Part shown: in pieces, positions 1-64,000 of the stretch
Layout: each line of letters starts with the position of its first letter
Position numbering within the stretch: position 1 is the first letter of the stretch
Origin: Allobosea sp. WAO
GTDB taxonomy: Bacteria > Pseudomonadota > Alphaproteobacteria > Rhizobiales > Beijerinckiaceae
DNA: 64,000 bases
NCBI RefSeq assembly: GCF_001509835.1
Contig: NZ_JXTJ01000018.1
Coordinates: 124,001-188,000, forward strand
Direction of reading: 5' to 3'
Position numbers and translations under genes: made by a program
The notes under the pieces: generated by a model
What the model was told of the DNA's origin: nothing
Database searches by the model: none
What the model saw: only the letters and a program-made list of their open reading frames with translations

Positions 1-213
1 AAGATCGAGCGCTTCCTGTCGCAGCCCTTCTTCGTCGCCGAAGTCTTCACCGGTTCGCCGGGCAAGCTCGTCTCGCTCGAGGACACGATCAAGGGCTTCA
101 AGGGTCTGGTCGAAGGCAAGTACGACCACCTGCCGGAAGCGGCCTTCTACATGGTCGGCTCGATCGACGAGGCGATCGAGAAGGCCCAGCGTCTGGCCGC
201 CGAAGCGGCGTAA
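1..213 (+). CDS. atpD: ATP synthase F1 subunit beta, C-terminal end (5' truncated)
   Basis: The window opens inside this gene; the last 70 codons are read in frame 1 and end at TAA 211-213. The residues [18 protein letters not shown], followed by [15 protein letters not shown], are the strongly conserved C-terminal helical region of the F1 beta subunit, the catalytic subunit of the membrane-bound ATP synthase. The Walker motifs lie upstream, outside the window. The next gene is atpC, the usual order of the atp operon (alpha-gamma-beta-epsilon). Identification is secure from the conserved C-terminus and the neighbour. Confidence 0.97.
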
Positions 214-228
214 GGTCAACAACACGCG

Positions 229-340
229 CCCGTCATCCCGGGCGCGCCGCATTGCGGCGCCGCCCCGGGATCCATCGAAGGGCGTCGCGTTCTATGATGG
301 ATTTCGGCGCGCCGCTTCGCGTCGGCCGGAATGACGGCGG
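229..340. repeat. REP-like imperfect inverted repeat between atpD and atpC
   Basis: This intergenic stretch opens with CGTCATCCCGG and closes with CCGGAATGACGG, so its ends are an imperfect inverted repeat. The interior is rich in GGCGC/GCGCC palindromic pieces. A shorter element with the same GTCATTYCCG / GGAATGAC ends lies at 27052-27099. It looks like a dispersed extragenic palindrome of the kind common in this order. It could modulate expression of epsilon relative to beta; that is inference. Confidence 0.5.
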
Positions 341-352
341 AGAGATTTTACG

Positions 353-766
353 ATGGCCACCTTCAAGTTCGAACTCGTCTCGCCTGAGCGCATCCTGTTC
401 TCGGGCGACGTCGTCAGCGTCATCGTTCCTTCGGTCGAGGGCGAGATGACGATCCTGGCCGGCCACGCGCCGCTGGTCGCGGTGCTGAAGCCCGGCATCG
501 TGATGCTCCAGACTGACGCCAACAATGGCAAGGAATTCTACGTTTCTGGCGGTCTCGCCGAGGTCAACGCGGCGAGCCTGACCATTCTCGCCGAGCAGGC
601 CCGCTTCATCGAGGACGTCAACCTTTCCGTGCTCGACCAGGAAATCGTGACCGCCGAGACCCGTCTCGCCGGCTCGCAGGACGAGGCCGAGCAGAAGCGC
701 ATTGCGGAGCAGCTGGTTCAGCTGCGCGAGTTCCGCGGCGTCTTCGAGGACCGCAAGGCCGCCTGA
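353..766 (+). CDS. atpC: ATP synthase F1 subunit epsilon
   Basis: A 137-residue protein of the usual length for AtpC. The N-terminal beta-sandwich is clear: FELVSPERILFSGDV, then VPSVEGEMTILAGHAPLVAVLKPG near residues 25-55, the family signature. The C-terminal part (about 88-134) is the helical hairpin that inhibits ATP hydrolysis by contacting beta and gamma. It is the last gene of the atp operon, 139 bp after atpD, with the start preceded by GGAGAG. An intrinsic terminator follows 33 bp after the stop. The identification is secure. Confidence 0.97.
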   Translation: MATFKFELVSPERILFSGDVVSVIVPSVEGEMTILAGHAPLVAVLKPGIVMLQTDANNGKEFYVSGGLAEVNAASLTILAEQARFIEDVNLSVLDQEIVTAETRLAGSQDEAEQKRIAEQLVQLREFRGVFEDRKAA

Positions 767-799
767 CGCGGCGCTGCCGACCAAGTACTCAAACGAAAA

Positions 800-838
800 G
801 GCCGCAGGCTTCCTCGCGAGAGGGCCTGCGGCCTTTTT
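800..838. terminator. Bidirectional rho-independent terminator (atpC / chemoreceptor)
   Basis: A perfect 10-bp stem GGCCGCAGGC / GCCTGCGGCC (800-809 with 824-833) is followed by TTTTT on the plus strand and preceded by AAAA, giving a T-run on the minus strand too. It lies between the convergent atpC and methyl-accepting chemotaxis protein genes and probably ends both transcripts. Confidence 0.9.
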
Positions 839-868
839 CGTGTCTGCCGGTCTTGAGAGCGACTTCCG

Positions 869-2629
869 TCAGGCGGCGCGGCCGAGTTCGCGCCGCGTCC
901 GGGCCTGAGCTGTGCCGGCAGATGCCACCGAGACCGACGCACCACCGGCCGCGCTCAACCGGAACGAGGCGACCATCTCGCCGAGCTTCACGGTTGCCTG
1001 TTCCAGCTCGCCGGCGATGGCGGCGCTCTGCTCGGCCATCGCCGAATTGCGCTGGGTGACGTCGTCCATATGGGCGACGACCCGGGCGACCTCGTCGATG
1101 CCGTTGGCCTGTTCCTGCGAAGCGCTGGAAATGTCGGCGAGCGCGGCGGCGACGCTCTGCGAGGCGACGACGATCTCGGCCAGGGCCGTTCCGGCCTCCC
1201 TGACCAGCCTGACCCCGCCGGCGACCTGCTCGCCGGAATTGGTGATCAGCTTCTTGATGTCGTTGGCGGCGGCGCTGGAGCGCTGCGCGAGCGCGCGCAC
1301 CTCCGAAGCCACGACCGCAAAGCCTTTTCCGGCATCTCCTGCCCGGGCCGCCTCGACGGCGGCGTTGAGGGCCAGGAGATTGGTCTGGAAGGCGATGGTG
1401 TCGATGACGGTGATGATCTCGGAAATGCCGTCGGACGCCTTCTCGATCCGCTCCATCGCGGCCACGGCATCGGCGGCGACGGCGCCGCCGCGTTCGGCGG
1501 CATCGGTCGCACGGGCGCCGAGTTCGGTCGCCTCGCGGGCGCGCTGAGCACTCTGCTTCACCGAGGCGGCGAGCTCTTCGGTGGTCGCGGCGGTTTCCTC
1601 GAGGCTCGCAGCCTGCTCCTCGGTGCGCTGGGCGAGATCGCGGCTGTCATGGCTGATACGCTGGGCGCCGAGGCTCACCTTGCCCGAGATGTCCGAAACG
1701 GCCTGAATGATGGCGGAGACGGAGGCGACGAGATCGTTGATGCCGCCGCAGAGCAGGGCGACATCGCCGCTCTTGCCCTCGAGCGCGACGCGCTGCGTCA
1801 GGTTGCGGGCCATGGCAGCTTCGACGACCTCGCGGGTCTCGTCGACGGCCCTCCGCAGCGCCTCCTGCGCCGTCCGGCTTTCCGTGATGTCGGTGGCGTA
1901 TTTGACCACCTTGTAGGGCTGGCCGAGTGCATCGAGGATCGGGTTGTAGCTTGCCTGGATCCAGACCTGCCGGCCGTCCTTGCCGATGCGCAGATACTGG
2001 CCGTCATCGTATTGGCCGCGGCCGAGCTTCTCCCAGAAGCGCCGATAGTCGTCGCTGGCGCCCGTCGCGGCATCGACGAAGATGCCGTGGTGCCGTCCCT
2101 TGATCTCGTCCAGGCGGTAGCCCAGCGCCTTCAGGAAATTCTCGTTGGCGTCGAGGATCGTTCCCGTGAGGTCGAACTCGATCACCGCCTGCGATTTGCG
2201 GATCGCCGCGACCTGTCCTTCGAAGTTGGCGATCAGGCCCTTGGTCGCGGAGATGTCTGTCGCGAATTTGATGACTTTGCGAGGCCTGCCGGCGCGGTCG
2301 AGGATCGGCGTGTAGGTCGCCTGCAGCCAGACCTGTCGGCCGCCCTTGCCGAGACGCAGGAACTGGGCGTCGATCGCTTCGCCCTGCCGGAGCTTCGCCC
2401 AGAACGCGCGGTAGGCTTCTGAGCCGCCATAGCCGGGCTCGACGAAGAGCGCGTGATGCCGGCCTTTGATCTCCTCGAGGCCATAGCCGACGACACGCAG
2501 GAAATTTTCGTTCGCGGTGAGGATGTTGCCGTCCAGGTCGAACTCGATCACGGCCTGCGAGCGGCGAATGGCAGCGGCCTCGTCGGCGCCAAAGCTGGCG
2601 CCAAGACGCGGCGTTCTCAATCCAAGCAA
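869..2629 (-). CDS. Soluble methyl-accepting chemotaxis protein with two PAS domains
   Basis: A 586-residue cytoplasmic chemoreceptor. There is no transmembrane segment. Two tandem PAS domains lie at about residues 20-128 and 142-250; each carries an IEFDLxGxIxxANENFL core and an IKGRHH motif, so they are close duplicates. A linker follows, then an MCP signalling domain with the canonical hairpin tip [20 protein letters not shown] near residue 420. The protein should sense a small ligand or redox state through PAS and control CheA/CheW. No C-terminal xWxxF tether is visible; it ends in GRAA. The start is TTG at 2629, preceded by GGGGGAAG. A perfect CtrA-type box lies about 60 bp upstream, suggesting cell-cycle or motility control. 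No che genes are in the window, so it is an orphan receptor. Confidence 0.92.
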
Positions 2630-2686
2630 GATACTTCCCCCATATTGCGGCTTATGTTCTGCCGTCCTGGGGCTATAAAATATTGG

Positions 2687-2701
2687 TTAAAGCTGAATTA
2701 A
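2687..2701 (-). promoter_or_regulatory. CtrA-type box upstream of the chemoreceptor
   Basis: TTAA-AGCTGAA-TTAA is an exact match to the full alphaproteobacterial CtrA consensus TTAA-N7-TTAA. It lies 58 bp upstream of the chemoreceptor start, in a distinctly AT-rich patch (about 2670-2720) of otherwise GC-rich DNA. CtrA commonly controls chemotaxis and motility genes in this class. Binding is predicted from the motif only. Confidence 0.6.
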
Positions 2702-2835
2702 ATCGGCATTTGTTACTGCTTACTGCAGGACGAATTGGCCTCTTGTGCAGTCGTCATTGTCGATAACTGTACGTCATACGTGCAGCTGGCCCAGCTGCGC
2801 AACCTGCGTCGCGCAGCGGTCCGGTGCCGGTGCGT

Positions 2836-3705
2836 TCAGATCGCCTCGGCGAGCGCGACGACCCGGCGCGCCATATCGGCGTGCAGGCGCTCGACCATGC
2901 GGCCATCGAGCTGGATCGCGCCCTTGTCGGCATTCTCTGGCTGCTCGAAGGCGGCGATGACCGCGCGGGCCCGCACGAGCTCGGCTTCCTCCGGCGCGAA
3001 GATGGCGTTGGCGATCGCGACCTGGCCGGGATGGATCAGCGTCTTGCCGTCGAAGCCGAGATCGCGGCCCTGCTCGCATTCGGCCCTGAAGCCGGCCTCG
3101 TTCTTGAGGTCGTTGTAGACGCCGTCGATGACGTCGAGGCCATGCGCGCGCGCCGCCAGGATCGCGGTGGTCAGCCAGGGCAGCATCGGCGCCCGGCCGG
3201 GAACGAAGCGGGCGCGTGTCTCCTTGGCGAGGTCGTTGGTGCCGAGGACGAAACAGGAAAGCCGGGTGCTGGCGTCATGTGCGGCGCGGGCGATGCGCTC
3301 GCAGTCGAGGATGGCGACCGGCGTCTCGATCATCGCCCAGACGCGGGTCTCGGGCTTGGCCCAGAGGCCGGTGAGCCTGTGGCCGATCTCGGCCAGCGTC
3401 TCGGGCGAGGAGACCTTCGGGATCAGGATCGCGTCGGGCCCGGCCTCGGCGGCGGCGGCGAGATCGGCATCGAACCAGGGGGTGTCGAGGCCGTTGGTGC
3501 GGATCACCAGCTCGCGCCTGCCATAGCCGCCGGCCTTGACGGCCTCGCAGACCTGGTTGCGGGCGAGTTCCTTGGCGTCGGGTGCGACGGCATCCTCGAG
3601 ATCGAGGATCAGGGCGTCGGCCGCGATCTCGCGGGCCTTTTCGAGGGCGCGCGCATTGGAACCGGGCATGTAGAGTACGCTGCGACGCGGTCGGATAGCG
3701 GTCAT
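2836..3705 (-). CDS. HpcH/HpaI-family CoA-ester lyase (malyl-CoA lyase/thioesterase type)
   Basis: A 289-residue TIM-barrel protein of the citrate lyase beta / HpcH-HpaI family. Visible marks are RSVLYMPGSN at the start, the metal-binding ADALILDLEDAVAP, an MIET strand, and the C-terminal GFDGKTLIHPGQ motif. These enzymes cleave or hydrolyse C4-C5 malyl-CoA-type thioesters. The short length and RSVLYMPGSNARAL start resemble the (3S)-malyl-CoA thioesterase (Mcl2) branch more than malyl-CoA lyase Mcl1; this is a family-level judgement. A mesaconyl-CoA hydratase gene 2.5 kb away supports a role in the ethylmalonyl-CoA pathway. I chose ATG 3705 because AGGAG lies 7 bp upstream; an in-frame GTG at 3741 is less likely. 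Substrate is uncertain. Confidence 0.85.
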   Translation of the reverse strand: MTAIRPRRSVLYMPGSNARALEKAREIAADALILDLEDAVAPDAKELARNQVCEAVKAGGYGRRELVIRTNGLDTPWFDADLAAAAEAGPDAILIPKVSSPETLAEIGHRLTGLWAKPETRVWAMIETPVAILDCERIARAAHDASTRLSCFVLGTNDLAKETRARFVPGRAPMLPWLTTAILAARAHGLDVIDGVYNDLKNEAGFRAECEQGRDLGFDGKTLIHPGQVAIANAIFAPEEAELVRARAVIAAFEQPENADKGAIQLDGRMVERLHADMARRVVALAEAI

Positions 3706-3789
3706 GACGGCACTCCTGACGGTTCCTGTTGCGGTGCACACTAACCACTGTGGCGCCGGTACGTCACCCCCACGGGCGAGGATTCGAGA

Positions 3790-5502
3790 ATGAGCTGGAT
3801 CGTGGGCGTCGACGGCTGCAAGGGCGGCTGGATCGCAGCCTTATGTGACGTTTCGATCACCGAGGCACCGATCCTGCGGGTCGAGCGCAGCTGGAGCGAA
3901 CTGATCCGCAGCCTGCCGCCGGGCAGCCTGATCGCCGTCGACATGCCGATCGGCCTGCCGGACCGGATCGAAGGCTCAGGGCGCGGGCCGGAGCAGGCAG
4001 TGCGCAGCCGGCTCGGCGACCGGCAATCCTCGGTGTTCTCGATGCCGTCACGCGGCGCGGTCCATGCATCCGATTACGCCGATGCCTGCCGCACCGCGCT
4101 CGCGACCTCGAACCCGCCACGCAAGGTCTCGCAGCAGGGCTTTCATCTGTTCCCGAAGATCCGCGAGATCGACGCCTTCCTGCGGGCTGAACCGGAATGG
4201 CGCGAACGCATCTTCGAGACGCATCCGGAACTCGCCTTCGCGACGATGCGCGGCGTGCCGCTTATGCACCCCAAGAAGATCAAGGGCACGATCAATCCCG
4301 CGGGAATGGCGGAGCGGCGCGCCCTGCTGCGGGCGGCGGGTCTGCCCGGGACCTGCCTCACCGTTTTACCGCCACGGGGTGCTGCAGCCGATGACGCGCT
4401 CGATGCGCTTGCAGCCCTGGTCGTCGCCCGGCACATCGCAGCCGGGCGCGGAAAGCCCTTCCCCGATCCGCCGGGACGCGATAGCCACGATCTTCCCATC
4501 GCGATCTGGAGTTTCGTGCCGGATCGGCCCGCCTCGCAGGAACCCGCCATGTCTCACCAGCCCGTGCCCCGCCAGATGATCGAGACCGCGGCCGAGCGCA
4601 TCGCCGGCCATGCCCGCACCACGCCGGTGATGCGGCTCGGTACCGGCGCCTTCGGCTCGCGCGCCGATGTCTCGCTGAAGCTCGAATGCCTGCAGCATGC
4701 CGGTTCGTTCAAGACGCGCGGCGCCTTCAACAACCTGCTTTCGCTCGATGTGCCGGCCGCCGGCGTGGCGGCCGCCTCCGGCGGCAATCACGGCGCGGCG
4801 GTGGCCTATGCCGCCGGCAAGCGCGGGGTCAAGGCGACGATCTTCGTGCCGGAGATCTCGCCCGCGGCCAAGATCGAGGCGATCCGGCGCTTCGGCGCCG
4901 ATGTCCGCATCGGCGGGGCGCAATATGACGACGCCCAGGCCGCCTGCGACAAGTTCGTGGCCGAGACCGGCGCGCTCAAGATCCACCCCTTCTCCGCCAG
5001 GGAGACCATTGCCGGCCAGGGCACGCTCGGCCGCGAATGGCACAGGCAGGAGCCCGATCTCGACACGGTGCTGGTCGCGGTTGGCGGCGGCGGGCTGATC
5101 TCGGGCATCGCCGCCTGGTTTGCGGGCACGAACGTCAAGGTCGTCGGCGTCGAGCCGGAAGGCTCGCGGGCGCTGCAGGCGGCGCTGGAAGCCAAGGCGC
5201 CGGTGACCGTGCAGGTCGCCTCCGTCGCGGCGGATTCTCTCGGTGCCCGCAATGTCGGCGAGCTGGTCTACGATGTCAGCAAGGACACGGTCGACCATGT
5301 CGCCCTCGTGCCGGATGCGGCGATCACCGAGGCGCAGCGCGTGCTCTGGCGCGATTTCCGCCTTGCGGTCGAGCCCGGCGGAGCGGCGGCGCTCGGCGCG
5401 CTTCTCTGCGGCGCCTACAAGCCCAAGCCCGGCGAGCGCCTTGGCGTCCTGGTCTGCGGCGCCAATGTCGATCTCGGCAAGCTCGCCGAACTGACGGCCT
5501 GA
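3790..5502 (+). CDS. Fusion: DUF429 (RNase H-fold) domain + threonine/serine dehydratase
   Basis: One uninterrupted 570-codon frame holds two proteins. Residues 1-250 are a DUF429 (COG4923) domain: VGVDGCKGGW (5-14), AVDMPIGLP (49-57), ETHPELAF (143-150) and DDALDALAAL near 201. It is a predicted RNase H-fold nuclease of unknown role. Residues 254-570 are a fold-type II PLP enzyme of the threonine/serine dehydratase family. There the Schiff-base lysine lies in SFKTRGAFNN (about 308) and the glycine loop is VAVGGGGLISG. A second start could exist at ATG 4549, preceded by CAGGAA, giving a normal-length 317-residue dehydratase; then the first gene would lack its own stop codon. The DUF429 start at 3790 has GAGG upstream. 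The product is either a true fusion or two proteins from nested starts. Confidence 0.85.
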   Translation: MSWIVGVDGCKGGWIAALCDVSITEAPILRVERSWSELIRSLPPGSLIAVDMPIGLPDRIEGSGRGPEQAVRSRLGDRQSSVFSMPSRGAVHASDYADACRTALATSNPPRKVSQQGFHLFPKIREIDAFLRAEPEWRERIFETHPELAFATMRGVPLMHPKKIKGTINPAGMAERRALLRAAGLPGTCLTVLPPRGAAADDALDALAALVVARHIAAGRGKPFPDPPGRDSHDLPIAIWSFVPDRPASQEPAMSHQPVPRQMIETAAERIAGHARTTPVMRLGTGAFGSRADVSLKLECLQHAGSFKTRGAFNNLLSLDVPAAGVAAASGGNHGAAVAYAAGKRGVKATIFVPEISPAAKIEAIRRFGADVRIGGAQYDDAQAACDKFVAETGALKIHPFSARETIAGQGTLGREWHRQEPDLDTVLVAVGGGGLISGIAAWFAGTNVKVVGVEPEGSRALQAALEAKAPVTVQVASVAADSLGARNVGELVYDVSKDTVDHVALVPDAAITEAQRVLWRDFRLAVEPGGAAALGALLCGAYKPKPGERLGVLVCGANVDLGKLAELTA

Positions 5503-5567
5503 ACAAGAAAGGGCCATCGCGGCGCGCGGCGGCGATCTGCCCGTCGTGCCGCTTCGGTTGAGCTCCG

Positions 5568-5996
5568 TCAGCCTCCATAGACGGAGAAGAAGCAGAGCTT
5601 GTCCTTGCCCTGTCCGCCCGGCCGCTCGGCGCCCTCGTAGAAGTTGAGGTGCACGCTGCCGGGCGAAGCCTCGTAGACGACCAGATGCGTCCCTGGCCGG
5701 CCGCAGAGCGTGTTGCCGTTCCGCAGCACAAGATCGGCAGGCGTGACGACGCGATAGAGCCGCGCCGTGACCGCGGTGCCGGGGCGGGCCGCGTCGAAGC
5801 TGCCGCGAGCCTTGCCGTCGACGAGGGCGAGCTTGAGCGATTTGCCGCCGGTGAAACGAATGCTATCGGCACTGAGCGTGATCCTGCCTGTGACGGCTTC
5901 GCCGCTGCGGCTGAGTGGCTCGAGTTGCCGGCCTTGCTGTGCCTGCGCACCGCCAGCCAGGGCCAGGAGAAAGATGGAGGCTGTCGGCAAGCGCAT
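5568..5996 (-). CDS. Hypothetical secreted protein
   Basis: A 142-residue protein starting MRLPTASIFLLALAGGAQAQ: a short basic n-region, a hydrophobic core and an AQA cleavage site, so probably exported to the periplasm. The mature part is small and mainly beta-like, with LRNGNTLCGRPGTHLVVYE and a C-terminal KLCFFSVYGG. The two cysteines could form a disulfide. No family recognised. An alternative start at 6023, nine codons upstream, is also preceded by a weak AGGG. It is convergent with the dehydratase fusion and divergent from mesaconyl-CoA hydratase. Confidence 0.7.
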   Translation of the reverse strand: MRLPTASIFLLALAGGAQAQQGRQLEPLSRSGEAVTGRITLSADSIRFTGGKSLKLALVDGKARGSFDAARPGTAVTARLYRVVTPADLVLRNGNTLCGRPGTHLVVYEASPGSVHLNFYEGAERPGGQGKDKLCFFSVYGG

Positions 5997-6159
5997 GGCG
6001 TGGGCCCTTGTCGTGACTGTCATGCCGGCAACCCTGTCGATTCTAGTGCTCTGGTTGCCGTATGGGCAAGCTGGTACGCATTGGCTGCCGCGATGAGCGC
6101 GCGGCTTTACGGGCGCCGCCGCTGCGGCGCACAATCGACTTTCCGCAGCGAGAGCCCCC

Positions 6160-7221
6160 ATGCCTGAAATCGCCCCCAAGACCAGCCCCGGCCGCTTCTT
6201 CGAGGATTTCCGGCTGGGCGAGACGATCGTCCATGCAACGCCGCGCACCGTCACGAGCGGCGATGTCGCGCTCTATACCGCGCTCTACGGCTCGCGCTTC
6301 GCGGTGCAGTCCTCGGACGCCTTCGCCAAGGCGATCGGCTATCCCGGAGCTCCGGTCGACGACCTCCTCGTCTTCCACACCGTCTTCGGCAAGACGGTGC
6401 CGGATATCTCGATCAATGCGGTTGCCAATCTCGGCTATGCCGACGGGCGCTTCCTGAAGCCGGTCTATCCCGGCGACACGCTCTCCGCGACTTCGGAGGT
6501 CATCGGGCTGAAGCAGACCTCGGGCGGCGATTCCGGCATCGTCTATGTCCGCTCGATCGGTCGCAACCAGCATGGCGAGATCGTGCTGAGCTATGCCCGC
6601 TGGGTGCTGGTGCGCAAGCGCAGCCCCGGCACGCCGGCCGCGTTCGAACTCGTTCCCGAGTTGCCCAAGGCGGTGCTCCCGGAGGCCCTGGGCGAGAGTT
6701 GCCCGGCGCTCTCGCTCGCCGGCTATGATGACGCGCTCGCCGGCTCGCCCTTTCGCTGGGGTGACTACAGGGCGGGCGAGCGCATCGACCATGTCGACGG
6801 CATGACCGTCGAGGAGGCCGAGCACCAGATCGCGACGCGGCTCTATCAGAACACCGCCAAGGTGCATTTCGACGGCTATGGCGCGCGCGAGACCCGCTTC
6901 GGCAAGCGCCTGATCTATGGCGGCCATGTCATCAGCCTGGCGCGGGCGCTGTCCTTCAATGGGCTCGGCAATGCCTTCCACATCGCTGCGATCAATGCCG
7001 GCCGGCATGTCGCGCCGCTCTTCGCCGGCGATACTGTCTATTCTTGGAGCGAGGTGCTGGAGGTGGCCGAGCTGCCGGGACGCGAGGATGTCGGCGCGCT
7101 GCGCCTGCGCCTTGTCGCCACCAAGAACCTGCCCTGCAACGAGCATCCGCTGAAGCAGGGCGACCAATATGCCGAGGGCGTGATCCTCGACTTCGACTAC
7201 TGGGCGCTGCTGCCGCGCTGA
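6160..7221 (+). CDS. mch: Mesaconyl-CoA hydratase (beta-methylmalyl-CoA dehydratase)
   Basis: A 353-residue double hot-dog protein of the MaoC family. From memory it closely follows Rhodobacter Mch/Mcd: GRFFEDFRLGETIVHATPRT, ALYTALYGSRFA, FHTVFGKTVPDIS, then DHVDGMTVEEAEHQIATRLY, RLIYGGHVISLARALSFNGL and a C-terminal VILDFDYWALLPR. The enzyme interconverts mesaconyl-CoA and beta-methylmalyl-CoA in the ethylmalonyl-CoA pathway, which assimilates acetyl-CoA without isocitrate lyase. The length matches the family (about 343-355). It is divergent from a small secreted-protein gene and followed by the sdh operon. The spacer to sdhC is 188 bp and contains a perfect 24-bp palindrome. Confidence 0.93.
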   Translation: MPEIAPKTSPGRFFEDFRLGETIVHATPRTVTSGDVALYTALYGSRFAVQSSDAFAKAIGYPGAPVDDLLVFHTVFGKTVPDISINAVANLGYADGRFLKPVYPGDTLSATSEVIGLKQTSGGDSGIVYVRSIGRNQHGEIVLSYARWVLVRKRSPGTPAAFELVPELPKAVLPEALGESCPALSLAGYDDALAGSPFRWGDYRAGERIDHVDGMTVEEAEHQIATRLYQNTAKVHFDGYGARETRFGKRLIYGGHVISLARALSFNGLGNAFHIAAINAGRHVAPLFAGDTVYSWSEVLEVAELPGREDVGALRLRLVATKNLPCNEHPLKQGDQYAEGVILDFDYWALLPR

Positions 7222-7268
7222 GGCGCGCTCGTGTGCCGGCTCGCGGAAGGGGGTGCCGACGGCCTGAA

Positions 7269-7292
7269 GTTACAGAAATGCATTTCTGTAAC
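7269..7292. promoter_or_regulatory. Perfect 24-bp palindrome upstream of sdhC
   Basis: The half-site GTTACAGAAATG (7269-7280) is followed directly by its exact reverse complement CATTTCTGTAAC (7281-7292). There is no loop, so a dimer-binding operator is more likely than a hairpin terminator. A TTGACG (7299-7304), a possible -35, starts 6 bp downstream, though no good -10 is evident. It lies 48 bp after the mch stop and 118 bp before sdhC. I cannot assign it to a known regulator. Confidence 0.6.
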
Positions 7293-7354
7293 CTGGCCTT
7301 GACGCTATCGCATTGCAGCAGAGATCGGGTTTCGTTAGAGAGCCATACACTCTA

Positions 7355-7376
7355 GAACGATACCAAGAGATCGTTC
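7355..7376 (+). promoter_or_regulatory. Inverted repeat in the sdh leader
   Basis: GAACGAT (7355-7361) and ATCGTTC (7370-7376) are exact complements separated by 8 bases, ending 33 bp before the sdhC start. It could be an RNA hairpin in the 5' leader or a second operator. No function is known. Confidence 0.4.
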
Positions 7377-7409
7377 GCCTGCGAGCTCGAAGGTTCGGGA
7401 GTCATCAAC

Positions 7410-7805
7410 TTGGCCGAGGTCAAACCGGCGGCGCGGCCGCTTTCGCCGCATCTGCAAATCTATCGCTGGTCCTGGACGATGGCGATGTCCGTCGCCCATC
7501 GCGCCACCGGGGCGGCGCTCTATGGCGGCACGCTGCTGGTCGCGCTCTGGCTCATCGCGGCCGCTTCCGGCCCGGCAGCCTACGATACGGCGCAGGCGAT
7601 CGCCGGCTCGGTGCTCGGCCGCCTCGTGCTGTTCGGCTACACCTTCGTCCTGCTCCACCACATGGTCGGTGGCCTGCGCCATTTCATCTGGGACATGGGT
7701 CATGGCTACGACCCGCAGACCCGGATGAACCTCGCCAAGTTCAGCGGCCTGGTCTCCGGCATCCTGACCCTGCTGGTCTGGATCGTCGCCTACGCCGTGC
7801 GCTGA
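7410..7805 (+). CDS. sdhC: Succinate dehydrogenase cytochrome b556 subunit
   Basis: A 131-residue membrane anchor of complex II with three hydrophobic helices (about 31-52, 66-88, 107-129). RPLSPHLQIYRW near the N-terminus and SVAHRATGAALYGG are SdhC signatures. The second helix carries the haem-ligand region FVLLHHMVGGLRHFIWD. The start is TTG at 7410 with GGGAG 8 bp upstream; the next ATG would remove the conserved RPLSPH segment. First gene of the sdhCDAB operon, 10 bp before sdhD. Confidence 0.96.
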   Translation: MAEVKPAARPLSPHLQIYRWSWTMAMSVAHRATGAALYGGTLLVALWLIAAASGPAAYDTAQAIAGSVLGRLVLFGYTFVLLHHMVGGLRHFIWDMGHGYDPQTRMNLAKFSGLVSGILTLLVWIVAYAVR

Positions 7806-7815
7806 GGAAACGCCG

Positions 7816-8208
7816 ATGCTCTCCAAATCGTCGATGCGCACCCCGCTCGCCCGCGTCCGCGGCCTCGGCTCGGCCAAGTCCGGCACCGGGCATTTCTGGC
7901 TGCAGCGCGTCACCGCCGTCGCCAACGTTCTCCTCACGGTCGCCTTCCTGCTCGTCGTGATCTCGCTGATCGGCAAGCCCTATCCGGCCGCGGTCGCGAC
8001 GTTGGCGAACCCGCTGGTGGCGATCCTGATGCTGCTCTTCGTGGTCTCGGGCGCGGTGCACATGCGCCTCGGCATGCAGGTCATCATCGAGGACTACATC
8101 CACAGCGAGGGCCTGAAGATCCTGGCCGTGATGGCCAACACCTTCTTCGCGATCGCGGTCGGCGCCGCCTGCGCCTTCGCATTGCTCAAGCTCTCTTTCG
8201 GAGGCTGA
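7816..8208 (+). CDS. sdhD: Succinate dehydrogenase hydrophobic membrane anchor subunit
   Basis: A 130-residue inner-membrane protein with three hydrophobic segments and the typical motif SAKSGTGHFWLQRVTAVAN near residues 17-35. The conserved HMRLGMQVIIEDYIHSEG near residue 80 contributes to quinone and haem binding in this family. It pairs with SdhC to anchor the SdhAB heterodimer. It starts 10 bp after sdhC and ends 3 bp before sdhA, so the four genes are surely co-transcribed. Confidence 0.96.
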   Translation: MLSKSSMRTPLARVRGLGSAKSGTGHFWLQRVTAVANVLLTVAFLLVVISLIGKPYPAAVATLANPLVAILMLLFVVSGAVHMRLGMQVIIEDYIHSEGLKILAVMANTFFAIAVGAACAFALLKLSFGG

Positions 8209-8211
8209 ACC

Positions 8212-10044
8212 ATGGCGCTCACCCGTGGCCCCTCGCGGCCGGCCTATACCGGCCAGGCCTATCCCATCACCGACCATAGCTTCGACGTCGTCGTCGTCGG
8301 CGCCGGCGGTGCGGGCCTGCGTGCCACCGTCGGCTGCTCGCAGGCCGGCCTGCGCACCGCCTGCATCAGCAAGGTCTTCCCGACGCGCTCGCACACCGTC
8401 GCGGCCCAGGGCGGCGTCGCCGCCTCGCTCGGCAATATGGGCAAAGACACCTGGCAGTGGCACATGTACGACACCGTCAAGGGGTCGGACTGGCTCGGCG
8501 ACCAGGATGCGATCGAGTACCTCGTCCGCAACGCGCCGGCCGCCGTCTACGAGCTCGAGCACTGGGGCGTGCCCTTCTCGCGCACCGAGAGCGGCAAGAT
8601 CTACCAGCGCCCCTTCGGCGGCATGACCACCGAATTCGGCGAGGGCCCGCCGGCGCAGCGCACCTGCGCCGCCGCCGACCGCACCGGCCACGCCATGCTG
8701 CACACGCTCTATGGCCAAGCGCTGCGCTACAACACCGAGTTCTTCATCGAGTACTTCGCCATCGACCTGATCATGGACGATGACGGCCATTGCCGCGGCG
8801 TGATCGCGCTCAAGCTCGATGACGGCACGCTGCACCGCTTCCGCTCGCAGCAGACCATCCTGGCGACCGGCGGCTATGGCCGCGCCTATTTCTCGGCGAC
8901 CTCGGCCCATACCTGCACCGGCGACGGCGGCGGCATGGTGCTGCGCGCCGGCCTGCCGCTGCAGGACATGGAGTTCGTGCAGTTCCACCCGACCGGCATC
9001 TACGGCTCGGGCTGCCTGATCACCGAGGGCGCGCGCGGCGAGGGCGGCTACCTCACCAATTCCGAGGGCGAGCGCTTCATGGAGCGCTATGCCCCCTCGG
9101 CCAAGGACCTCGCCTCGCGCGACGTCGTCTCACGCTCGATGACCATGGAGATCCGTGGCGGGCGCGGCGTCGGCAAGAACAAGGACCATATCTACCTGCA
9201 TCTCGACCATCTCGACCCGAAGATCCTGCACGAGCGCCTTCCCGGCATCTCGGAAAGCGCCAAAATCTTCGCCGGCGTCGACGTGACCCGCGAGCCGATC
9301 CCGGTGCTGCCGACGGTGCACTACAACATGGGCGGCATTCCCACGAACTTCCATGGCGAGGTGTTGACCAAGGTCGGCGGCGATCCGGATGCGGTGGTGC
9401 CGGGCCTGATGGCCATCGGCGAGGCCGCGTGCGTCTCCGTCCACGGCGCCAACCGCCTCGGCTCGAACTCGCTGATCGACCTCGTTGTCTTCGGTCGCGC
9501 GGCCGGGCTGCGCTGCGCCGAGACGGTCAAGGCCGGCGAGAAGCAGCCGGAGCTGCAGAAGAACTCGGCCGATCTGTCGCTCACGCGCCTCGACAAGTAC
9601 CGCAATGCCAAGGGCGGGACCTCGACCGCCGATCTGCGCGACCGCATGCAGCGGACCATGCAGAACAACTGCGCGGTCTATCGCACCGGCGAGACGCTGG
9701 AAGAGGGCCACAAGCTGATCCACGAGGTCTGGGGCGGCATCACCGACATCGCCGTGACCGACCGCTCGCTGATCTGGAACTCGGACCTGATCGAGACGCT
9801 GGAGTTCGAGAACCTGATCACCCAGGCCGTGGTGACCATGGATTCGGCCCTGAACCGTCCGGAAAGCCGCGGCGCCCATGCCCGCGAGGACTATCCGAAC
9901 CGCGACGACAAGGACTGGATGAAGCACACGCTCGCCTGGGTCGACGACGAGAAGCGCACCGTCACGCTCGACGACCGTCCGGTGCACACCTACACGCTCT
10001 CGAACGACATCGAGTACATCAAGCCCAAGGCGCGGGTGTATTGA
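8212..10044 (+). CDS. sdhA: Succinate dehydrogenase flavoprotein subunit
   Basis: A 610-residue flavoprotein that oxidises succinate to fumarate. The FAD-binding Rossmann motif [15 protein letters not shown] is at about 27-41 and the covalent-FAD histidine in [10 protein letters not shown] at about 62. The substrate region [11 protein letters not shown] and the HPTG motif are present. The C-terminal domain ends with [13 protein letters not shown]. Length is typical. It follows sdhD by 3 bp and precedes sdhB by 14 bp. Confidence 0.98.
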
Positions 10045-10058
10045 GGACGATCTGAACG

Positions 10059-10844
10059 ATGGCCGAATTCAATCTTCCTCAGAACTCCCGCCTGACCGAG
10101 GGCAAGGCCTGGCCGAAGCCGGCCGGCGCCAAGAAGGTCACCGAGTTCAAGGTCTACCGCTGGAATCCCGACGACACCGCCAATCCGCGTACCGACACCT
10201 ATTATGTCGATCGCGAGGATTGCGGGCCGATGGTCCTCGACGCGCTGATCTGGATCAAGAACAAGGTCGACCCGACGCTGACCTTCCGGCGCTCCTGCCG
10301 CGAGGGCATCTGCGGTTCCTGCGCCATGAACATGGACGGCAAGAACGGGCTCGCCTGCACCACCGGCATCGATGAGTGCGGATCGAAGGGCAAGGTCGCG
10401 ATCTACCCGCTGCCGCACATGCCGGTGGTCAAGGACCTCGTCCCGGACCTCACCCGCTTCTACGCCCAGCACGCCTCGATCGAGCCCTGGCTCAAGACGA
10501 CGACGCCGGCGCCGGAGAAGGAATGGTCGCAGGCCAAGGACGACCGCGAGAAGCTCGACGGGCTCTATGAGTGCATCCTCTGCGCCTGCTGCTCGACCTC
10601 GTGCCCGAGCTATTGGTGGAATGGCGACCGCTATCTCGGCCCGGCCGCGCTGCTGCAGGCCTATCGCTGGCTGATCGACTCGCGCGATGAGGCCACCGGC
10701 GAGCGCCTCGATGATCTCGAGGATCCGTTCCGGCTCTATCGCTGCCACACCATCATGAACTGCGCCAATGCCTGCCCGAAGGGGCTGAACCCCGCCAAGG
10801 CGATCGCCGAGGTCAAGAAGATGATGGTGGCCCGCCAGGTCTGA
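10059..10844 (+). CDS. sdhB: Succinate dehydrogenase iron-sulfur subunit
   Basis: A 261-residue electron-transfer subunit. The [2Fe-2S] ligands are in [12 protein letters not shown] (about 80-91) and the later C-x11-C segment. The [4Fe-4S] and [3Fe-4S] ligands are in [16 protein letters not shown] and [17 protein letters not shown]. It passes electrons from SdhA flavin to quinone at SdhCD. It is the last gene of the operon; a palindromic repeat begins 5 bp after the stop. Confidence 0.98.
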
Positions 10845-10849
10845 GGGCC

Positions 10850-10971
10850 GAAAATCCGCGAGCGCGGCCGGCCTACGCGACTGGCTGCGCTTCCGGTGCT
10901 CACGGACAGAAGTCCGCTGCGCTCCGGTTCTCGCCAATCACGCCGGCCGACTCGCGCTGGCGAATTTTCGC
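10850..10971. repeat. Dispersed palindromic repeat, family 2, copy a
   Basis: The ends are an inverted repeat: GAAAATCCGCGAGCGCG against the reverse complement of CGCGCTGGCGAATTTTC. The centre CTGCGCTTCCGGTGCTCACGG, GACAGAAGTCCG, then CTCCGGTTCTCG is shared with 27784-27906. It fills the gap between the convergent sdhB and D-amino-acid dehydrogenase genes and may act in bidirectional termination. Confidence 0.65.
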
Positions 10972-10992
10972 TGAGTCCTTTTCCGTATCAGG

Positions 10993-12231
10993 TCAAAGAT
11001 ACCGCCCCGGCGCGTAGGGCCTCGGGTCGATCGGCGGCGTCTCGCCGCAGAACAGCGCGGCCAGCAATTCGCCGGTCATCGGGCCTGTCGAGAAGCCGAG
11101 ATGCTGGTTGCCGAAGGCAAGCCAGAGCCCCTGATGCCGGGGCGCGGCGCCGATCATCGGCAATGAATCCGGCAGGGTCGGCCGGGCTCCGCGCCAGGTT
11201 TTGCCGAGCATGCCGCCGAGCGGGAAGGCCTCGCGTGCGCTTTGCGTGACGCTCTCGATCTGGCGGAGCTGGTCGGGCGCGTCGCGGAGGCTGAGATCGA
11301 CGCCGCTGGTGACGCGGTAGCCTTCCTCCATCGGCGTCATGAAATAGGCCGCGTCGACATCGTAGACTGGGCGGCTAAGGCGGGCGCCGTCGCCCGGCGC
11401 GAAATGGCGGTGATAGCCGCGCTCGACATCGAGCTTCGGATCTAGCCCGAGCGGGCGCAGCAGGTCGGCGCTCCAGGGGCCGAGCGCGATCACGACGTCG
11501 CTGGCTTCATACAGGCGCTGCACCGTCTGGACCCGCCAGAGCGCGCCCTCCCGGCGCAGAGAGCCGACCTCCTCCTGAATCAGGGTGCCGCCGCGGGCGA
11601 CGAACAGGGCGGCGTAGCCGGCGGTGACGGCGCCGGGCGAGTCGACCGAGCCATTTGCGGCAATGAAAAGCCCGGTCGGAAAGATCGGGTTCAGCGACGG
11701 CTCGAGCGCCGAGATGCCCTGCCGGTCGAGAATCTCGGATTCGACGCCGTGGGCCTTCAGCAGATCCTGCTCAGCGCGGGCCGACGCGAGGCCGGCGTCG
11801 CTGCGCCAGAGCTTGAGCGTGCCGGTCTCGCGCAGGCGATGGGTGATGCCGGCCTCTCGCATCAGGGCGCGGTGGCGCGTGACCGCCGTCGCGGTCAGCC
11901 CGTCCATCGCCGCGATCCGGGCCGCGGCCTGCGAGGCACGCCCTTCCCAGAGGAAGCGCAGCATCCAGCCGGGACTGGTGAGCGCGCGCCGCCAGTCGAG
12001 ATGCAGGGCCGGGTGGCGGTTGCCGAGATAACCCGGCAGCTTGGCGTAGAGCCCGGGATTGTTCAGCGGCACCAGCGAGGAGCGGCCGATCACGCCGGCA
12101 TTGCCATAGGAGGTCTCGCGGCCGGGCTCGCGCCGGTCGAGCAGGGTGACGGCGAAGCCGCGCTGTTGCAGGGCGAGCGCGCAGGAGACGCCGACAATGC
12201 CGGCGCCGAGGACGAGGATGGTGCGGCTCAC
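10993..12231 (-). CDS. D-amino acid dehydrogenase family FAD oxidoreductase (DadA-like)
   Basis: A 412-residue FAD-dependent oxidase/dehydrogenase. The N-terminal ILVLGAGIVGVSCALALQQRG binds the FAD ADP moiety. ETSYGNAGVIGRSSLVPLNNPG, RHPALHLDW and the C-terminal GHRG-equivalent segment LGFSTGPMTGELLAALF are DadA-type features. Such enzymes deaminate D-amino acids to 2-oxo acids at the membrane and feed electrons to quinone. The start overlaps the end of the glutamine-amidotransferase gene by 4 bp (ATGA), so the two are translationally coupled. The true substrate may be another D- or N-methyl amino acid. Confidence 0.85.
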   Translation of the reverse strand: MSRTILVLGAGIVGVSCALALQQRGFAVTLLDRREPGRETSYGNAGVIGRSSLVPLNNPGLYAKLPGYLGNRHPALHLDWRRALTSPGWMLRFLWEGRASQAAARIAAMDGLTATAVTRHRALMREAGITHRLRETGTLKLWRSDAGLASARAEQDLLKAHGVESEILDRQGISALEPSLNPIFPTGLFIAANGSVDSPGAVTAGYAALFVARGGTLIQEEVGSLRREGALWRVQTVQRLYEASDVVIALGPWSADLLRPLGLDPKLDVERGYHRHFAPGDGARLSRPVYDVDAAYFMTPMEEGYRVTSGVDLSLRDAPDQLRQIESVTQSAREAFPLGGMLGKTWRGARPTLPDSLPMIGAAPRHQGLWLAFGNQHLGFSTGPMTGELLAALFCGETPPIDPRPYAPGRYL

Positions 12232-13025
12232 GCGGTCGGGCCTGTGCTGGTTGCCGGCTGCTTCAGCCAGTGATCGAGGAAGGCGTCGAGCCAGCTGCGG
12301 ACGGCCGGATCGTACTGATACCAGCCGTCGAGATGCTGCTGGCGCAGCTGCGCTCCGGGCATCAGCGTGCGCTCATGCCCGCGCACCGACCAGCGACACA
12401 TCATCGCCGGCGTCACCTCCGGGTGGAACTGGATGCCATAGGCGCTCTCGCCGGCGCGGATCGCCTGCACCGGGAAGTCGCCGCCGGTGGCGAGGCATTC
12501 GGCGCCGGTCGGGCAGTTGAAGCCTTCGCGATGCCATTGATAGACGGTGTCCGGCCAGGCGAAGCCGGCGGCCTCGGCGTGGCTCCTGCCAGCTTCGGTC
12601 TGGCCGAGCCGGTAATATCCGACCTCGGCGCGGCCCTGTGGATGGGTGTAGACTGTGCCGCCGAGATGCCGGGTCAGCATCTGGGCTCCCAGGCAGATGC
12701 CGAGAAAGGGTGCCTTTTCCTTGAGGCAGACCCCGATCCAGTCGATCTCGGCCTTGACGAAATCGTCGGGGTCGTTGGCGCTCATCGGGCCGCCGAAGAT
12801 CACCGCGCCGGCATGCTCCTGCATGGTCTGGGGCAGCGGGTCACCGAAGCGCGGCTTGCGAATATCGAGCGCATATCCGCGTTCCGCCAGTAGGCGGCCG
12901 ACGCGACCGGCCGTCGAATGCTCCTGATGCAGCACGATCAGCACGGGTTTCCGCGGCGGAGGCAGAGGGTCGAGGCGCGTGCGAAGCCGGCGCCGGTATG
13001 GAAAACGGAAGGACTGGTCGTTCAT
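12228..13025 (-). CDS. Glutamine amidotransferase class I (GMP-synthase-like, YfeJ type)
   Basis: A 265-residue class I glutamine amidotransferase. The nucleophile elbow is FLGICLGAQML, the oxyanion region AVIFGGPMSAND, and the catalytic His-Glu pair is in GIQFHPEVTP, so all three catalytic residues are present. There is no synthetase domain; stand-alone members cleave glutamine or gamma-glutamyl compounds for an unknown partner. Start ATG 13025 gives MNDQSFRFPYRR; the frame stays open to 13163, but the extra residues are not family-like. It is upstream of, and overlaps by 4 bp, the DadA-like gene, hinting at joint work on a gamma-glutamyl or D-amino compound. It diverges from the TetR gene. 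Confidence 0.82.
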   Translation of the reverse strand: MNDQSFRFPYRRRLRTRLDPLPPPRKPVLIVLHQEHSTAGRVGRLLAERGYALDIRKPRFGDPLPQTMQEHAGAVIFGGPMSANDPDDFVKAEIDWIGVCLKEKAPFLGICLGAQMLTRHLGGTVYTHPQGRAEVGYYRLGQTEAGRSHAEAAGFAWPDTVYQWHREGFNCPTGAECLATGGDFPVQAIRAGESAYGIQFHPEVTPAMMCRWSVRGHERTLMPGAQLRQQHLDGWYQYDPAVRSWLDAFLDHWLKQPATSTGPTA

Positions 13026-13211
13026 CGCGGCGGTCGGTTGCGCCCCCGGAACATCTGGCGTGCCTGCTCGCACCGGAGAATGCGGGCAGGGGCTGCGCTC
13101 GGCAAGCGGATTATCGGGCCCGTGGCGTATGGCAGCGCACCGCATTGCGCATACTTCATGCAATCTGGTGAACCCATTTACCAGGAATGCAACCAGTGGC
13201 CGTATTCCGCG

Positions 13212-13258
13212 TTGACAGCAGAGCCGGCTTCAGGCAATGAGAATGAACATTCATTCTC
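13212..13258 (+). promoter_or_regulatory. TetR-type promoter/operator region
   Basis: TTGACA at 13212-13217 is a consensus -35 box. The inverted repeat GAGAATGAA-CA-TTCATTCTC (13239-13258, 9-bp perfect arms, 2-bp spacer) covers the expected -10/+1 zone. This is a typical TetR-family operator shape, so the regulator encoded just downstream probably represses its own operon here. The DNA is visibly less GC-rich than its surroundings. Confidence 0.6.
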
Positions 13259-13274
13259 ATTGTTTGGCCGAGCC

Positions 13275-13916
13275 TTGTCGCACGCAGCAGACCAGCATCA
13301 GGCCGAACGCGGCCTTTCGGATCGCCATATCCGCATCCTCGATGCGGCGGAGCAGGTCTTCGCGCGCTCCGGGTTCCATGCCGCGACAATGAACGATGTC
13401 GCTGTTGAGGCCGGGATGAGTCCCGGCAATCTCTATCGCTATTTTCCGTCGAAGAACGCGATCGTAGAAGGCATTGCCGAGCGCGACCGCAGCGAGATCG
13501 CTGCCGATTTCGCCGGTCTCGATCCGGCGAAGGGCGGCCTGCTCGACCAACTCGAAGAGCTCGGCCGGTTCCATCTCGTCGGCAAGCCGCGCGAGAAGGC
13601 GATCATCGCCCTGCAGATCTGGGCGGAGGCGGCCCGCAATCCCGAGATGGCTCAGATGTGCGCCGGCATCGACGGCACGGTCGAGCAGGGGTTGACTGCC
13701 GCGGTCGCGATCGCCCGCGAGAATGGCGAGCTACCTGTCAATCTCGATCAAGCGCGCTTCCTGCAGGCGATCTTCATGATGGCCGACGGCTTCTTCTGCC
13801 GTCGTGCCGTCGATCCCGATTTCGACGCCGTGGCCGGCGCCGAGACCCTTTTCGCCGCGATGCGCGGGCTGGCAGCGGTGATGCTGCTGCCGCCGGCCGC
13901 GGACGAGCAACCATGA
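13275..13916 (+). CDS. TetR-family transcriptional repressor of the RND efflux operon
   Basis: About 213 residues. The N-terminal HTH is clear: RILDAAEQVFARSGFHAATMNDVAVEAGMS, then PGNLYRYFPSKNAIVEGIAE. The C-terminal ligand domain resembles AcrR-like regulators. The start is uncertain: the frame is open far upstream (ATGs at 12918 and 13158), but those starts precede the predicted operator. I therefore prefer TTG 13275; TTG 13260 is another option. The stop overlaps the membrane-fusion-protein ATG by 4 bp, so it heads a three-gene efflux operon. It is divergent from the amidotransferase gene, which it may also control. Confidence 0.85.
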   Translation: MSHAADQHQAERGLSDRHIRILDAAEQVFARSGFHAATMNDVAVEAGMSPGNLYRYFPSKNAIVEGIAERDRSEIAADFAGLDPAKGGLLDQLEELGRFHLVGKPREKAIIALQIWAEAARNPEMAQMCAGIDGTVEQGLTAAVAIARENGELPVNLDQARFLQAIFMMADGFFCRRAVDPDFDAVAGAETLFAAMRGLAAVMLLPPAADEQP

Positions 13917-15118
13917 ACGCGCAAAGAGCCTCACCCATGTCTACCTCCCACAAGACCCTCGTCGCCCTGTCGCTCCTCGCTCTCGCCGGCTTGCCCGCGG
14001 CCGGTCTGGCGCAGGGGACGGCCGCCGCTGCCGTTCAGCAGCCGAGCGCCGGCCCGGCGATCACCGTGACCTCGGCCAAGCGTGGCGAGATCGTCCAGAG
14101 CGTCGTCGTCTCCGGCTCGATGATCGCGCGCGACGAGATCATGGTGGCGCCCGAGATCGACGGCTTCGTGATCACCGAGCTGCTGGCGGAGGAGGGCGAG
14201 CGCGTCGTCGCCGGCCAGGTGCTGGCGCGGCTTTCGCGCACTACGCTCGAGGTGCAGCGCAGCCAGAACGATGCCCAGATCCAGCGTGCCGAGGCCGGCG
14301 TCGACCAGGCCAAGGCGCAGATCGTCGAGGCGGAAGCCAATCTGGTGCAGGCCAACAACGCCTTCGACCGGACGAAATCGCTGCGCGACACCGGCAATGC
14401 CAGCGTCGAGACCTATGATCTGCGGGCCACGGCCGCCCGGGCGGCACAGGCGCGGCTGAACTCGGCCAAGCAGAACCTTGCGATCATGACCGCCGACCTC
14501 GCTTTGGCGAAAGCCCAGGGAAAGGACATCGACGTCAAGCTGGCGCGCACCGAGATCAAGACGCCGAAGGCCGGCATCGTCAGCCGGCGCAATGCCCGTC
14601 TCGGGGCGATGGCGACGATGGCCGCGGCTGAGCCGCTCTTCAAGGTCATCGCGGACGGTGCCGTCGAACTCGAGGCGGAAGTCGCCGAAGTCGAGCTTCC
14701 CAGCCTGAAGCTCGGGCAAAAGGTGGCAGTGACGCCGGCCGGCGCAACGCAGGCGCTGGAAGGCGAGATCCGCCTAATCGCGCCGGAGGTCGACAAGGCG
14801 TCGCGGCTCGGGCGGGTGCGCATTGCGCTCAAGGGCAATCCGCCGGTGGCGATCGGCTCCTTCGCCCGCGGGGTGATCGAGACCGGGCGCAAGAACAATG
14901 TGATCCTACCGCTTTCGGCGATCACCTATACGCGCGCCGGCGCGACCGTGCAGGCGGTCAAGGACGGCAAGGTCGCCACCAAAAAGGTTGAGCTCGGCCT
15001 GATTGGCGATGGGCGCGCCGAGATCGTCTCCGGCCTCGCCGAGGGCGAGAGCGTGGTTGCCCGTGCCGGCACCTTCGTGCGCGATGGTGACGTCATCACC
15101 CCAGTCACGACGAACTGA
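13913..15118 (+). CDS. RND efflux periplasmic adaptor (membrane fusion protein)
   Basis: A 401-residue HlyD/AcrA-type adaptor linking an inner-membrane RND pump to an outer-membrane channel. A signal sequence (TLVALSLLALAGLPAAGLAQ) is followed by the lipoyl half-motif VSGSMIARDEIMVAPEIDGFV. A coiled-coil hairpin rich in Q, A and E spans about 115-195. Next comes the second lipoyl half IKTPKAGIVSRRNARLGAM, a beta-barrel and a membrane-proximal domain. Start ATG 13913 overlaps the TetR stop; ATG 13937 (MSTSHK) with AAAGAG upstream is equally possible. It is followed 11 bp later by the pump gene. No outer-membrane channel gene is present. Confidence 0.9.
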   Translation: MNAQRASPMSTSHKTLVALSLLALAGLPAAGLAQGTAAAAVQQPSAGPAITVTSAKRGEIVQSVVVSGSMIARDEIMVAPEIDGFVITELLAEEGERVVAGQVLARLSRTTLEVQRSQNDAQIQRAEAGVDQAKAQIVEAEANLVQANNAFDRTKSLRDTGNASVETYDLRATAARAAQARLNSAKQNLAIMTADLALAKAQGKDIDVKLARTEIKTPKAGIVSRRNARLGAMATMAAAEPLFKVIADGAVELEAEVAEVELPSLKLGQKVAVTPAGATQALEGEIRLIAPEVDKASRLGRVRIALKGNPPVAIGSFARGVIETGRKNNVILPLSAITYTRAGATVQAVKDGKVATKKVELGLIGDGRAEIVSGLAEGESVVARAGTFVRDGDVITPVTTN

Positions 15119-15129
15119 CGGGGCCGGCG

Positions 15130-18100
15130 ATGAACTTCAACTTCTCAGCCTGGTCGATCCGCAAGCCGGTTCCGTCGATCCTGCTTTTCGTCGTTCTCTG
15201 CGTGCTCGGCCTGCTCTCGTTCTCGAAGCTGCCGGTGACGCGCTTCCCGAACATCGACGTGCCGCTGGTCTCTGTGACGGTGACGCAGTCCGGCGCAGCG
15301 CCGGCCGAGCTCGAAAGCCAGGTCAGCAAGCGCGTCGAGGACGCGGTCGCCAACATCACCGGCGTCAAGCATGTGATGTCGACGCTGACAGACGGCGCCT
15401 CGACCACGCTCATCGAGTTCCGGCTGGAGACCAATACCGACCGGGCCGTCAACGACGTCAAGGATGCGATCGCCAAGGTCAGGGCCGATCTGCCGCGGCA
15501 GATCGACGAGCCGGTGATCCAGCGCATCGACGTCGAGGGCCAGTCGATCCTGACCTATGGCGCGGCCTCCGCCGGCATGACGCTGGAGCAGCTTTCCTGG
15601 CATGTCGACGACGTCGTTGCGCGCGAATTGCAGGGGCTGAAGGGCGTTGGCCGGGTCGAGCGCTATGGCGGCGTCGATCGCGAGATCAGGATCTCGCTCG
15701 ATCCCGACAGGCTGCTGGCGCTCGGCACCACGGCGGGCGAGGTCAACCGCCAGATCCGCGCGACCAATGTCGACCTCGCTGGCGGGCGCGGCGAGGTCGG
15801 CGGCCAGGAGCAGGCGATCCGCACGCTCGCCAGCGCCAAGACCGTCGCCGAGCTCGCCGAGAGCAAGATCCAGCTCACGGGTGGGCGCGAGGTCCGCCTG
15901 AAGGAGCTCGGGCGCGTCGAGGATTCGAACTCGGAGCCGCGTGCCTTCGGGCGGCTCGACAAGCAGCCGGTGGTCTCCTTCGCGGTTTTCCGCTCGAAGG
16001 GCTCAAGCGAGCTCTCGGTCAAGGACGTCGTCGTCGCCAAGATCGACGAGCTCAACAAGCGCTATCCCGATATCGCGCTGAAGCCGATCGACGATGCGGT
16101 CGCCTACACCCATGGCAACTATAAGGCGGCGATGGAGACGCTGCTGGAGGGCGCGGCGCTGGCCGTACTCGTCGTCTTCCTGTTCCTGCGCAACTGGCGT
16201 GCGACGCTGATCACCGCAGTGGCGCTGCCGCTTTCGGCGATACCGACCTTCTGGGCGATGGAGATGATGGGCTTCTCGCTCAATCTCGTCAGCCTGCTCG
16301 GTATCACGCTGGTGACCGGCATCCTGGTCGACGACGCCATCGTCGAGATCGAGAACATCGTCCGCCACATGAAGATGGGCAAATCGCCCTATCGCGCCGC
16401 GATGGAGGCGGCCGACGAGATCGGTCTCGCGGTCATCGCGATCACCTTGACCATCGTCGCGATCTTCGCGCCGGTCTCGTTCATGGGCGGCGTTGCCGGG
16501 CAGTACTTCAGGCAGTTCGGGCTCACGGTCGCGGTCGCGGTACTGTTCTCGCTGCTGGTGGCGCGACTGATCACGCCGATGATGGCGGCCTATCTTATGC
16601 GTCCGGTGGACCATCAGGAGCCCAAGGACGGGTTCGTGATGCGCGGCTATGTCGGGCTGCTCAAGGCGACGCTGAAGATCCGCTACCTGACGCTGGTGAT
16701 CGGCTTCATCTTCCTCTGGGGCTCGATCCAGGCGACCGCGCTGCTGCCAACCGGCTTCATCCCGGAGGAGGATACCGCGCGCGTCGTTGCATCAGTCGAG
16801 CTGCCGCCTGGCTCGACGCTGGAGGACACCCGCATCACCAGCGACAAGATCGTCGACAAGCTGCGCGAGATCCCCGAGGTGACCCGCGTATTCGTGCTCG
16901 GCGGAGCGTCGCCGACCGGCCAGCGCGAAGTCCGCCGTGCCGCGGTCTTCATCATGCTGCAGCCGAAGGCCGAGCGCTCGATCCCGCAGAAGGAGCTGAA
17001 GGTCACGATCGCCGAGAAGCTCGCCTCGGTGCCCGATGTCCGCGCCTGGTATGTCAACGAGCGCGGCGAACGCGAAATGGCCTTCTCGATCCTCTCAAAG
17101 GACGGAGATGCGCTCGATGAGGCGGTGGCGCGGATCGAGGCGCGCATGCGCAAGGTCGACGGCTATCTCAACGTCGCCACCGCCGGCTCGCTGAGCCGGC
17201 CGGAGATGCGGGTCACGCCGAAGCTCGAACAGGCCGCCAATCTCGGCGTCACGCCGGAGGCGATCTCGGAGGCGATCCGGGTCGCGACCATCGGCGACAT
17301 CGGCGCCAATCTCGCCAAGTTCAACGCCGGCGACCGGCTGGTGCCGATCCGCGTCCAGCTCGACGAGCAGGCGCGCACCGACATCCGCAACATCGCGGCG
17401 CTGCGCGTCACCAATGTCAACGGCGTCTCGGTGCCGCTCACGGCGGTCGCCGAGATCGGCTTCGGCGAGGGTCCGTCCTCGATCGACCGCTATGACCGCG
17501 TCCGCCGGGCCGCGATCGGCGCCGATCTGAAGCGCGGCCTCGAGCTCGGCACGGCGCAGGAGACCTTCAACAAGATCGTCGCGGAGGTCGGCCTGCCCGA
17601 GGGCGTGCGGATCGCCGCGACCGGCGATGCCGAGATCCAGGGCGAGGTCGTGCAGGGCTTCATCACCGCGATGACCACCGGCCTGATGCTGGTGCTCGCG
17701 GTGCTGATCCTGCTGTTCGGCTCGGTCTTCCAGCCGATCACCATCCTGCTCTCGCTGCCGCTTTCCTTCGGCGGCGTGGTGATCGCACTGCTCGCGACCA
17801 ACAATCCGGTCTCGATGCCGGTCTATATCGGCCTGCTGATGCTGATGGGCATCGTCACCAAGAACGCGATCATGCTGGTCGATTTCGCGGTCGAGGAAGT
17901 CGGGCGCGGCAAGGACCGGATGACGGCGCTGATCGAGGCCGGCCGCAAGCGGGCGCGGCCGATCGTGATGACGACGATCGCCATGGCGGCCGGCATGCTG
18001 CCCTCCGCCTATGGCGTCGGCGATGGCGGCGAGTTCCGCTCGCCCATGGCGATCGCGGTGATCGGCGGCCTGATTGTCTCGACCGTGCTCAGCCTCGTCT

Positions 18101-18291
18101 TCGTGCCGTCCTTCTACACGGTGATGGACGATCTCGGGCGCCTTCTGGCCTGGGCTTTCGGCCGCTTCTTCAGCAAGGCCGAGGATGAATCGACCTGGGA
18201 GCCGATCCATGATCCCGAGCAGACGCCGGGCGAAGCCAGCGCCAAGGCGATGACCGGAAAGCTCACCCCGCCGCGACTGGCGGCGGAGTGA
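15130..18291 (+). CDS. RND-family efflux permease (AcrB/HAE-1 type)
   Basis: A 1053-residue pump with the duplicated RND architecture: TM1 (about 12-30), a large periplasmic loop, TM2-6, then the second half with TM7 near 530 and five helices at about 850-1030. The proton-relay aspartates lie in GILVDDAIVEIENI (about 400), and the second-half lysine region in GIVTKNAIMLVDFAVEE. The porter start FPNIDVPLVSVTVTQSGAAP is typical of multidrug or lipophilic-compound exporters. It forms an operon with the adaptor and TetR repressor; substrate unknown. An intrinsic terminator follows 9 bp after the stop. Confidence 0.93.
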   Translation: MNFNFSAWSIRKPVPSILLFVVLCVLGLLSFSKLPVTRFPNIDVPLVSVTVTQSGAAPAELESQVSKRVEDAVANITGVKHVMSTLTDGASTTLIEFRLETNTDRAVNDVKDAIAKVRADLPRQIDEPVIQRIDVEGQSILTYGAASAGMTLEQLSWHVDDVVARELQGLKGVGRVERYGGVDREIRISLDPDRLLALGTTAGEVNRQIRATNVDLAGGRGEVGGQEQAIRTLASAKTVAELAESKIQLTGGREVRLKELGRVEDSNSEPRAFGRLDKQPVVSFAVFRSKGSSELSVKDVVVAKIDELNKRYPDIALKPIDDAVAYTHGNYKAAMETLLEGAALAVLVVFLFLRNWRATLITAVALPLSAIPTFWAMEMMGFSLNLVSLLGITLVTGILVDDAIVEIENIVRHMKMGKSPYRAAMEAADEIGLAVIAITLTIVAIFAPVSFMGGVAGQYFRQFGLTVAVAVLFSLLVARLITPMMAAYLMRPVDHQEPKDGFVMRGYVGLLKATLKIRYLTLVIGFIFLWGSIQATALLPTGFIPEEDTARVVASVELPPGSTLEDTRITSDKIVDKLREIPEVTRVFVLGGASPTGQREVRRAAVFIMLQPKAERSIPQKELKVTIAEKLASVPDVRAWYVNERGEREMAFSILSKDGDALDEAVARIEARMRKVDGYLNVATAGSLSRPEMRVTPKLEQAANLGVTPEAISEAIRVATIGDIGANLAKFNAGDRLVPIRVQLDEQARTDIRNIAALRVTNVNGVSVPLTAVAEIGFGEGPSSIDRYDRVRRAAIGADLKRGLELGTAQETFNKIVAEVGLPEGVRIAATGDAEIQGEVVQGFITAMTTGLMLVLAVLILLFGSVFQPITILLSLPLSFGGVVIALLATNNPVSMPVYIGLLMLMGIVTKNAIMLVDFAVEEVGRGKDRMTALIEAGRKRARPIVMTTIAMAAGMLPSAYGVGDGGEFRSPMAIAVIGGLIVSTVLSLVFVPSFYTVMDDLGRLLAWAFGRFFSKAEDESTWEPIHDPEQTPGEASAKAMTGKLTPPRLAAE

Positions 18292-18300
18292 GAGAAAACC

Positions 18301-18329
18301 AAGGGCCTGCCTTCGGGCGGGCCCTTTTT
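18301..18329 (+). terminator. Rho-independent terminator of the efflux operon
   Basis: AAGGGCCTGCC, a TTC loop, then GGCGGGCCC and TTTTT form a GC-rich hairpin with a T-run directly after the RND permease gene. On the minus strand the AAAACC side gives a shorter T-stretch, so it may also serve the convergent gene. Confidence 0.85.
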
Positions 18330-18334
18330 GCGCG

Positions 18335-18859
18335 TCAGTCCTCGCGCAAGGCCAGGTCGAGATTCTGGCCCTGCCCCGGCTTGCTGCCCCGCAGCGTCAG
18401 GCCGATGCCATCCTGCCGGCGGGTGATCGTCAGGGTCGCCGGCGGGTTCGGCCGCACGCTCTCGGCAGTCTCGTTGAAGGCGGGTGTCAGCCGCTCGCCC
18501 TGCCGCCTGCCGCCGAGATCGGCGACGGTTCCGGTGCTCTCCCGGAAAGTGCCGGCATAGCGCCCGGTCTTGGGATCGTGCCGCAGCTCGATCCTGATCG
18601 TCGCGCTGAAGATGGCGGCGGTGCGGCAACTGCCGTCGAGGCTGAGCCGCAAACCCTGCTGGTCGCCCTTGAACTCGCAGCTCAGCGAACGGCTGCTGCC
18701 GCCGGCGCTCTGCAGCGTGCCGTCGCCGCTGAAGCGGCCTTCGAGCGCATTGAGGAAGTCCGCTTCGCCATTGCCGGCCTCGGTCTGGGCTGCGCCCGGG
18801 CTGGCCAGAAGCAGCAGGGCGGCTGCGACGCAGGCTTTCGCCATCGGATGTCGTTCCAT
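18335..18859 (-). CDS. Hypothetical secreted protein
   Basis: A 174-residue protein with a signal peptide: MERHPMAKACVAAALLLLASPGAA, cleavage near AAQ. The mature part has LNALEGRFSGDGTLQSAGGSSR, a pair of cysteines (SCEFKG, GSCRTAA) that could form a disulfide, and many short beta strands. This resembles small lipocalin-like periplasmic proteins of unknown role, but I cannot name a family. Start ATG 18859 is supported by GGAGGAG 6 bp upstream. It is convergent with the efflux operon. Confidence 0.78.
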   Translation of the reverse strand: MERHPMAKACVAAALLLLASPGAAQTEAGNGEADFLNALEGRFSGDGTLQSAGGSSRSLSCEFKGDQQGLRLSLDGSCRTAAIFSATIRIELRHDPKTGRYAGTFRESTGTVADLGGRRQGERLTPAFNETAESVRPNPPATLTITRRQDGIGLTLRGSKPGQGQNLDLALRED

Positions 18860-18946
18860 GACAGCTCCTCCTGCCGGCTAAACGCCGGAGGAGCCGTTTG
18901 GATCGCTCGTGGATGAAATCGTGAAGCGAGCCGGGCGAAGCCGGCC

Positions 18947-19852
18947 TCAGCCCTTCCGGACCATCAGCACGGCAGCCAGGATCGCGACGCCGCCGAAGGC
19001 CTGGGCCGGCGACGGCTGCTCGGCGAAGATCGCCCAGGCCGCGAGCACCGAGACCAGCGAGGGCCAGACCATCACGAGTGAGGTCGCATTGGCCCCGTAA
19101 TGGCCGAGCGCCAGCGTGATCAGGCCCTGGCCCAGGGCATGCGAGACCAAGCCGAGTGCGGCGACGGCGAGCCAGCCGGTCAGCGTCTGCGGCAGGATGG
19201 TCTCGCCGAGGCCGAGCGCGGCGGCGAAGCAGAAGACGGCGCAGATCGCGGTCGAGATCAGGCCGATGCGGCCGGCATCGGCGCGGTTGCGGGCGCGACG
19301 GACGGCGAGGATATAGGCGGCATAGGAGAAGGCGGCGCCGATGGCGAGCGTGTCGCCGAGCAGGGAGCCGGCAGCGGGCGCGCCGCTGAATTTGGGCAGC
19401 ACCAGCATGCCGGCGCCACCGAGCGCCAGGAGCAGGGCGCCGAGGATGCGCCGCGTCGGACGCTCGCCGAAGATCAGCCAGCCGCCGAGGATCACGCCGA
19501 CCGGCGAGAGATTGCCGAGCAGCGAGGCGTTGGCGATGGTCGTGTGCAGCAGCGAGCCGTTATAGAGGATGACGTCGACGCCGAAGGCGATGCCGGCGAG
19601 CGTGATCGGGAGGAGTGCGCCTGACCTGACACCCGCGGTTCCGGCGCGGCGGCCCTCCAGCGCCATCCAGGCACCGAGCACCGGCAGGGCGAAGAGCATG
19701 CGCCAGAAGCCCGCGGCCGCGGGGCCGACATCGGCGAAGCGCACGAAGATGCCGGAGAAGCCGATGCAGGTCGCGCCCAGCATCAGGACGAGGAACATGC
19801 CGAACGCCGGCGAGGCCGGGCGGTCGGAAAGGCTGAGGCCGGGGGCGGACAT
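18947..19852 (-). CDS. DMT-superfamily exporter (EamA family)
   Basis: A 301-residue inner-membrane protein with ten hydrophobic helices arranged as two EamA repeats. FGMFLVLMLGATCIGFSGIFVRFA opens the first repeat and GLVSHALGQGLITLALGHYGA is typical of the second. EamA proteins export amino acids or other small metabolites. ATG 19852 is chosen with GAAAG upstream; an in-frame start at 19915 would fall inside a strong inverted repeat. It is divergent from a LysR regulator, the usual arrangement for regulator plus target exporter. Confidence 0.87.
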   Translation of the reverse strand: MSAPGLSLSDRPASPAFGMFLVLMLGATCIGFSGIFVRFADVGPAAAGFWRMLFALPVLGAWMALEGRRAGTAGVRSGALLPITLAGIAFGVDVILYNGSLLHTTIANASLLGNLSPVGVILGGWLIFGERPTRRILGALLLALGGAGMLVLPKFSGAPAAGSLLGDTLAIGAAFSYAAYILAVRRARNRADAGRIGLISTAICAVFCFAAALGLGETILPQTLTGWLAVAALGLVSHALGQGLITLALGHYGANATSLVMVWPSLVSVLAAWAIFAEQPSPAQAFGGVAILAAVLMVRKG

Positions 19853-19878
19853 CGGGCGGCTTTCGGTCGCTGCATGCA

Positions 19879-19925
19879 AGCCCTTCTCGTGAGCAGCGGC
19901 GCCGCGGCTGCTCACGAGAAGGGCT
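19879..19925. repeat. 19-bp perfect inverted repeat between the exporter and lysR
   Basis: AGCCCTTCTCGTGAGCAGC (19879-19897) is repeated exactly in reverse complement at 19907-19925, with a 9-base GC-rich loop. The hairpin is unusually strong for a divergent promoter region. There is no T-run on either side, so it is not a classical terminator. In RNA it would sit in the 5' leader of the exporter transcript. Confidence 0.7.
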
Positions 19926-19952
19926 GTGTTGATGCCTGCCGCTATAGGCCGC

Positions 19953-19967
19953 TTCCGACAATCGGAA
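19953..19967. promoter_or_regulatory. Candidate LysR-type regulator binding box
   Basis: TTCCGA-CAA-TCGGAA is a perfect dyad containing the LTTR T-N11-A core. A further TTTCCGAT half-site lies at 19998-20005, just before the lysR start. It lies in an AT-richer patch in the divergent exporter/lysR spacer, as expected for an LTTR recognition site plus activation site. Confidence 0.5.
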
Positions 19968-20016
19968 AAACGGATTATTCTGATTTATCTATTGGCGTTT
20001 CCGATGGAGCGCGGAC

Positions 20017-20883
20017 ATGTCCACCCATCTCGATCTCGATGCGCTCGCCATGCTGGTCGCCGTCGCCGAAACCGGCGGCTTCACCGCGGCCGGGCAAAGG
20101 CTCGGGCGCACGCAATCAGCAATCTCCGGGCGCATCCAGGACCTCGAGGCGACGCTCGGCCGGCAGCTGCTGGAGCGGTCGCGCCGCGGCGTCGCGCCGA
20201 CCGAGGCGGGCGAGCGGCTGCTCGCCCATGCGCGCCGCCTGCTCGCGGTCGAATGCGAGGCGCGGGCCGAGCTTGCCGGCGACAAGGCTTCGGGACGCCT
20301 GCGCATCGGCGTGCCCGACGATTATGTCGATGCCTATCTGCGCCCGCTGATCATGCGCTTCTCGGCCGAGCATCCGCGTGTCGAGCTCGAGGTGCATTGC
20401 GAGCTTTCGAAGCGGATCGAGCCGGCGGTCGCGGCCGGTGAGCTCGACCTTGCAGTGATCACGCAGGATCCGGGTCGGCCCAAGGGCGAGCGCCTCAGGC
20501 GCGAGCCGCTGGTCTGGGTCGCGGCGCGCGGCCATCGGCCGGAGCTCGAGGAGACCTTGCCGCTCGGCCTGTTCAACGAGGGCTGCCGGGCGCGCCCGCG
20601 CATCCTGGCGGCGCTCGAGGCGGCCGAGCGGCCGCACCGGCTGGTGTTCTCCTCCTCGCATATGGCCGGCCTGCTCTCGGCGGTGGAGGCGGGCCTTTGC
20701 GTCACTGCCATCACCGAAAGCGCCATACCGGCCGGGCTGCGGCGGCTGGCGCCGGCCGACGGGCTGCCGGCGCTGTTCGAGCTTTCGGTCGGGCTGGTGA
20801 TCGCGCCGGGAGCCGGCCTCGCCGCACGACATTTCGCGCAGGCCCTGCGCGAGGCGATGACGGCGCCGAAGCTCGCAGCCTGA
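20017..20883 (+). CDS. LysR-family transcriptional regulator
   Basis: A 288-residue LTTR. The winged HTH is at about 6-65: LAMLVAVAETGGFTAAGQRL, RTQSAISGRIQDLEATLGRQLLERS, then TEAGERLL. The substrate-binding domain (about 92-285) starts GRLRIGVPDDYVDAYLRPLI. It is divergent from an EamA exporter gene and probably activates it in response to the exported compound. The ATG is preceded by GATGGAGCG. The ligand is unknown. Confidence 0.93.
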   Translation: MSTHLDLDALAMLVAVAETGGFTAAGQRLGRTQSAISGRIQDLEATLGRQLLERSRRGVAPTEAGERLLAHARRLLAVECEARAELAGDKASGRLRIGVPDDYVDAYLRPLIMRFSAEHPRVELEVHCELSKRIEPAVAAGELDLAVITQDPGRPKGERLRREPLVWVAARGHRPELEETLPLGLFNEGCRARPRILAALEAAERPHRLVFSSSHMAGLLSAVEAGLCVTAITESAIPAGLRRLAPADGLPALFELSVGLVIAPGAGLAARHFAQALREAMTAPKLAA

Positions 20884-20895
20884 CTGATGACCTCC

Positions 20896-20998
20896 GCCGT
20901 CATGCCCGCGCTTGCGGCGAGCATCCATGTCCTGAACGTCGCATCGGGTCGGCGACGCGAAGACGTGGATGGTCGGGACAAGCCCGACCATGATGGGA
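20896..20998 (-). repeat. Dispersed ~100-bp palindromic repeat, family 1, copy A
   Basis: GCCGTCATGC, then GCGAGCATCC, then CGTGGATGGTCGGGACAAGC and CCGACCATGA. The reverse complement closely matches 34859-34957 and 39466-39570. The GGTCGGG-ACAAG-CCCGACC piece is a self-contained hairpin, and CTCGCC-CTTGT-GGCGAG is its counterpart at the other end in the other copies. It fills the gap between lysR and hppD. Confidence 0.8.
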
Positions 20999-21005
20999 AC
21001 GCGGT

Positions 21006-22139
21006 CTATTCCGCCGCCTGCGGCTTCAGCACGCCGCGGCGGATCTGATCCTCCTCGATCGACTCGAACAGGGCACGGAAATTGCCTTCGCCGAAGCCGT
21101 CATCGCCCTTGCGCTGGATGAACTCGAAGAAGATCGGCCCGACCACGGTGGCCGAGAAGATCTGCAGCAGCACCTTGCTCATCCGGCCGGCCTTCTCGCC
21201 GAGTGCGACCGCGCCCTCGCCGTCGATCAGGATGCCGTTGGCCTTCAGCCGCTCGACCGGCTCGCCATGGTTTGGCACGCGGCCATCGACCTTCTCGTAA
21301 TAGGTCGCGGGCGGGGAGGGCATGAAGGGCAGGCCGTTGGCGCGCAATTGCTCGACGCTGGCATAGATGTCGCGGGCGCCGAGCGCGACATGCTGGATGC
21401 CCTCGCCCTTGTACTGGCGCAGGTACTCCTCGATCTGGCTCTTGTCGTCGAGGGATTCGTTGATCGGGATGCGGATCTTGCCGCAGGGCGAGGTCAGGGC
21501 GCGCGAGATCAGCCCGGTCAGCTTGCCCTCGATGTTGAAGAAGCGGATTTCGCGGAAATTGAAGAGTTTTCCGTACCAGTCGGCCCAATGGTCCATGCGG
21601 CCGCGCATGACGTTGTGGGTGAGATGGTCGAGATAATACATGCCGGCCTGCTCGGGGTGCGGGTCGCGCTCGCCGAGCCATTCGAAGTCGACATCCCAGA
21701 TCGAGCCCTTCTCGCGATAGCGCTCGACGAAATAGAGCAGCGAGCCGCCGATGCCCTTGACCGCCGGAATCTGCAGTTCGCCGGGGCCGACCCTGGTTTC
21801 ATAGGGCTCGGCGCCGAGCGCGACGGCGCGCTCGAAGGCGTGCCTGGCGTCGACGACCCGGAAGGCCATGGCGCAGGCGCAGGGGCCGTGCGCGGCGGCA
21901 AAGCCCTGGGCGAAAGAATCAGGCTCGGCATTGACGACGAAATTGACGTCGCCCTGGCGGTAGAGCGTCACCTTCTTGGAGCGGTGCTTCGCGACCTTGG
22001 TGAAGCCCATCGTCTCGAACAGCGCCCCGAGCTTCTCCGGCTCCGGGTGGGCGTATTCGACGAACTCGAAGCCGTCCGTGCCCATCGGATTGGCGTCGGA
22101 AATCGCGGGTGGGGCGGTGTCGTGCGGAAACGGGCCCAT
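21006..22139 (-). CDS. hppD: 4-hydroxyphenylpyruvate dioxygenase
   Basis: A 377-residue non-haem iron dioxygenase converting 4-hydroxyphenylpyruvate to homogentisate in tyrosine catabolism. Two vicinal-oxygen-chelate domains are visible. The iron ligands are in YLDHLTHNV, the later GIQHVALGARDI and the C-terminal FFEFIQRKGDDGFGEGNF. Length matches bacterial HPPD. ATG 22139 has GGAGGAGG upstream; the frame continues to 22253 but those residues are not part of the family. It is divergent from an Lrp-type regulator, the likely tyrosine or phenylalanine sensor. hmgA and fahA are not in the window. Confidence 0.97.
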   Translation of the reverse strand: MGPFPHDTAPPAISDANPMGTDGFEFVEYAHPEPEKLGALFETMGFTKVAKHRSKKVTLYRQGDVNFVVNAEPDSFAQGFAAAHGPCACAMAFRVVDARHAFERAVALGAEPYETRVGPGELQIPAVKGIGGSLLYFVERYREKGSIWDVDFEWLGERDPHPEQAGMYYLDHLTHNVMRGRMDHWADWYGKLFNFREIRFFNIEGKLTGLISRALTSPCGKIRIPINESLDDKSQIEEYLRQYKGEGIQHVALGARDIYASVEQLRANGLPFMPSPPATYYEKVDGRVPNHGEPVERLKANGILIDGEGAVALGEKAGRMSKVLLQIFSATVVGPIFFEFIQRKGDDGFGEGNFRALFESIEEDQIRRGVLKPQAAE

Positions 22140-22269
22140 GGCATCCTCCTCCTGGGTCGATCTGGATGGTGCATGGTCGCGCATCGCAGTAGCGATGATC
22201 TTGCAAAATCGACCGACCGAGCGCTTCATTTGCATGGAACGTGCATCAAACAATGGAATCGCTCACAGA

Positions 22270-22740
22270 ATGACCGCCCTGGATGCTTTCGACTGGCGCC
22301 TGCTCGAAGCGCTGCAGCAGGACGCCTCGCTGACCAATGGCGCGCTGGCCGAGAGGATCGGCCTGTCGGCGAGCCAGGTCTCGCGTCGGCGCCAGCGGCT
22401 GGAGCAGGATGGGGTAGTGCGCGGCTATCGCGCCCTGATCGACCCGGAGGCGATCGGGCTGTCCGTCACCGTCTTCATCCATGTCGCGCTGAACACCCAT
22501 TCGCGCGACAATGCCCGGCGCTTCCGCGATCTGGTGAAGCTCACCCCGGCCGTGCTCGAGGCCCATGCCCTGACCGGCGAGGCCGACTACATGCTGAAAG
22601 TCGCGGTCGGCGATCTCAAGGAGCTGTCTCGACTGGTGAATGAGGTCCTGCTGCCGCATGAGAGCGTCGCCCGGGTGCGCTCCGAGATCGCGCTGGAGAC
22701 GCTGAAGGAGCCGGGGCTGCTGCCGCTGCGGCTCGGCTGA
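22270..22740 (+). CDS. Lrp/AsnC-family regulator, likely controlling hppD
   Basis: A 156-residue Lrp-type regulator. HTH at about 4-60: DAFDWRLLEALQQDASLTNG, then ALAERIGLSASQVSRRRQRL; the C-terminal RAM ligand domain begins near VTVFIHVAL. It starts 130 bp from the divergent hppD start, so it probably regulates tyrosine catabolism. A loose dyad with TTGCAT and TGCATCAA half-sites lies just before its start, a candidate Lrp site. The frame is open upstream, but ATG 22270 gives the family-typical N-terminus. Confidence 0.9.
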   Translation: MTALDAFDWRLLEALQQDASLTNGALAERIGLSASQVSRRRQRLEQDGVVRGYRALIDPEAIGLSVTVFIHVALNTHSRDNARRFRDLVKLTPAVLEAHALTGEADYMLKVAVGDLKELSRLVNEVLLPHESVARVRSEIALETLKEPGLLPLRLG

Positions 22741-22806
22741 GCCGGTTCGTCATGACCGAGCGAAACCTCCCCTTCCGCCGGCGCGGCGGCGCGCTATAAA
22801 GCTGCC

Positions 22807-23388
22807 ATGGTCATTCTCAACCGCATCTACACGCGCACGGGCGACGACGGCACCACGGCGCTCGCCACCGGGGCTCGCCGGCCGAAATTCGACCTGCGCA
22901 TCGCCGCCTATGGCACCACCGACGAGACAAATGCCTGCATCGGCATGGCGCGGCTGCACTGCGCCTCCGAGGATGCGACGGTCGATGCGATGCTGGGCCG
23001 CATCCAGAACGATCTGTTCGACCTCGGTGCCGAACTCGCCTCGCCCGATACCGGCGAGAAGCTGGAATGGGAACCGCTGCGCATCGTGCAGGCGCAGGTC
23101 GACCGGCTCGAGGCCGAGATCGACACGCTGAACAAGGGACTCGGCACGCTGCGCTCCTTCGTGCTGCCTGGCGGCACACCGGCCGCCGCCCATCTGCATC
23201 TCGCGCGCACCGTCAGCCGGCGGGCGGAGCGGCTGATGGTCGAGCTCGCCGGTATCGAGGGCGAGAGCGTGGCGAAGCCGGCGCTGAAGTTCATCAACCG
23301 GCTCTCCGACTTCCTCTTCGTCGCCTCCCGCTATCTCAACGCCAGGGCCGGGGGCGACGTGCTCTGGACGCCCGGGCAGAACCGCTGA
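22807..23388 (+). CDS. Cob(I)alamin adenosyltransferase, PduO type
   Basis: A 193-residue PduO-family ATP:corrinoid adenosyltransferase (MmaB/PduO). The N-terminal ATP loop IYTRTGDDGTTALATGARRPK, the YGTTDETNACIG motif, and the C-terminal FVLPGG, SRRAERLMVEL and FINRLSDFLFVASRYLN are family hallmarks. It makes adenosylcobalamin, the cofactor of ethylmalonyl-CoA and methylmalonyl-CoA mutases. That fits the mesaconyl-CoA hydratase and hydroxybutyryl-CoA dehydrogenase genes nearby. It is followed 4 bp later by a rhomboid protease gene, so the two form an operon. Confidence 0.94.
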   Translation: MVILNRIYTRTGDDGTTALATGARRPKFDLRIAAYGTTDETNACIGMARLHCASEDATVDAMLGRIQNDLFDLGAELASPDTGEKLEWEPLRIVQAQVDRLEAEIDTLNKGLGTLRSFVLPGGTPAAAHLHLARTVSRRAERLMVELAGIEGESVAKPALKFINRLSDFLFVASRYLNARAGGDVLWTPGQNR

Positions 23389-23392
23389 ACCG

Positions 23393-24082
23393 ATGTTCGT
23401 GCCGCTGCATGATGGCGTGCCGATGCGTTTCATCCGCGTCGCCTATGTCACCTATGCGCTGATCGCGATCTGCGTCCTGCTGCGGGTCGTGCTGATGCAC
23501 TGGACCAGCGAGGCGAGCGAGATCGCGGTCCTCGCCGGTTTCGGCACGATCCCCGCCGTTCTGTTCGGCGAGGCGCAACTGCCGCCGGAACTGCTCAAGG
23601 CACCGCCCTGGCTGACGCTGATCACCGGCATCCTGCTGCATGCCAGCTTCGCTCATCTCGTCGGCAACATGCTGTTCCTCTGGGTCTTCGGCGACAATGT
23701 CGAGGACGCGATGGGCCATCTGCGCTTCCTCGTTTTCTTCATGCTTTGCGGCACGGCCGGGGCGCTGCTGCATGCGTTGATGAATCCGGAATCGGAGCAG
23801 CCGCTGGTCGGCGCTTCCGGCGCGATCTCGGGCGTGATCGCCTCCTATCTGATGCTCTACCCGCGCGTGCGCGTCTGGGGGCTCGCCTTCAAATGGATTC
23901 CGATCCACATTCCGGCGATGTACGCGCTCGGCGCCTGGATCCTGTTCCAGCTAGTTTCGGCGCTGTTCGACCAGCAGGGGGCGGTCGGCTGGTGGGCGCA
24001 TCTCGGCGGGCTCGGCGCCGGCGCGGCGCTGACGCCGCTCATGATCCGGCGCGGTCAGCCGCTGTTCGGGCGTCCGGCATGA
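23393..24082 (+). CDS. Rhomboid-family intramembrane serine protease
   Basis: A 229-residue membrane protein with about six hydrophobic helices. The catalytic serine is in GASGAISGVIASY (about residue 142-154), the oxyanion HxxxN in HLVGNMLFLWVFGDNVED, and the catalytic histidine in WWAHLGGLGAG. All active-site residues of a rhomboid are therefore present. It cleaves membrane proteins within the bilayer; substrate unknown. It is linked to the adenosyltransferase gene with a 4-bp gap. Confidence 0.92.
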   Translation: MFVPLHDGVPMRFIRVAYVTYALIAICVLLRVVLMHWTSEASEIAVLAGFGTIPAVLFGEAQLPPELLKAPPWLTLITGILLHASFAHLVGNMLFLWVFGDNVEDAMGHLRFLVFFMLCGTAGALLHALMNPESEQPLVGASGAISGVIASYLMLYPRVRVWGLAFKWIPIHIPAMYALGAWILFQLVSALFDQQGAVGWWAHLGGLGAGAALTPLMIRRGQPLFGRPA

Positions 24083-24103
24083 GCCTGGCGCGACCTTCAC
24101 GCC

Positions 24104-24132
24104 GTTGACAACGGCAAATGCCCGTCGCTACG
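24104..24132 (+). promoter_or_regulatory. Predicted promoter of etfBA
   Basis: TTGACA (24104-24109), a 17-bp spacer, then GCTACG (24127-24132). The -35 is consensus and the -10 weak, as often in GC-rich alphaproteobacteria. It lies about 100 bp upstream of etfB in the 147-bp gap after the rhomboid gene. Confidence 0.4.
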
Positions 24133-24229
24133 GTCCCCGCGCATTCCAGTCGCGGGCCGCGATGCCGAACTGCCGCGATTTCGTTCGGCACCGGTTCACG
24201 GTCCTTCTTTCCCGAACGGTGAAGCGCCC

Positions 24230-24979
24230 ATGAAGATCCTCGTCCCCGTCAAGCGGGTTGTCGACTACAACGTGAAGATCCGCGTGAAGGCGGACGGCTC
24301 GGGCGTCGAGCTGGCCAATGTGAAGATGTCGATGAACCCCTTCGACGAGATCGCGGTCGAAGAGGCGCTGCGGCTGAAGGAAGCCGGCAAGGCGACCGAG
24401 GTGGTCGTTGTCTCGATCGGCCCGGCGCAGGCGGCGGAGACGATCCGCACCGGCCTCGCCATGGGCGCCGACCGCGGCATCCTGGTCAAGGTCGATGGCA
24501 CGGTCGAACCGCTCGCCGTCGCCAAGATCCTGAAGAAGGTCGTCGAGCAGGAGACGCCCGAGCTCGTCATCCTCGGCAAGCAGGCGATCGACGACGACGC
24601 CAACCAGACCGGCCAGATGCTGGCGGCGCTGCTCGGCTGGCCGCAGGGCACCTTCGCCTCGAAGGTCGTGGTCGGCGATGGCTCGATCGACGTCACCCGC
24701 GAGGTCGATGGCGGCCTGCAGACCGTCGGGTTGAAGCTGCCGGCGATCGTGACCACCGATCTGCGCCTGAACGAGCCGCGCTACGCTTCGCTGCCGAACA
24801 TCATGAAGGCGAAGAAGAAGCCGCTCGACGAGACCACGGCGGAAGCGCTCGGCATCGATGTCGCGCCGCGCCTGACCGTGCTGAAGACCGCCGAGCCGCC
24901 GAGCCGCTCGGCCGGCGTCAAGGTCTCCTCGGCCGCCGAACTTGTCTCCAAGCTGAAGAACGAAGCGGGAGTGCTCTGA
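24230..24979 (+). CDS. etfB: Electron transfer flavoprotein subunit beta
   Basis: A 249-residue EtfB. The start [20 protein letters not shown], the [19 protein letters not shown] segment and the AMP-binding [21 protein letters not shown] are diagnostic. EtfAB carries electrons from acyl-CoA and amino-acid dehydrogenases to the quinone pool through ETF:QO. The C-terminal arm [22 protein letters not shown] embraces EtfA. It is 3 bp upstream of etfA. Confidence 0.97.
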
Positions 24980-24982
24980 ACC

Positions 24983-25930
24983 ATGACGACGCTGCTGCTC
25001 GCCAAGCACGACAACAAGACCCTCAACGAAGCGACCTGCAAGGCCCTGACCGCCGCCAAGGCGCTCGGCGCCCCCGTGCATGTCCTGGTCGCCGGCCACA
25101 ACGCCAAGGCCGTCGCCGAGGCCGCGGCCAAGCTCGACGGTGTCGAGAAGGTGCTGCACGCCGAGGACGCATCCTACGAGCACCGCCTTGCGGAGCCGCT
25201 GGCGGCGCTGATCGTCTCGCTCGCCGGCGCCTATGACGCGCTGGTCGCGCCGGGCACCACGACCGGCAAGAACGTGATGCCGCGCGTCGCCGCCCTGCTC
25301 GACGTGATGCAGATCTCGGAGGTGACCAAGGTCGTATCTGCCGATACCTTCGAGCGGCCGATCTATGCCGGAAACGCCATCCAGACCGTACAGTCGGGCG
25401 ATGCCAAGAAGGTCATCACCGTGCGCGGCGCCTCCTTCCAGGCGGCCGGCGACGGTTCGGCGACCGCGCCGATCGAGAGCGTCGCGGCGGTGGCCGACAC
25501 CGGCATTTCGAGCTTCAAGGGCGAGGAGGTCGCCAAGTCCGACCGTCCGGAACTCGCCTCGGCCAAGATCATCGTCTCCGGCGGGCGCGCGCTCGCCTCG
25601 GCGGAGAATTTCGGCAAGGTGATCGAGCCGGTCGCCGACAAGCTCGGCGCCGCCATGGGCGCCTCGCGCGCTGCGGTCGATGCCGGCTACGCCCCGAACG
25701 ACTGGCAGGTCGGCCAGACCGGCAAGGTGGTGGCGCCCGATCTCTATGTCGCTGTCGGCATTTCCGGCGCGATCCAGCATCTCGCCGGCATGAAGGACTC
25801 CAAGGTGATCGTCGCGATCAACAAGGACGAGGAGGCGCCGATCTTCCAGGTCGCCGATTACGGCCTGGTCGGCGATCTCTTCACGATCATGCCGGAGCTC
25901 GAGGCCGAGCTCGCCAAGATCGGCAAGTAA
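24983..25930 (+). CDS. etfA: Electron transfer flavoprotein subunit alpha
   Basis: A 315-residue EtfA. The FAD-binding C-terminal domain is clear: [20 protein letters not shown], then [40 protein letters not shown] and [20 protein letters not shown]. Partner of EtfB. A strong hairpin follows 10 bp after the stop. The next gene, a 3-hydroxybutyryl-CoA dehydrogenase, is also fatty-acid/butyryl-CoA related. Confidence 0.97.
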
Positions 25931-25940
25931 GCTGAACCAC

Positions 25941-25966
25941 CACGGGCCGCAGTGCTGCGGCCCGTG
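25941..25966 (+). terminator. Hairpin terminator after etfA
   Basis: CACGGGCCGCAG / CTGCGGCCCGTG, a perfect 12-bp complement around two bases. It lacks a T-run, so it is either a weak intrinsic terminator or an RNA 3'-end stabiliser. It lies 10 bp after the etfA stop. Confidence 0.6.
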
Positions 25967-25968
25967 CC

Positions 25969-26016
25969 AGAGCGGAATGCGAAAAAGTCGGGGGCCGGTT
26001 TTTCGCATTCCGCTCT
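25969..26016. repeat. 18-bp perfect inverted repeat, REP-like
   Basis: AGAGCGGAATGCGAAAAA (25969-25986) and its exact reverse complement (25999-26016) flank a 12-base GC-rich loop. It follows the etfA hairpin after 2 bp. The GAAAAA/TTTTT inner ends mean a hairpin with T residues within the stem. I see only one copy in the window. Confidence 0.65.
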
Positions 26017-26113
26017 AACGTCACGTTGGGAGATGGATGCAGCCTTGAGGGGCAAACGCGGTGCGTTCCCTTGAAGGTATCCGGCTCCAGCCACCGGGAA
26101 ACAGAAGCGTCAA

Positions 26114-26995
26114 ATGGACCAAGAGATCAGGACGATCGGCATCATCGGTGCCGGGCAGATGGGCAACGGCATCGCCCATGTGGCGTCGGTCGCCGGGTTC
26201 GAGGTCAAGCTGCACGACATCGCCGAGGACCGCATCAAGGCGGCGCTGGCGACGATCGACGGCAACATGGCCCGGCAGGTCTCGAAGGGCGCCATCGCCG
26301 ATGAGATCCGCCGCGACGCCATGTCGCGGATTGCGGCGGCGCCGTCTCTCGAAGGCCTGGGTGCCTGCGATCTGGTGATCGAGGCGGCGACCGAGAGCGA
26401 GGAGATCAAGCGCAAGATCTTCACCTCGGTCTGCCCCTATCTGCGGCCGGACGCGCTGCTCGCCTCCAATACCTCTTCGATCTCGATTACCCGTCTCGCG
26501 GCGGCGACGGATCGTCCGGAGCGCTTCATCGGCATCCATTTCATGAATCCCGTGCCGCTGATGCAGCTCGTCGAGCTGATCCGCGGCATCGCGACCGACG
26601 ACCATACTTTCGAGCTCGCCAAGGACTTCGTCGCCCGGCTGCACAAGACCGCTTCGGTTTCCGAGGATTTTCCGGCCTTCATCGTCAACCGCATCCTGCT
26701 GCCGATGATCAACGAGGCCGTCTATACGCTCTATGAGGGCGTCGGCTCGGTCGAGGCGATCGACACCGCGATGCGGCTCGGCGCCAACCATCCGATGGGC
26801 CCGCTCCAGCTCGCCGATTTCATCGGCCTCGACACCTGCCTATCCGTGATGCAGGTGCTCCATGACGGGTTGGCGGATTCGAAGTACAGGCCCTGCCCGC
26901 TGCTGGTGAAGTATGTCGAGGCCGGTTGGCTCGGTCGCAAGACCAAGCGCGGCTTCTACGATTATCGCGGCGAGAAGCCGGTCCCGACCCGCTGA
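26114..26995 (+). CDS. 3-hydroxybutyryl-CoA dehydrogenase
   Basis: A 293-residue NAD(P)-dependent 3-hydroxyacyl-CoA dehydrogenase of the Hbd/PaaH type. The Rossmann motif GIIGAGQMGNGIAHV is at about 8-22, the active-site region is ASNTSSISITRLA and HFMNPVPLMQLVEL (catalytic His), and the C-terminal dimer domain includes FIVNRILLPMINEA. It interconverts acetoacetyl-CoA and 3-hydroxybutyryl-CoA, feeding polyhydroxybutyrate turnover or crotonyl-CoA for the ethylmalonyl-CoA route. It follows etfBA by 183 bp. Confidence 0.94.
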   Translation: MDQEIRTIGIIGAGQMGNGIAHVASVAGFEVKLHDIAEDRIKAALATIDGNMARQVSKGAIADEIRRDAMSRIAAAPSLEGLGACDLVIEAATESEEIKRKIFTSVCPYLRPDALLASNTSSISITRLAAATDRPERFIGIHFMNPVPLMQLVELIRGIATDDHTFELAKDFVARLHKTASVSEDFPAFIVNRILLPMINEAVYTLYEGVGSVEAIDTAMRLGANHPMGPLQLADFIGLDTCLSVMQVLHDGLADSKYRPCPLLVKYVEAGWLGRKTKRGFYDYRGEKPVPTR

Positions 26996-27007
26996 TTCGC
27001 GCGACCT

Positions 27008-27025
27008 GCCCGGGCACTCCCGGGC
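27008..27025 (+). terminator. GC-rich hairpin after 3-hydroxybutyryl-CoA dehydrogenase
   Basis: GCCCGGG-CACT-CCCGGGC, a perfect 7-bp stem 12 bp after the stop. There is no T-run, so termination is only likely. Confidence 0.4.
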
Positions 27026-27051
27026 GGCGCTTCCCGACATCACCTATTTGA

Positions 27052-27099
27052 CGCCGTCATTTCCGCCAGCGCGCCAAGTTGGCCGCGGGAATGACGGCG
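27052..27099. repeat. REP-like inverted repeat
   Basis: CGCCGTCATTTCCGC (27052-27066) and GCGGGAATGACGGCG (27085-27099) are complementary with one mismatch over 15 bp. The GTCATTYCCG ends resemble the element between atpD and atpC. It lies in the spacer before the HNH endonuclease gene. Confidence 0.6.
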
Positions 27100-27205
27100 C
27101 TTGCGCACCTGCTTCTTAACGGACGCTTCACAATCCTGTCGTCTCGCGCTTACATTGTCGGGCTACGGGATTCGTCCGGCTCGATTAAGCGGAGGCGCGA
27201 TACGG

Positions 27206-27778
27206 GTGACGGCGCATGTGATGCATCCGATGGCTTCGCCGGACGGCTGTCCGGCTTTGGTGCTCAACGCGGATTTCAGGCCGCTGAGCTACTACCCCCT
27301 GTCGTTGTGGAGCTGGCAGGACGCGATCAAGGCGGTCTTCATGGACCGGGTCAACATCGTCTCCGAATACGATACCGTGGTGCGCAGTCCGAGCTTCAAC
27401 ATGAAGCTGCCCTCGGTGGTCTCGCTCAAGACCTACATCAAGCCCTCCCGTACCCCCGCCTTCACCCGCTTCAACGTTTTCCTGCGCGACCGTTTCGCCT
27501 GCCAGTACTGCCTCGGGCGCGATGAGCTGACCTTCGACCATGTGATTCCGCGCTCAAAGGGCGGCATGACGACCTGGGAAAACGTTGTCGCGGCCTGCTC
27601 GCCCTGCAATCTGCGCAAGGGCGACAAGATGCCGACAGCCGTCGGGATGATTCCGATGCAGAAGCCGTTCGCGCCGTCGATCAACGACCTGCACCGCAAC
27701 GGCAAGCTCTTCCCGCCGAACTATCTGCACGATAGCTGGCTCGACTATCTCTACTGGGATTCCGAACTCGAGCCCTGA
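27206..27778 (+). CDS. HNH endonuclease
   Basis: A 190-residue protein with an N-terminal region LVLNADFRPLSYYPLSLWSW and a C-terminal zinc HNH fold. The fold shows FACQYCLG, then LTFDHVIPRSKGG, WENVVAACSPCNLRKGD; both CxxC pairs and the DH...N...H pattern are intact. This is a widely conserved chromosomal HNH family in alphaproteobacteria, of unknown DNA role rather than a restriction enzyme. GTG 27206 is chosen with GGAGG about 10 bp upstream; ATG 27221 is an alternative. It is a single gene convergent with dsbB. Confidence 0.87.
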   Translation: MTAHVMHPMASPDGCPALVLNADFRPLSYYPLSLWSWQDAIKAVFMDRVNIVSEYDTVVRSPSFNMKLPSVVSLKTYIKPSRTPAFTRFNVFLRDRFACQYCLGRDELTFDHVIPRSKGGMTTWENVVAACSPCNLRKGDKMPTAVGMIPMQKPFAPSINDLHRNGKLFPPNYLHDSWLDYLYWDSELEP

Positions 27779-27783
27779 GCCAG

Positions 27784-27906
27784 CCCGCAAATTCTACTGG
27801 CGCGGCCGTCTAGCGCGACTTGCTGCGCTTCCGGCGCTCACGGACATAGGTCCGCTGCGCGCCGGTTCTCGGCGGTCACGCCAATCGGCTCACGCTGGCG
27901 AACCGC
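27784..27906. repeat. Dispersed palindromic repeat, family 2, copy b
   Basis: It shares GCGCGAC, CTGCGCTTCCGG, GCTCACGGACA, GTCCGCTGCGC, CCGGTTCTCG, TCACGCC and CGCTGGCGAA, in the same order as 10850-10971. As with that copy it sits between convergent genes. Its right end overlaps the dsbB stop codon, so the last DsbB residues are encoded by the repeat. Confidence 0.65.
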
Positions 27907-28423
27907 CAGCCACTCTCATGGCACTCTTCAATCCGAGCAGCGCTGCGATCAGCAGCCCTGCCGATGCCAGTGCGTTCCAGCCGGCGAGCGAGAGACCGAG
28001 GAAGCGCCAGGCGGCCTCGGTGCAGGAGATGACGCGGGTCGTCTGCAGCTGTTTCATGAAGTCCTGCATGCCGGCGGCCAGCGGGGCGGGGGCGCCGCCG
28101 CAATCGTTCGGGCCGGCGAACCAGCCCCATTCGACGCCGGAATGGTAGATGCCGAGCCCTGTGCTCCAGGCCATCAGCAAAGCGAGGGCGGCAAGGGCGA
28201 CGAGCTGGGCGCGGCGCGAGCGGGCGAGAAGCAGCGCGACGGCGGCAAGCCCGATCGCGGCGTAATGCGGGACGCGCTGTTCGAGGCAGAGCTTGCAGGG
28301 CCGCAACAGCACGACGAGCTCGAAGAACCAGGCGCCGGCGATCAGTGCGAGGCTGGCAAGCCCGATCAGGGCGATGACGCGGCGTGGATTTGCGAAGGCT
28401 TGGGCGAGAGGCGCAGTGGTCAT
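27890..28423 (-). CDS. dsbB: Disulfide bond formation protein B
   Basis: A 177-residue membrane protein with four hydrophobic helices. The first cysteine pair is C43/C46 in PCKLCLEQRVPHY and the second periplasmic pair is C108 (NDCGG) and C134 (VISCTEA), exactly the DsbB redox arrangement. It reoxidises periplasmic DsbA and passes electrons to quinone. It lies 7 bp after the YqaA-like gene, in the same operon. The C-terminal tail GGSPA runs into a dispersed repeat. Confidence 0.93.
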   Translation of the reverse strand: MTTAPLAQAFANPRRVIALIGLASLALIAGAWFFELVVLLRPCKLCLEQRVPHYAAIGLAAVALLLARSRRAQLVALAALALLMAWSTGLGIYHSGVEWGWFAGPNDCGGAPAPLAAGMQDFMKQLQTTRVISCTEAAWRFLGLSLAGWNALASAGLLIAALLGLKSAMRVAGGSPA

Positions 28424-28430
28424 GGGTCGC

Positions 28431-29096
28431 TCAGCAGGAAAGGAGTTGGCCAGAGCCTGTCAGCAGCTTGAGGCCGAAATAGAGCAGGATCGCCAGGGAG
28501 GCGCCGCCGAAGGCGATGAGCTTGAGGCGCCGCTCGATGAAATGGCGGATCGCCGGGCCATGGCGGCGCAGCAGGAAGGCGAGGGCGAAGAAGCGGGCGC
28601 CGCGCGCCAGCACGCATGAGATCACGAAGAAGCCGAGCCCGACCTGCACGGCGCCGGCGAGGATCGTCACCACCTTGATCGGCGGCAGATGGGCGAGGCC
28701 GGAGGTGGTCAGCAGTAGCAGCGTGGTGTCGGGGCCGGCGCAGGCACGCAGAGCCTCGAAGGCGGCGAGTTTGCCGTAAAAAGCGAGGACCGGCCGGGCG
28801 AGTGCATCGAAGGCGAAGTAGCCGAGCGCGTAGCCGGCGATGCCGCCAAGTGTCGAGAACGCGGTTGCGATCACGGCGTAGCGATAGGCCTTTCGCGGGT
28901 TGGCCAGCGCCATTGGCACGAACAGGACATCGGCTGGGATCAGGAAGAAGGAACTCTCGACGAAGGCGACGAGGGCAAGCCAAAACTGGGCGGCCGGTCG
29001 TGCGGCTAGCGACAGGGTCCAGAGATAGAGGCGCTTGAAGGCTCCCGGTCTGTCCAGAGCGCTGGCGGGAGCGGGAGGCGTATTCGCTGTAGCCAT
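28431..29096 (-). CDS. YqaA/DedA-family inner-membrane protein
   Basis: A 221-residue protein with five to six hydrophobic segments. AFVESSFFLIPADVLFVPMALANPRKA and the glycine-rich ATAFSTLGGIAGYALGYFAF are typical of the SNARE-associated (DedA/VTT) domain, YqaA branch. DedA relatives are linked to lipid-carrier recycling and membrane-potential maintenance; the role here is unknown. It starts with ATGGCTACAGCG at 29096 and is transcribed with dsbB. Confidence 0.85.
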   Translation of the reverse strand: MATANTPPAPASALDRPGAFKRLYLWTLSLAARPAAQFWLALVAFVESSFFLIPADVLFVPMALANPRKAYRYAVIATAFSTLGGIAGYALGYFAFDALARPVLAFYGKLAAFEALRACAGPDTTLLLLTTSGLAHLPPIKVVTILAGAVQVGLGFFVISCVLARGARFFALAFLLRRHGPAIRHFIERRLKLIAFGGASLAILLYFGLKLLTGSGQLLSC

Positions 29097-29228
29097 GCTC
29101 CAGCCTTTTCGTCGATGCCGGTGTTCTCAGCGGCGGGAAGCCCGCCGGAATGGATGCGCTTCTAGCTATCCGCCTCCGCCCGTCGCGTCCATCGCGGAGC
29201 ACCGTGCGAAAAAGCCGCTCACGCGAGA

Positions 29229-29256
29229 TTGACCGGACGGGATCGACAGCTATAGT
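29229..29256 (+). promoter_or_regulatory. Promoter of tRNA-Leu
   Basis: TTGACC (29229-29234), 16-bp spacer, TATAGT (29251-29256). Both boxes are near consensus and the transcript would start about 12 bp before the mature tRNA. It is the strongest promoter-like sequence in the window. Confidence 0.75.
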
Positions 29257-29274
29257 CCGCGCCGCCCGCAAGGG

Positions 29275-29359
29275 GCCCCTGTGGCGGAATTGGTAGACGC
29301 GCTCGACTCAAAATCGAGTTCCGCAAGGAGTGCTGGTTCGATCCCGGCCAGGGGCACCA
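29275..29359 (+). tRNA. tRNA-Leu (anticodon CAA)
   Basis: The acceptor stem is GCCCCTG (29275-29281) with CAGGGGC (29349-29355), then discriminator A and an encoded CCA. GGCGGAATTGGTAGACGC is the leucine-tRNA D-arm. The anticodon stem CTCGA/TCGAG encloses the loop CTCAAAA, so the anticodon is CAA, reading UUG. A long variable arm and the T-loop GGTTCGATCCC follow. The class II shape and length of 85 nt fit tRNA-Leu. Confidence 0.97.
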
Positions 29360-29772
29360 TTATCCATATCTCACGCGAATTCGCTTCGCTCACCGCTCCG
29401 ATAGGGCGGCCTGACCGGCCCGCGGCTGTCGCCCTTCCGAGCCTTTCGGGTTCGATCTCGCTGCGGACAAGCGCACCATGTCCTTTCCTGCATTTCGGCG
29501 CTTTCGTCCGTCTGGACGGCGCGGAGACCTGGGCGGTCCGGTGGGCCGTCGTGCGCCGATGGGACGTTCCTGTGCTGCAGTCCTCAGGAGAGAGCTTCGG
29601 CGCCGGTACGGAGACGATCTTCGGCGCGATTGACAGGCCGGCTACAGGACGAATATTGCTGCCAGCAGCTCGAATGAGTGTCCGCAGCTCTTCTGCGTAA
29701 AGAGCAATCCGGGGCTTGAATTGACGTGCATGATTACTTTTTGCCTGTCGATCGTATCTAACAGCTAGATCC
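29360..29772. other. 413-bp region without a recognisable gene
   Basis: Between tRNA-Leu and the methyltransferase gene. The frame running through the tRNA and onward (to about 29700) has no recognisable protein. I found no direct repeat of the tRNA 3' end, so no attachment site. The last 70 bp (ATTGACGTGC to TCTAACAGC) are AT-richer and contain TTGACG at 29721, a possible promoter for the next gene, without a clear -10. Confidence 0.5.
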
Positions 29773-30582
29773 ATGCATCCCACAGTCGAGCGGATTCTGC
29801 GGCGTCGCAATATTTTGGCAGCCGATTTCAATGCAGCGGTTACTGAAGCCCTCCGTCTGCTCGGCGACCAGAAGGCAATCAGCGCGCGCATGCAGATCGC
29901 GGCCGCTCTGGCTTCCCATCCCGGTGGGCGGCTGTGCGATATCGGCGGCAGCACCTCGGCCTATCTCGTCGTCGCGCATGTGCTCGGCACTGCCGTGACC
30001 ATCGTCGATACCCTGCCCTATATCGACGGCGACATGCAGGGCTTCCCGGAGGAGGTCAGACGCCGGCTGAAGCTGTTCGACAAGCTCGGCATCGAAATTC
30101 AGCGTTCGGATGTCTTCCAGACGCCGCTGCCCGCCGCGACCTTCGACGTCGCCGTCGCCTTCGAAACGATCGAGCATTTCGACCATTCGCCGAAGCCGGT
30201 GCTGACCGCGATGGCCGAGGCGCTGGTTCCGGGTGGCCGCCTCTGCCTGTCGACGCCGAATGTCGCCCGCATCGACATGCGGATGCGGCTGCTGCGCGGA
30301 AAGACCGTGCACGAATCCTTCTCAGCCTTCTTCCATGACGGCAATCCGTTCATCGGCCACCATCGCGAATACACGCTGTCGGAGTTCCAGGCGCTGCCGG
30401 CCATGCTCGGGCTGGACCCGGTCGAGGTGTTCGCAGTGAACGCCGCCTATGAGAGCCGCAGACCCAAGAACACCGCGCAGCGGTTCCTGATCGGGCTGGA
30501 AGAGCGGCACGGTCTCGGCGACCGGCTGCTGCCGCCGACCTGGCGCAAGCATGTCTGGCTCGACGCGCGCAAGCGGGGATAA
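29773..30582 (+). CDS. Class I SAM-dependent methyltransferase
   Basis: A 269-residue Rossmann methyltransferase. Motif I is GRLCDIGGSTSAYLVVAHVL (about 52-71), motif II VTIVDTLPYI, and motif IV FDVAVAFETIEHFDHSPKP; VPGGRLCLSTPN is motif VI. The ETIEHF stretch is typical of UbiG/methyltransferase-11-like proteins. A helical N-terminal segment (about 1-45) precedes the fold. Such enzymes near no biosynthetic genes often modify sugars or lipids; substrate unknown. It stands alone after tRNA-Leu. Confidence 0.85.
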   Translation: MHPTVERILRRRNILAADFNAAVTEALRLLGDQKAISARMQIAAALASHPGGRLCDIGGSTSAYLVVAHVLGTAVTIVDTLPYIDGDMQGFPEEVRRRLKLFDKLGIEIQRSDVFQTPLPAATFDVAVAFETIEHFDHSPKPVLTAMAEALVPGGRLCLSTPNVARIDMRMRLLRGKTVHESFSAFFHDGNPFIGHHREYTLSEFQALPAMLGLDPVEVFAVNAAYESRRPKNTAQRFLIGLEERHGLGDRLLPPTWRKHVWLDARKRG

Positions 30583-30673
30583 CGGCCGGGACGGCGGCTC
30601 TGGCCTGCTGCCATAGCCCGCATGATCGGCGCTTTCGGGCCGGGGATATGAGGTTGGCGGGGACGCTCCTCCG

Positions 30674-30862
30674 TCAGGCGAACATCATCACGCCGACCAT
30701 GGCGATGACGACCAGCACGAGGCCGCTGACCAGCATCGGTACCAAAGTGCTGTCACCTTCGGCAGGCAGATGATTGGTCGGTCGAACCGCTCTTGCGGCG
30801 GCGGGTGTCGTGCCAGCGGAGCCCGGCGCGGCGAGGGCGTCCTGTCGTGCTCGGTCGATCAT
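30674..30862 (-). CDS. Small single-span membrane protein
   Basis: A 62-residue frame: MIDRARQDALAAPG, an alanine/proline-rich middle, then a C-terminal helix MLVSGLVLVVIAMVGVMMF that would anchor it in the membrane. No family recognised. ATG 30862 is preferred over TTG 30898; the ribosome site is weak (AAGGG, 11 bp). It could be a tail-anchored small protein or a chance frame. Confidence 0.45.
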   Translation of the reverse strand: MIDRARQDALAAPGSAGTTPAAARAVRPTNHLPAEGDSTLVPMLVSGLVLVVIAMVGVMMFA

Positions 30863-30976
30863 CGTTCCGACTGCCCTTAACTGACATTCCGACTGCAAGT
30901 GCTTCTAGGCGATGAAAGATGTATTGTAAATATGTCTTTTAGTGCGCGAGAGAGAACGGGGTAGTCGGAGCAAAGT

Positions 30977-31432
30977 CTAGCCCGGTTCGCCGGCGATCAC
31001 GCCCTTGCGGAAGAGGAAGCAGCCATAGGGCCGGGGATCGCCGACCTGGACCACGGCGAAGCTCGCCTTGGCCGCTTCGTAGAAGGCGAAGCGTTCGATC
31101 CCGGCGAGCGGCTCAGGGCGGCCGAGGGCCTTGGCGAGCTCGTGCGCGACCTGGCGCTGGACCTCCGGGATCGCGTCGGCATCGCCGACGACCAGCATGC
31201 GGCGGGCCGGCTCCGGCTCGAAATCGTCGATTGGCAGCACCGAGAGGATCGCCCTGGCCGCCCGTGCCATGGTGAGGCCGGGCAGACGGATCAAGCGTCC
31301 GCTCGTGGTGGCGCGTGCGATCTTTTCGGCGGGATGGTTGGCATCGACCAGAGCGAGGTCGTCGCCATGGCCCATGGCAGCGAGAACCCAGAGCAGATCG
31401 GCGGAGAGGACGGGGTCTAAGTTCCTGAGCAT
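30977..31432 (-). CDS. fucU: L-fucose mutarotase (FucU/RbsD family)
   Basis: A 151-residue protein of the RbsD/FucU family. MLRNLDPVLSADLLWVLAAM, followed by GHGDDLALVDANHPAE with the catalytic His and Asp, is diagnostic. The C-terminal motif YEAAKASFAVVQVGDPRPYG also fits FucU. It interconverts alpha and beta anomers of L-fucose. Start ATG 31432 follows the stop of the lactonase gene (31434) with a 1-bp gap, so it is the third gene of a dehydrogenase-lactonase-mutarotase operon. Confidence 0.92.
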   Translation of the reverse strand: MLRNLDPVLSADLLWVLAAMGHGDDLALVDANHPAEKIARATTSGRLIRLPGLTMARAARAILSVLPIDDFEPEPARRMLVVGDADAIPEVQRQVAHELAKALGRPEPLAGIERFAFYEAAKASFAVVQVGDPRPYGCFLFRKGVIAGEPG

Positions 31433-31433
31433 C

Positions 31434-32273
31434 TCAGTTGCGTCCACGCTGCGAGAGATAGAGCCGGCGGGCATTGCCACCGAGGATGGCTTCGCGCTGT
31501 GCGTCCGGCAGGGCGGCCAGCAAGGCATCCGCGGCGCCGAACCACTGTGCATAGCTTGCCCGCAGCGTCACCACCGGCCAGTCGCTGCCCCAGATCAGGC
31601 GCGCCGGCCCGAATGCATCGAGCAGATGCTCGACGACAGGCCGTAGCGTCGCGAGGGTCCAGTCGGTGCGGGCCTCGGTGACGAGCCCCGAGAGCTTGCA
31701 GAAGACCTGGGGGTGAGCGGCAAGCGCGGTCATGCCGGTGCGCCAGGCGGTGATCTCACCGCGCGCGAGATCGGGCTTGGCGCCATGGTCGATGACGACG
31801 GAAAGCTCGGGATGGCGCTCGAGCACGGCAAGCATCGGCGCGATGTGGCGGGGCTTCAGCAGGGCGTCGAAGATGAGGCCGTGCTCAGCCATGGCCCGGA
31901 AGGCCGGTCCGAGGCTCGCGCGCGCCAGCCAGCCCTCATCGGCGATGTCGTGGACCATGGGGCGCAGGCCGAGCAGCAGGCTGTTTCCGGCGAGGGAGGC
32001 GATGCGCTCCGCGGCATTGCCGGCGTCGAAATCGGTCCAGCCGACCACGCCGGCGACGAAGGGGGTGCTCGCCGCGAGATCGAGCAGATAGGCCGTCTCT
32101 GCCTCGGTCGGCGCGGCCTGGACCAGGATGGTGCGGCAGATGCCGTGGCGGGCCAGCAGCGGCTCGAGATCGTCGGGGCCGAAATCGCGATGGATTGCGC
32201 CGAGCGCTGGGGTCAGCCAGCCATAATCGCCGCGGGCGAGGCTCCAGAAATGCTGATGAGCGTCGATCCGCAT
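31434..32273 (-). CDS. Amidohydrolase-2 family lactonase (L-fucono-1,5-lactonase type)
   Basis: A 279-residue TIM-barrel metal-dependent hydrolase. MRIDAHQHFWSLARGDYGWL is the N-terminal metal motif (HxH) in the form typical of fuconolactonases. LRPMVHDIADEGWLA, VIDHGAKPDL and the C-terminal RLIWGSDWPVV (catalytic Asp) complete the site. In the oxidative L-fucose route it opens the lactone made by the dehydrogenase encoded upstream. The start is 4 bp from the dehydrogenase stop. D-arabinono- or L-galactonolactone is possible too. Confidence 0.87.
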   Translation of the reverse strand: MRIDAHQHFWSLARGDYGWLTPALGAIHRDFGPDDLEPLLARHGICRTILVQAAPTEAETAYLLDLAASTPFVAGVVGWTDFDAGNAAERIASLAGNSLLLGLRPMVHDIADEGWLARASLGPAFRAMAEHGLIFDALLKPRHIAPMLAVLERHPELSVVIDHGAKPDLARGEITAWRTGMTALAAHPQVFCKLSGLVTEARTDWTLATLRPVVEHLLDAFGPARLIWGSDWPVVTLRASYAQWFGAADALLAALPDAQREAILGGNARRLYLSQRGRN

Positions 32274-32277
32274 GGCC

Positions 32278-33300
32278 TCACCCCGGAACCGGAACATCGG
32301 CGCCGAGCAGCCCTCTTGCCTTCAGCTCGGCCCAGAGGGCGGCGGGAATGGGAGCGGAAAGCTCGGTGAGCTGGTCAGCGACCTCAGCGGGTTTGACGGC
32401 GCCCATCACCAGGCTCGAAACTGCGGGGTGGCCGAGCGGGAACTGCAGGGCGGCGCGGCGCAAGGGCACGCCATGGCGGGCGCAGACGGCCTCGATTTCG
32501 GCGACGCGGGCGAGAATTTCCGGCGGGGCCGGCCGGTAATTATAACGTGCGGCCAGCACCGGGCCGGTCGCCAGGATGCCGGAGTTGAAGACGCCGCCCA
32601 GCATCAGGCCGATGCCCTTCTCCAAGGCGAGCGGCATGAAGGAGGCGAGCGCCGGCTGTTCCAGGAGGGAATAGCGCCCGGCGAGCAGCATGGCGTCGAA
32701 ATCGCCGGCGCGGGCGAAGCGCTCGCACATCTCGGCCTCGTTGACGCCGACGCCGATCGCCTTCACCGCCCCGGCCGAGCGCAGCCCGTCGAGGGCGCGG
32801 TAGGCACCGTCCATGGCTTCGGCGAAGCGCGTTTCGATCTGCGCGGCACCATGGGTCCAAATATCGACGTCGTGGATCAGGACGATGTCGAGATGGTCGA
32901 CACCGAGGCGCAGCGCAGACTGCTCGAGCGAGCGCATCGCGCCATCATAGGAGTAGTCGAAGCGCAGCCCGTGCGGCAGGCCGCCGAGATAGCCCGAGCC
33001 GTCACCGCGCCCGGCGAAGGGCTCCGCGACGCGGCCGACCTTGGTCGAGATCAGGACGTCCTTCCTGCCGGAGCGCCTGAGCGCAGCGCCGATGCGGTGC
33101 TCCGACAGGCCGTGCCCATAGAGCGGCGAGGTATCCATCAGGCTGACGCCGGCGGCGAGCGCCGCCTCGACGGTCGCGATGGCGGTTGCCTCGTCGAGAT
33201 GGGCATAGAGATCGCCGAGCGGAGCACCGCCGAAACCGAGCGCGCTCGGCATCAGGCCGGAGCGGCCGAGCGGTCTTGAGGGGAGCGTCGAAACCGTCAT
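32278..33300 (-). CDS. Aldo/keto reductase, L-fucose (aldose) 1-dehydrogenase type
   Basis: A 340-residue AKR-fold enzyme. LGFGGAPLGDLYAHLDEATA, DTSPLYGHGLSEHRIGAAL (active-site Asp/Tyr), STKVGRV and LDIVLIHDVDIWTHG (His of the tetrad) are visible. This sequence pattern is that of D-threo-aldose 1-dehydrogenase / L-fucose dehydrogenase. It would oxidise L-fucose to the lactone with NAD(P). It is first in the operon with lactonase and mutarotase, and divergent from the sugar ABC transporter operon. ATG 33300 is the family-like start. Confidence 0.88.
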   Translation of the reverse strand: MTVSTLPSRPLGRSGLMPSALGFGGAPLGDLYAHLDEATAIATVEAALAAGVSLMDTSPLYGHGLSEHRIGAALRRSGRKDVLISTKVGRVAEPFAGRGDGSGYLGGLPHGLRFDYSYDGAMRSLEQSALRLGVDHLDIVLIHDVDIWTHGAAQIETRFAEAMDGAYRALDGLRSAGAVKAIGVGVNEAEMCERFARAGDFDAMLLAGRYSLLEQPALASFMPLALEKGIGLMLGGVFNSGILATGPVLAARYNYRPAPPEILARVAEIEAVCARHGVPLRRAALQFPLGHPAVSSLVMGAVKPAEVADQLTELSAPIPAALWAELKARGLLGADVPVPG

Positions 33301-33345
33301 GGGCGTGAGGCTTGCCTGCTGGAGGTTCAACACTATGTGCACGCC

Positions 33346-33358
33346 AACATGTCAGCTT
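33346..33358. promoter_or_regulatory. Shared 13-bp motif, copy 1 (fucose operon / ABC operon spacer)
   Basis: AACATGTCAGCTT in the divergent spacer between the aldose dehydrogenase and sugar-binding-protein genes. The same AACATGTCAG-Y-TT recurs at 36764-36776 in front of the aldolase gene, suggesting a common regulator, perhaps the GntR protein encoded at 37710. Confidence 0.45.
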
Positions 33359-33483
33359 GCAACCGGCTTTGAACCGGACTAGCGTCGCTGCCTCGGCACG
33401 GGCCGGCCCTTCGCGGGCGCGGCCTGCCGGCATTGGATCAAAGGGCCCGGAGCGGCCTTCTCAAGTCCACAGGGAGGACGACC

Positions 33484-34836
33484 ATGACCGACAGCATTCT
33501 GAAGCCGACCCGGCGCGCCCTGCTGCGCGGCGCCGCTGCGCTCGGCGCCACCGGGGCGGTCGCCTCGCCGCTGGTGCTGCGCGAGGCGCATGCCCAGGCC
33601 GCCTTCAACTGGAAGCGCTTCTCCGGCCAGTCGATCGACGTGCTGCTGGTCAAGAACCCGCGCTCCGACCTGTTCCAGGCCGCCGAGAAGGAGTTCACCG
33701 AGCTCACCGGCATCAAGGTCTCCTCCGAGCAGGTGCCGGAGCAGCAGCAGCGCCAGAAGGCCGTGATCGAATTCGCCTCGGGCAAGCCGAGCTTCGACGT
33801 CAGCGCGATCTCGCTGCATGTGCAGAAGCGCATGGCGGCCAAGGGCAAGTGGTTCGCCGATCTCTCGCCCTTCATCAAGGACGCCTCGCTGACCTCGCCC
33901 GACTTCAATTTCGAGGATTTCGGCGCTGGCGCGGTCGCCTATGCTCGTCAGGCCGACGGGGCGCTCGATACGCTGCCCTATTTCGTCGACTACTGGATGG
34001 TCTACTACAACAAGGAGCTCTTCGACGCGAAGGGCGTCGCCTACCCCAAGACCATGGACGAGATGGCGGTCGCCGCGGCCAAGCTACATGACCCGGCCAA
34101 GGGCGTCGCCGGCTTCGTCTCGCGCGGGCTGAAGAACGCCAACGTCCCGGTCTGGGCCTGCCTGCTGCTCGGCCAGGGCGTCGAGACCACCTCGTCCGAC
34201 GGCAAGCTCCTGACCGACACGCCGGAGGCGATCTGGGCGGGCGAGCTCTACAAGAAGCTGAACAAGGACACCGGCCCGGTCGGCTCGGTCGGCTTCAACT
34301 GGAACGAATGCCAGACCACCTTCATGCAGGGCCGCGCCGCGATGTGGCTCGACGGCATCGGCTTCGCGACCCCGCTCGAGGATCCCTCGAAGTCGCGCAT
34401 CGTCGGCAAGGTCGGCTATGGCGTCACTCCGCCGGGGCCGAAGGCGCACCATGCCGGCATGTTCGGCGACGGCATTGGCATCTCGCGCGGCTCCTCCAAG
34501 AAGGAAGCAGCCTGGCTCTACATCCAGTTCATCACCAACAAGGCCCAGCAGCTCGCCATGCTGAAGGCCGGCGCCGGCGCCCCGGCCCGTTCCTCGGCCT
34601 ATCTCGACAAGGCGACGATCGAGTCTTCGAAGTTCGGCAAGCAGTATTTCGACTGCCTGCTGAACTCGGCGAAGATCGCCCGCGCCGCGCTGCCGCAGAT
34701 CGTCCCGGTCACCGAGTTCCGCGACGTCTTCGGCGTCGGCCTGACCAACATGATCGGCGGGGCCGATGTTGCGGCCGAGCTGAAGAAGGCGACCGAGGCC
34801 TTCGCGCCGGTGCTGGCGAAGAGCGAGCAGGGCTGA
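33484..34836 (+). CDS. Sugar ABC transporter substrate-binding protein (Tat-exported)
   Basis: A 450-residue family 1 (MalE/UgpB-like) binding protein. TRRALLRGAAALGATGAVAS is a twin-arginine signal with an AHA cleavage site. VKNPRSDLFQAAEKEFTELTG is a typical solute-binding start. The mature protein has the extended alternating alpha/beta pattern, with FMQGRAAMWLDGIGF and AAWLYIQFIT motifs common to this family. ATG 33484 has GGGAGG upstream. It is followed by a palindromic repeat and two permease genes, with no ATPase gene. Neighbouring fucose enzymes suggest L-fucose or a related sugar. Confidence 0.92.
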   Translation: MTDSILKPTRRALLRGAAALGATGAVASPLVLREAHAQAAFNWKRFSGQSIDVLLVKNPRSDLFQAAEKEFTELTGIKVSSEQVPEQQQRQKAVIEFASGKPSFDVSAISLHVQKRMAAKGKWFADLSPFIKDASLTSPDFNFEDFGAGAVAYARQADGALDTLPYFVDYWMVYYNKELFDAKGVAYPKTMDEMAVAAAKLHDPAKGVAGFVSRGLKNANVPVWACLLLGQGVETTSSDGKLLTDTPEAIWAGELYKKLNKDTGPVGSVGFNWNECQTTFMQGRAAMWLDGIGFATPLEDPSKSRIVGKVGYGVTPPGPKAHHAGMFGDGIGISRGSSKKEAAWLYIQFITNKAQQLAMLKAGAGAPARSSAYLDKATIESSKFGKQYFDCLLNSAKIARAALPQIVPVTEFRDVFGVGLTNMIGGADVAAELKKATEAFAPVLAKSEQG

Positions 34837-34858
34837 GGGCCAACAGCCTGCCGCGGGA

Positions 34859-34957
34859 CGCGTCATGGTCGGGCTTGTCCCGACCATCCACGCCTCCCCT
34901 TAGGCAGGGCGATGTTCAAGACGCGGATGCTCGCCACAAGGGCGAGCATGACGGCGC
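34859..34957 (+). repeat. Dispersed ~100-bp palindromic repeat, family 1, copy B
   Basis: GTCATGGTCGGGCTTGTCCC starts the unit and GGATGCTCGCCACAAGGGCG ends it, with a variable middle. It starts 22 bp after the binding-protein stop and ends just before the first permease gene. Two hairpins would form in the mRNA. Confidence 0.8.
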
Positions 34958-34975
34958 GAGTTTCCAGAGCAGCAG

Positions 34976-35905
34976 ATGACCAGCACCACCTTGCCAGCTT
35001 CCGGCCTCGCGAACCCGGCGCAGCCACCTGCGGCGGATTCGAAGGATTTCACGCCGCGCTACTGGCTGTTCTCTTTGCCGGCGGTGCTGATCGTCGCCAG
35101 CGTGATCGTCTTCCCCTGGCTGTTCACGCTCTACATGTCGAGCCAGGACTGGAAGATCGGCGGCGGGCCGGAATTCGTCGGCCTGCAGAACTATGCCGAG
35201 CTGCTGCGCGATCCGCGCTTCATCGAGTCGATGGGGCACACCTTCTATTTCACGGTGCTCGCCGTGGTGCTGCCGATCGTCTTCGGGACCGCCGCGGCCC
35301 TGGTCTTCCATCGCGAATTCCCGTTCCGCGGACTGCTGCGCACCATCTTCGTGATGCCGATGATGGCGACGCCGGTCGCGGTGGCGCTGGTCTGGACGAT
35401 GATGTTCCATCCGCAGCTCGGCGTGCTGAACTATCTGCTCTCGCTTATCGGCATCGGCCCGCAGCCCTGGGTCTATTCGCCCAGCACCGTGATCCCGACG
35501 CTGGTCCTGGTCGAGGTCTGGCACTGGACGCCTTTGGTCATGCTGATCGTGCTCGGCGGCCTCGCCGGGCTGCCGCGGGAGCCTTACGAATCCGCGCTGA
35601 TCGACGGCGCCAATGACTGGCACATGTTCCGCCACATCACGCTGCCGCTGGTCTGGCCCTTCATCATGGTGGCGATCGTGATCCGCACCATCGATGCGCT
35701 GAAGGCGTTCGACACGATCTTCGTGATCACCCAGGGCGGCCCGGGCACGGCCTCCGAGACGTTGAACATCTTCCTCTATCTGCAGGCCTTCCAGTTCTAC
35801 AAGATCGGCTACGCCTCGGCAGTCGTGGTGATCTTCTTCGTGATCATCATCATGCTCTCGCTGCTGCTGCTCTATGCGCGCCAGAAGTCGAAGTGGAACG
35901 CGTGA
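34976..35905 (+). CDS. Sugar ABC transporter permease (MalF-like)
   Basis: A 309-residue inner-membrane protein with six hydrophobic helices. WLFSLPAVLIVASVIVFPWL opens the first, and the EAA loop EPYESALIDGANDWHMFRHI contacts the missing ATPase. FVITQGGPGTASETL is the typical post-EAA segment of family 1 sugar permeases. It overlaps the next permease gene by 1 bp (TGATG). The ribosome site is weak, so translation may depend on the upstream leader. Confidence 0.93.
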   Translation: MTSTTLPASGLANPAQPPAADSKDFTPRYWLFSLPAVLIVASVIVFPWLFTLYMSSQDWKIGGGPEFVGLQNYAELLRDPRFIESMGHTFYFTVLAVVLPIVFGTAAALVFHREFPFRGLLRTIFVMPMMATPVAVALVWTMMFHPQLGVLNYLLSLIGIGPQPWVYSPSTVIPTLVLVEVWHWTPLVMLIVLGGLAGLPREPYESALIDGANDWHMFRHITLPLVWPFIMVAIVIRTIDALKAFDTIFVITQGGPGTASETLNIFLYLQAFQFYKIGYASAVVVIFFVIIIMLSLLLLYARQKSKWNA

Positions 35906-36723
35906 TGAAGCGGCTCGCCAAGAAGCTCGGCTTCTACGCCTCGGTCTTCGTGCTGGTCTCGCCGGCGGTGCTGGTCTTCCTCTGGATGATCTCGCTCTCG
36001 CTGAAGAACGAGCTCGACAACACCGCCTTCCCGCCGGTCTTCATCCCGAACCCGCCGACGCTGGCGAACTATCTCGACGTGTTCGAGAAGAACAATTTCG
36101 CGCTCTACCTCTGGAACTCGATCCTGGTCACAGGCGGAGCCGTGCTGGTCGGCCTCCTCGTCGGCGTGCCGGCCGGCTACGGCATCGCGCGCGGCAAGGC
36201 GACCAAGTTTGCGATCCTGATCCTGATCGCAAGGATGACGCCGGCGCTGTCCTATCTGATCCCGCTCTTCCTGCTGTTCCAGATCACCGGCCTCGTCGGC
36301 ACGATCACCGCGCTGGTCATCACCCATCTCGTGATCACCATTCCGATCATCGTCTGGATCATGATCGGGTACTTCGAGAACGTTCCGATGGAGCTCGAGG
36401 ACGCCGCACGCATCGACGGCGCCACGACCTGGCAGGCCTTCCGCCATGTGGCCCTGCCACTGGCCCGGCCCGGCATCGTCGTCGGTGGTATCCTCGCCTT
36501 CATCTTCTCCTGGAACAATTTCATCTTCTCGGTGGTGCTGGGCGGCAAGGCGAGCCGGACGCTGCCCTCGGCCGTCTACAACTCGCTGACCTTCGAGCAG
36601 ATCTCCTGGGGACCTCTCGCGGCCGCCGCGCTCTTGGTGACGCTGCCGGTGCTGCTGCTGACCGTGCTCGCCCAGCGCGAGATCGTCGCCGGCCTCTCCG
36701 CCGGAGGACTCAAGGATGGCTGA
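35905..36723 (+). CDS. Sugar ABC transporter permease (MalG-like)
   Basis: A 272-residue inner-membrane protein with six helices; the EAA motif is MELEDAARIDGATTWQAFRH. SLSLKNELDNTAFPP and SWNNFIFSVVLGGKASRTLP are characteristic of the second permease of this family. ATG 35905 overlaps the stop of the first permease gene. A GTG at 35893 would add four residues. It is the last transporter component; the next gene is an aldolase after a 79-bp spacer. Confidence 0.93.
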   Translation: MKRLAKKLGFYASVFVLVSPAVLVFLWMISLSLKNELDNTAFPPVFIPNPPTLANYLDVFEKNNFALYLWNSILVTGGAVLVGLLVGVPAGYGIARGKATKFAILILIARMTPALSYLIPLFLLFQITGLVGTITALVITHLVITIPIIVWIMIGYFENVPMELEDAARIDGATTWQAFRHVALPLARPGIVVGGILAFIFSWNNFIFSVVLGGKASRTLPSAVYNSLTFEQISWGPLAAAALLVTLPVLLLTVLAQREIVAGLSAGGLKDG

Positions 36724-36763
36724 GCCGCTTGCCGCTAGACTGTCTGCGCGCTAACCTCTATCT

Positions 36764-36776
36764 AACATGTCAGTTT
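36764..36776. promoter_or_regulatory. Shared 13-bp motif, copy 2 (before the aldolase gene)
   Basis: AACATGTCAGTTT, 26 bp before the DapA-family aldolase start, matches 33346-33358 at 12 of 13 bases. The surrounding 36750-36780 is AT-rich, so this is a likely promoter/operator site allowing the aldolase-GntR segment its own transcript. Confidence 0.45.
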
Positions 36777-36802
36777 AACACGCTTTGGGAAAGACGATCT
36801 CC

Positions 36803-37699
36803 ATGGCTCTCGACACCAATCGCTTCGGCCTCTCCTGCGCCATCACCACGCCGATGCGGGAGGGCGGCGCCGTCGACCTGCCGCGGCTCGTCCATCACGC
36901 CCGCTACGTCTTGGCCAATGGCTGCGACAGCGTTACTCTGTTCGGCACCACCGGCGAGGGCGCTGCGCTCGGCGCCCCGGCCCGTACCGCGATGCTGGGC
37001 GCGCTGGTCGGTGCGGGCATCGACCCGGCCACGCAGATTTATGCCGGCATCGCCGCCTCCTCGCTGCACGAGGCGGTCGAGCAGGCACAGACGGCGCTGA
37101 ACATCGGGGCGAAGGGGCTGCTGGTCGCGCCGCCCTTCTACTTCAAGGGCGTCAGCGACGAGGGGCTCTATGCCTGGTTCTCACAGTTCTTCGAGAAGCT
37201 CGGCCCGTCGGCGCGCAACACGATCCTCTACCACATCCCCTCGGTGACGGCGGTCAACATCTCGGTTGGTCTGGTCGAGCGGCTGAAGAAGGCGTTTCCG
37301 GGCGTCGTCACCGGCGTCAAGGATTCCTCCTGCGACTACCCGACGACAGAAGCCTTCCTGAAGGCGCATGGCGAACTCGCCATCCTGGTCGGCGATGAGC
37401 GCCTCCTGGCGCGGGCGGTCAGGGCCGGGGCGCAGGGCTCGATCTGCGGCGTCGCCAATCTGGTGCCGCAGCTCTTGCGGCCGCTGGTCTATGAGGGCAT
37501 CGAGAACCCGGTCGTCAATGCGCTGGTCGACGAGATCTGCTCCTATCCGGTGTTGCCGGCGGTGAAGGCGCTGGTCGGCCATCTGCATGGCGATGCCGGC
37601 TATGGCGCGATGCGGGCGCCGCTGACGGCGCTCGACGAGGGCCAGCGCAAGCGGCTCTTCGCGGCCTTCGACCAGATCACACGCGCCAAGGCGGCGTGA
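36803..37699 (+). CDS. DapA-family aldolase (2-keto-3-deoxy sugar acid type)
   Basis: A 298-residue class I aldolase of the dihydrodipicolinate synthase/N-acetylneuraminate lyase family. FGTTGEGAALG is the substrate loop, ILYHIPSVT holds the catalytic Tyr, and VTGVKDSSCDY the Schiff-base Lys. Many relatives split 2-keto-3-deoxy sugar acids. Beside the fucose dehydrogenase, lactonase and mutarotase, 2-keto-3-deoxy-L-fuconate (to pyruvate and L-lactaldehyde) is the likely substrate, by inference. ATG 36803 with GGGAAAG upstream is preferred over TTG 36785. It is followed 10 bp later by a GntR regulator. Confidence 0.88.
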   Translation: MALDTNRFGLSCAITTPMREGGAVDLPRLVHHARYVLANGCDSVTLFGTTGEGAALGAPARTAMLGALVGAGIDPATQIYAGIAASSLHEAVEQAQTALNIGAKGLLVAPPFYFKGVSDEGLYAWFSQFFEKLGPSARNTILYHIPSVTAVNISVGLVERLKKAFPGVVTGVKDSSCDYPTTEAFLKAHGELAILVGDERLLARAVRAGAQGSICGVANLVPQLLRPLVYEGIENPVVNALVDEICSYPVLPAVKALVGHLHGDAGYGAMRAPLTALDEGQRKRLFAAFDQITRAKAA

Positions 37700-37709
37700 A
37701 AGGGATGAG

Positions 37710-38387
37710 ATGAGCCAGTCCGAGCCGGAGCGCGAAGGCGAGCCGCTGAAGCTCAGGGAGCGGGCCTATGCCAGCTTCACCGAGCGGCTGCTCGCGCGCG
37801 AGATCAAGCCGGGCCAGTTCGTCACCCAGCGCGAGCTCGTCGCGATGACGGGCTTTCCGCTCGGGGCCATCCGCGAGCTGATCCCGCGGCTGGAAGCCGA
37901 AGGGCTGATCAAGACCGTGCCGCAGCGCGGCATGCAGGTCGCGCATGTCGACCTCAACCTGATTCGCAATGCCTTCCAGTTCCGGCTCTTCCTCGAAAAG
38001 GAGGCGACGGCGGCCTATGCGCGCAATGCCAGCGACGCCGAGATCGCCGAGCAGCGCGAGCGTCACGAGGCGATCGTGCGGCGCGCCGAGGCCGGCGAAG
38101 AGGGGCAGGCGCTGATCGAGGAGGCCGAGGATGTCGACCGGCTGATGCACGAGGCGATCATCGATCACCTCGACAACGACATCGTCAGCCAGGCTTTCCG
38201 CGTCACCTGGCTGAAGATCCGGCTGATCCGGCAATACGAGACCCGCATCCACAACAGCATCATCGTGCCGGTGATGCAGGACCATCTGAAGATCATCGCG
38301 GCGATCGAAACGCGCGATCCGGAGGCGGCCGCCGCGGCGATGAGCGAGCACATCAACAACGCCCGGACCCGGGCGATGAGCTACTGA
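37710..38387 (+). CDS. GntR-family regulator (FCD/FadR subfamily)
   Basis: A 225-residue regulator. The N-terminal winged helix spans about 14-80, with FVTQRELVAMTGFPLGAIRE and LEAEGLIKTVPQRGMQV. The C-terminal all-helical FCD domain (about 88-215) carries the metal-ligand histidines (LMHEAIIDHLDN, EHINNAR). FCD regulators respond to sugar acids and other carboxylates. It is co-transcribed with the aldolase gene and precedes the TRAP transporter, so it probably controls this carbohydrate region. AACATGTCAG-Y-TT is its candidate site. Confidence 0.9.
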   Translation: MSQSEPEREGEPLKLRERAYASFTERLLAREIKPGQFVTQRELVAMTGFPLGAIRELIPRLEAEGLIKTVPQRGMQVAHVDLNLIRNAFQFRLFLEKEATAAYARNASDAEIAEQRERHEAIVRRAEAGEEGQALIEEAEDVDRLMHEAIIDHLDNDIVSQAFRVTWLKIRLIRQYETRIHNSIIVPVMQDHLKIIAAIETRDPEAAAAAMSEHINNARTRAMSY

Positions 38388-38459
38388 GACGACGAGGAAT
38401 GACAGGGCCTAAAGGATGAAGTGAGCCGGAAAACCGGCCGCGTTGGGAGGAGGACAATC

Positions 38460-39452
38460 ATGACGATGCTGACCAAGCGTGCCTTTCTCGCCGGCTCCGC
38501 CGCGGCCGGTGCCGCGATCGCGATGCCGACCGTCCTGCGGGCCCAAGCGACCGTGCTGCGCTGGGGCGAGATGCTGCCGACGACCCATCCGCAGGTGCAG
38601 ATGGTCGACCGCATCGCCAAGGAGGTGAAGGAGAAGACCTCCGGCCGCGTCGACATCCAGTCCTTCCCTGCCGGCCAGCTCGGCTCCGGCAAGGACATGA
38701 TGGAAGCGGTCGCCTCGGGCGCGCTGACCATGACGACGGACGGCGCCGCGGCGCTCGGCTCCTTCCTGCCGCAGCTCTCGGTGGTCGAGGCGCCCTATCT
38801 CTGGCGCGACCCCGCCCATATGGCGAAGGTCGCCAAGGCTCCGGTCTTTACCCAGATGAACGAGGAGCTGATCAAGAAGCGCGGCATGCGCATGGCCGCG
38901 GTGACCTATTACGGCAAGCGCCATCTCACGACCGGTTCCAAGGCGGTGAAGAGCGCCGCCGACGTCGCCGGCCTGAAACTCAGGGTGCCGCCGGTCGATA
39001 CCTTCCGCGCCATGGTCGAGGCCTGGGGCGCCAAGGCGACGCCCGTCAACTTCAACGAGCTTTACCTCGCGCTCAGCCAGGGCGCGGTCGACGGCCAGGA
39101 GAACCCGCTGCCGACGATCCACAGCGCCAAGCTGCAGGAGGTGCAGAAGCACCTGATCCTGACCGGCCACATCATCACGCCGCGGCTGATCGTCATCAAC
39201 CAGGATTTCTGGAAGGGGTTGAAGGACGCCGACCGGGCGATCCTCGAAGCCGCCATCGCCAATGGCGTCGCCTGGCAGGATGCCGAGCTTTCGAGCCAGG
39301 AGGGCAGCCTCGTCGCGACGCTGAAGGCGGCCGGGATGACCGTCACCGAGCCCGACCTCGAAAGCTTCAGCAAGCCGGTTCTGGCGAGCCTGCCGAAGCA
39401 GTTCGAGGGCAAATGGGGCAAGGGCACCTGGGACGCGCTCGCGGCGCTGTAA
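38460..39452 (+). CDS. TRAP transporter substrate-binding protein (DctP family)
   Basis: A 330-residue periplasmic binding protein. MTMLTKRAFLAGSAAAGAAI gives an export signal with an RAQA cleavage site. The family pattern GLKLRVPPVDTFRAMVEAWG, followed by PVNFNELYLALSQGAVDGQE, is DctP; the LRVP arginine binds a substrate carboxylate. ATG 38460 is preceded by GGGAGGAGG. It forms a transporter with the DctQ and DctM genes downstream. The ligand is probably an organic or sugar acid. Confidence 0.93.
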   Translation: MTMLTKRAFLAGSAAAGAAIAMPTVLRAQATVLRWGEMLPTTHPQVQMVDRIAKEVKEKTSGRVDIQSFPAGQLGSGKDMMEAVASGALTMTTDGAAALGSFLPQLSVVEAPYLWRDPAHMAKVAKAPVFTQMNEELIKKRGMRMAAVTYYGKRHLTTGSKAVKSAADVAGLKLRVPPVDTFRAMVEAWGAKATPVNFNELYLALSQGAVDGQENPLPTIHSAKLQEVQKHLILTGHIITPRLIVINQDFWKGLKDADRAILEAAIANGVAWQDAELSSQEGSLVATLKAAGMTVTEPDLESFSKPVLASLPKQFEGKWGKGTWDALAAL

Positions 39453-39465
39453 GGGTCTTTTACCC

Positions 39466-39570
39466 TGCCGTCATGGTCGGGCTCGTCCCGACCATCCACG
39501 CCTTCGCTCCGCCAATCGAGTGCGGTGCCCGAGACGTGGATGCTCGCCACAAGGGCGAGCATGACGGCGT
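39466..39570 (+). repeat. Dispersed ~100-bp palindromic repeat, family 1, copy C
   Basis: CCGTCATGGTCGGGCTCGTC opens the unit and CTCGCCACAAGGGCGAGCAT closes it. Same orientation as copy B, and again directly after a binding-protein gene (14 bp after its stop), inside a transport operon. Confidence 0.8.
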
Positions 39571-39610
39571 TACCCGGACTTTCGGATCTCTGACATCGGG
39601 GAAGCCGCGT

Positions 39611-40108
39611 TTGAAATCCCTCGTCGCCCTCACCGACCGCCTGGTCCGCGCCGCCGCCGTCGGCCTCCTGCTTTCGCTGCTCGTCGCGGTGCTGCTCGGC
39701 GTCGCCTCGCGCCAGCTCAACGCACCGCTGGCCTGGACCGACGAGCTCGCGCAATACCTCCTGGTCTGGACCGGCTTCGTCGGCTGGATCATCGCGGCGA
39801 GACGGCGCTCGCATATCCGCATCACCGTCTTCGCCGATCTCCTGCCTAAAGCGGCAGGGCGGGTGCTGGAGGTCGCGACGCAAGCCGCGATCATCCTCTT
39901 CGCGGCGATCCTGGTCCGCTATTCCTTCGGGCTGATCGAGCGGAACTGGGATGTCGAATCGATCGCGCTGCCGGTGTCGAGTGCGGCGCTCTATGTGGTG
40001 ATGCCGCTCGCCGGGCTCGCCCTGATCCTGCAGGCGCTGGCTGAGATCGGCGACGTCATCGCCGGTCGCAAGATCGAAACCGCCGAGCCGGGGACGCAGC
40101 CGCTATGA
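39611..40108 (+). CDS. TRAP transporter small permease (DctQ family)
   Basis: A 165-residue membrane protein with four hydrophobic helices. RQLNAPLAWTDELAQYLLVW followed by TGFVGWIIAARRRSHIRI is the DctQ signature. The start is TTG 39611 (LKSLVALTDRLVRAA) with GGGGAAG upstream; the frame is open upstream through the repeat, but that part is not protein-like. It overlaps DctM by 4 bp. Confidence 0.9.
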   Translation: MKSLVALTDRLVRAAAVGLLLSLLVAVLLGVASRQLNAPLAWTDELAQYLLVWTGFVGWIIAARRRSHIRITVFADLLPKAAGRVLEVATQAAIILFAAILVRYSFGLIERNWDVESIALPVSSAALYVVMPLAGLALILQALAEIGDVIAGRKIETAEPGTQPL

Positions 40109-41391
40109 GCACGCTGATGCTGCAGATCCTGCCGGTCTGGTTCGCCGCGCTGCTGCTCGGCGTGCCGCTCTTCGTCTCGATGGGGCTGGCGGCCATCGCC
40201 TTCGCCTTTCTCGGCGGCTTTCCGCTCGGCATCGTGCCACAGAAGATCGCGCAGTCCGCCAATTCCTTCCCGCTGCTGGCGGCGCCGCTCTTCATCCTAA
40301 TGGGCAACATCATGAATTCGGCGGGGATCACCGACCGGATCTTTGCCTTCGCTACGGCCTGCGTCGGCTGGCTGCGCGGCGGCCTCTGCCACGCCAACAT
40401 CCTCGCCAGCGTGATCTTCGCCGGCATGTCGGGCTCGGCCGTGGCCGATGCCGGCGGCGTCGGCACGCTCGAAATCAAGGCGATGCAGGACGAGGGCTAC
40501 GATGCCGAGACGGCCGCTGCGATCACCGCAGCCTCGGCGACGATCGGCCCGATCATCCCGCCCTCGCTGCCGATGGTGATCTATGGCGTCTCCGCCGACG
40601 TCTCGATCGGTGGGCTCTTCCTCGCCGGCGTCATCCCCGGCCTGCTGATGGCCGGCGCGCTGATGGCGATGGTGGTCTATGTCGCCAAGAAGCGCGACCT
40701 GCCGCGTCATCCATTCCCGGGAACGGCGCAGCTCTGGGTCGCCTACAAGGAGGCACACTGGGCGCTGATGACGCCGGTCATCCTGTTCGGCGGCATGATG
40801 CTGGGCATCTTCACGCCGACGGAGGCGGCGGCGGTCGCGACCGCCTATGCGATCGTGCTCGGCCTCTTCGTCTATCGCAGCTTCTCGCTGAACGATCTGC
40901 CGGAACTCGTCGTGCAAACGGTCGAGACGACCGGCGTCGTGCTCGCGCTGGTGATGACGGCAGCGGCGCTCGGCTGGTGCCTGTCGATCTCGCGCATTCC
41001 GCAGACGGTCGGGCCGATGATCGTCGATCTCGCCGGCAATCCGCTGGTCTTCCTGCTGATCGTCAATCTGTTGCTGCTCTTCGTCGGCTGCTTCATGGAA
41101 GCGCTGGCGGCGATGCTGATTCTGATCCCGATCCTGGTGCCGGCGGCAGCGCAGTTCGGCATCGACCCCATCCAGTTCGGCCTGATCTTCGTGCTCAACC
41201 TGATGATCGGCACGATCACGCCGCCGGTCGGGGTCGTACTCTTCGTCACCTCGAAGATCGCCAAGATCTCGTTCGAGGCGATGTCGCGGGCGATCGTGCC
41301 CTGGCTGCTTCCCCTGCTTGCCGTGCTCACCGCGATCACGCTCTGGCCGCCGCTCACGACCTGGCTGCCCAATCTCGTCCTGGGCAGGTGA
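40105..41391 (+). CDS. TRAP transporter large permease (DctM family)
   Basis: A 428-residue integral membrane protein with about twelve helices. ILMGNIMNSAGITDRIFAFA, GMSGSAVADAGGVGTLEIKAM and ATIGPIIPPSLPMVIYGVSA are DctM hallmarks. It catalyses the sodium-coupled transport step. It completes the TRAP system (DctP, DctQ, DctM) encoded in order. Confidence 0.95.
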   Translation: MSTLMLQILPVWFAALLLGVPLFVSMGLAAIAFAFLGGFPLGIVPQKIAQSANSFPLLAAPLFILMGNIMNSAGITDRIFAFATACVGWLRGGLCHANILASVIFAGMSGSAVADAGGVGTLEIKAMQDEGYDAETAAAITAASATIGPIIPPSLPMVIYGVSADVSIGGLFLAGVIPGLLMAGALMAMVVYVAKKRDLPRHPFPGTAQLWVAYKEAHWALMTPVILFGGMMLGIFTPTEAAAVATAYAIVLGLFVYRSFSLNDLPELVVQTVETTGVVLALVMTAAALGWCLSISRIPQTVGPMIVDLAGNPLVFLLIVNLLLLFVGCFMEALAAMLILIPILVPAAAQFGIDPIQFGLIFVLNLMIGTITPPVGVVLFVTSKIAKISFEAMSRAIVPWLLPLLAVLTAITLWPPLTTWLPNLVLGR

Positions 41392-41514
41392 ACGAACCGT
41401 GGTGCCCGGCTCCAGCCGGGCGCCTGCGCACTTGCGGCGCCCTGAAAGATCGATTCTTCTCAAGGTCATCGCAGCGCCACCCAGAGGGCGCCAGGGGAGA
41501 GTGGGAGGAAGGGC

Positions 41515-43218
41515 TTGCAGTTGCAGGAAGCCGCCTATCTGGCTGGGTTGCACGCGCTCTGGGACAAGGCCTGGCCGCCCGAGTTGCCGCGAAAGCCGCA
41601 TTATCCGCTGGGCGAGATCGCGATCAGCGAGCATCTCAGGGAATGGGCGCGGCGCCAGCCGGAAAAGCCCGCCTGCATCTTCTACGGCCGGGAGATCAGC
41701 TATGCCGAGCTTGACCGGCTGAGCGACCGTTTCGCCGCGCTGCTCGACGAGCATGGCGTGCGCCGCGGCGATCGGATCGCGGTCTTCCTGCCGAACTGCC
41801 CGCAATTCATGATCGCCTTTTTCGGCATCCTGAAGCTCGGATGCGTGCATGTGCCGGTGAACCCGCTCTTCCGCGAGGCCGAACTTGCCTATGAGCTCAA
41901 CGATACCGCGGCCGAAGTCGTCATCTGCCTGGACGCGCTGCTGCCGGTGCTGCGCAAGGTCCGCGGCGAAACCTCGGTGAAGACGGTCTTCGTCACCGGC
42001 TTTGCCGATTTCATGCCGGCCGAGCCGAGCTTTCCGGCGCCTGCCGCCGTGCTGCAGTCGCGCCTCCCGGCCGGCGAAGGCGAGATCGAGCTGATGCCGG
42101 CACTGGATGCCTGCCGCGGCGAGGTGCCGGAAATCGTCCCCGATCTCGATGCGGTCGCGGCGCTGAACTATACCGGCGGCACCACCGGCATGCCGAAAGG
42201 CTGCGTCCATACGCAAGCCGACATGCTCTACACGGCTGGCACCTCGCTCGCGACCAGCTTCGCGCTGACGCCGGACGATGTCGTCGTCAATTTCGTGCCG
42301 ATCTTCTGGATCGCCGGCGAGGATACCGGCCTGCTCTTCCCGATCGTCGCGGGGGCGACCGTCGTGCTGATGGCGCGCTGGGACCCGGTCGGCTTCATGG
42401 CGGCGGTCGAGCGCTACCAAGCGAGCTTTTCCTATCTGCTCGTCGACAACACGGTCGAGGTGCTCGAGCACGAGCGTATGCGTGATTTCGACCTCTCGTC
42501 GCTGAAGCGGGTGCGGGTCTCGTCCTTCGTCAAGAAGCTCAACCCGGAGTTCCGCCGGCGCTGGCGCGAGCTGACCGGCGGCATCATGGTCGAGGCCGCC
42601 TGGGGCATGACCGAGACGCACACCATGGATTCGTTCAGCGTCGGCATGCAGCAGGACGATTTCGACCTTTTGTCGCAGCCGGTGTTCGTCGGCCTGCCGC
42701 AGGCCGGGACCGAGTTCAAGATCTGCGATTTCGAGACCGGCGCGCTGAAGCCGCTCGGCGAGGAAGGCGAAATCTGCATGCGCTCGCCCTCGCTGATGAA
42801 GGGCTACTGGAACAAGCCGGAGGCGACCGCCGAGGCTATCCGCGGCGGCTTCCTGCACACCGGCGATATCGGCGTGATCGACACCGAGGGCTATCTCCAC
42901 TTCCTCGGCCGGCGCAAGGAGATGCTCAAGGTCAAGGGCATGAGCGTCTTCCCGGCCGAGATCGAGGCGCTGCTCGGCCAGCATCCGGCGATCGCAGGTT
43001 CGGGCGTGATCGGCCGCGAGGATGCCGAGCGCGGCCAGGTGCCGGTCGCCTATATCTGCCTCAACCCCGCGGCGTCCGAGCAGCCGGACGAGGCTGCGCT
43101 CATCGCCTGGTGCAAGGCGCGGATGGCAGCCTACAAGGTGCCGGAAATCCGCATCGTCCCGGCTCTGCCGATGACTGCGACCGGCAAGGTCAAGAAGGAG
43201 GAACTGCGCACGCTGTGA
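41515..43218 (+). CDS. AMP-dependent acyl-CoA synthetase/ligase
   Basis: A 567-residue ANL-superfamily enzyme. The P-loop is LNYTGGTTGMPKGCVH (about 218-233), the adenylate motif EAAWGMTETH, then GGFLHTGDIGVIDTEGYLHF and the C-terminal hinge GRRKEMLKVKGMSVFP. The catalytic Lys is in MTATGKVKKEELR. All residues for acid activation to acyl-AMP and CoA thioester are present; the acid is unknown. The start is TTG 41515 with GGGAGGAAGG upstream. It follows the TRAP operon by 123 bp and may activate the imported acid. Confidence 0.9.
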   Translation: MQLQEAAYLAGLHALWDKAWPPELPRKPHYPLGEIAISEHLREWARRQPEKPACIFYGREISYAELDRLSDRFAALLDEHGVRRGDRIAVFLPNCPQFMIAFFGILKLGCVHVPVNPLFREAELAYELNDTAAEVVICLDALLPVLRKVRGETSVKTVFVTGFADFMPAEPSFPAPAAVLQSRLPAGEGEIELMPALDACRGEVPEIVPDLDAVAALNYTGGTTGMPKGCVHTQADMLYTAGTSLATSFALTPDDVVVNFVPIFWIAGEDTGLLFPIVAGATVVLMARWDPVGFMAAVERYQASFSYLLVDNTVEVLEHERMRDFDLSSLKRVRVSSFVKKLNPEFRRRWRELTGGIMVEAAWGMTETHTMDSFSVGMQQDDFDLLSQPVFVGLPQAGTEFKICDFETGALKPLGEEGEICMRSPSLMKGYWNKPEATAEAIRGGFLHTGDIGVIDTEGYLHFLGRRKEMLKVKGMSVFPAEIEALLGQHPAIAGSGVIGREDAERGQVPVAYICLNPAASEQPDEAALIAWCKARMAAYKVPEIRIVPALPMTATGKVKKEELRTL

Positions 43219-43304
43219 ATGCGTGGCAGCCCTTCGCCGACGGCCGATGACCACGGCCGGCGGCCATGCCACCTTGGCCGCGAGACCGTCCGGAGAGACC
43301 GAGC

Positions 43305-44906
43305 ATGACCGCCGAACCGCGCCGCACTGAGGCCTATCGCACGCAGAACTGGAAGCTGGAAAAGCCCGCGGCGCGTGGGCGTGGCGGCATCGTCGTCTCG
43401 CAGAACCATGAGGCGGCGGCAGCAGGTGCCGCGATCCTCGAAGCCGGCGGCAACGCCGCCGATGCCGCGGTCGCGACCGCTTTCGCCCTGGCCGCGGTCG
43501 AGCCCTGGAACAGCGGGCTCGGCGGCATCGGCTTCGGCGTCGTGCTGAAGGCGGGCGAGAGCCGGGCGCAGGTCGTCGATTTCGGTCCCGTCGCCCCGCG
43601 CCGGGCCGACCCGGCCGATTATCCGCTGACCGGCGAGATGAAGCTCGACTTCTTCGCCTGGCCGGGCGTGGTCGGCGACCGCAACATCCACGGGCCGCTG
43701 TCCTTCTGCATCCCGTCCTCCGTCGCCGGCTACAAGACGCTGAAGGAGCGCTTCGGCACGACGATGCCGGTCTCCGAACTGCTCCAGCCGGCGATCGCGC
43801 TCGCCAGGCGCGGGCTGGCGCTGGACTGGTACACGACGCTGAAGATCGCCTCCTCGGCCTCGGTGCTGCGGCTCTATGAGGAGAGCGCCCGGATCTATCT
43901 GCCGGACGGTTTGCCGCCGGTGCCGCCCTATCAGGGTGTGCCGGGCTTCCGGCCGCTCGGCAATCTCGCGGCGACGCTGGAGCAGCTCGCCAAGGCCGGG
44001 CTCGACGATTTCTACCGCGGCGAACTGGCGGGGCGGCTGGCCGCCGACATCGCGGCGGCCGGCGGCGTCGTCGATGCGCAGGACCTCGCCGATTGCGCCG
44101 CCAGCGTGCGCGAGGCGCCGGTGATCGACTGGCGCGGCACGCATCGGATCCACACCGCCGGCGGGCTGACGGCGGCGCCGACCCTGCAGGCGGTGGTCGA
44201 GGGGATGGCGGAGAGCCGGCCTAAGGCCGGCGGGCCCGATGCCGCCTGGTTCGCCAGGCTCTCCAAGGTGATGCGCGAGGCCTATTCGAGCCGGCTCGAA
44301 GGTCTCGGCGCAGCGCAGATGGCGAAGGAGCCGGGCGAGACCTGCACCACCCATCTCACCGTGGTCGATGGCGAGGGCAATCTCGTCGCCCTGACCACGA
44401 CGCTGCTCTCCTCGATGGGCAGCCGCTATGTCCTGCCCGAGACCGGCGTGCTGATGAATAACGGCATGATGTGGTTCGATCCGCGCCCCGGTAGCGCCAA
44501 TGCGATCGCGCCAGGAGCCCGGCCCTTGTGCAATATGTGCCCGGTGGTGGTGACCCCTACCGATGGCGGCTGGCCGCGCCATGCCGCCGGTGCCTCGGGC
44601 GGGCGTCGCATCCTCGCCAGCGTCTACCAGACGCTTGCCTTCACACTGGATAGCGGGATGAGCCTCGAGGATGCTGCGCATCAGCCGCGCATCGACGTCT
44701 CCGGCCCGGACGGCACCAGCGCCGATGCCCGCCTGCCGGAGGAAACGCTGGACGCGCTCGCGGCGGTTGGGCCGCTCACCGTGGTCGAGCACGGCGTGCT
44801 GCCGCTGAATTTCGCCTGCCCGAACATCATCCGGGCGGAGAAGGGCGCGGCGGAGGGGATCAGCGACGCCGCCTCGCCCTGGTCGGCGGCGGTCGCGGCC
44901 TCGTAG
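43305..44906 (+). CDS. Gamma-glutamyltransferase family protein (N-terminal nucleophile hydrolase)
   Basis: A 533-residue GGT-family proenzyme. SQNHEAAAAGAAILEAGGNA, followed by ADAAVATAFAL, begins the large subunit. The autoprocessing site precedes Thr348 in CTTHLTVVDGEGN, which becomes the small-subunit nucleophile. SSMGSRYVLPETGVLMNNGM and GASGGRRILASV follow. No clear signal peptide is seen at the chosen start, unlike classic periplasmic GGTs, so it may act in the cytoplasm on gamma-glutamyl or acyl-amide substrates. ATG 43305 has GGAGAG upstream. It follows the acyl-CoA ligase by 86 bp. Confidence 0.88.
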   Translation: MTAEPRRTEAYRTQNWKLEKPAARGRGGIVVSQNHEAAAAGAAILEAGGNAADAAVATAFALAAVEPWNSGLGGIGFGVVLKAGESRAQVVDFGPVAPRRADPADYPLTGEMKLDFFAWPGVVGDRNIHGPLSFCIPSSVAGYKTLKERFGTTMPVSELLQPAIALARRGLALDWYTTLKIASSASVLRLYEESARIYLPDGLPPVPPYQGVPGFRPLGNLAATLEQLAKAGLDDFYRGELAGRLAADIAAAGGVVDAQDLADCAASVREAPVIDWRGTHRIHTAGGLTAAPTLQAVVEGMAESRPKAGGPDAAWFARLSKVMREAYSSRLEGLGAAQMAKEPGETCTTHLTVVDGEGNLVALTTTLLSSMGSRYVLPETGVLMNNGMMWFDPRPGSANAIAPGARPLCNMCPVVVTPTDGGWPRHAAGASGGRRILASVYQTLAFTLDSGMSLEDAAHQPRIDVSGPDGTSADARLPEETLDALAAVGPLTVVEHGVLPLNFACPNIIRAEKGAAEGISDAASPWSAAVAAS

Positions 44907-44928
44907 GGCACGAGAACCGCGACACAAA

Positions 44929-45071
44929 ACCCCTCTCCTGGAAGGAGAGGGGTAGGGGTGAGGTGTTCGGAAGCTGAATCGTTGGCCGGAGTCCGACCGC
45001 GCGGTCAGGCCTCACGCAACTGGTCGAACGGCCTACACCTCACCCTACCCTCTCCTTACAGGAGAGGGTTC
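44929..45071. repeat. Inverted pair of CCTCTCC-GGAGAGG hairpins
   Basis: CCCCTCTCCTGGAAGGAGAG (about 44930) and CCCTCTCCTTACAGGAGAGG (about 45048) are each hairpins. GGGTAGGGGTGAGGTGT and ACACCTCACCCTACCC make the whole unit an inverted repeat. It lies between the convergent GGT and peptide-binding-protein genes and may terminate both. This motif is a common extragenic repeat in this order. Confidence 0.65.
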
Positions 45072-45104
45072 CCCGCGTTTCACGCGTCACGGTCAGCCAC
45101 CCTA

Positions 45105-46691
45105 TCAAACCCGCTTCAGCCCCCAGGGATAGGGTGCCGAGCCCGGCAGCATGCCGGTCAGGTTCTTGCGATACGCGGTCTTGATGACGAACTGGCCGAG
45201 CGGGATGGTGGCGCATTCCTCGAGTGCGAGCCGGCCCAGCGTGACGGCTGCCTTCTTCTGCGCGGCCTCGTCCGGCGCATAGAGCCATTCCTCGGCCAGT
45301 TCCTCAGCCTTGGCATTGGTCCACCAGCCGAACCAGCCCTTCTCGCCCGGGCCGCGGACGAGATTGGAGAGCGCCGGGTTGCCCCAGCCGACCGCCGCGC
45401 CCGTGGTGTGGAAGATGCTCCAGCCGCCCTTCTCGACCGGCTCGCGGCTGTTGCGGCGCTGGATCACCGTGCCCCAGTCGCTCGCCGCCATCTCGACATT
45501 CATGCCCATCGACTTCAGCAGCTCGTAGGTGACGTCACCGAGCGGGCCGATATCGGGAAAGTCGGTCGGGTTGATGATGACGACCTTCTCGCCATTGTAA
45601 CCGGAGGCCTTCAGCGCCGCCTTGGCCTTGTCGAGGCTCTGCGGCATCAGGTCCTCGAGCTCGCCGGTGTAGTAGGGCGTGCCGCGCCACCAGAGGTTCC
45701 GGCAGATTTGCCAGGCGGTGGTGTCGTCGCCTTGCGAGGCCCGCATATAGTCTTCCTGATTGACGCCCATGCGGACGGCGGCGCGGACCTTGGGATTGTT
45801 GAATGGCGGCTGCAGATGATTCAGCCGCATGATCGAGCCGCGGCCGTTCTTGTCGATGACCTCGCGGGTGACGTCGGGGCTCCGGGCGAGCAGGGGCTGA
45901 AGATCTGCGAGCGGGCGCTCCCACCAGTCGATCTCGCCCTTGGTCAGGGCGGCGGCGGCGGTCGCCGGGTCGGGCAGGATCGGCCATTCGATGCGCTTGA
46001 AATGTGCGACCTTGCCGCCGGCATTGCGGCTCGGCGGCTCGCTGCGCGGCTTGTAGGCCTCGTTCTTCTCGTAGACCACGCGGCTGCCGGTGACATACTC
46101 GGCGGCGATGAACTTGTAGGGGCCGGAGCCGGTCATCTCGGTGACCTGCTTGGTCGCGTCGGTCTGCGCCAGCCGCTCGGGCATGATGAAGGGCGGGTTG
46201 TCGGCTTTGGCGAGGCAATCCAGCATCATCGGGAAGGGCCGGGTCAGTTTGATCTCGATCGTTCGCTCGTCGGGGGCGCCCCAGGCCTCGACGGCCTTGA
46301 TCAGGAGCTGGCCGTATGGATCGCGCTGGCACCAGCGCTTCAGGCTCTGGATGCAGTCGGCCGGCCGCACGGGCTGGCCGTCATGGAAGGCGAGGCCCTC
46401 GCGCAGCTTGATCTTCCAGACCTTGCCGTCGGCCGAGATCTCGTGGCCCTCGGCCATTTGCGGCTGCGGCTTCAGATTGAGATCACCGCCATAGAGCGTG
46501 TCGAAGACGTAGTAGCCATGGTTGTTGGTGACGGTCGCCGTCGTCCAGATCGGGTCGAGCGAGGTGAGATTGGCCTGCGGCGCCATCTTCATCACGGTGG
46601 CGTTCGCCGCTTGAGCGAATGCGCCCCGTGTCATGGCTGGAGCGAACAGGGCGGCGGCTGCCGTGCCCTGCAGAAACTGACGGCGTTTCAT
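45105..46691 (-). CDS. ABC transporter substrate-binding protein, peptide/family 5
   Basis: A 528-residue SBP_bac_5 (DppA/OppA-like) protein. The Tat-type signal MKRRQFLQGTAAAALFAPAM ends near AFAQA. LKPQPQMAEGHEISADGKVW, WKIKLREGLAFHDGQPV (with the family motif LREGxxFHDG) and PFNNPKVRAAVRMGV are diagnostic. It captures di-/oligopeptides or similar solutes. No permease or ATPase gene is adjacent, so it is an orphan receptor; an amidase gene lies 89 bp upstream in the same direction. Confidence 0.93.
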   Translation of the reverse strand: MKRRQFLQGTAAAALFAPAMTRGAFAQAANATVMKMAPQANLTSLDPIWTTATVTNNHGYYVFDTLYGGDLNLKPQPQMAEGHEISADGKVWKIKLREGLAFHDGQPVRPADCIQSLKRWCQRDPYGQLLIKAVEAWGAPDERTIEIKLTRPFPMMLDCLAKADNPPFIMPERLAQTDATKQVTEMTGSGPYKFIAAEYVTGSRVVYEKNEAYKPRSEPPSRNAGGKVAHFKRIEWPILPDPATAAAALTKGEIDWWERPLADLQPLLARSPDVTREVIDKNGRGSIMRLNHLQPPFNNPKVRAAVRMGVNQEDYMRASQGDDTTAWQICRNLWWRGTPYYTGELEDLMPQSLDKAKAALKASGYNGEKVVIINPTDFPDIGPLGDVTYELLKSMGMNVEMAASDWGTVIQRRNSREPVEKGGWSIFHTTGAAVGWGNPALSNLVRGPGEKGWFGWWTNAKAEELAEEWLYAPDEAAQKKAAVTLGRLALEECATIPLGQFVIKTAYRKNLTGMLPGSAPYPWGLKRV

Positions 46692-46780
46692 ATGGTCTCT
46701 CCCCTTTTATGATTGAGTCTGACAGTCGATGAAACTTGTTCTTTCTGCTCTTGATGGAACGAGACGTGGCTGATTGCCCG

Positions 46781-48274
46781 CTAGTCGAAGCCGAGGAAAT
46801 TCGGGCTGTCCGCGAGCCTCGGCGCCGCCTTCAGTCTGGTGATGTCCGGCACCGGGCGCGCCGTCAGCGGATCGCCGGCCAAGAGTGACTCAAGCGCTGC
46901 CGCAACGGCAAGCACCTTGGCGTCGCCGCCGCGCGGGCCGACGATCTGCAGGCCGAAGGGCATGCCGTTGCGGTCGAGCCCGACCGGCAGCGAGATCGCC
47001 GGGTGGCCGACGATGGTCACCGCATACGCCATGGCGAGCCAGTGGAAGTAGGTCCGCGTCGGCTTGCCGTCGATCTCGGCGGGATAGAGCTCCGACCAGG
47101 GGCGCGGCGACAGCGTCATCGCCGGCGACAGGATGACGTCGTAATCGGTGAAGAAGCGCTGCCAGGCATTGTAGATCACGGTCTGCTGCTTCAGCGCCCG
47201 GGTGATGTCGAGCGGGCCATAGCGCAGGCCTTCCTCGACATTGGCACGGACATTGGGGCCGACCTTTTCCGGCGTGTCGCGCACCCGCTCATACTGCCCG
47301 GCGAGGAAGTTGACGGCGCGCAGCACCTCGAAGCTCTCATCGGTGCCGGCGCAATCCGGCGTCGCCTCGTCGGCGCGGGCGAAGAGGCTGCTGAAGCGTC
47401 CGACCTTGTCGGCGAAGACCTCGCGGATGTGCTTCTCGGTGGGCGCGAAGCCGAAATCGGGGGTGATCGCGACCTTCAGCGAGGCAAGGTCGCAAGCTTG
47501 TGCGCGGGCGAAATCCTCGGGGCGGCGCACCGTGCTGCCATGGACCGTCGTCGCCAGCGGGTCGCAGGCGTCGTCGCCGACCATGGTCGAGAGCAGCAGG
47601 CAAAGATCGGGGACGGTGCGCGCCATCGGACCGAGCACCGAGAGCGGATTCCAGCCGAGCGCCCGCTTGTCGCTCGGCACTAGCCCGGGCGAGGGGCGGA
47701 AGCCGACTATGCCGTTGAAGGCGGCCGGGTTGCGCAGCGAGCCGCCGGTGTCGGAGCCGGTTGCGATCGGCACCATGTTGGTCGCGAGCGCGACGCCCGA
47801 GCCGCCGGAGGAGCCGGCGGCCGAGCGCGAGGGGTCGAAGGGATTGCCGGTGACGCCGTAGACGGCGTTGCGGGTGTTGGCGCCGGCGCCCCATTCGGGC
47901 GTATTGGTCTTGCCGACGATGACGGCGCCGGCCTGGCGGACAGATGCGACGATCAGCTGGTCCTGTTTCGGCACGTGATTGGCGAAGAGCGGGCTGCCAT
48001 AGGTGGTACGCAGCCCCGCGACGTCTTCGAGGTCCTTGATGCCGATCGGCAGGCCGTGCAGGGCCGGCAGGGCGTCGCCGCGCATGGTTGCCGCATCGGC
48101 GGCCTTGGCCGTGGCTCGGGCGCGCTCGTCGTCGCGCGCCACCATGGCGTTGACGGCGGGATCGACCGCATCGATGCGGCTCAAGCAACTTTCGAGCAGT
48201 TCGGTCGCGGAGAGCTTCTTCTCGCCGATCAGGCGGCGGGCGGTGACGGCATCGAGATCGCAGGGTTCGGTCAC
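46781..48274 (-). CDS. Amidase (amidase signature family)
   Basis: A 497-residue amidase-signature enzyme. The Ser-cisSer-Lys triad is supplied by LPIGIKDLEDVAG (Lys near 80), AAGSSGGSGVALAT (near 155) and GSDTGGSLRNPAAFNG (nucleophile near 177). It hydrolyses an amide to acid and ammonia; specificity is unknown. It is upstream of the peptide-binding-protein gene on the same strand, so the pair may take up and cleave one compound. The start is ATG 48274. Confidence 0.9.
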   Translation of the reverse strand: MTEPCDLDAVTARRLIGEKKLSATELLESCLSRIDAVDPAVNAMVARDDERARATAKAADAATMRGDALPALHGLPIGIKDLEDVAGLRTTYGSPLFANHVPKQDQLIVASVRQAGAVIVGKTNTPEWGAGANTRNAVYGVTGNPFDPSRSAAGSSGGSGVALATNMVPIATGSDTGGSLRNPAAFNGIVGFRPSPGLVPSDKRALGWNPLSVLGPMARTVPDLCLLLSTMVGDDACDPLATTVHGSTVRRPEDFARAQACDLASLKVAITPDFGFAPTEKHIREVFADKVGRFSSLFARADEATPDCAGTDESFEVLRAVNFLAGQYERVRDTPEKVGPNVRANVEEGLRYGPLDITRALKQQTVIYNAWQRFFTDYDVILSPAMTLSPRPWSELYPAEIDGKPTRTYFHWLAMAYAVTIVGHPAISLPVGLDRNGMPFGLQIVGPRGGDAKVLAVAAALESLLAGDPLTARPVPDITRLKAAPRLADSPNFLGFD

Positions 48275-48386
48275 GGCGGCAGGCTCCGGCAGTCAGGGCG
48301 GGCCCGTCGCGGCCCATCCTGCCAGTCGAAGCGGCCTGCGCCGCGACGTCAACCCTCGCCGGGTTGTACCCCTGCCTGCGTTCACC

Positions 48387-49784
<1,398 letters not shown>

Positions 49785-49800
49785 GGCTCGCTCCCGCCGC

Positions 49801-51120
49801 TCACAGGTCCACGAACAGCGTCGCGGGGGTTTCCAGCAGCTGCTTGAGGCGCTGCACGAAGACGGCAGCGTCCCAGCCGTCGACGACGCGGTGGTCGAAG
49901 CTGGAGGAGAGGTTCATCATCTTGCGCGGCACGAAGGTGGCGCCGTCCCAGACCGGGCGCACCACCATCTTGTTGACGCCGACGATCGCGACCTCGGGAT
50001 GGTTGATCACCGGCGTGGTGGCGATGCCGCCGAGCGCGCCGAGCGAGGTGATGGTGATGGTCGAGCCGGTGAGCTCGTCGCGCGTCGCGGTGCCGTCGCG
50101 GGCACGTTCGGCGAGGCGCGACAATTCGAAGGCGCAGCCCCAGAGGTCGCGCGCCTCGGCATGCTTGACCACCGGCACGATCAGGCCCGACGGCGTCTGC
50201 GTCGCGATGCCGATGTCGATGCCGGCATGCTGGCGCACGATCCCGGCTTCGTCGTCATAGAGCGCGTTCAGCGCCGGCTGCTCGGCGAGCGCCTTGACCA
50301 TGGCCCGCATCAGGAAGGGCAGCAGGGTCAGCTTCGGCCGCTCGGCGGTCGGCTTCTTGTTGAGCGCGGCGCGCAGGTCTTCGAGAGCGGAGACGTCGAC
50401 TTCTTCGACAATCGTGATGTGCGGGATGCGCGACTTCGACAGCGCCATCTTCTCGGCGATGCGACGGCGCAAGCCCACGACCTTGACCTCGGTCACCGCC
50501 GTCCTGGCAACCAGCCCGCCCTTGGCCGGGGCCTCGGGGCCGTGCTGGATGAAGCCGTCGATGTCCTCATGGGTGATGCGGCCGGCCGGGCCGGAGCCCT
50601 GGACCTGGCGCAGGTCGACGCCGGCCTCGCGCGCCTTCAGCCGGACGGCCGGGGAGGCCAGCGGTTTCTCGCCGGCAGCGCGGCGCGGGGCGGCTGCCGC
50701 GACGGGCGCCGGTCGGGCGGGTGCCGCCGCGGGCTTCGGTGTCGGCATCCGTTTCGGAGCAGGCTCGGGAGCCGCGGCCGGCGCAGCTTGGGTCGCCGCC
50801 GCCGGTTTCTCCTTGGGCGGCTCGACCGGCGCTTCGGGCTCGGCCGGCGCTTCTGCCTCCTGGACCGCCGCGCCGTCGCCGGCGACCTTCAGCTTGACCA
50901 GTGCCGAGCCGATCGCGACCGTGTCGCCGATCTCGGCACCGACCCAGGTCACCTCGCCCTCGACGGGGGAGGGAATTTCGACGGTCGCCTTGTCGGTCAT
51001 CACGGCGGCGATGAGATCGTCCTCGCGGACGATGTCGCCGACCTTGACGTGCCACTCGACCAGCTCGGCCTCGGCGATGCCCTCGCCGACATCCGGCAGC
51101 TTGATGATGCGCTCGGCCAT
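49801..51120 (-). CDS. bkdB: Branched-chain 2-oxoacid dehydrogenase E2 (dihydrolipoyl acyltransferase)
   Basis: A 439-residue E2. One lipoyl domain (about 1-80) with the lipoyl-lysine in [10 protein letters not shown], an Ala/Pro-rich linker (about 85-150), the E3/E1-binding domain [20 protein letters not shown] (about 155-190), and the catalytic domain with [15 protein letters not shown]. It transfers branched acyl groups to CoA. ATG 51120 overlaps the E1-beta stop (TGATG). Confidence 0.95.
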
Positions 51121-52136
51121 CAGCGGCTCTCCATGATCTCGCGCAGCGCGGCGCCGACGCGGGCGGGGCCGGGGAAATAGGCCCATTCCTGTGCGTGCGG
51201 ATAGGGCGTGTCCCAGCCGGTGACGCGCATGATCGGCGCCTCCAGATGGTAGAAGCAGTGCTGCTGTACGAGCGCGGCCAGCTCCGCACCAAAGCCCGAT
51301 GTGAGCGTCGCCTCGTGCAGGACGATGCAGCGCCCGGTCTTCGAGACGGAGGCGACGATCGCATCGAGATCGAGCGGCAGCAGGGTACGCAGGTCGATGA
51401 TCTCGGCATCGATGCCGGTCTCTTCGGCGGCAGCCTGCGCGACATGCACCATGGTGCCGTAGGTCACGATGGTGACGGCCGCGCCTTCGCGGCGGATCGC
51501 CGCCTTGCCGAGCGGGATGGTGTAATGGCCTTCCTCGACCTCGCCGAGCTCGTGCTTCGACCAGGGCGTGACCGGGCGGTCGTGATGGCCGTCGAACGGG
51601 CCGTTATAGAGCCGCTTCGGCTCGAGGAAGATCACGGGATCCGGATCCTCGATCGCTGCGATCAGCAGGCCCTTGGCGTCGCGCGGATTGGACGGCACCA
51701 CCGTCTTCAGCCCGGAGACATGGGTGAAGAGAGCTTCCGGGCTCTGGCTATGGGTCTGGCCACCGAAGATGCCGCCGCCGGTCGGCATGCGGATCACCAT
51801 CGGGCAGGTGAAATCGCCGGCCGAGCGATAGCGCAGGCGCGCCGCCTCGGAGACGATCTGGTCGTAGGCCGGGTACATGTAGTCGGCGAACTGGATCTCG
51901 ACGCAGGGGCGCAGGCCATAGGCCGCCATGCCGATCGCGGTGCCGACGATGCCGAGCTCGCTGATCGGCGCGTCGAAGCAGCGGTTGACGCCGTATTTCT
52001 GCTGCAGGCCATGGGTGCAGCGGAAGACGCCGCCGAAATAGCCGACATCCTCGCCATAGACGACGACGTTGTCGTCCCGGCCCATGGAGACGTCGAGGGC
52101 CGAGCGGATGGCCTCGATCATGGTCATGCGGGCCAT
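51120..52136 (-). CDS. bkdA2: Branched-chain 2-oxoacid dehydrogenase E1 beta
   Basis: A 338-residue transketolase-like subunit. VYGEDVGYFGGVFRCTHGLQ, followed by FDAPISELGIVGTAIGMAAY, is the E1-beta TPP half-site; RMPTGGGIFGGQTHSQSPEA marks the family. Pairs with E1 alpha to decarboxylate 2-oxo acids of Val, Leu and Ile. It is 3 bp after E1 alpha. Confidence 0.96.
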   Translation of the reverse strand: MARMTMIEAIRSALDVSMGRDDNVVVYGEDVGYFGGVFRCTHGLQQKYGVNRCFDAPISELGIVGTAIGMAAYGLRPCVEIQFADYMYPAYDQIVSEAARLRYRSAGDFTCPMVIRMPTGGGIFGGQTHSQSPEALFTHVSGLKTVVPSNPRDAKGLLIAAIEDPDPVIFLEPKRLYNGPFDGHHDRPVTPWSKHELGEVEEGHYTIPLGKAAIRREGAAVTIVTYGTMVHVAQAAAEETGIDAEIIDLRTLLPLDLDAIVASVSKTGRCIVLHEATLTSGFGAELAALVQQHCFYHLEAPIMRVTGWDTPYPHAQEWAYFPGPARVGAALREIMESR

Positions 52137-52139
52137 GGC

Positions 52140-53480
<1,341 letters not shown>

Positions 53481-53582
53481 TTAGGATCGCAGATTATCGA
53501 TTTCTTGCCGAAATGGCCTTGAGATTCGAGCTTGGTCAGAGGATTATTCCGGCATCCCTGTATCAAGCAGAAAATTCTCTCG

Positions 53583-54083
53583 ATGGTGACGAAGGCGCGG
53601 CGCGGCGACGAGCTGGATGCGATCGATCGGCGCATTCTCTCGGCCCTGAACGAGGATGGCCGGCTGACGATCAACGCGCTGGCCGAGAAGGTCGGCCTGT
53701 CGCCCTCGCCGTGCTGGACGCGGGTGAAGCGGCTCGAGGAGAGCGGCGCGATCGAGAAATATGTCGCGGTGCTCAACCACCGCGCGCTCGGGCTCGACAA
53801 CGTCGTCTTCATCGAGATCACGCTCGACAAGCATGACGACAAATTGCTCGACCGCTTCGGCGAGGCGCTGGCGCGTATCCCGGAAGTGGTCGAGGCCCAT
53901 CTCGTCACCGGCGATTACGACTACCTGGTCAAGGCCGTGGTCAGCGGCACCGAGCACTATGAGCGCTTCCTGCGCGAAAAAATCTACCGCCTGCCGGGCC
54001 TGCGCCAGTCGCGCACGACCTTCGGCCTGCGCACGCTGAAGCGGGCGATCTCTGTCGACCCGCTGCAGATCGCGCCAGGGTGA
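53583..54083 (+). CDS. bkdR: Lrp/AsnC-family regulator of the bkd operon (BkdR-like)
   Basis: A 166-residue Lrp-family regulator: HTH DAIDRRILSALNEDGRLTIN, followed by SPSPCWTRVKRLEESGAIEK, then a RAM ligand domain from VVFIEITLD. It is divergent from bkdA1 across a 210-bp spacer whose right half (about 53490-53560) is AT-rich, a likely binding site. In Pseudomonas putida BkdR, an Lrp homologue, sits in the same divergent position and responds to branched-chain amino acids. An upstream ATG at 53532 is possible. Confidence 0.88.
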   Translation: MVTKARRGDELDAIDRRILSALNEDGRLTINALAEKVGLSPSPCWTRVKRLEESGAIEKYVAVLNHRALGLDNVVFIEITLDKHDDKLLDRFGEALARIPEVVEAHLVTGDYDYLVKAVVSGTEHYERFLREKIYRLPGLRQSRTTFGLRTLKRAISVDPLQIAPG

Positions 54084-54101
54084 ACCTGCTGTGGTAGCGG
54101 A

Positions 54102-54118
54102 GGCGGCCGAGGGCCGCC
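54102..54118. terminator. Hairpin between the convergent bkdR and UxaA-family genes
   Basis: GGCGGCC-GAG-GGCCGCC, a perfect 7-bp GC stem in the 39-bp convergent gap, 18 bp after the bkdR stop. No T-run; a likely but weak bidirectional terminator. Confidence 0.4.
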
Positions 54119-54122
54119 GTCC

Positions 54123-55652
54123 TCACATCGTCGCGCCGATCTGCCAAGGTACGAACTCGGCGTCGCCATAGCCGAGCTGCTCGGACTTGGAGCGCTCGCC
54201 CGAGGCGATCTTCAGCAGGGTGTCGAAGATCTCGCGCCCCTTCGCTTCCAGGGTCACGCCGTCGAGCACGTCGCCGCAGTTGATGTCCATGTCGTCGATC
54301 ATCTTTTCGTAGATCGGCGTGTTGGTTGCGAGCTTGACCGAGGGCGTCGGCTTGCAGCCATAGGCCGAGCCGCGGCCGGTGGTGAAGGCGAGGATGTTGG
54401 CGCCGCCCGCGACCTGGCCGGTCGCCGCGACCGGATCGTAGCCGGGCGTGTCCATGTAGACGAAGCCCTTGTCGCGCACCGGCTCGGCATAGTGGTAGAC
54501 GGCCGAGAGCGTCTTGGTGCCGCCCTTGGCGGCCGCGCCGAGCGACTTCTCCAGGATGGTGGTCAAACCGCCCGCCTTGTTCCCCGGCGAGGGGTTGTTG
54601 TTCATGCTCATCCGGGCCCGCTCGGTATAGTCCTCCCACCATTTGATGATGCCGACGAGCTTCTCGCCGACCTCGCGGGTGGCGGCGCGGCGGGTGAGCA
54701 GATGCTCGGCGCCGTAGATCTCCGGCGTCTCCGAGAGGATCGCGGTGCCGCCATGCTCGACCAGGATGTCGACGGCGGCGCCCAGCGCCGGGTTGGCTGT
54801 GATGCCGGAATATCCGTCCGAGCCGCCGCATTGCAGGGCCAGCATCAACTCCGAAGCCGGCACGGTCTCGCGCACCGCCTGGTTGGCGATCGGCAGCATG
54901 GTCTTCAGCGCCTCGACGCCCGCGGCGACCGACTTCTTCGTACCGCCGGTTTCCTGGATCGTCATGGTGCGGAAGATGTCGCTCTCCTCGACGCCATAGG
55001 CCTCCTTCATGCGCTTGATCTGGAAGCCCTCGCAGCCGAGGCCGACGACCAGCACCGCCGCCATGTTCGGGTTGCAGGCATAGCCCCAGGTGGTGCGCTT
55101 CAGCACCTCGAAGCTCTCGCCATTATAGTCGATGCCGCAGCCGGTGCCGTGCGTCAGCGCGATCACGCCGTCGACATTGGGATAGTCGGCGAGGATGCCG
55201 GAGCGCTTGACCTCCTCGGCCATGAAGCGCGCGGCCGAGGCGGAGCAGTTCACCGAGGTCAGGATGCCGACATAGTTGCGGGTGCCGGCGCGGCCGTCCT
55301 TGCGACGGAAGCCCTGGAAGGTCGCCTGCTGCTCGACCGGCAGGATCAGTTCCTTCTTTGCCTCGGCGGCAAAGGCATAGTCGCGCTCGAAGGCGTGGAA
55401 GCCGGTATTATGCTCGTGGACCCATTCGCCGGGGGGGATGTCGAGCGTGGCGAAGCCGATGATCTGGCCGAACTTGCGGATCGGCTCGTCCTTGGCGATC
55501 GGCACCAGCGCGATCTTGTGGCCGCGCGGGATGCGCTTCAGCGCGGTGACCCCGGCGGCGCTGACGCCGACATCGATCGGATCGACCGCCACCGCGACAT
55601 TGTCGGCGGCATTGAGCTTGAGCGTGCGCGGCGGAGTGGCTTTGTCGAGCAT
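54123..55652 (-). CDS. UxaA-family hydrolyase (altronate/galactarate dehydratase type)
   Basis: A 509-residue protein with an N-terminal SAF domain (about 15-90, ALKRIPRGHKIALVPIAK) and the GD-AH catalytic part. SVNCSASAARFMAEEV, THGTGCGIDYNGESFE, CNPNMAAVLVVGLGCEG and LQCGGSDGYSGITANPALG give the conserved cysteines and histidine for the metal site. TGRGSAYGCKPTPSVKLATN near residue 420 is a strong family marker. It dehydrates a C6 sugar acid such as D-altronate or galactarate. ATG 55652 is chosen; the frame is open to 55700. It has its own 240-bp upstream region with two inverted repeats. Confidence 0.9.
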   Translation of the reverse strand: MLDKATPPRTLKLNAADNVAVAVDPIDVGVSAAGVTALKRIPRGHKIALVPIAKDEPIRKFGQIIGFATLDIPPGEWVHEHNTGFHAFERDYAFAAEAKKELILPVEQQATFQGFRRKDGRAGTRNYVGILTSVNCSASAARFMAEEVKRSGILADYPNVDGVIALTHGTGCGIDYNGESFEVLKRTTWGYACNPNMAAVLVVGLGCEGFQIKRMKEAYGVEESDIFRTMTIQETGGTKKSVAAGVEALKTMLPIANQAVRETVPASELMLALQCGGSDGYSGITANPALGAAVDILVEHGGTAILSETPEIYGAEHLLTRRAATREVGEKLVGIIKWWEDYTERARMSMNNNPSPGNKAGGLTTILEKSLGAAAKGGTKTLSAVYHYAEPVRDKGFVYMDTPGYDPVAATGQVAGGANILAFTTGRGSAYGCKPTPSVKLATNTPIYEKMIDDMDINCGDVLDGVTLEAKGREIFDTLLKIASGERSKSEQLGYGDAEFVPWQIGATM

Positions 55653-55718
55653 GATCTTTTGAACCTTGGGCTGGCAGCTTTTTTCGCCTTGCCTCAGCAT
55701 GGCGCAGAAGGCTGCCAG

Positions 55719-55735
55719 TTTTCAATCGGTTGAAA
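55719..55735. promoter_or_regulatory. Possible LacI-type operator upstream of the UxaA-family gene
   Basis: TTTCAA-TCGG-TTGAAA, 67 bp upstream of the gene start, with the central CG step typical of LacI-family operators. The right half also forms a -35-like TTGAAA on the minus strand, so binding would block RNA polymerase. Confidence 0.45.
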
Positions 55736-55857
55736 GAAGATACCGATCTGCGCCGCGCGCTGGGCTGCGCCATCGCGCCGGCATCATTGCAGGAAAGCTA
55801 TCGCAGCAATGAGGTGGCGAGATGGCGCCGTGCCGGTCGATGCTGCCAGAGCTGGAT

Positions 55858-55884
55858 CCGATCAGATTGGATCAATCTGATCGG
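55858..55884. promoter_or_regulatory. Perfect 12-bp inverted repeat
   Basis: CCGATCAGATTG (55858-55869) and CAATCTGATCGG (55873-55884) flank GAT. It lies 8 bp downstream of the DUF1185 gene stop and 206 bp upstream of the UxaA-family start. It could be a terminator hairpin without a T-run or a GntR-type operator. Confidence 0.45.
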
Positions 55885-55892
55885 TACGGGCT

Positions 55893-56477
55893 CTAGCGCA
55901 GGCCGTCCTCGCCCTTGACCTCTTCATGGGTCAGGCCGCCGACGCGCGGCAACGGGCGTCCGCCGCTGGTGAGGGCGACCGCGACGACGATCTCGCCGGC
56001 GCGCGGCGCGTCGGGGATGCTTACTTCCATGCCGTCGAAATGACTGCGGACATAGGCGCCGGCCTTGTGGCCGAGCGGCACGTCGAGCACCACGCCGAGC
56101 GAGCCACGCTTCTTCGAGGACGGGATCAGGGCCGGCGCCTTACCGAGCAGCTTGCGAAGCGGCGCGCCGAGCTTCGGATGCAGGATCGCAGCCGCATGCT
56201 CGTACTCGCCGTCCTCGCCGACGGCGGCTGCCTTGCCATAGCCCTGCACGGCCTCGCCCTCGATGCCGAGCGCCTTCAGCGCATGGCGGCCGAGCAGGTC
56301 GCCGAGCTCCTCGCCGATCTCGATCAGCTCGGAGAGATCGGGCTGGTACTTGCCGGCGAAGGGGTTCGCGATGACGGCCACCGCCGCCGCGCGGCGGATC
56401 GCCGGCGCGACCGGCTGGCCCATCTCGGAATGGGTCTCGTCGAGAATGGTGACGATCTTGCGGATGGAGGCCTTCAT
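55893..56477 (-). CDS. DUF1185 / amino-acid-synthesis family protein (copy 1)
   Basis: A 194-residue protein paralogous to the next gene. Shared marks are AVIANPFAGKYQPDLSELIE, AVQGYGKAAAVGEDGEYEHA, IPSSKKRGSLG and YVRSHFDGMEVSIPDAPRAG, ending in KGEDGLR. The family (PF06684) is called 'amino acid synthesis' but its reaction is unknown. Its ATG overlaps the stop of the second copy by 4 bp. It is the last gene of the operon led by the 6-hydroxynicotinate-reductase-like gene, so a role in the same catabolic process is inferred. Confidence 0.85.
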   Translation of the reverse strand: MKASIRKIVTILDETHSEMGQPVAPAIRRAAAVAVIANPFAGKYQPDLSELIEIGEELGDLLGRHALKALGIEGEAVQGYGKAAAVGEDGEYEHAAAILHPKLGAPLRKLLGKAPALIPSSKKRGSLGVVLDVPLGHKAGAYVRSHFDGMEVSIPDAPRAGEIVVAVALTSGGRPLPRVGGLTHEEVKGEDGLR

Positions 56478-57064
56478 CTCAGCCCGTCCTCGCCCTTGAT
56501 CTCGCTCGCCTTCAGGCCGCCGACGCGGGCATGGATGCGCGAGCCCGTCGTCATCACCAGGGCGAACAGCAGCTCGTCGGCCTTGGGCGCATCGGTGACC
56601 CCGACCTCGAAGGCGTCGAAATGGCTGCGGACATAGGAAGCGTTGACATGGGTGACCGGGATATCGAGGCGCGTGCCGGGGCCGCCGACCTTCTTGGTCG
56701 AGGGCACGATCGCCTTGGCGTCACCCAGCAGCTCGCGCATGGCGTAGCCGCCCGGCACATGCCAGAGCGCGCCATGCTCGAGCTCGCCGGCGGCGCCGAC
56801 GATGGCGCCCTTGCCATAGCCCTGGATCGCCTTCACATCGCCGCCCATCGCTGCGAGCAGGCGCTGCGCCATGGCGAGGCCGAGCGGCTTCAGGTCTTCC
56901 ATGAAGCCCTGGATGTCCTCGACATAGCGGCCGGCAAAGGGGTTTGCGATCACGGCGACCGCAGCGCCGCGCTTCAGCGGCGTGGCGACGGCCGGGCCGC
57001 CCTCGTGAAAGATCTCTTCCACGGTCACAGAATACTTTCGCACGGCGATCTCAGGCACGGGCAA
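56474..57064 (-). CDS. DUF1185 / amino-acid-synthesis family protein (copy 2)
   Basis: A 196-residue paralogue: AVIANPFAGRYVEDIQGFME, AIQGYGKGAIVGAAGELEHG, VPSTKKVGGPGTRLDIPVTH, SHFDAFEVGVTDAPKADE, ending EIKGEDGLR. Identity with copy 1 looks like roughly half by eye, concentrated in these blocks. The two probably form a heteromer or act on related substrates. Its start overlaps the UPF0280 stop by 14 bp and its stop overlaps copy 1 by 4 bp, so translation is coupled. Confidence 0.85.
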   Translation of the reverse strand: MPVPEIAVRKYSVTVEEIFHEGGPAVATPLKRGAAVAVIANPFAGRYVEDIQGFMEDLKPLGLAMAQRLLAAMGGDVKAIQGYGKGAIVGAAGELEHGALWHVPGGYAMRELLGDAKAIVPSTKKVGGPGTRLDIPVTHVNASYVRSHFDAFEVGVTDAPKADELLFALVMTTGSRIHARVGGLKASEIKGEDGLR

Positions 57065-57938
57065 GTCTCCTCTCGGCTTGTTCTTGAAGGATCATAGGCG
57101 TGGCCAGGGTTTTGCTCACGCCCTGAAGATGCATGGCGGCCGCGACGATCAGGCCTGCCTCTCGCAGGCGCTTTGCCTCGGCGAGGCCGCCGGCGAGCGC
57201 CGTCGCGATCTCGGCCTCGGTCAGCGGCCCGACATTGCGGGTAACGAGGCGCGTGCCGAGATCGCTGTCGGCCTGGATCGCCTCGGCCGGCAGGCGCTCG
57301 ATCGCCGGGTGGCCCGGCAGGTCGATCGCGTTGGCGATCACGGTCGCCGCCGCATCCGCCATGGCTGCGGTCGGGGCGAGCACCGTCACCGCCTCGGCGA
57401 TGCCCAGCGAGAAGCTGCGGCCGGGATAGCCGGAGGTCGCGATGCCGCGCACCGGATCGGCCGCGGCGATGCTGGCGGTGGCGAAGAGATTTGGCCGGTC
57501 CGGCCGCTCGACCAGGCCGATCCGGAAGATCTCGCCTTCAGCCAGATGGAGGGCGATGTCGCCGCCATTATTGGCATAGGCGCGCGTCAGCGGCGCGACC
57601 TCTACCATCACCCCGAGGATCTCCTGCGCGACCGAGCCTGCGACCGCTGCCATCGGCGTGATGAAGGTCGCGGCGGCGAAGGGGGTGACCGCCTGATGCA
57701 TGCGCCGGGCGACGGGGCCTTCCGGCACCGGGCCGTTTGCCCGCACCGGCGAGCGCAGCAGGGCAAGTTCGCCGCAGAGTTCGGCGAGCAGCCCGTCGAA
57801 GCGCCGCATCGCCGCCTGATAGGCCGCCTCGACCGCCGTCGCCGGGCCGGTGGCTTCGACGACGAGATCGATCGGCCCCTGCTGCAGCAGCAGGCGCTTG
57901 CCATCCGGTAACAGGCGCGCGGTCGGGGCCTCGAACAT
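57051..57938 (-). CDS. UPF0280 family protein (ApbE-related)
   Basis: A 295-residue protein of the UPF0280 family, distantly related to ApbE flavin transferases. VTPFAAATFITPMAAVAGSV, ANNGGDIALHLAEGEIFRIG and GIATSGYPGRSFSLGIAEAV match the family; the NNGGD and GIATSGYPGRS loops correspond to ApbE nucleotide-binding motifs. It could attach or handle a flavin for the adjacent iron-sulfur reductase, an inference. It is 3 bp downstream of that gene and overlaps the next gene by 14 bp. Confidence 0.82.
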   Translation of the reverse strand: MFEAPTARLLPDGKRLLLQQGPIDLVVEATGPATAVEAAYQAAMRRFDGLLAELCGELALLRSPVRANGPVPEGPVARRMHQAVTPFAAATFITPMAAVAGSVAQEILGVMVEVAPLTRAYANNGGDIALHLAEGEIFRIGLVERPDRPNLFATASIAAADPVRGIATSGYPGRSFSLGIAEAVTVLAPTAAMADAAATVIANAIDLPGHPAIERLPAEAIQADSDLGTRLVTRNVGPLTEAEIATALAGGLAEAKRLREAGLIVAAAMHLQGVSKTLATPMILQEQAERRLARA

Positions 57939-57941
57939 CGC

Positions 57942-59426
57942 TCAGCCGTGCGAGCGGCGCATCCGCTCCGGCGCCAGCGGCCAGGGATTGTCGAGCCGCT
58001 GCGGCAACTTCAGCCTGCCGTCGGCATTGAGCTCGGAGAGCGGCCGGACATAGTCCATATGCCCGCCGAGTTCCTGATAGTCAGAGAGCTTCATGGTGAA
58101 CTCGAGCGGCGCGACCAGGGCCGGCGTCGGCACATAGCCGAAAGCGTTCTCGGGCAGGCGGGTGACGTCGACCATGAAGGTGATGCCGCCGCCCGGCCAG
58201 ATATAGACCGGGGCGCCGCCGCAGGTGACATAGGTCAGCGCGTCCTTGACCGAGCGCGTCAGCCTGACCGGGTTTTCGGTGACGCCGGCGCGCAGCGAGC
58301 CGCCGGCGCCGCCGATGAACAGCACGGTCGAGAGAGCGGGCTCGCAATTCTCGGCGATGCGTTCGACCGGCTCGACCAGCCGCTCCGGCATCTGCATCTC
58401 GACAGGCACGAGGTTCTCGTCGAGCTCGTAATAGGCGGCGTGCTCGCCGGTCGTGGAGACCATCAGCATGCGCAGGCCGCGATAAGCGACTTTCGGATCG
58501 AACGGCCCGAGGATGGTCAGGGGGTCGCTGATATTGGTGCCGCCCCAGCCGGTGCCGGGCTGCGCGACCTGGAAATACCGGCCGGGCGTCGAGCGCCGTC
58601 CCTTCATCTTCAGGCCGGTCGCCGGCATGCCGAGCAGCTTGCCGGCCTGGTGTTCCGAGAGCACGCCGGTGATGTGGTCGTCGACGACGACGACCTCGTC
58701 GACCTTGCCATGCCATTGCTTGGCGAAGATGCCGATGGTCGCCGAGCCGCAGCCGACGCGCATCCGGCTTTCCTCGACGCCGTTGACGATCGGCGGCTTG
58801 CCGGCCTGGACGATGACGGTCTCGCCGCCATCGATCGTGAGCTCGACCGCCTTGCCGTTGCTGAGCGAGAGCAGCGTGTCACAGGTGACGCGGCCCTCCT
58901 TCTTCGAGCCGCCGGTGAGATGGTGGACACCGCCGAGCGACAGCATCTGCGAGCCGTATTCGCCGGAGGTGACATGGCCGACCGCCTCGCCCTCGACGCG
59001 CACGATCGCGGTCTCCGGGCCGAGGAAGCGGTCGGTGTCGATCTTCACCTTGACGCCGCAATAGCTGAAGATGCCCTCGGTCACGACGGTGACCATGTCG
59101 ACGCCATCGACCTCGGAGGAGACGATGAAGGGCGCGGGCTTGTAGTCGGGATAGGTCGTTCCGGCGCCGATCGCGGTCACGAAGGTGCCGGGCTGGTGCA
59201 GGATGTCGCCATCCCATTCGCGTGGGCCGGCGAAGGAGACGAGCTCGCCGCCCTGGTCGATCACGCGGTCGAGCACGACATGCGGGTCGACCCGCACCAG
59301 ATTGCCGTCGACATTGCCATAGCGGTCGCAGGCGCCGACTGCGCCCGGCTTGATAAAGCACATGACCGGACAGGCATCGCAGCGGATCTTGTCGTCGGCG
59401 GTCGCGGTTGCTTCCCCCAGGCTCAT
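57942..59426 (-). CDS. 6-hydroxynicotinate reductase-like iron-sulfur protein
   Basis: A 494-residue protein beginning with a four-cysteine cluster C18-x2-C21-x3-C25-x9-C35 (CDACPVMCFIKPGAVGAC), suited to a [4Fe-4S] centre. Other marks are GEYGSQMLSLGGVHHLTGGS, MRVGCGSATIGIFAKQWHG and CGGAPVYIWPGGGITFMVD. It resembles proteins annotated as 6-hydroxynicotinate reductase, which reduces the pyridine ring in nicotinate breakdown. Enamidase and later enzymes are absent here, so the substrate is uncertain. ATG 59426 has GAGGG upstream; TTG 59432 is also possible. It leads a four-gene operon controlled by a palindromic operator 30 bp upstream. Confidence 0.7.
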   Translation of the reverse strand: MSLGEATATADDKIRCDACPVMCFIKPGAVGACDRYGNVDGNLVRVDPHVVLDRVIDQGGELVSFAGPREWDGDILHQPGTFVTAIGAGTTYPDYKPAPFIVSSEVDGVDMVTVVTEGIFSYCGVKVKIDTDRFLGPETAIVRVEGEAVGHVTSGEYGSQMLSLGGVHHLTGGSKKEGRVTCDTLLSLSNGKAVELTIDGGETVIVQAGKPPIVNGVEESRMRVGCGSATIGIFAKQWHGKVDEVVVVDDHITGVLSEHQAGKLLGMPATGLKMKGRRSTPGRYFQVAQPGTGWGGTNISDPLTILGPFDPKVAYRGLRMLMVSTTGEHAAYYELDENLVPVEMQMPERLVEPVERIAENCEPALSTVLFIGGAGGSLRAGVTENPVRLTRSVKDALTYVTCGGAPVYIWPGGGITFMVDVTRLPENAFGYVPTPALVAPLEFTMKLSDYQELGGHMDYVRPLSELNADGRLKLPQRLDNPWPLAPERMRRSHG

Positions 59427-59455
59427 CGTCAACCCTCGCCGTCAGAAGCGGCTAA

Positions 59456-59473
59456 TCATTTGTACACAAATGA
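59456..59473. promoter_or_regulatory. Operator 1 (reductase-like operon)
   Basis: TCATTTGT-AC-ACAAATGA, 8-bp perfect arms, 29 bp upstream of the reductase-like start and downstream of a minus-strand TTGACA. The core ATTTGTACACAAAT matches the second operator ATTCGTATACAAAT at 12 of 14 bases. The TTGTNNACAA shape suits a MarR or GntR dimer. Confidence 0.65.
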
Positions 59474-59664
59474 CGTTGGCGCATGGTCGCCAGACTGTCA
59501 AGATAGCCCTCCGGAAGCTGCACGGCCAGCCGGCTGCGGGTGGGGCGTGTCGCGGGCACGGCGCGGCGCTTTCGCTACGTATTCTCCGGGCTTGCCTGTT
59601 GTCGCGGTGGTACCAAGGCGTTTCAGGCGAGACGCCGCCTGTCATTGCCGCTATCCAGCGCTGA

Positions 59665-59694
59665 TTGACAGCCGGAAAAATCGACTGTTATTAT
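59665..59694 (+). promoter_or_regulatory. Promoter of the nadC-like/phnN-phosphorylase operon
   Basis: TTGACA (59665-59670), 18-bp spacer, TATTAT (59689-59694). Both boxes are near consensus; the -10 overlaps operator 2, so a bound repressor would exclude RNA polymerase. Confidence 0.65.
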
Positions 59695-59708
59695 TCGTAT
59701 ACAAATAA
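59691..59708. promoter_or_regulatory. Operator 2 (nadC-like operon)
   Basis: TTATTCGTATACAAATAA, an 18-bp palindrome with one mismatched pair, overlapping the -10 box. Very similar to operator 1 on the other side of the spacer, implying joint control of both operons. The nearby MarR-family gene (62683-63141) is the obvious candidate regulator. Confidence 0.65.
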
Positions 59709-59780
59709 AATTTCGCTCGGGTTGGCGCGCCGATTCCGGGGAAAAGGCTCAAGGCGATCAGCGCCCGAGGAGGGGTTTCG

Positions 59781-60614
59781 ATGTACGACAGCTTTGCGAC
59801 GGATCGCCTGATCGATCTCTGGCTGACCGAGGATATCGGCGCCTGCGACCTGACCGTGCAGGTCATGATCGAGCCTGACGAGGTCGGCAAGTTCAACATG
59901 AATGCGCGCGAGCCGATGATCGTCTCCGGCATCGAGGTCGCCGCCCGCGTCTTCAAGCGCTACGATCCCGAGCTCAAGGTGAAGCTGCTCGTCAAGGACG
60001 GCGACAAGGTCGAGAAGGGCGCGATCCTGATCGAGGTCGAGGGCGCAGCCCGCAGCGTGCTGACCGCCGAGCGGACCGCGCTCAACATCGCCCAGCGCCT
60101 GTCCGGCATCGCCAACGAGACCGCCCGCTATGTCGCGGCGATCGCCGGCACCAAGGCCCGTCTGATCGACACGCGCAAGACCACGCCCGGCCTGCGCATG
60201 ATGGAGAAGCACGCCGTGACCTGCGGCGGTGGCCTCAACCATCGCCTCGGTCTCGATAACGGCGTGATGATCAAGGACAACCACATCGCCGTTTGCGGCA
60301 GCATCGGCGCCGCCGTCGAGCGCGCCCGCAAGAAGCTGCCGGTGCTGACCAAGCTCGAGGTCGAATGCGACCGGCTCGAGCAGGTCGAGGAGGCCGTCAA
60401 GGCCGGCGCCGACGTGATCATGCTCGACAACATGTCGGTCGCCGACATGACGCAGGCCGTCAAGCTGATCGCCGGCCGCGCCAAGGTCGAGGCTTCCGGC
60501 GGCATCCGCATCGACACGATCGGCCCGATCGCCCAGACCGGCGTCGACTATATCTCGACCAGCAAGATCACCCAGTCGGCACCCGCCGTCGACATCGGCC
60601 TCGACGAAGCCTGA
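59781..60614 (+). CDS. NadC-like quinolinate (nicotinate-nucleotide) phosphoribosyltransferase
   Basis: A 277-residue type II phosphoribosyltransferase. [61 protein letters not shown] and [12 protein letters not shown] are the quinolinate-phosphoribosyltransferase signature and PRPP/carboxylate-binding residues, all intact. The N-terminal [13 protein letters not shown] has Cys where most NadC have Gly (EDIGxGDIT). No nadA/nadB is nearby, so this may be a specialised paralogue. It would use PRPP with quinolinate or a related pyridine carboxylate to give a mononucleotide. The start has GAGGAGGGG upstream. It is followed 7 bp later by the PhnN/phosphorylase fusion. Confidence 0.88.
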
Positions 60615-60621
60615 TCGGACC

Positions 60622-62664
60622 ATGCGCCCGGGAACATTCTTCTTTGTCGTCGGCCCCAGCGGCGGCGGCAAGGATACCCTGATCGACGGCGCCAGGACGG
60701 TCCTGGAGCCGACCGGGCGCTATGTCTTCGCAAGGCGCGTCATCACCCGCCCCGCCGGCTCGGCCGGCGAGGCGCATGAGGCGGCAAGCGAGGCGGAGTT
60801 CGCGGCGCGCGAGGCCGCCGGCGACTTCCTGATCAGCTGGGGCGCCCATGGCCTGCGCTATGGCCTGCCCCGCGCCTTGCTGAGCGCGATCGAGAGCGGC
60901 CGCCACGTCATCGCCAATGGCTCGCGCGCCGTCATCGCCGAACTCGCGGCGCTCCTGCCGCGCTTCGTCATCGTCGATGTCACGGCCCCCGCGGAAATCC
61001 TGGCCGGCCGCATCGCCGGGCGCGGCCGCGAGCAGGGCAGCGCCATCGAGAACCGGCTCGCCCGCAAGGTCGAGCCCTGGCCGGTCGGCATCCGCACGGC
61101 CACTGTCTGCAACGATCAGAGCCCGGAAACCGGGATCGAGCGCTTCATCGCCGCGGTGGAATCGGCCGCCAATACCTTGCGCCTGCGCCGCCTGCCGGTT
61201 TTCGCCGGCCGGGCCCATTGCGCCTGGCTCCCGGCCAAGGGCGAGGTCGTCAACGGTTTCGACTATCTCGGGCCGGGCAGGATCGAGATCTCTGGTGCCG
61301 GTGCCAGCATCCGCTCGGACATCCAGGTTGCGGACCTTCCTGCCGCGCTCGCGCCCGACGAGATCGGCCTTTCCAGCGAGGCCTTCGCCGAGCTCGGCCT
61401 GCCTGAAGGCACCGAGGTCTCGATCCGGCGCACGCCCTCGCCGGAAAGCCGCGCCGCGCTGACCCGCAAGATCCAGGGCGGGGCGCTTTCGGAGGCGCAG
61501 TATCACACGCTGATCCGCGACATCGTCGAATCCCGCTACCCCGATGGCGAGGTCGCGGCCTTCCTCGTCGCGGCGACGCAGAAGCTCAGCGATGACGAGG
61601 TCGTTTCGCTTGCCCGCGTCCGCACCCGTTTCGCCCAGCAGATCAGCTGGTCCGACAAGATCGTCGTCGACAAGCATTCGATGGGCGGGATTCCCGGCAG
61701 CCGGATCACGCTGATCGTGGTGCCGATCGTCGCCGCCCATGGCGCCTTCCTGATGCCGAAGACCTCGTCGCGCGCCATCACCTCGGCGGCAGGCACGGCC
61801 GACGCGATGGAGGCGCTCGCCGATGTCGAGCTCACGCCGGCGGAACTGCGCGCCTGCGTCGAGGAGGCCCGTGCCTGCATCGCCTGGAACGGCCGCCTGA
61901 ACCATTCCGTCGTCGACGACGTGATGAACGCGATCACGCGGCCGCTCGGCATCGATTCCAATCGCTGGTCCGTGGCCTCGATCCTGTCGAAGAAGAAGAC
62001 CGCCGGTTCGACCCATGTGATCGTCGACCTGCCCTATGGCCCGCGCGCCAAGCTGAAATCGCAGGAAGAAGCGGCCGATCTCGCCGCGCTGTTCGAGACG
62101 GTCGGGCGCGGGCTCGGTCTTGTCGTCGAGGCCTTCCCGACCGATGGCACCAGGCCGATCGGACGCGGCATCGGGCCGGCACTGGAATGCCGCGACGTCG
62201 CCTGGGCGCTCGACAACGATCCGCAGGCGCCGGCCGACCTCGTCGCCAAGGCGCTGTTCTTCGCCGGCCGTATCCTGGCCTGGGACCCGGCGCTGGGCTC
62301 GGTCGAGGCCGGACGGGCGCGAGCCGAGGAATTGCTGCGCTCCGGCGCCGCGCGCACCGCCTTCGAGCGCATCGTCGACGCACAGGGGCGCCGCAACCCG
62401 CCCGTCATGCCGGGGTTGCTCGTCCATACGGTGCGGGCCGAGACGGCGGGCACGGTCGCCGAGATCGACGGCTGGGCCGTCGCCGGGATTGCCCGGCGCG
62501 CCGGTGCGCCTTTCGACAAGGCGGCGGGAATCGATCTGCGCCGCGGCGTCGGCGACAGCGTCGCTGTCGGCGATCCGCTCTTCGCGATCCATGCCAGCGC
62601 CTCGAGCGATCTCGAGGAGGCGCGGGCGCTGGCGGCGGAGAGCGCCTGCTTCGTGATCAGATAG
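60622..62664 (+). CDS. Fusion: ribose-1,5-bisphosphokinase (PhnN) + AMP/thymidine phosphorylase
   Basis: A 680-residue bifunctional protein. Residues about 5-183 are PhnN: Walker [11 protein letters not shown] (11-20), RRVITRPAG, and a [14 protein letters not shown] substrate region; PhnN phosphorylates ribose 1,5-bisphosphate to PRPP. Residues about 187-680 are a thymidine/AMP phosphorylase of the archaeal AMPpase-like branch: an N-terminal beta domain, [20 protein letters not shown] (about 348-367), [20 protein letters not shown] and a C-terminal barrel-sandwich domain. If it acts on nucleotides, the phosphorylase would release ribose 1,5-bisphosphate, the PhnN substrate. The upstream NadC-like enzyme consumes PRPP. 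No other phosphonate (phn) gene is nearby. Nucleoside rather than nucleotide specificity is the main alternative. Confidence 0.88.
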
Positions 62665-62682
62665 GCTGAGGGCCGGCTCTTC

Positions 62683-63141
62683 TCAGCGCAGCTGCTTCAG
62701 GAGCGAGATCAGTGTGGTGCGCTGGCTGGTCGCCAGCGGCGCCAGCGTCACCTTGGTGACGGTCTCGGCCTTCGGCATCAATTCGCGCGTATAGGCGCGG
62801 CCGACCTCGGTCAGCTGCACGATGACGCGGCGCCCGTCGTCGGGGTCGGCGGTGGTGTGCACCAGCTTGCGCTTGATCAGCCGGTCGACCACGCCCTTGA
62901 TCGTCGCCGCATCCATCGCGGTCTGGCGCCCGAGCAGGTTCTGCGAGCTGCCGCCTTCGAGATAGAGCCGCGACAGCACCGCCCACTGCGTCGGTGTCAG
63001 CTCCGGCCCCATGATCTCGTTGAACAGCGAGACATGGCGCTGGATTGCCTGGCGCAGGATGAAGCCGACCTGTTCGGAGAGGTCGTAGCTCTCCGCTTCA
63101 GGCTCGGCCGTGATGGCGTGGGAAGACTCGGACCCCGACAT
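62683..63141 (-). CDS. MarR-family transcriptional regulator
   Basis: A 152-residue MarR regulator. ELTPTQWAVLSRLYLEGGSS is helix alpha2, GRQTAMDAATIKGVVDRLIK the recognition helix and DPDDGRRVIVQLTEVGRAY the wing. Nicotinate-catabolism regulators of the NicR/BpsR type are also MarR proteins that sense 6-hydroxynicotinate; that parallel fits the reductase-like gene nearby but is inference. It is convergent with the PhnN-phosphorylase gene (19-bp gap) and has AAGGGG before its ATG. It is the best candidate to bind the paired operators at 59456 and 59691. Confidence 0.88.
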   Translation of the reverse strand: MSGSESSHAITAEPEAESYDLSEQVGFILRQAIQRHVSLFNEIMGPELTPTQWAVLSRLYLEGGSSQNLLGRQTAMDAATIKGVVDRLIKRKLVHTTADPDDGRRVIVQLTEVGRAYTRELMPKAETVTKVTLAPLATSQRTTLISLLKQLR

Positions 63142-63191
63142 TCAGCAATCCCCTTATCCTCACCGGATCCGGTGCCGCGACCGCCGGGATA

Positions 63192-63215
63192 GCGTTCGCA
63201 AAGGTAGGCAAACGC
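63192..63215. promoter_or_regulatory. Inverted repeat upstream of marR
   Basis: GCGTTCGC and GCAAACGC, complementary with one mismatch, separated by 8 bases, about 50 bp upstream of the MarR start. It does not match the operators at 59456/59691. A possible autoregulatory or unrelated site. Confidence 0.3.
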
Positions 63216-63341
63216 CCGTCCCTGCTATCTGGCCTCCCGGAGTGGGGTTTTCAATCGAATCTTGCCACTGCCACCGCCAATCCGGAAAGCCGTGCAGCGC
63301 ACGGGCGCTGACGCCGCGCAATCCGGGTGCTCGCGCGCCGC

Positions 63342-64000
63342 TCAAACGATCAGCTCGCCGACTGGAAGCCGCGCCCGTGCGGCAACCTGTGCCCGGGCCG
63401 GGAGGCCGAGCCGGAAAACATTGACCAGCCGCCGCCCGGCCGGAAGCGCGTGCGTCTCCTCCAGGGCTCGGCGGCTCTCCGGCCAATCGGCCAGGACCGA
63501 GAGCGGGCAGGCCGCGAGGCCTGCCGCGGCGATCGCCAGCCAAGCGCGGTAGAAGGCCCGGCCGGTGTCGAGCGCATCCTCGCCGGCCGGGCGGCAGAAC
63601 AAGGCGATAGCGCCGGAGCCCGTTTTGCCGCGCTCACTGGTCAGCGGCCCGGCCAGCCCCAGCCGGTCGAGCAGGGGGAAGCGCGACCCCAGCACCAATC
63701 CTGCTCCGATTGCTTCGAGACGACCGAGCGCAAGAGCTTCAGCATTGAGCCCGTCGCGCAGATAGTCAGGATGGGCAGGCGAGAGTCGCATCCAGTGCAA
63801 GAGTTCGCGCCGATGCGCCTCCTCGCGCAGGAAGTGCAGCCCCGCTTGGTCGCCGAGCACGGCGATGGCGGCGACCGCCTCGGGCGCATCGACGATCAGC
63901 AGATCGCCATTGGACGCCGCAAGATGTGCCAGTGCCTGACGGGAATCGGCGTCGGTGCGACGGAAGGCGCCACGCCAGCTCGCGCGTGCCGCGACTGCGT
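63342..64000 (-). CDS. Nitroreductase-like (Acg-type) protein, 5' truncated
   Basis: The gene runs off the window end; 219 C-terminal codons are visible. RASWRGAFRRTDADSRQALA, EELLHW-like HRRELLHWMRLSPAHPDYLR, GLNAEALAL, and a later GRAFYRAWLAIAAAGLAACP resemble the FMN-binding Acg/nitroreductase family, C-terminal half, ending LPVGELIV. It may use a nicotinamide nucleotide. Family assignment is moderate because the N-terminal FMN motifs are outside. It is upstream of marR on the same strand, with a 200-bp gap. Confidence 0.55.
   Translation of the reverse strand, partial: AVAARASWRGAFRRTDADSRQALAHLAASNGDLLIVDAPEAVAAIAVLGDQAGLHFLREEAHRRELLHWMRLSPAHPDYLRDGLNAEALALGRLEAIGAGLVLGSRFPLLDRLGLAGPLTSERGKTGSGAIALFCRPAGEDALDTGRAFYRAWLAIAAAGLAACPLSVLADWPESRRALEETHALPAGRRLVNVFRLGLPARAQVAARARLPVGELIV

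Follow-up and report, generated by a model that had tools for sequence, protein, structure and literature searches.

The 6-hydroxynicotinate reductase (Hnr) of Eubacterium barkeri contains iron-sulfur clusters, and a covalent flavin is said to have been described in it by Alhapel in 2006. The reductive nicotinate pathway, known from E. barkeri and Azorhizobium caulinodans and encoded by a gene cluster in Bradyrhizobiaceae SG-6C, comprises a hydroxylase, Hnr, an enamidase, and a transporter (PMC3511419, in extract). A similar set of genes is found in Allobosea sp. WAO, in and around the 64,000-nucleotide stretch of DNA analysed here (the window), but unlike the SG-6C cluster it falls into two parts about 20 kb apart on the same contig. 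It also differs from the known nicotinate clusters in possessing two DUF1185 genes together with an SsuABC-type transporter, and in having an operator pattern in common with nadC-PhnN/phosphorylase. The comparison covers gene content, linkage, the shared operator pattern, co-occurrence, a predicted fold, and conserved residues. The ring-reducing part of this known route of nicotinic acid (vitamin B3) breakdown is very probably represented by an operon of four genes:

57942..59426, minus strand: hnr, 6-hydroxynicotinate reductase-like iron-sulfur protein of 494 aa, named from its homologues' annotation
57051..57938, minus strand: UPF0280 (COG2122) protein, identified from NCBIfam NF003322, an AF2 model, and co-occurrence
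56474..57064, minus strand: DUF1185-A (PF06684), identified from Pfam and the four conserved histidines of BB2672 (3BYQ)
55893..56477, minus strand: DUF1185-B (PF06684), identified from Pfam, 48% identical to DUF1185-A

All four reading frames proposed in the initial annotation were found on this strand and at these coordinates, and its spacing was reproduced: a gap of 3 bp between hnr and UPF0280, then overlaps of 14 bp (UPF0280/DUF1185-A) and 4 bp (DUF1185-A/DUF1185-B). The 14-bp overlap can be refined, since a GTG at 57058 is the likelier start of DUF1185-A, giving an overlap of 8 bp: from there the predicted product opens as in relatives (MPE..VRK), and annotated relatives (e.g., L033) show the same 8 bp. 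An alternative start of hnr is the TTG at 59432. The family assignments hold as well, with PRK04334 (NF003322) scoring 387 bits against a cut-off of 290 for UPF0280, and PF06684 scoring 244 and 234 bits against a cut-off of 27 for the two DUF1185 paralogues.

For Hnr itself, neither Pfam nor NCBIfam gives a match above cut-off, and its name is taken from its relatives: it is 64–71% identical to 26 plasmid homologues, many of them annotated as 6-hydroxynicotinate reductase. For the SG-6C enzyme, 42% identity to E. barkeri Hnr has been reported, while the kinship of the present protein to the latter is seen only via homologues annotated as Hnr. Eight cysteines are conserved: Cys16, Cys19, Cys23, and Cys33 in 90 of the 90 alignment rows having a letter there, Cys226 and Cys361 in all 92 such rows, and Cys123 and Cys182 in 91 of 92. 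The AF2 model is poor (mean pLDDT 62, pTM 0.49); it gave no Foldseek match at E 0.001 and no Z of 5 or more in a second look with VIA, and sequence searches of the PDB returned no significant match. Pfam recognizes a weak GCV_T_C-like barrel at residues 124–159 in 33 of the 36 members (best E 0.0003), the match in the window's own Hnr being below the Pfam cut-off and the VIA Z below 3.

The most consistent feature of the operon is the partnership of UPF0280 with hnr. In 74 of the 77 genome loci with 1 kb of downstream sequence, and in 10 of the 10 annotated plasmid loci fetched, UPF0280 is the gene immediately after hnr. The genome loci, 80 in all, are the best of a scan and are biased toward close relatives; 3 of them have less than 1 kb downstream, 5 have less than 2.6 kb, and 25 lack 8 kb on both sides, and these were left out of the respective counts. 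Among 297 genomes of the order, 71 carry both genes, 3 hnr only, 1 UPF0280 only, and 222 neither (a weak UPF0280 match in G072 was not counted), and in the four discordant genomes the gene lies at a contig end. In 5 of the 71 genomes, hnr and UPF0280 are apart, yet both are present; in the genome of locus L091, the sole UPF0280 copy carries an internal stop codon. Because UPF0280 is so strictly paired with hnr, it is probably a maturation enzyme of Hnr, and we consider it likely that it serves Hnr only. The earlier suggestion that such tight coupling implies one process is supported by conservation in many genera.

How UPF0280 might act is suggested by its model (pLDDT 94), whose predicted fold is ApbE-like. 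The nearest solved structure is 2O34 (DVU1097) from Desulfovibrio, with a VIA Z of 19.6; ApbE/Ftp structures follow at Z 13.7–16.1, as against 8.0 for the best uricase, with an rmsd of 3.3–3.8 Å over 204–218 residues, and the best ApbE match in Foldseek has E 9.7e-5 and prob 1.00. An hhalign comparison with a profile of 15 ApbE proteins, chosen by motif out of 23 loci, gave 94.9% and E 4.8e-8, with GGD and ATSG aligned and ADAAAT placed opposite ADALST. The likeness to the ApbE/Ftp flavin transferases (PF02424; PMC12052999, in extract) embraces the predicted fold, the Ser of ATSG, and the Asp and Thr of ADxxxT; Ser169 and Asp195 are aligned with the ApbE site, and neither residue varies, nor does Thr199, in either of two alignments (33 and 35 proteins).

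However, UPF0280 departs from ApbE/Ftp in having no match to PF02424 up to E 0.1 and no HIIDP segment. This segment bears the catalytic His of ApbE and is a deletion in the hhalign alignment, which leaves the Asp-Ser-His triad incomplete. The canonical ApbE target motif, D-x-x-[ST]-G-A-[ST] (PMC12052999, in extract), is not present in Hnr either. The nearest string, GCGSAT, was rejected as a canonical target and flavin site: it has no Asp at the first place of the motif, and at its last position 3 of the 92 rows have Ala and 1 has Ser. On the favorable side, a PF02424 match at E 0.001 is absent from G000 and four more of the 12 hnr genomes drawn. With this evidence, attachment of flavin to Hnr by UPF0280 has, in our view, a little less than an even chance of being correct.

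To our knowledge, the only genetic role of the UPF0280 family, which we take to be identical with COG2122, is alongside DUF39 and NIL/ferredoxin proteins, and this role favors a different explanation. UPF0280 could support Hnr without attaching flavin, for instance through the chemistry of iron-sulfur centers or persulfides, in line with a proposal made for COG2122 in homocysteine synthesis. The protein studied there, in Desulfovibrio and Methanosarcina, belongs to one family with UPF0280, and the persulfide proposal is described in a paper according to which the homology of COG2122 to ApbE seems not to reach the ApbE flavin-binding region (PMC5764234, in extract). The missing HIIDP histidine agrees with this explanation; the ApbE-like predicted fold and the invariant Ser169, Asp195, and Thr199 do not, and the eight conserved cysteines of Hnr are just enough for two ordinary clusters, with no need for a special factor. 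The partners in homocysteine synthesis are DUF39 and NIL/ferredoxin proteins (PMC5764234, in extract), unlike Hnr, in which Pfam scans found no DUF39 or NIL/ferredoxin-type family. Support of Hnr without flavin attachment is possible, though rather doubtful. A broader form of the flavin proposal, in which UPF0280/COG2122 would be a second, His-less class of protein flavinylases (or a related redox-cofactor maturase) for cytosolic iron-sulfur reductases, namely Hnr and, on the anaerobic route to homocysteine, either DUF39 or the ferredoxin that partners it, is speculative and on balance unlikely.

The two DUF1185 proteins resemble different solved members of PF06684, DUF1185-A being similar to BB2672 (3BYQ) and DUF1185-B to SPO0826 (2QTP, its closest solved structure, 258.7 bits). 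In contrast to these, they form a paralogue pair with a split histidine pattern and stand with pyridine ring-opening genes. DUF1185-A retains the four conserved histidines of BB2672; in DUF1185-B the fourth is replaced by Leu, as in 2QTP, and the same His-to-Leu change is found in most B proteins. Across A, B, and eight distant members, little or no variation is seen at three of the histidines and at both Glu-Arg pairs. In a tree, the B rows are not gathered into a single well-supported clade. Of the 74 hnr genomes, 4 lack DUF1185, and 31 genomes without hnr contain it. In two genomes (loci L155 and L156), a pair lies alongside an enamidase without hnr and UPF0280. Since the pair travels there with the ring-opening hydrolase apart from hnr, its probable place of action is ring opening or a later step. 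A more specific role, at ring opening or on 2-formylglutarate, is put forward tentatively; of eight other DUF1185 loci, 3 fit the idea of a 2-formyl-dicarboxylate well, and the rest less or not, and stimulation by the relative HcdD was tested and failed (PMC7913881, in extract).

Another reading is that DUF1185 A and B are a structural or regulatory pair, i.e., a hydrolase activator or a pH/salt sensor, rather than an enzyme. An environmental-sensor role has been proposed for the family (PMC2954203, in extract), and B is mostly short of one histidine of the cluster. At the same time, the histidines and Glu-Arg pairs are conserved in A, B, and the distant members as would be expected of an active site at a dimer interface, and B is found alone, always with Leu, in 40 loci. 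We regard a non-enzymatic pair as conceivable, but somewhat improbable.

The link of the operon to nicotinate comes from its surroundings. Next to it, the window contains the following features:

59458..59471, unstranded: operator pattern ATTTGTACACAAAT for the hnr operon, lying 32 bp before the ATG of hnr
59693..59706, unstranded: same operator pattern, ATTCGTATACAAAT, upstream of nadC
59781..60614, plus strand: nadC, quinolinate phosphoribosyltransferase (TIGR00078, 327 bits, cut-off 198)
60622..62664, plus strand: PhnN (ribose 1,5-bisphosphokinase) fused to a thymidine/AMP-phosphorylase-type domain, starting 7 bp after nadC (NF003338, 594 bits, cut-off 434; TIGR02322, 169 bits, cut-off 156)
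62683..63141, minus strand: MarR regulator, relative of BpsR

Outside the window, on the same contig and 20–31 kb from hnr, there are genes for a molybdenum hydroxylase of the NicAB type, an amidohydrolase resembling enamidases, a ferredoxin together with a ferredoxin reductase, and an ABC transporter of the NMT1/SsuA kind:

C10, about 203575-207701: nicA/nicB (NicB pieces 52–57% identical to relatives' NicB, three CxxCH)
L047:1867-3063: enamidase-like amidohydrolase (Amidohydro_3/1 match), adjoined by genes for an FdxA-type ferredoxin and FNR

Thus, the initial statement that no nicotinate hydroxylase or enamidase is nearby is true of the window, but both genes lie on the same contig, 20–26 kb from hnr. 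The predicted amidohydrolase encoded in the genome is of the enamidase type, being 73% identical to the amidohydrolase of two Sulfitobacter hnr clusters and 70–73% identical to those of three plasmid hnr clusters. In Bosea sp. CS1GBMeth4, most pathway genes, hydroxylase and enamidase included, are contiguous with hnr.

The distant genes are tied to hnr by the 14-bp operator pattern RTTYGTNTACRAAY, which occurs exactly at only 6 places in the 6.1-Mb genome. Five of these fall within 31 kb: at hnr, at nadC, between the enamidase and ferredoxin genes, and twice before the transporter. The sixth (C9:7126) precedes a dipeptide-type transporter and is left unexplained by the pathway. A search allowing up to 1 mismatch rose little above its reversed control (13/12 vs. 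8/10 matches), and the argument leans on exact sites only; since the nicA promoter site has 1 mismatch, co-regulation of nicA is more weakly suggested. The genome search proposed at the outset for hydroxylase and enamidase genes under the same operator thus yields one exact and one imperfect site. In 56 of 87 relatives, hnr is preceded by a site differing from ATTTGTATACAAAT at no more than 3 positions, compared with 0.2 expected from base shuffles (3 of the 90 hnr loci, with less than 400 bp upstream, were not counted). Judged by its operator, nadC is a member of the same predicted regulon.

The likely reader of the operator is the MarR protein, which is 45–54% identical to MarR proteins of relatives' hnr clusters and similar to BpsR, the 6-hydroxynicotinate sensor of Bordetella. 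BpsR contacts its ligand through Tyr15, His23, Arg26, and His32 (PMC6837509, in extract); 6PCP is taken as BpsR because these residues fall at those chain positions. In the alignment with 6PCO/6PCP (134 residues), three of the four contacts (Tyr, Arg, and His) are kept, but His23 is replaced by Phe27.

Given the linked hydroxylase and enamidase genes, the shared operator pattern, and the contiguity in Bosea, the likely substrate of Hnr is 6-hydroxynicotinate, and we hold assignment to the nicotinate pathway to be highly probable. The operon might instead have a different pyridine or lactam as its substrate (isonicotinate, picolinate, or a hydroxylated ring derived from nicotine or from alkaloids of plants), nicotinate being the substrate of only one relative. 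Indeed, hnr is accompanied in different loci by two unlike types of molybdenum hydroxylase, two ring openers, and several types of transporter, here of the NMT1/SsuA kind, and substrates may vary between loci. Nevertheless, this is improbable for the present operon: the regulator keeps three of the four BpsR contacts to 6-hydroxynicotinate, nadC carries the operator pattern, and SG-6C, shown to consume 6-hydroxynicotinate, has its Hnr homologue within a nicotinate cluster (PMC3511419, in extract). The initial idea of an orphan substrate was rejected in view of the hydroxylase and enamidase genes on the contig and the shared operator pattern; as to the possibility raised with it, of a pathway elsewhere with its own reductase, Hnr is single copy, and the genome has no second reductase of its family. 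A chance origin of the gene order was rejected in view of the counts of UPF0280 after hnr and genome-level co-occurrence; the Fisher values obtained take no account of phylogeny.

As a whole, the locus is best explained, with good confidence, as the ring-reduction module of the reductive nicotinate pathway with roles for UPF0280 and DUF1185; we infer every reaction and every substrate of the following scheme. The NicAB-type hydroxylase would form 6-hydroxynicotinate, which the BpsR-kind MarR repressor probably senses, leaving the shared operator. Electrons would pass from ferredoxin-NADP reductase and ferredoxin to Hnr, which would reduce 6-hydroxynicotinate to 1,4,5,6-tetrahydro-6-oxonicotinate, and the amidohydrolase would open this ring to give 2-formylglutarate and ammonia. 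UPF0280 would be dedicated to Hnr maturation, most likely placing flavin by an altered ApbE-type site, and DUF1185 A and B would take part in ring opening or a later step, with 2-formylglutarate as their most likely substrate (tautomerisation, or decarboxylation yielding glutarate semialdehyde).

The pathway itself is already known, but for two protein families within it no stated function was found in the non-subscription literature searched. With the shared operator pattern, a putative nicotinate regulon can be drawn that extends to nadC. As to DUF1185, its family name, "amino acid synthesis," seems from these data to derive from ABC transporters, which here are those of pyridine breakdown. 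Homocysteine synthesis in a sulfate reducer likewise depends on COG2122 (PMC5764234, in extract), and the near-perfect pairing of UPF0280 with Hnr provides a concrete partner and an assay for this family. For the flavinylase reading, this pairing, found also in genomes without a detectable ApbE, offers an aerobic, culturable test system.

The operon begins with hnr, encoding a 6-hydroxynicotinate reductase-like iron–sulfur protein (Hnr), and its layout agrees with the initial annotation in the positions and strand of all four ORFs, in the gap of 3 bp and in the overlaps of 14 and 4 bp. The probable start of DUF1185-A is a GTG at 57058, with which it overlaps UPF0280 by 8 bp, as in relatives. 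The features concerned are as follows (window positions, except for the last line).

59426–57942, reverse strand, hnr
57938–57051, reverse strand, UPF0280 (COG2122)
57064–56474, reverse strand, DUF1185-A (PF06684)
56477–55893, reverse strand, DUF1185-B (PF06684)
59781–60614, nadC, with a fusion of PhnN and a thymidine/AMP-phosphorylase-type domain 7 bp downstream
62683–63141, MarR gene, 45–54% to MarR genes of relatives' hnr clusters
about C10:203575–214041 (contig of the window, which occupies C10:124001–188000), NicAB-type molybdenum hydroxylase, enamidase-like amidohydrolase, FdxA-type ferredoxin, ferredoxin-NADP reductase (FNR) and SsuABC/NMT1-type ABC transporter

The statement that no nicotinate hydroxylase or enamidase lies nearby holds inside the window, but genes of both types are present on the same contig, in a gene set 20–31 kb from the hnr start and 16–26 kb past the window end. 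Its nicB product has three CxxCH motifs, and its amidohydrolase is 70–73% identical to those of two Sulfitobacter and one Comamonadaceae hnr clusters. In Bosea sp. CS1GBMeth4 (locus L051), a stretch of about 15 kb carries marR, PhnN-phosphorylase, nadC, hnr, UPF0280, DUF1185-A, DUF1185-B, nicB, nicA, enamidase, ferredoxin and FNR, with no SsuABC transporter seen; the genome holding the window (6.1 Mb) therefore carries much the same set, but split. A Bosea Hnr is also the closest named one among the matches listed (88%). Hnr is single copy in the window's genome. A weak likeness to the C-terminal barrel of glycine-cleavage T protein is seen in 33 of 36 Hnr proteins, the product of 57942–59426 scoring below the Pfam cut-off.

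The two parts of the set share a 14-bp operator pattern. CATTTGTNNACAAATG occurs at two genome places with at most one mismatch, and the wider pattern RTTYGTNTACRAAY at six exact ones: before hnr, before nadC, in the enamidase–ferredoxin gap, at two sites ahead of the transporter and at one on contig C9. This last copy (C9:7126–7139) precedes a dipeptide-type ABC transporter operon. The nicA site differs from RTTYGTNTACRAAY by one mismatch and is weak evidence, since hits at one mismatch barely exceed the control. Among relatives, ATTTGTATACAAAT with at most three mismatches stands before hnr in 56 of 87 loci, 0.2 being expected from base shuffles. The window MarR aligns with BpsR of Bordetella, whose ligand is 6-hydroxynicotinate (PMC6837509), and keeps three of four ligand contacts; by inference, it is the likely reader of the operator.

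The neighbourhood of hnr is conserved. The best 80 of at least 594 relatives in an Hnr profile scan were kept as genome loci, and in 74 of the 77 with 1 kb downstream UPF0280 is the next gene, as it is in all ten annotated plasmid loci fetched (out of 26 plasmid matches). In the three exceptions, UPF0280 lies 8 kb from hnr (L053), on another contig adjoining a DUF1185 pair (L128), or as a copy interrupted by one TAG (C119:21624–22460 of the L091 genome, G299), either a pseudogene or a sequencing error. Across the order, 74 of 297 genomes carry hnr, spread over 33 of 123 genera and 23 families; 72 carry UPF0280 once one weak match is dropped, and 71 have both; in the three hnr-only genomes and the one with UPF0280 only, the gene is at a contig end. 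Five genomes have the two genes apart, yet keep both. PF06684, in contrast, occurs in 70 of the 74 hnr genomes and in 31 without hnr, and gave no match in G064 and G159, two genomes of one genus with hnr–UPF0280. Therefore, within this order UPF0280 seems to be kept solely for Hnr, whereas DUF1185 has a wider role.

The predicted UPF0280 model (pLDDT 94) superimposes on 2O34, a Desulfovibrio protein (DVU1097), with Z 19.6 and rmsd 3.3 Å over 210 residues, and on ApbE/Ftp with Z 13.7–16.1, the next fold, urate oxidase, being far lower (8.0). Profile comparison with 15 ApbE proteins gave 94.9% (E 4.8e-8) in local and 83.7% in global mode; GGD and ATSG are matched and ADAAAT is paired with ADALST, while the HIIDPRTG stretch is skipped. 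The Hnr of E. barkeri reportedly carries a covalent flavin. If Hnr does so here, UPF0280 is the natural candidate for flavin attachment, because PF02424 (ApbE) has no match in the window's genome. The catalytic triad of ApbE is Asp-Ser-His (PMC12052999); UPF0280 keeps an invariant Ser169 and Asp195, and the triad His is absent. UPF0280 does not qualify as an ApbE protein and should not be given that name. In Desulfovibrio vulgaris, COG2122 is needed with DUF39 for homocysteine synthesis, its chemistry being left open there (PMC5764234).

DUF1185 is more variable: of 75 loci with 2.6 kb downstream, 31 carry both copies and 4 carry neither, while 39 (mostly Bradyrhizobium) have B without A and one has A without B. 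A and B are 48% identical, and a comparison with BB2672 (3BYQ) shows that the Glu-Arg pairs and three histidines are retained in each, except that one A row has Gln at one histidine. At the fourth histidine, His174, all 45 A rows have His, whereas 80 B rows have Leu (74), His (4) or Asn (2), the window's own pair (His in A, Leu in B) being left out of these counts. B stands without A in 40 loci, with Leu in all, and is thus able to work alone. Four of the single-copy relatives group with the A rows in one clade of the tree (100/99); no single well-supported clade unites the B rows. SPO0826 (2QTP) has the Leu of the B type, and its gene neighbours encode a branched-chain amino-acid-type ABC transporter (PMC2954203). 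Since many hnr clusters carry such transporters, the PF06684 label "amino acid synthesis" may be misplaced.

A second DUF1185 pair in Rhizobium rhizogenes OV677 (L155, 8354–10913) directly adjoins an enamidase (59%), and a Kaistia pair (L156) lies 1.1 kb from one with a single ORF between; neither stretch has hnr or UPF0280. The OV677 stretch also holds a MarR gene (38%) and an isochorismatase-like ORF. Eight other DUF1185 loci, all on plasmids, were compared with a 2-formyl-dicarboxylate step, and three fit: L163 (LLM monooxygenase, flavin reductase, alpha/beta hydrolase, aldehyde dehydrogenases), L170 (alpha/beta hydrolase, succinate-semialdehyde dehydrogenase) and L168 (amidohydrolase, FAD monooxygenase, succinate-semialdehyde dehydrogenase). 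A partial fit is L164, with an alpha/beta hydrolase and an aldehyde dehydrogenase. L169 of Sinorhizobium, with nucleoside hydrolases, isochorismatase and a HyuA-type gene, perhaps serves nicotinamide riboside; no fit is seen for L165 and L166, which have FAH and VOC proteins, or for L167, which has dehydrogenases. A homologue named in PMC7913881 is TgnF, from the trigonelline pathway. Routes of this kind would be expected to yield a 2-formyl-dicarboxylate on hydrolysis, and in the vitamin B6 route succinic semialdehyde and CO2 arise from (E)-2-(acetamidomethylene)succinate (PMC3538738). On these grounds DUF1185 might act at the 2-formyl-dicarboxylate step, which we regard as possible rather than probable.

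The 55 genome loci that extend 8 kb to either side carry a Mo hydroxylase (51), MarR (51), enamidase (40), FNR (31) or HyuA (5). With ten plasmid loci added, the 65 have enamidase (at least 45% identity) in 44, HyuA (at least 55%) in 11 (L034, L035, L037, L038, L040, L042, L121, L125, L126, L129, L130), neither in 10 and both in none, so that at these thresholds the two are mutually exclusive. L041 has enamidase and a more distant HyuA (43%). An enamidase orthologue is missing from four of the five genomes with a HyuA genome locus; the remaining genome carries one at a second locus. Caprolactamase subunits are the curated models nearest to the one HyuAB pair scanned (L037), with scores below cut-off, so that in some hnr clusters enamidase may be replaced by a HyuAB that opens a lactam.

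nadC lies just upstream in all six loci examined with PhnN and phosphorylase domains in a row (the window, L051, L097, L229, L230, L232), and is absent beside a phosphorylase that stands alone on an Azospirillum plasmid. The window's module (59693–62664), noted together with the stretch L047:4660–8041, is under the operator pattern and goes with transporters. In L232 (Paraburkholderia) the counterpart of the SsuABC-type transporter on C10 follows it (56–81% identity), and in L097 part of that transporter lies upstream of nadC; L229 and L230 have a TTT binding protein and a TRAP transporter, respectively. An exact copy of the operator pattern lies in the nadC–hnr gap of L051, but none was detected upstream of nadC in L097 or L229. 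The TTT binding proteins Bug27 and Bug69 of Bordetella bind quinolinate, and a Variovorax nadC-phnN-bug27 neighbourhood has been interpreted as NAD synthesis (PMC11452294). With its phosphorylase domain and the nicotinate operator, the module here could alternatively be a PRPP-recycling shunt from quinolinate to nicotinate: NadC would yield nicotinate mononucleotide and CO2, the phosphorylase domain would release nicotinate and ribose 1,5-bisphosphate, and PhnN would restore PRPP.

The pathway is ordinary and its split arrangement unusual, and the roles of two partners are now testable.
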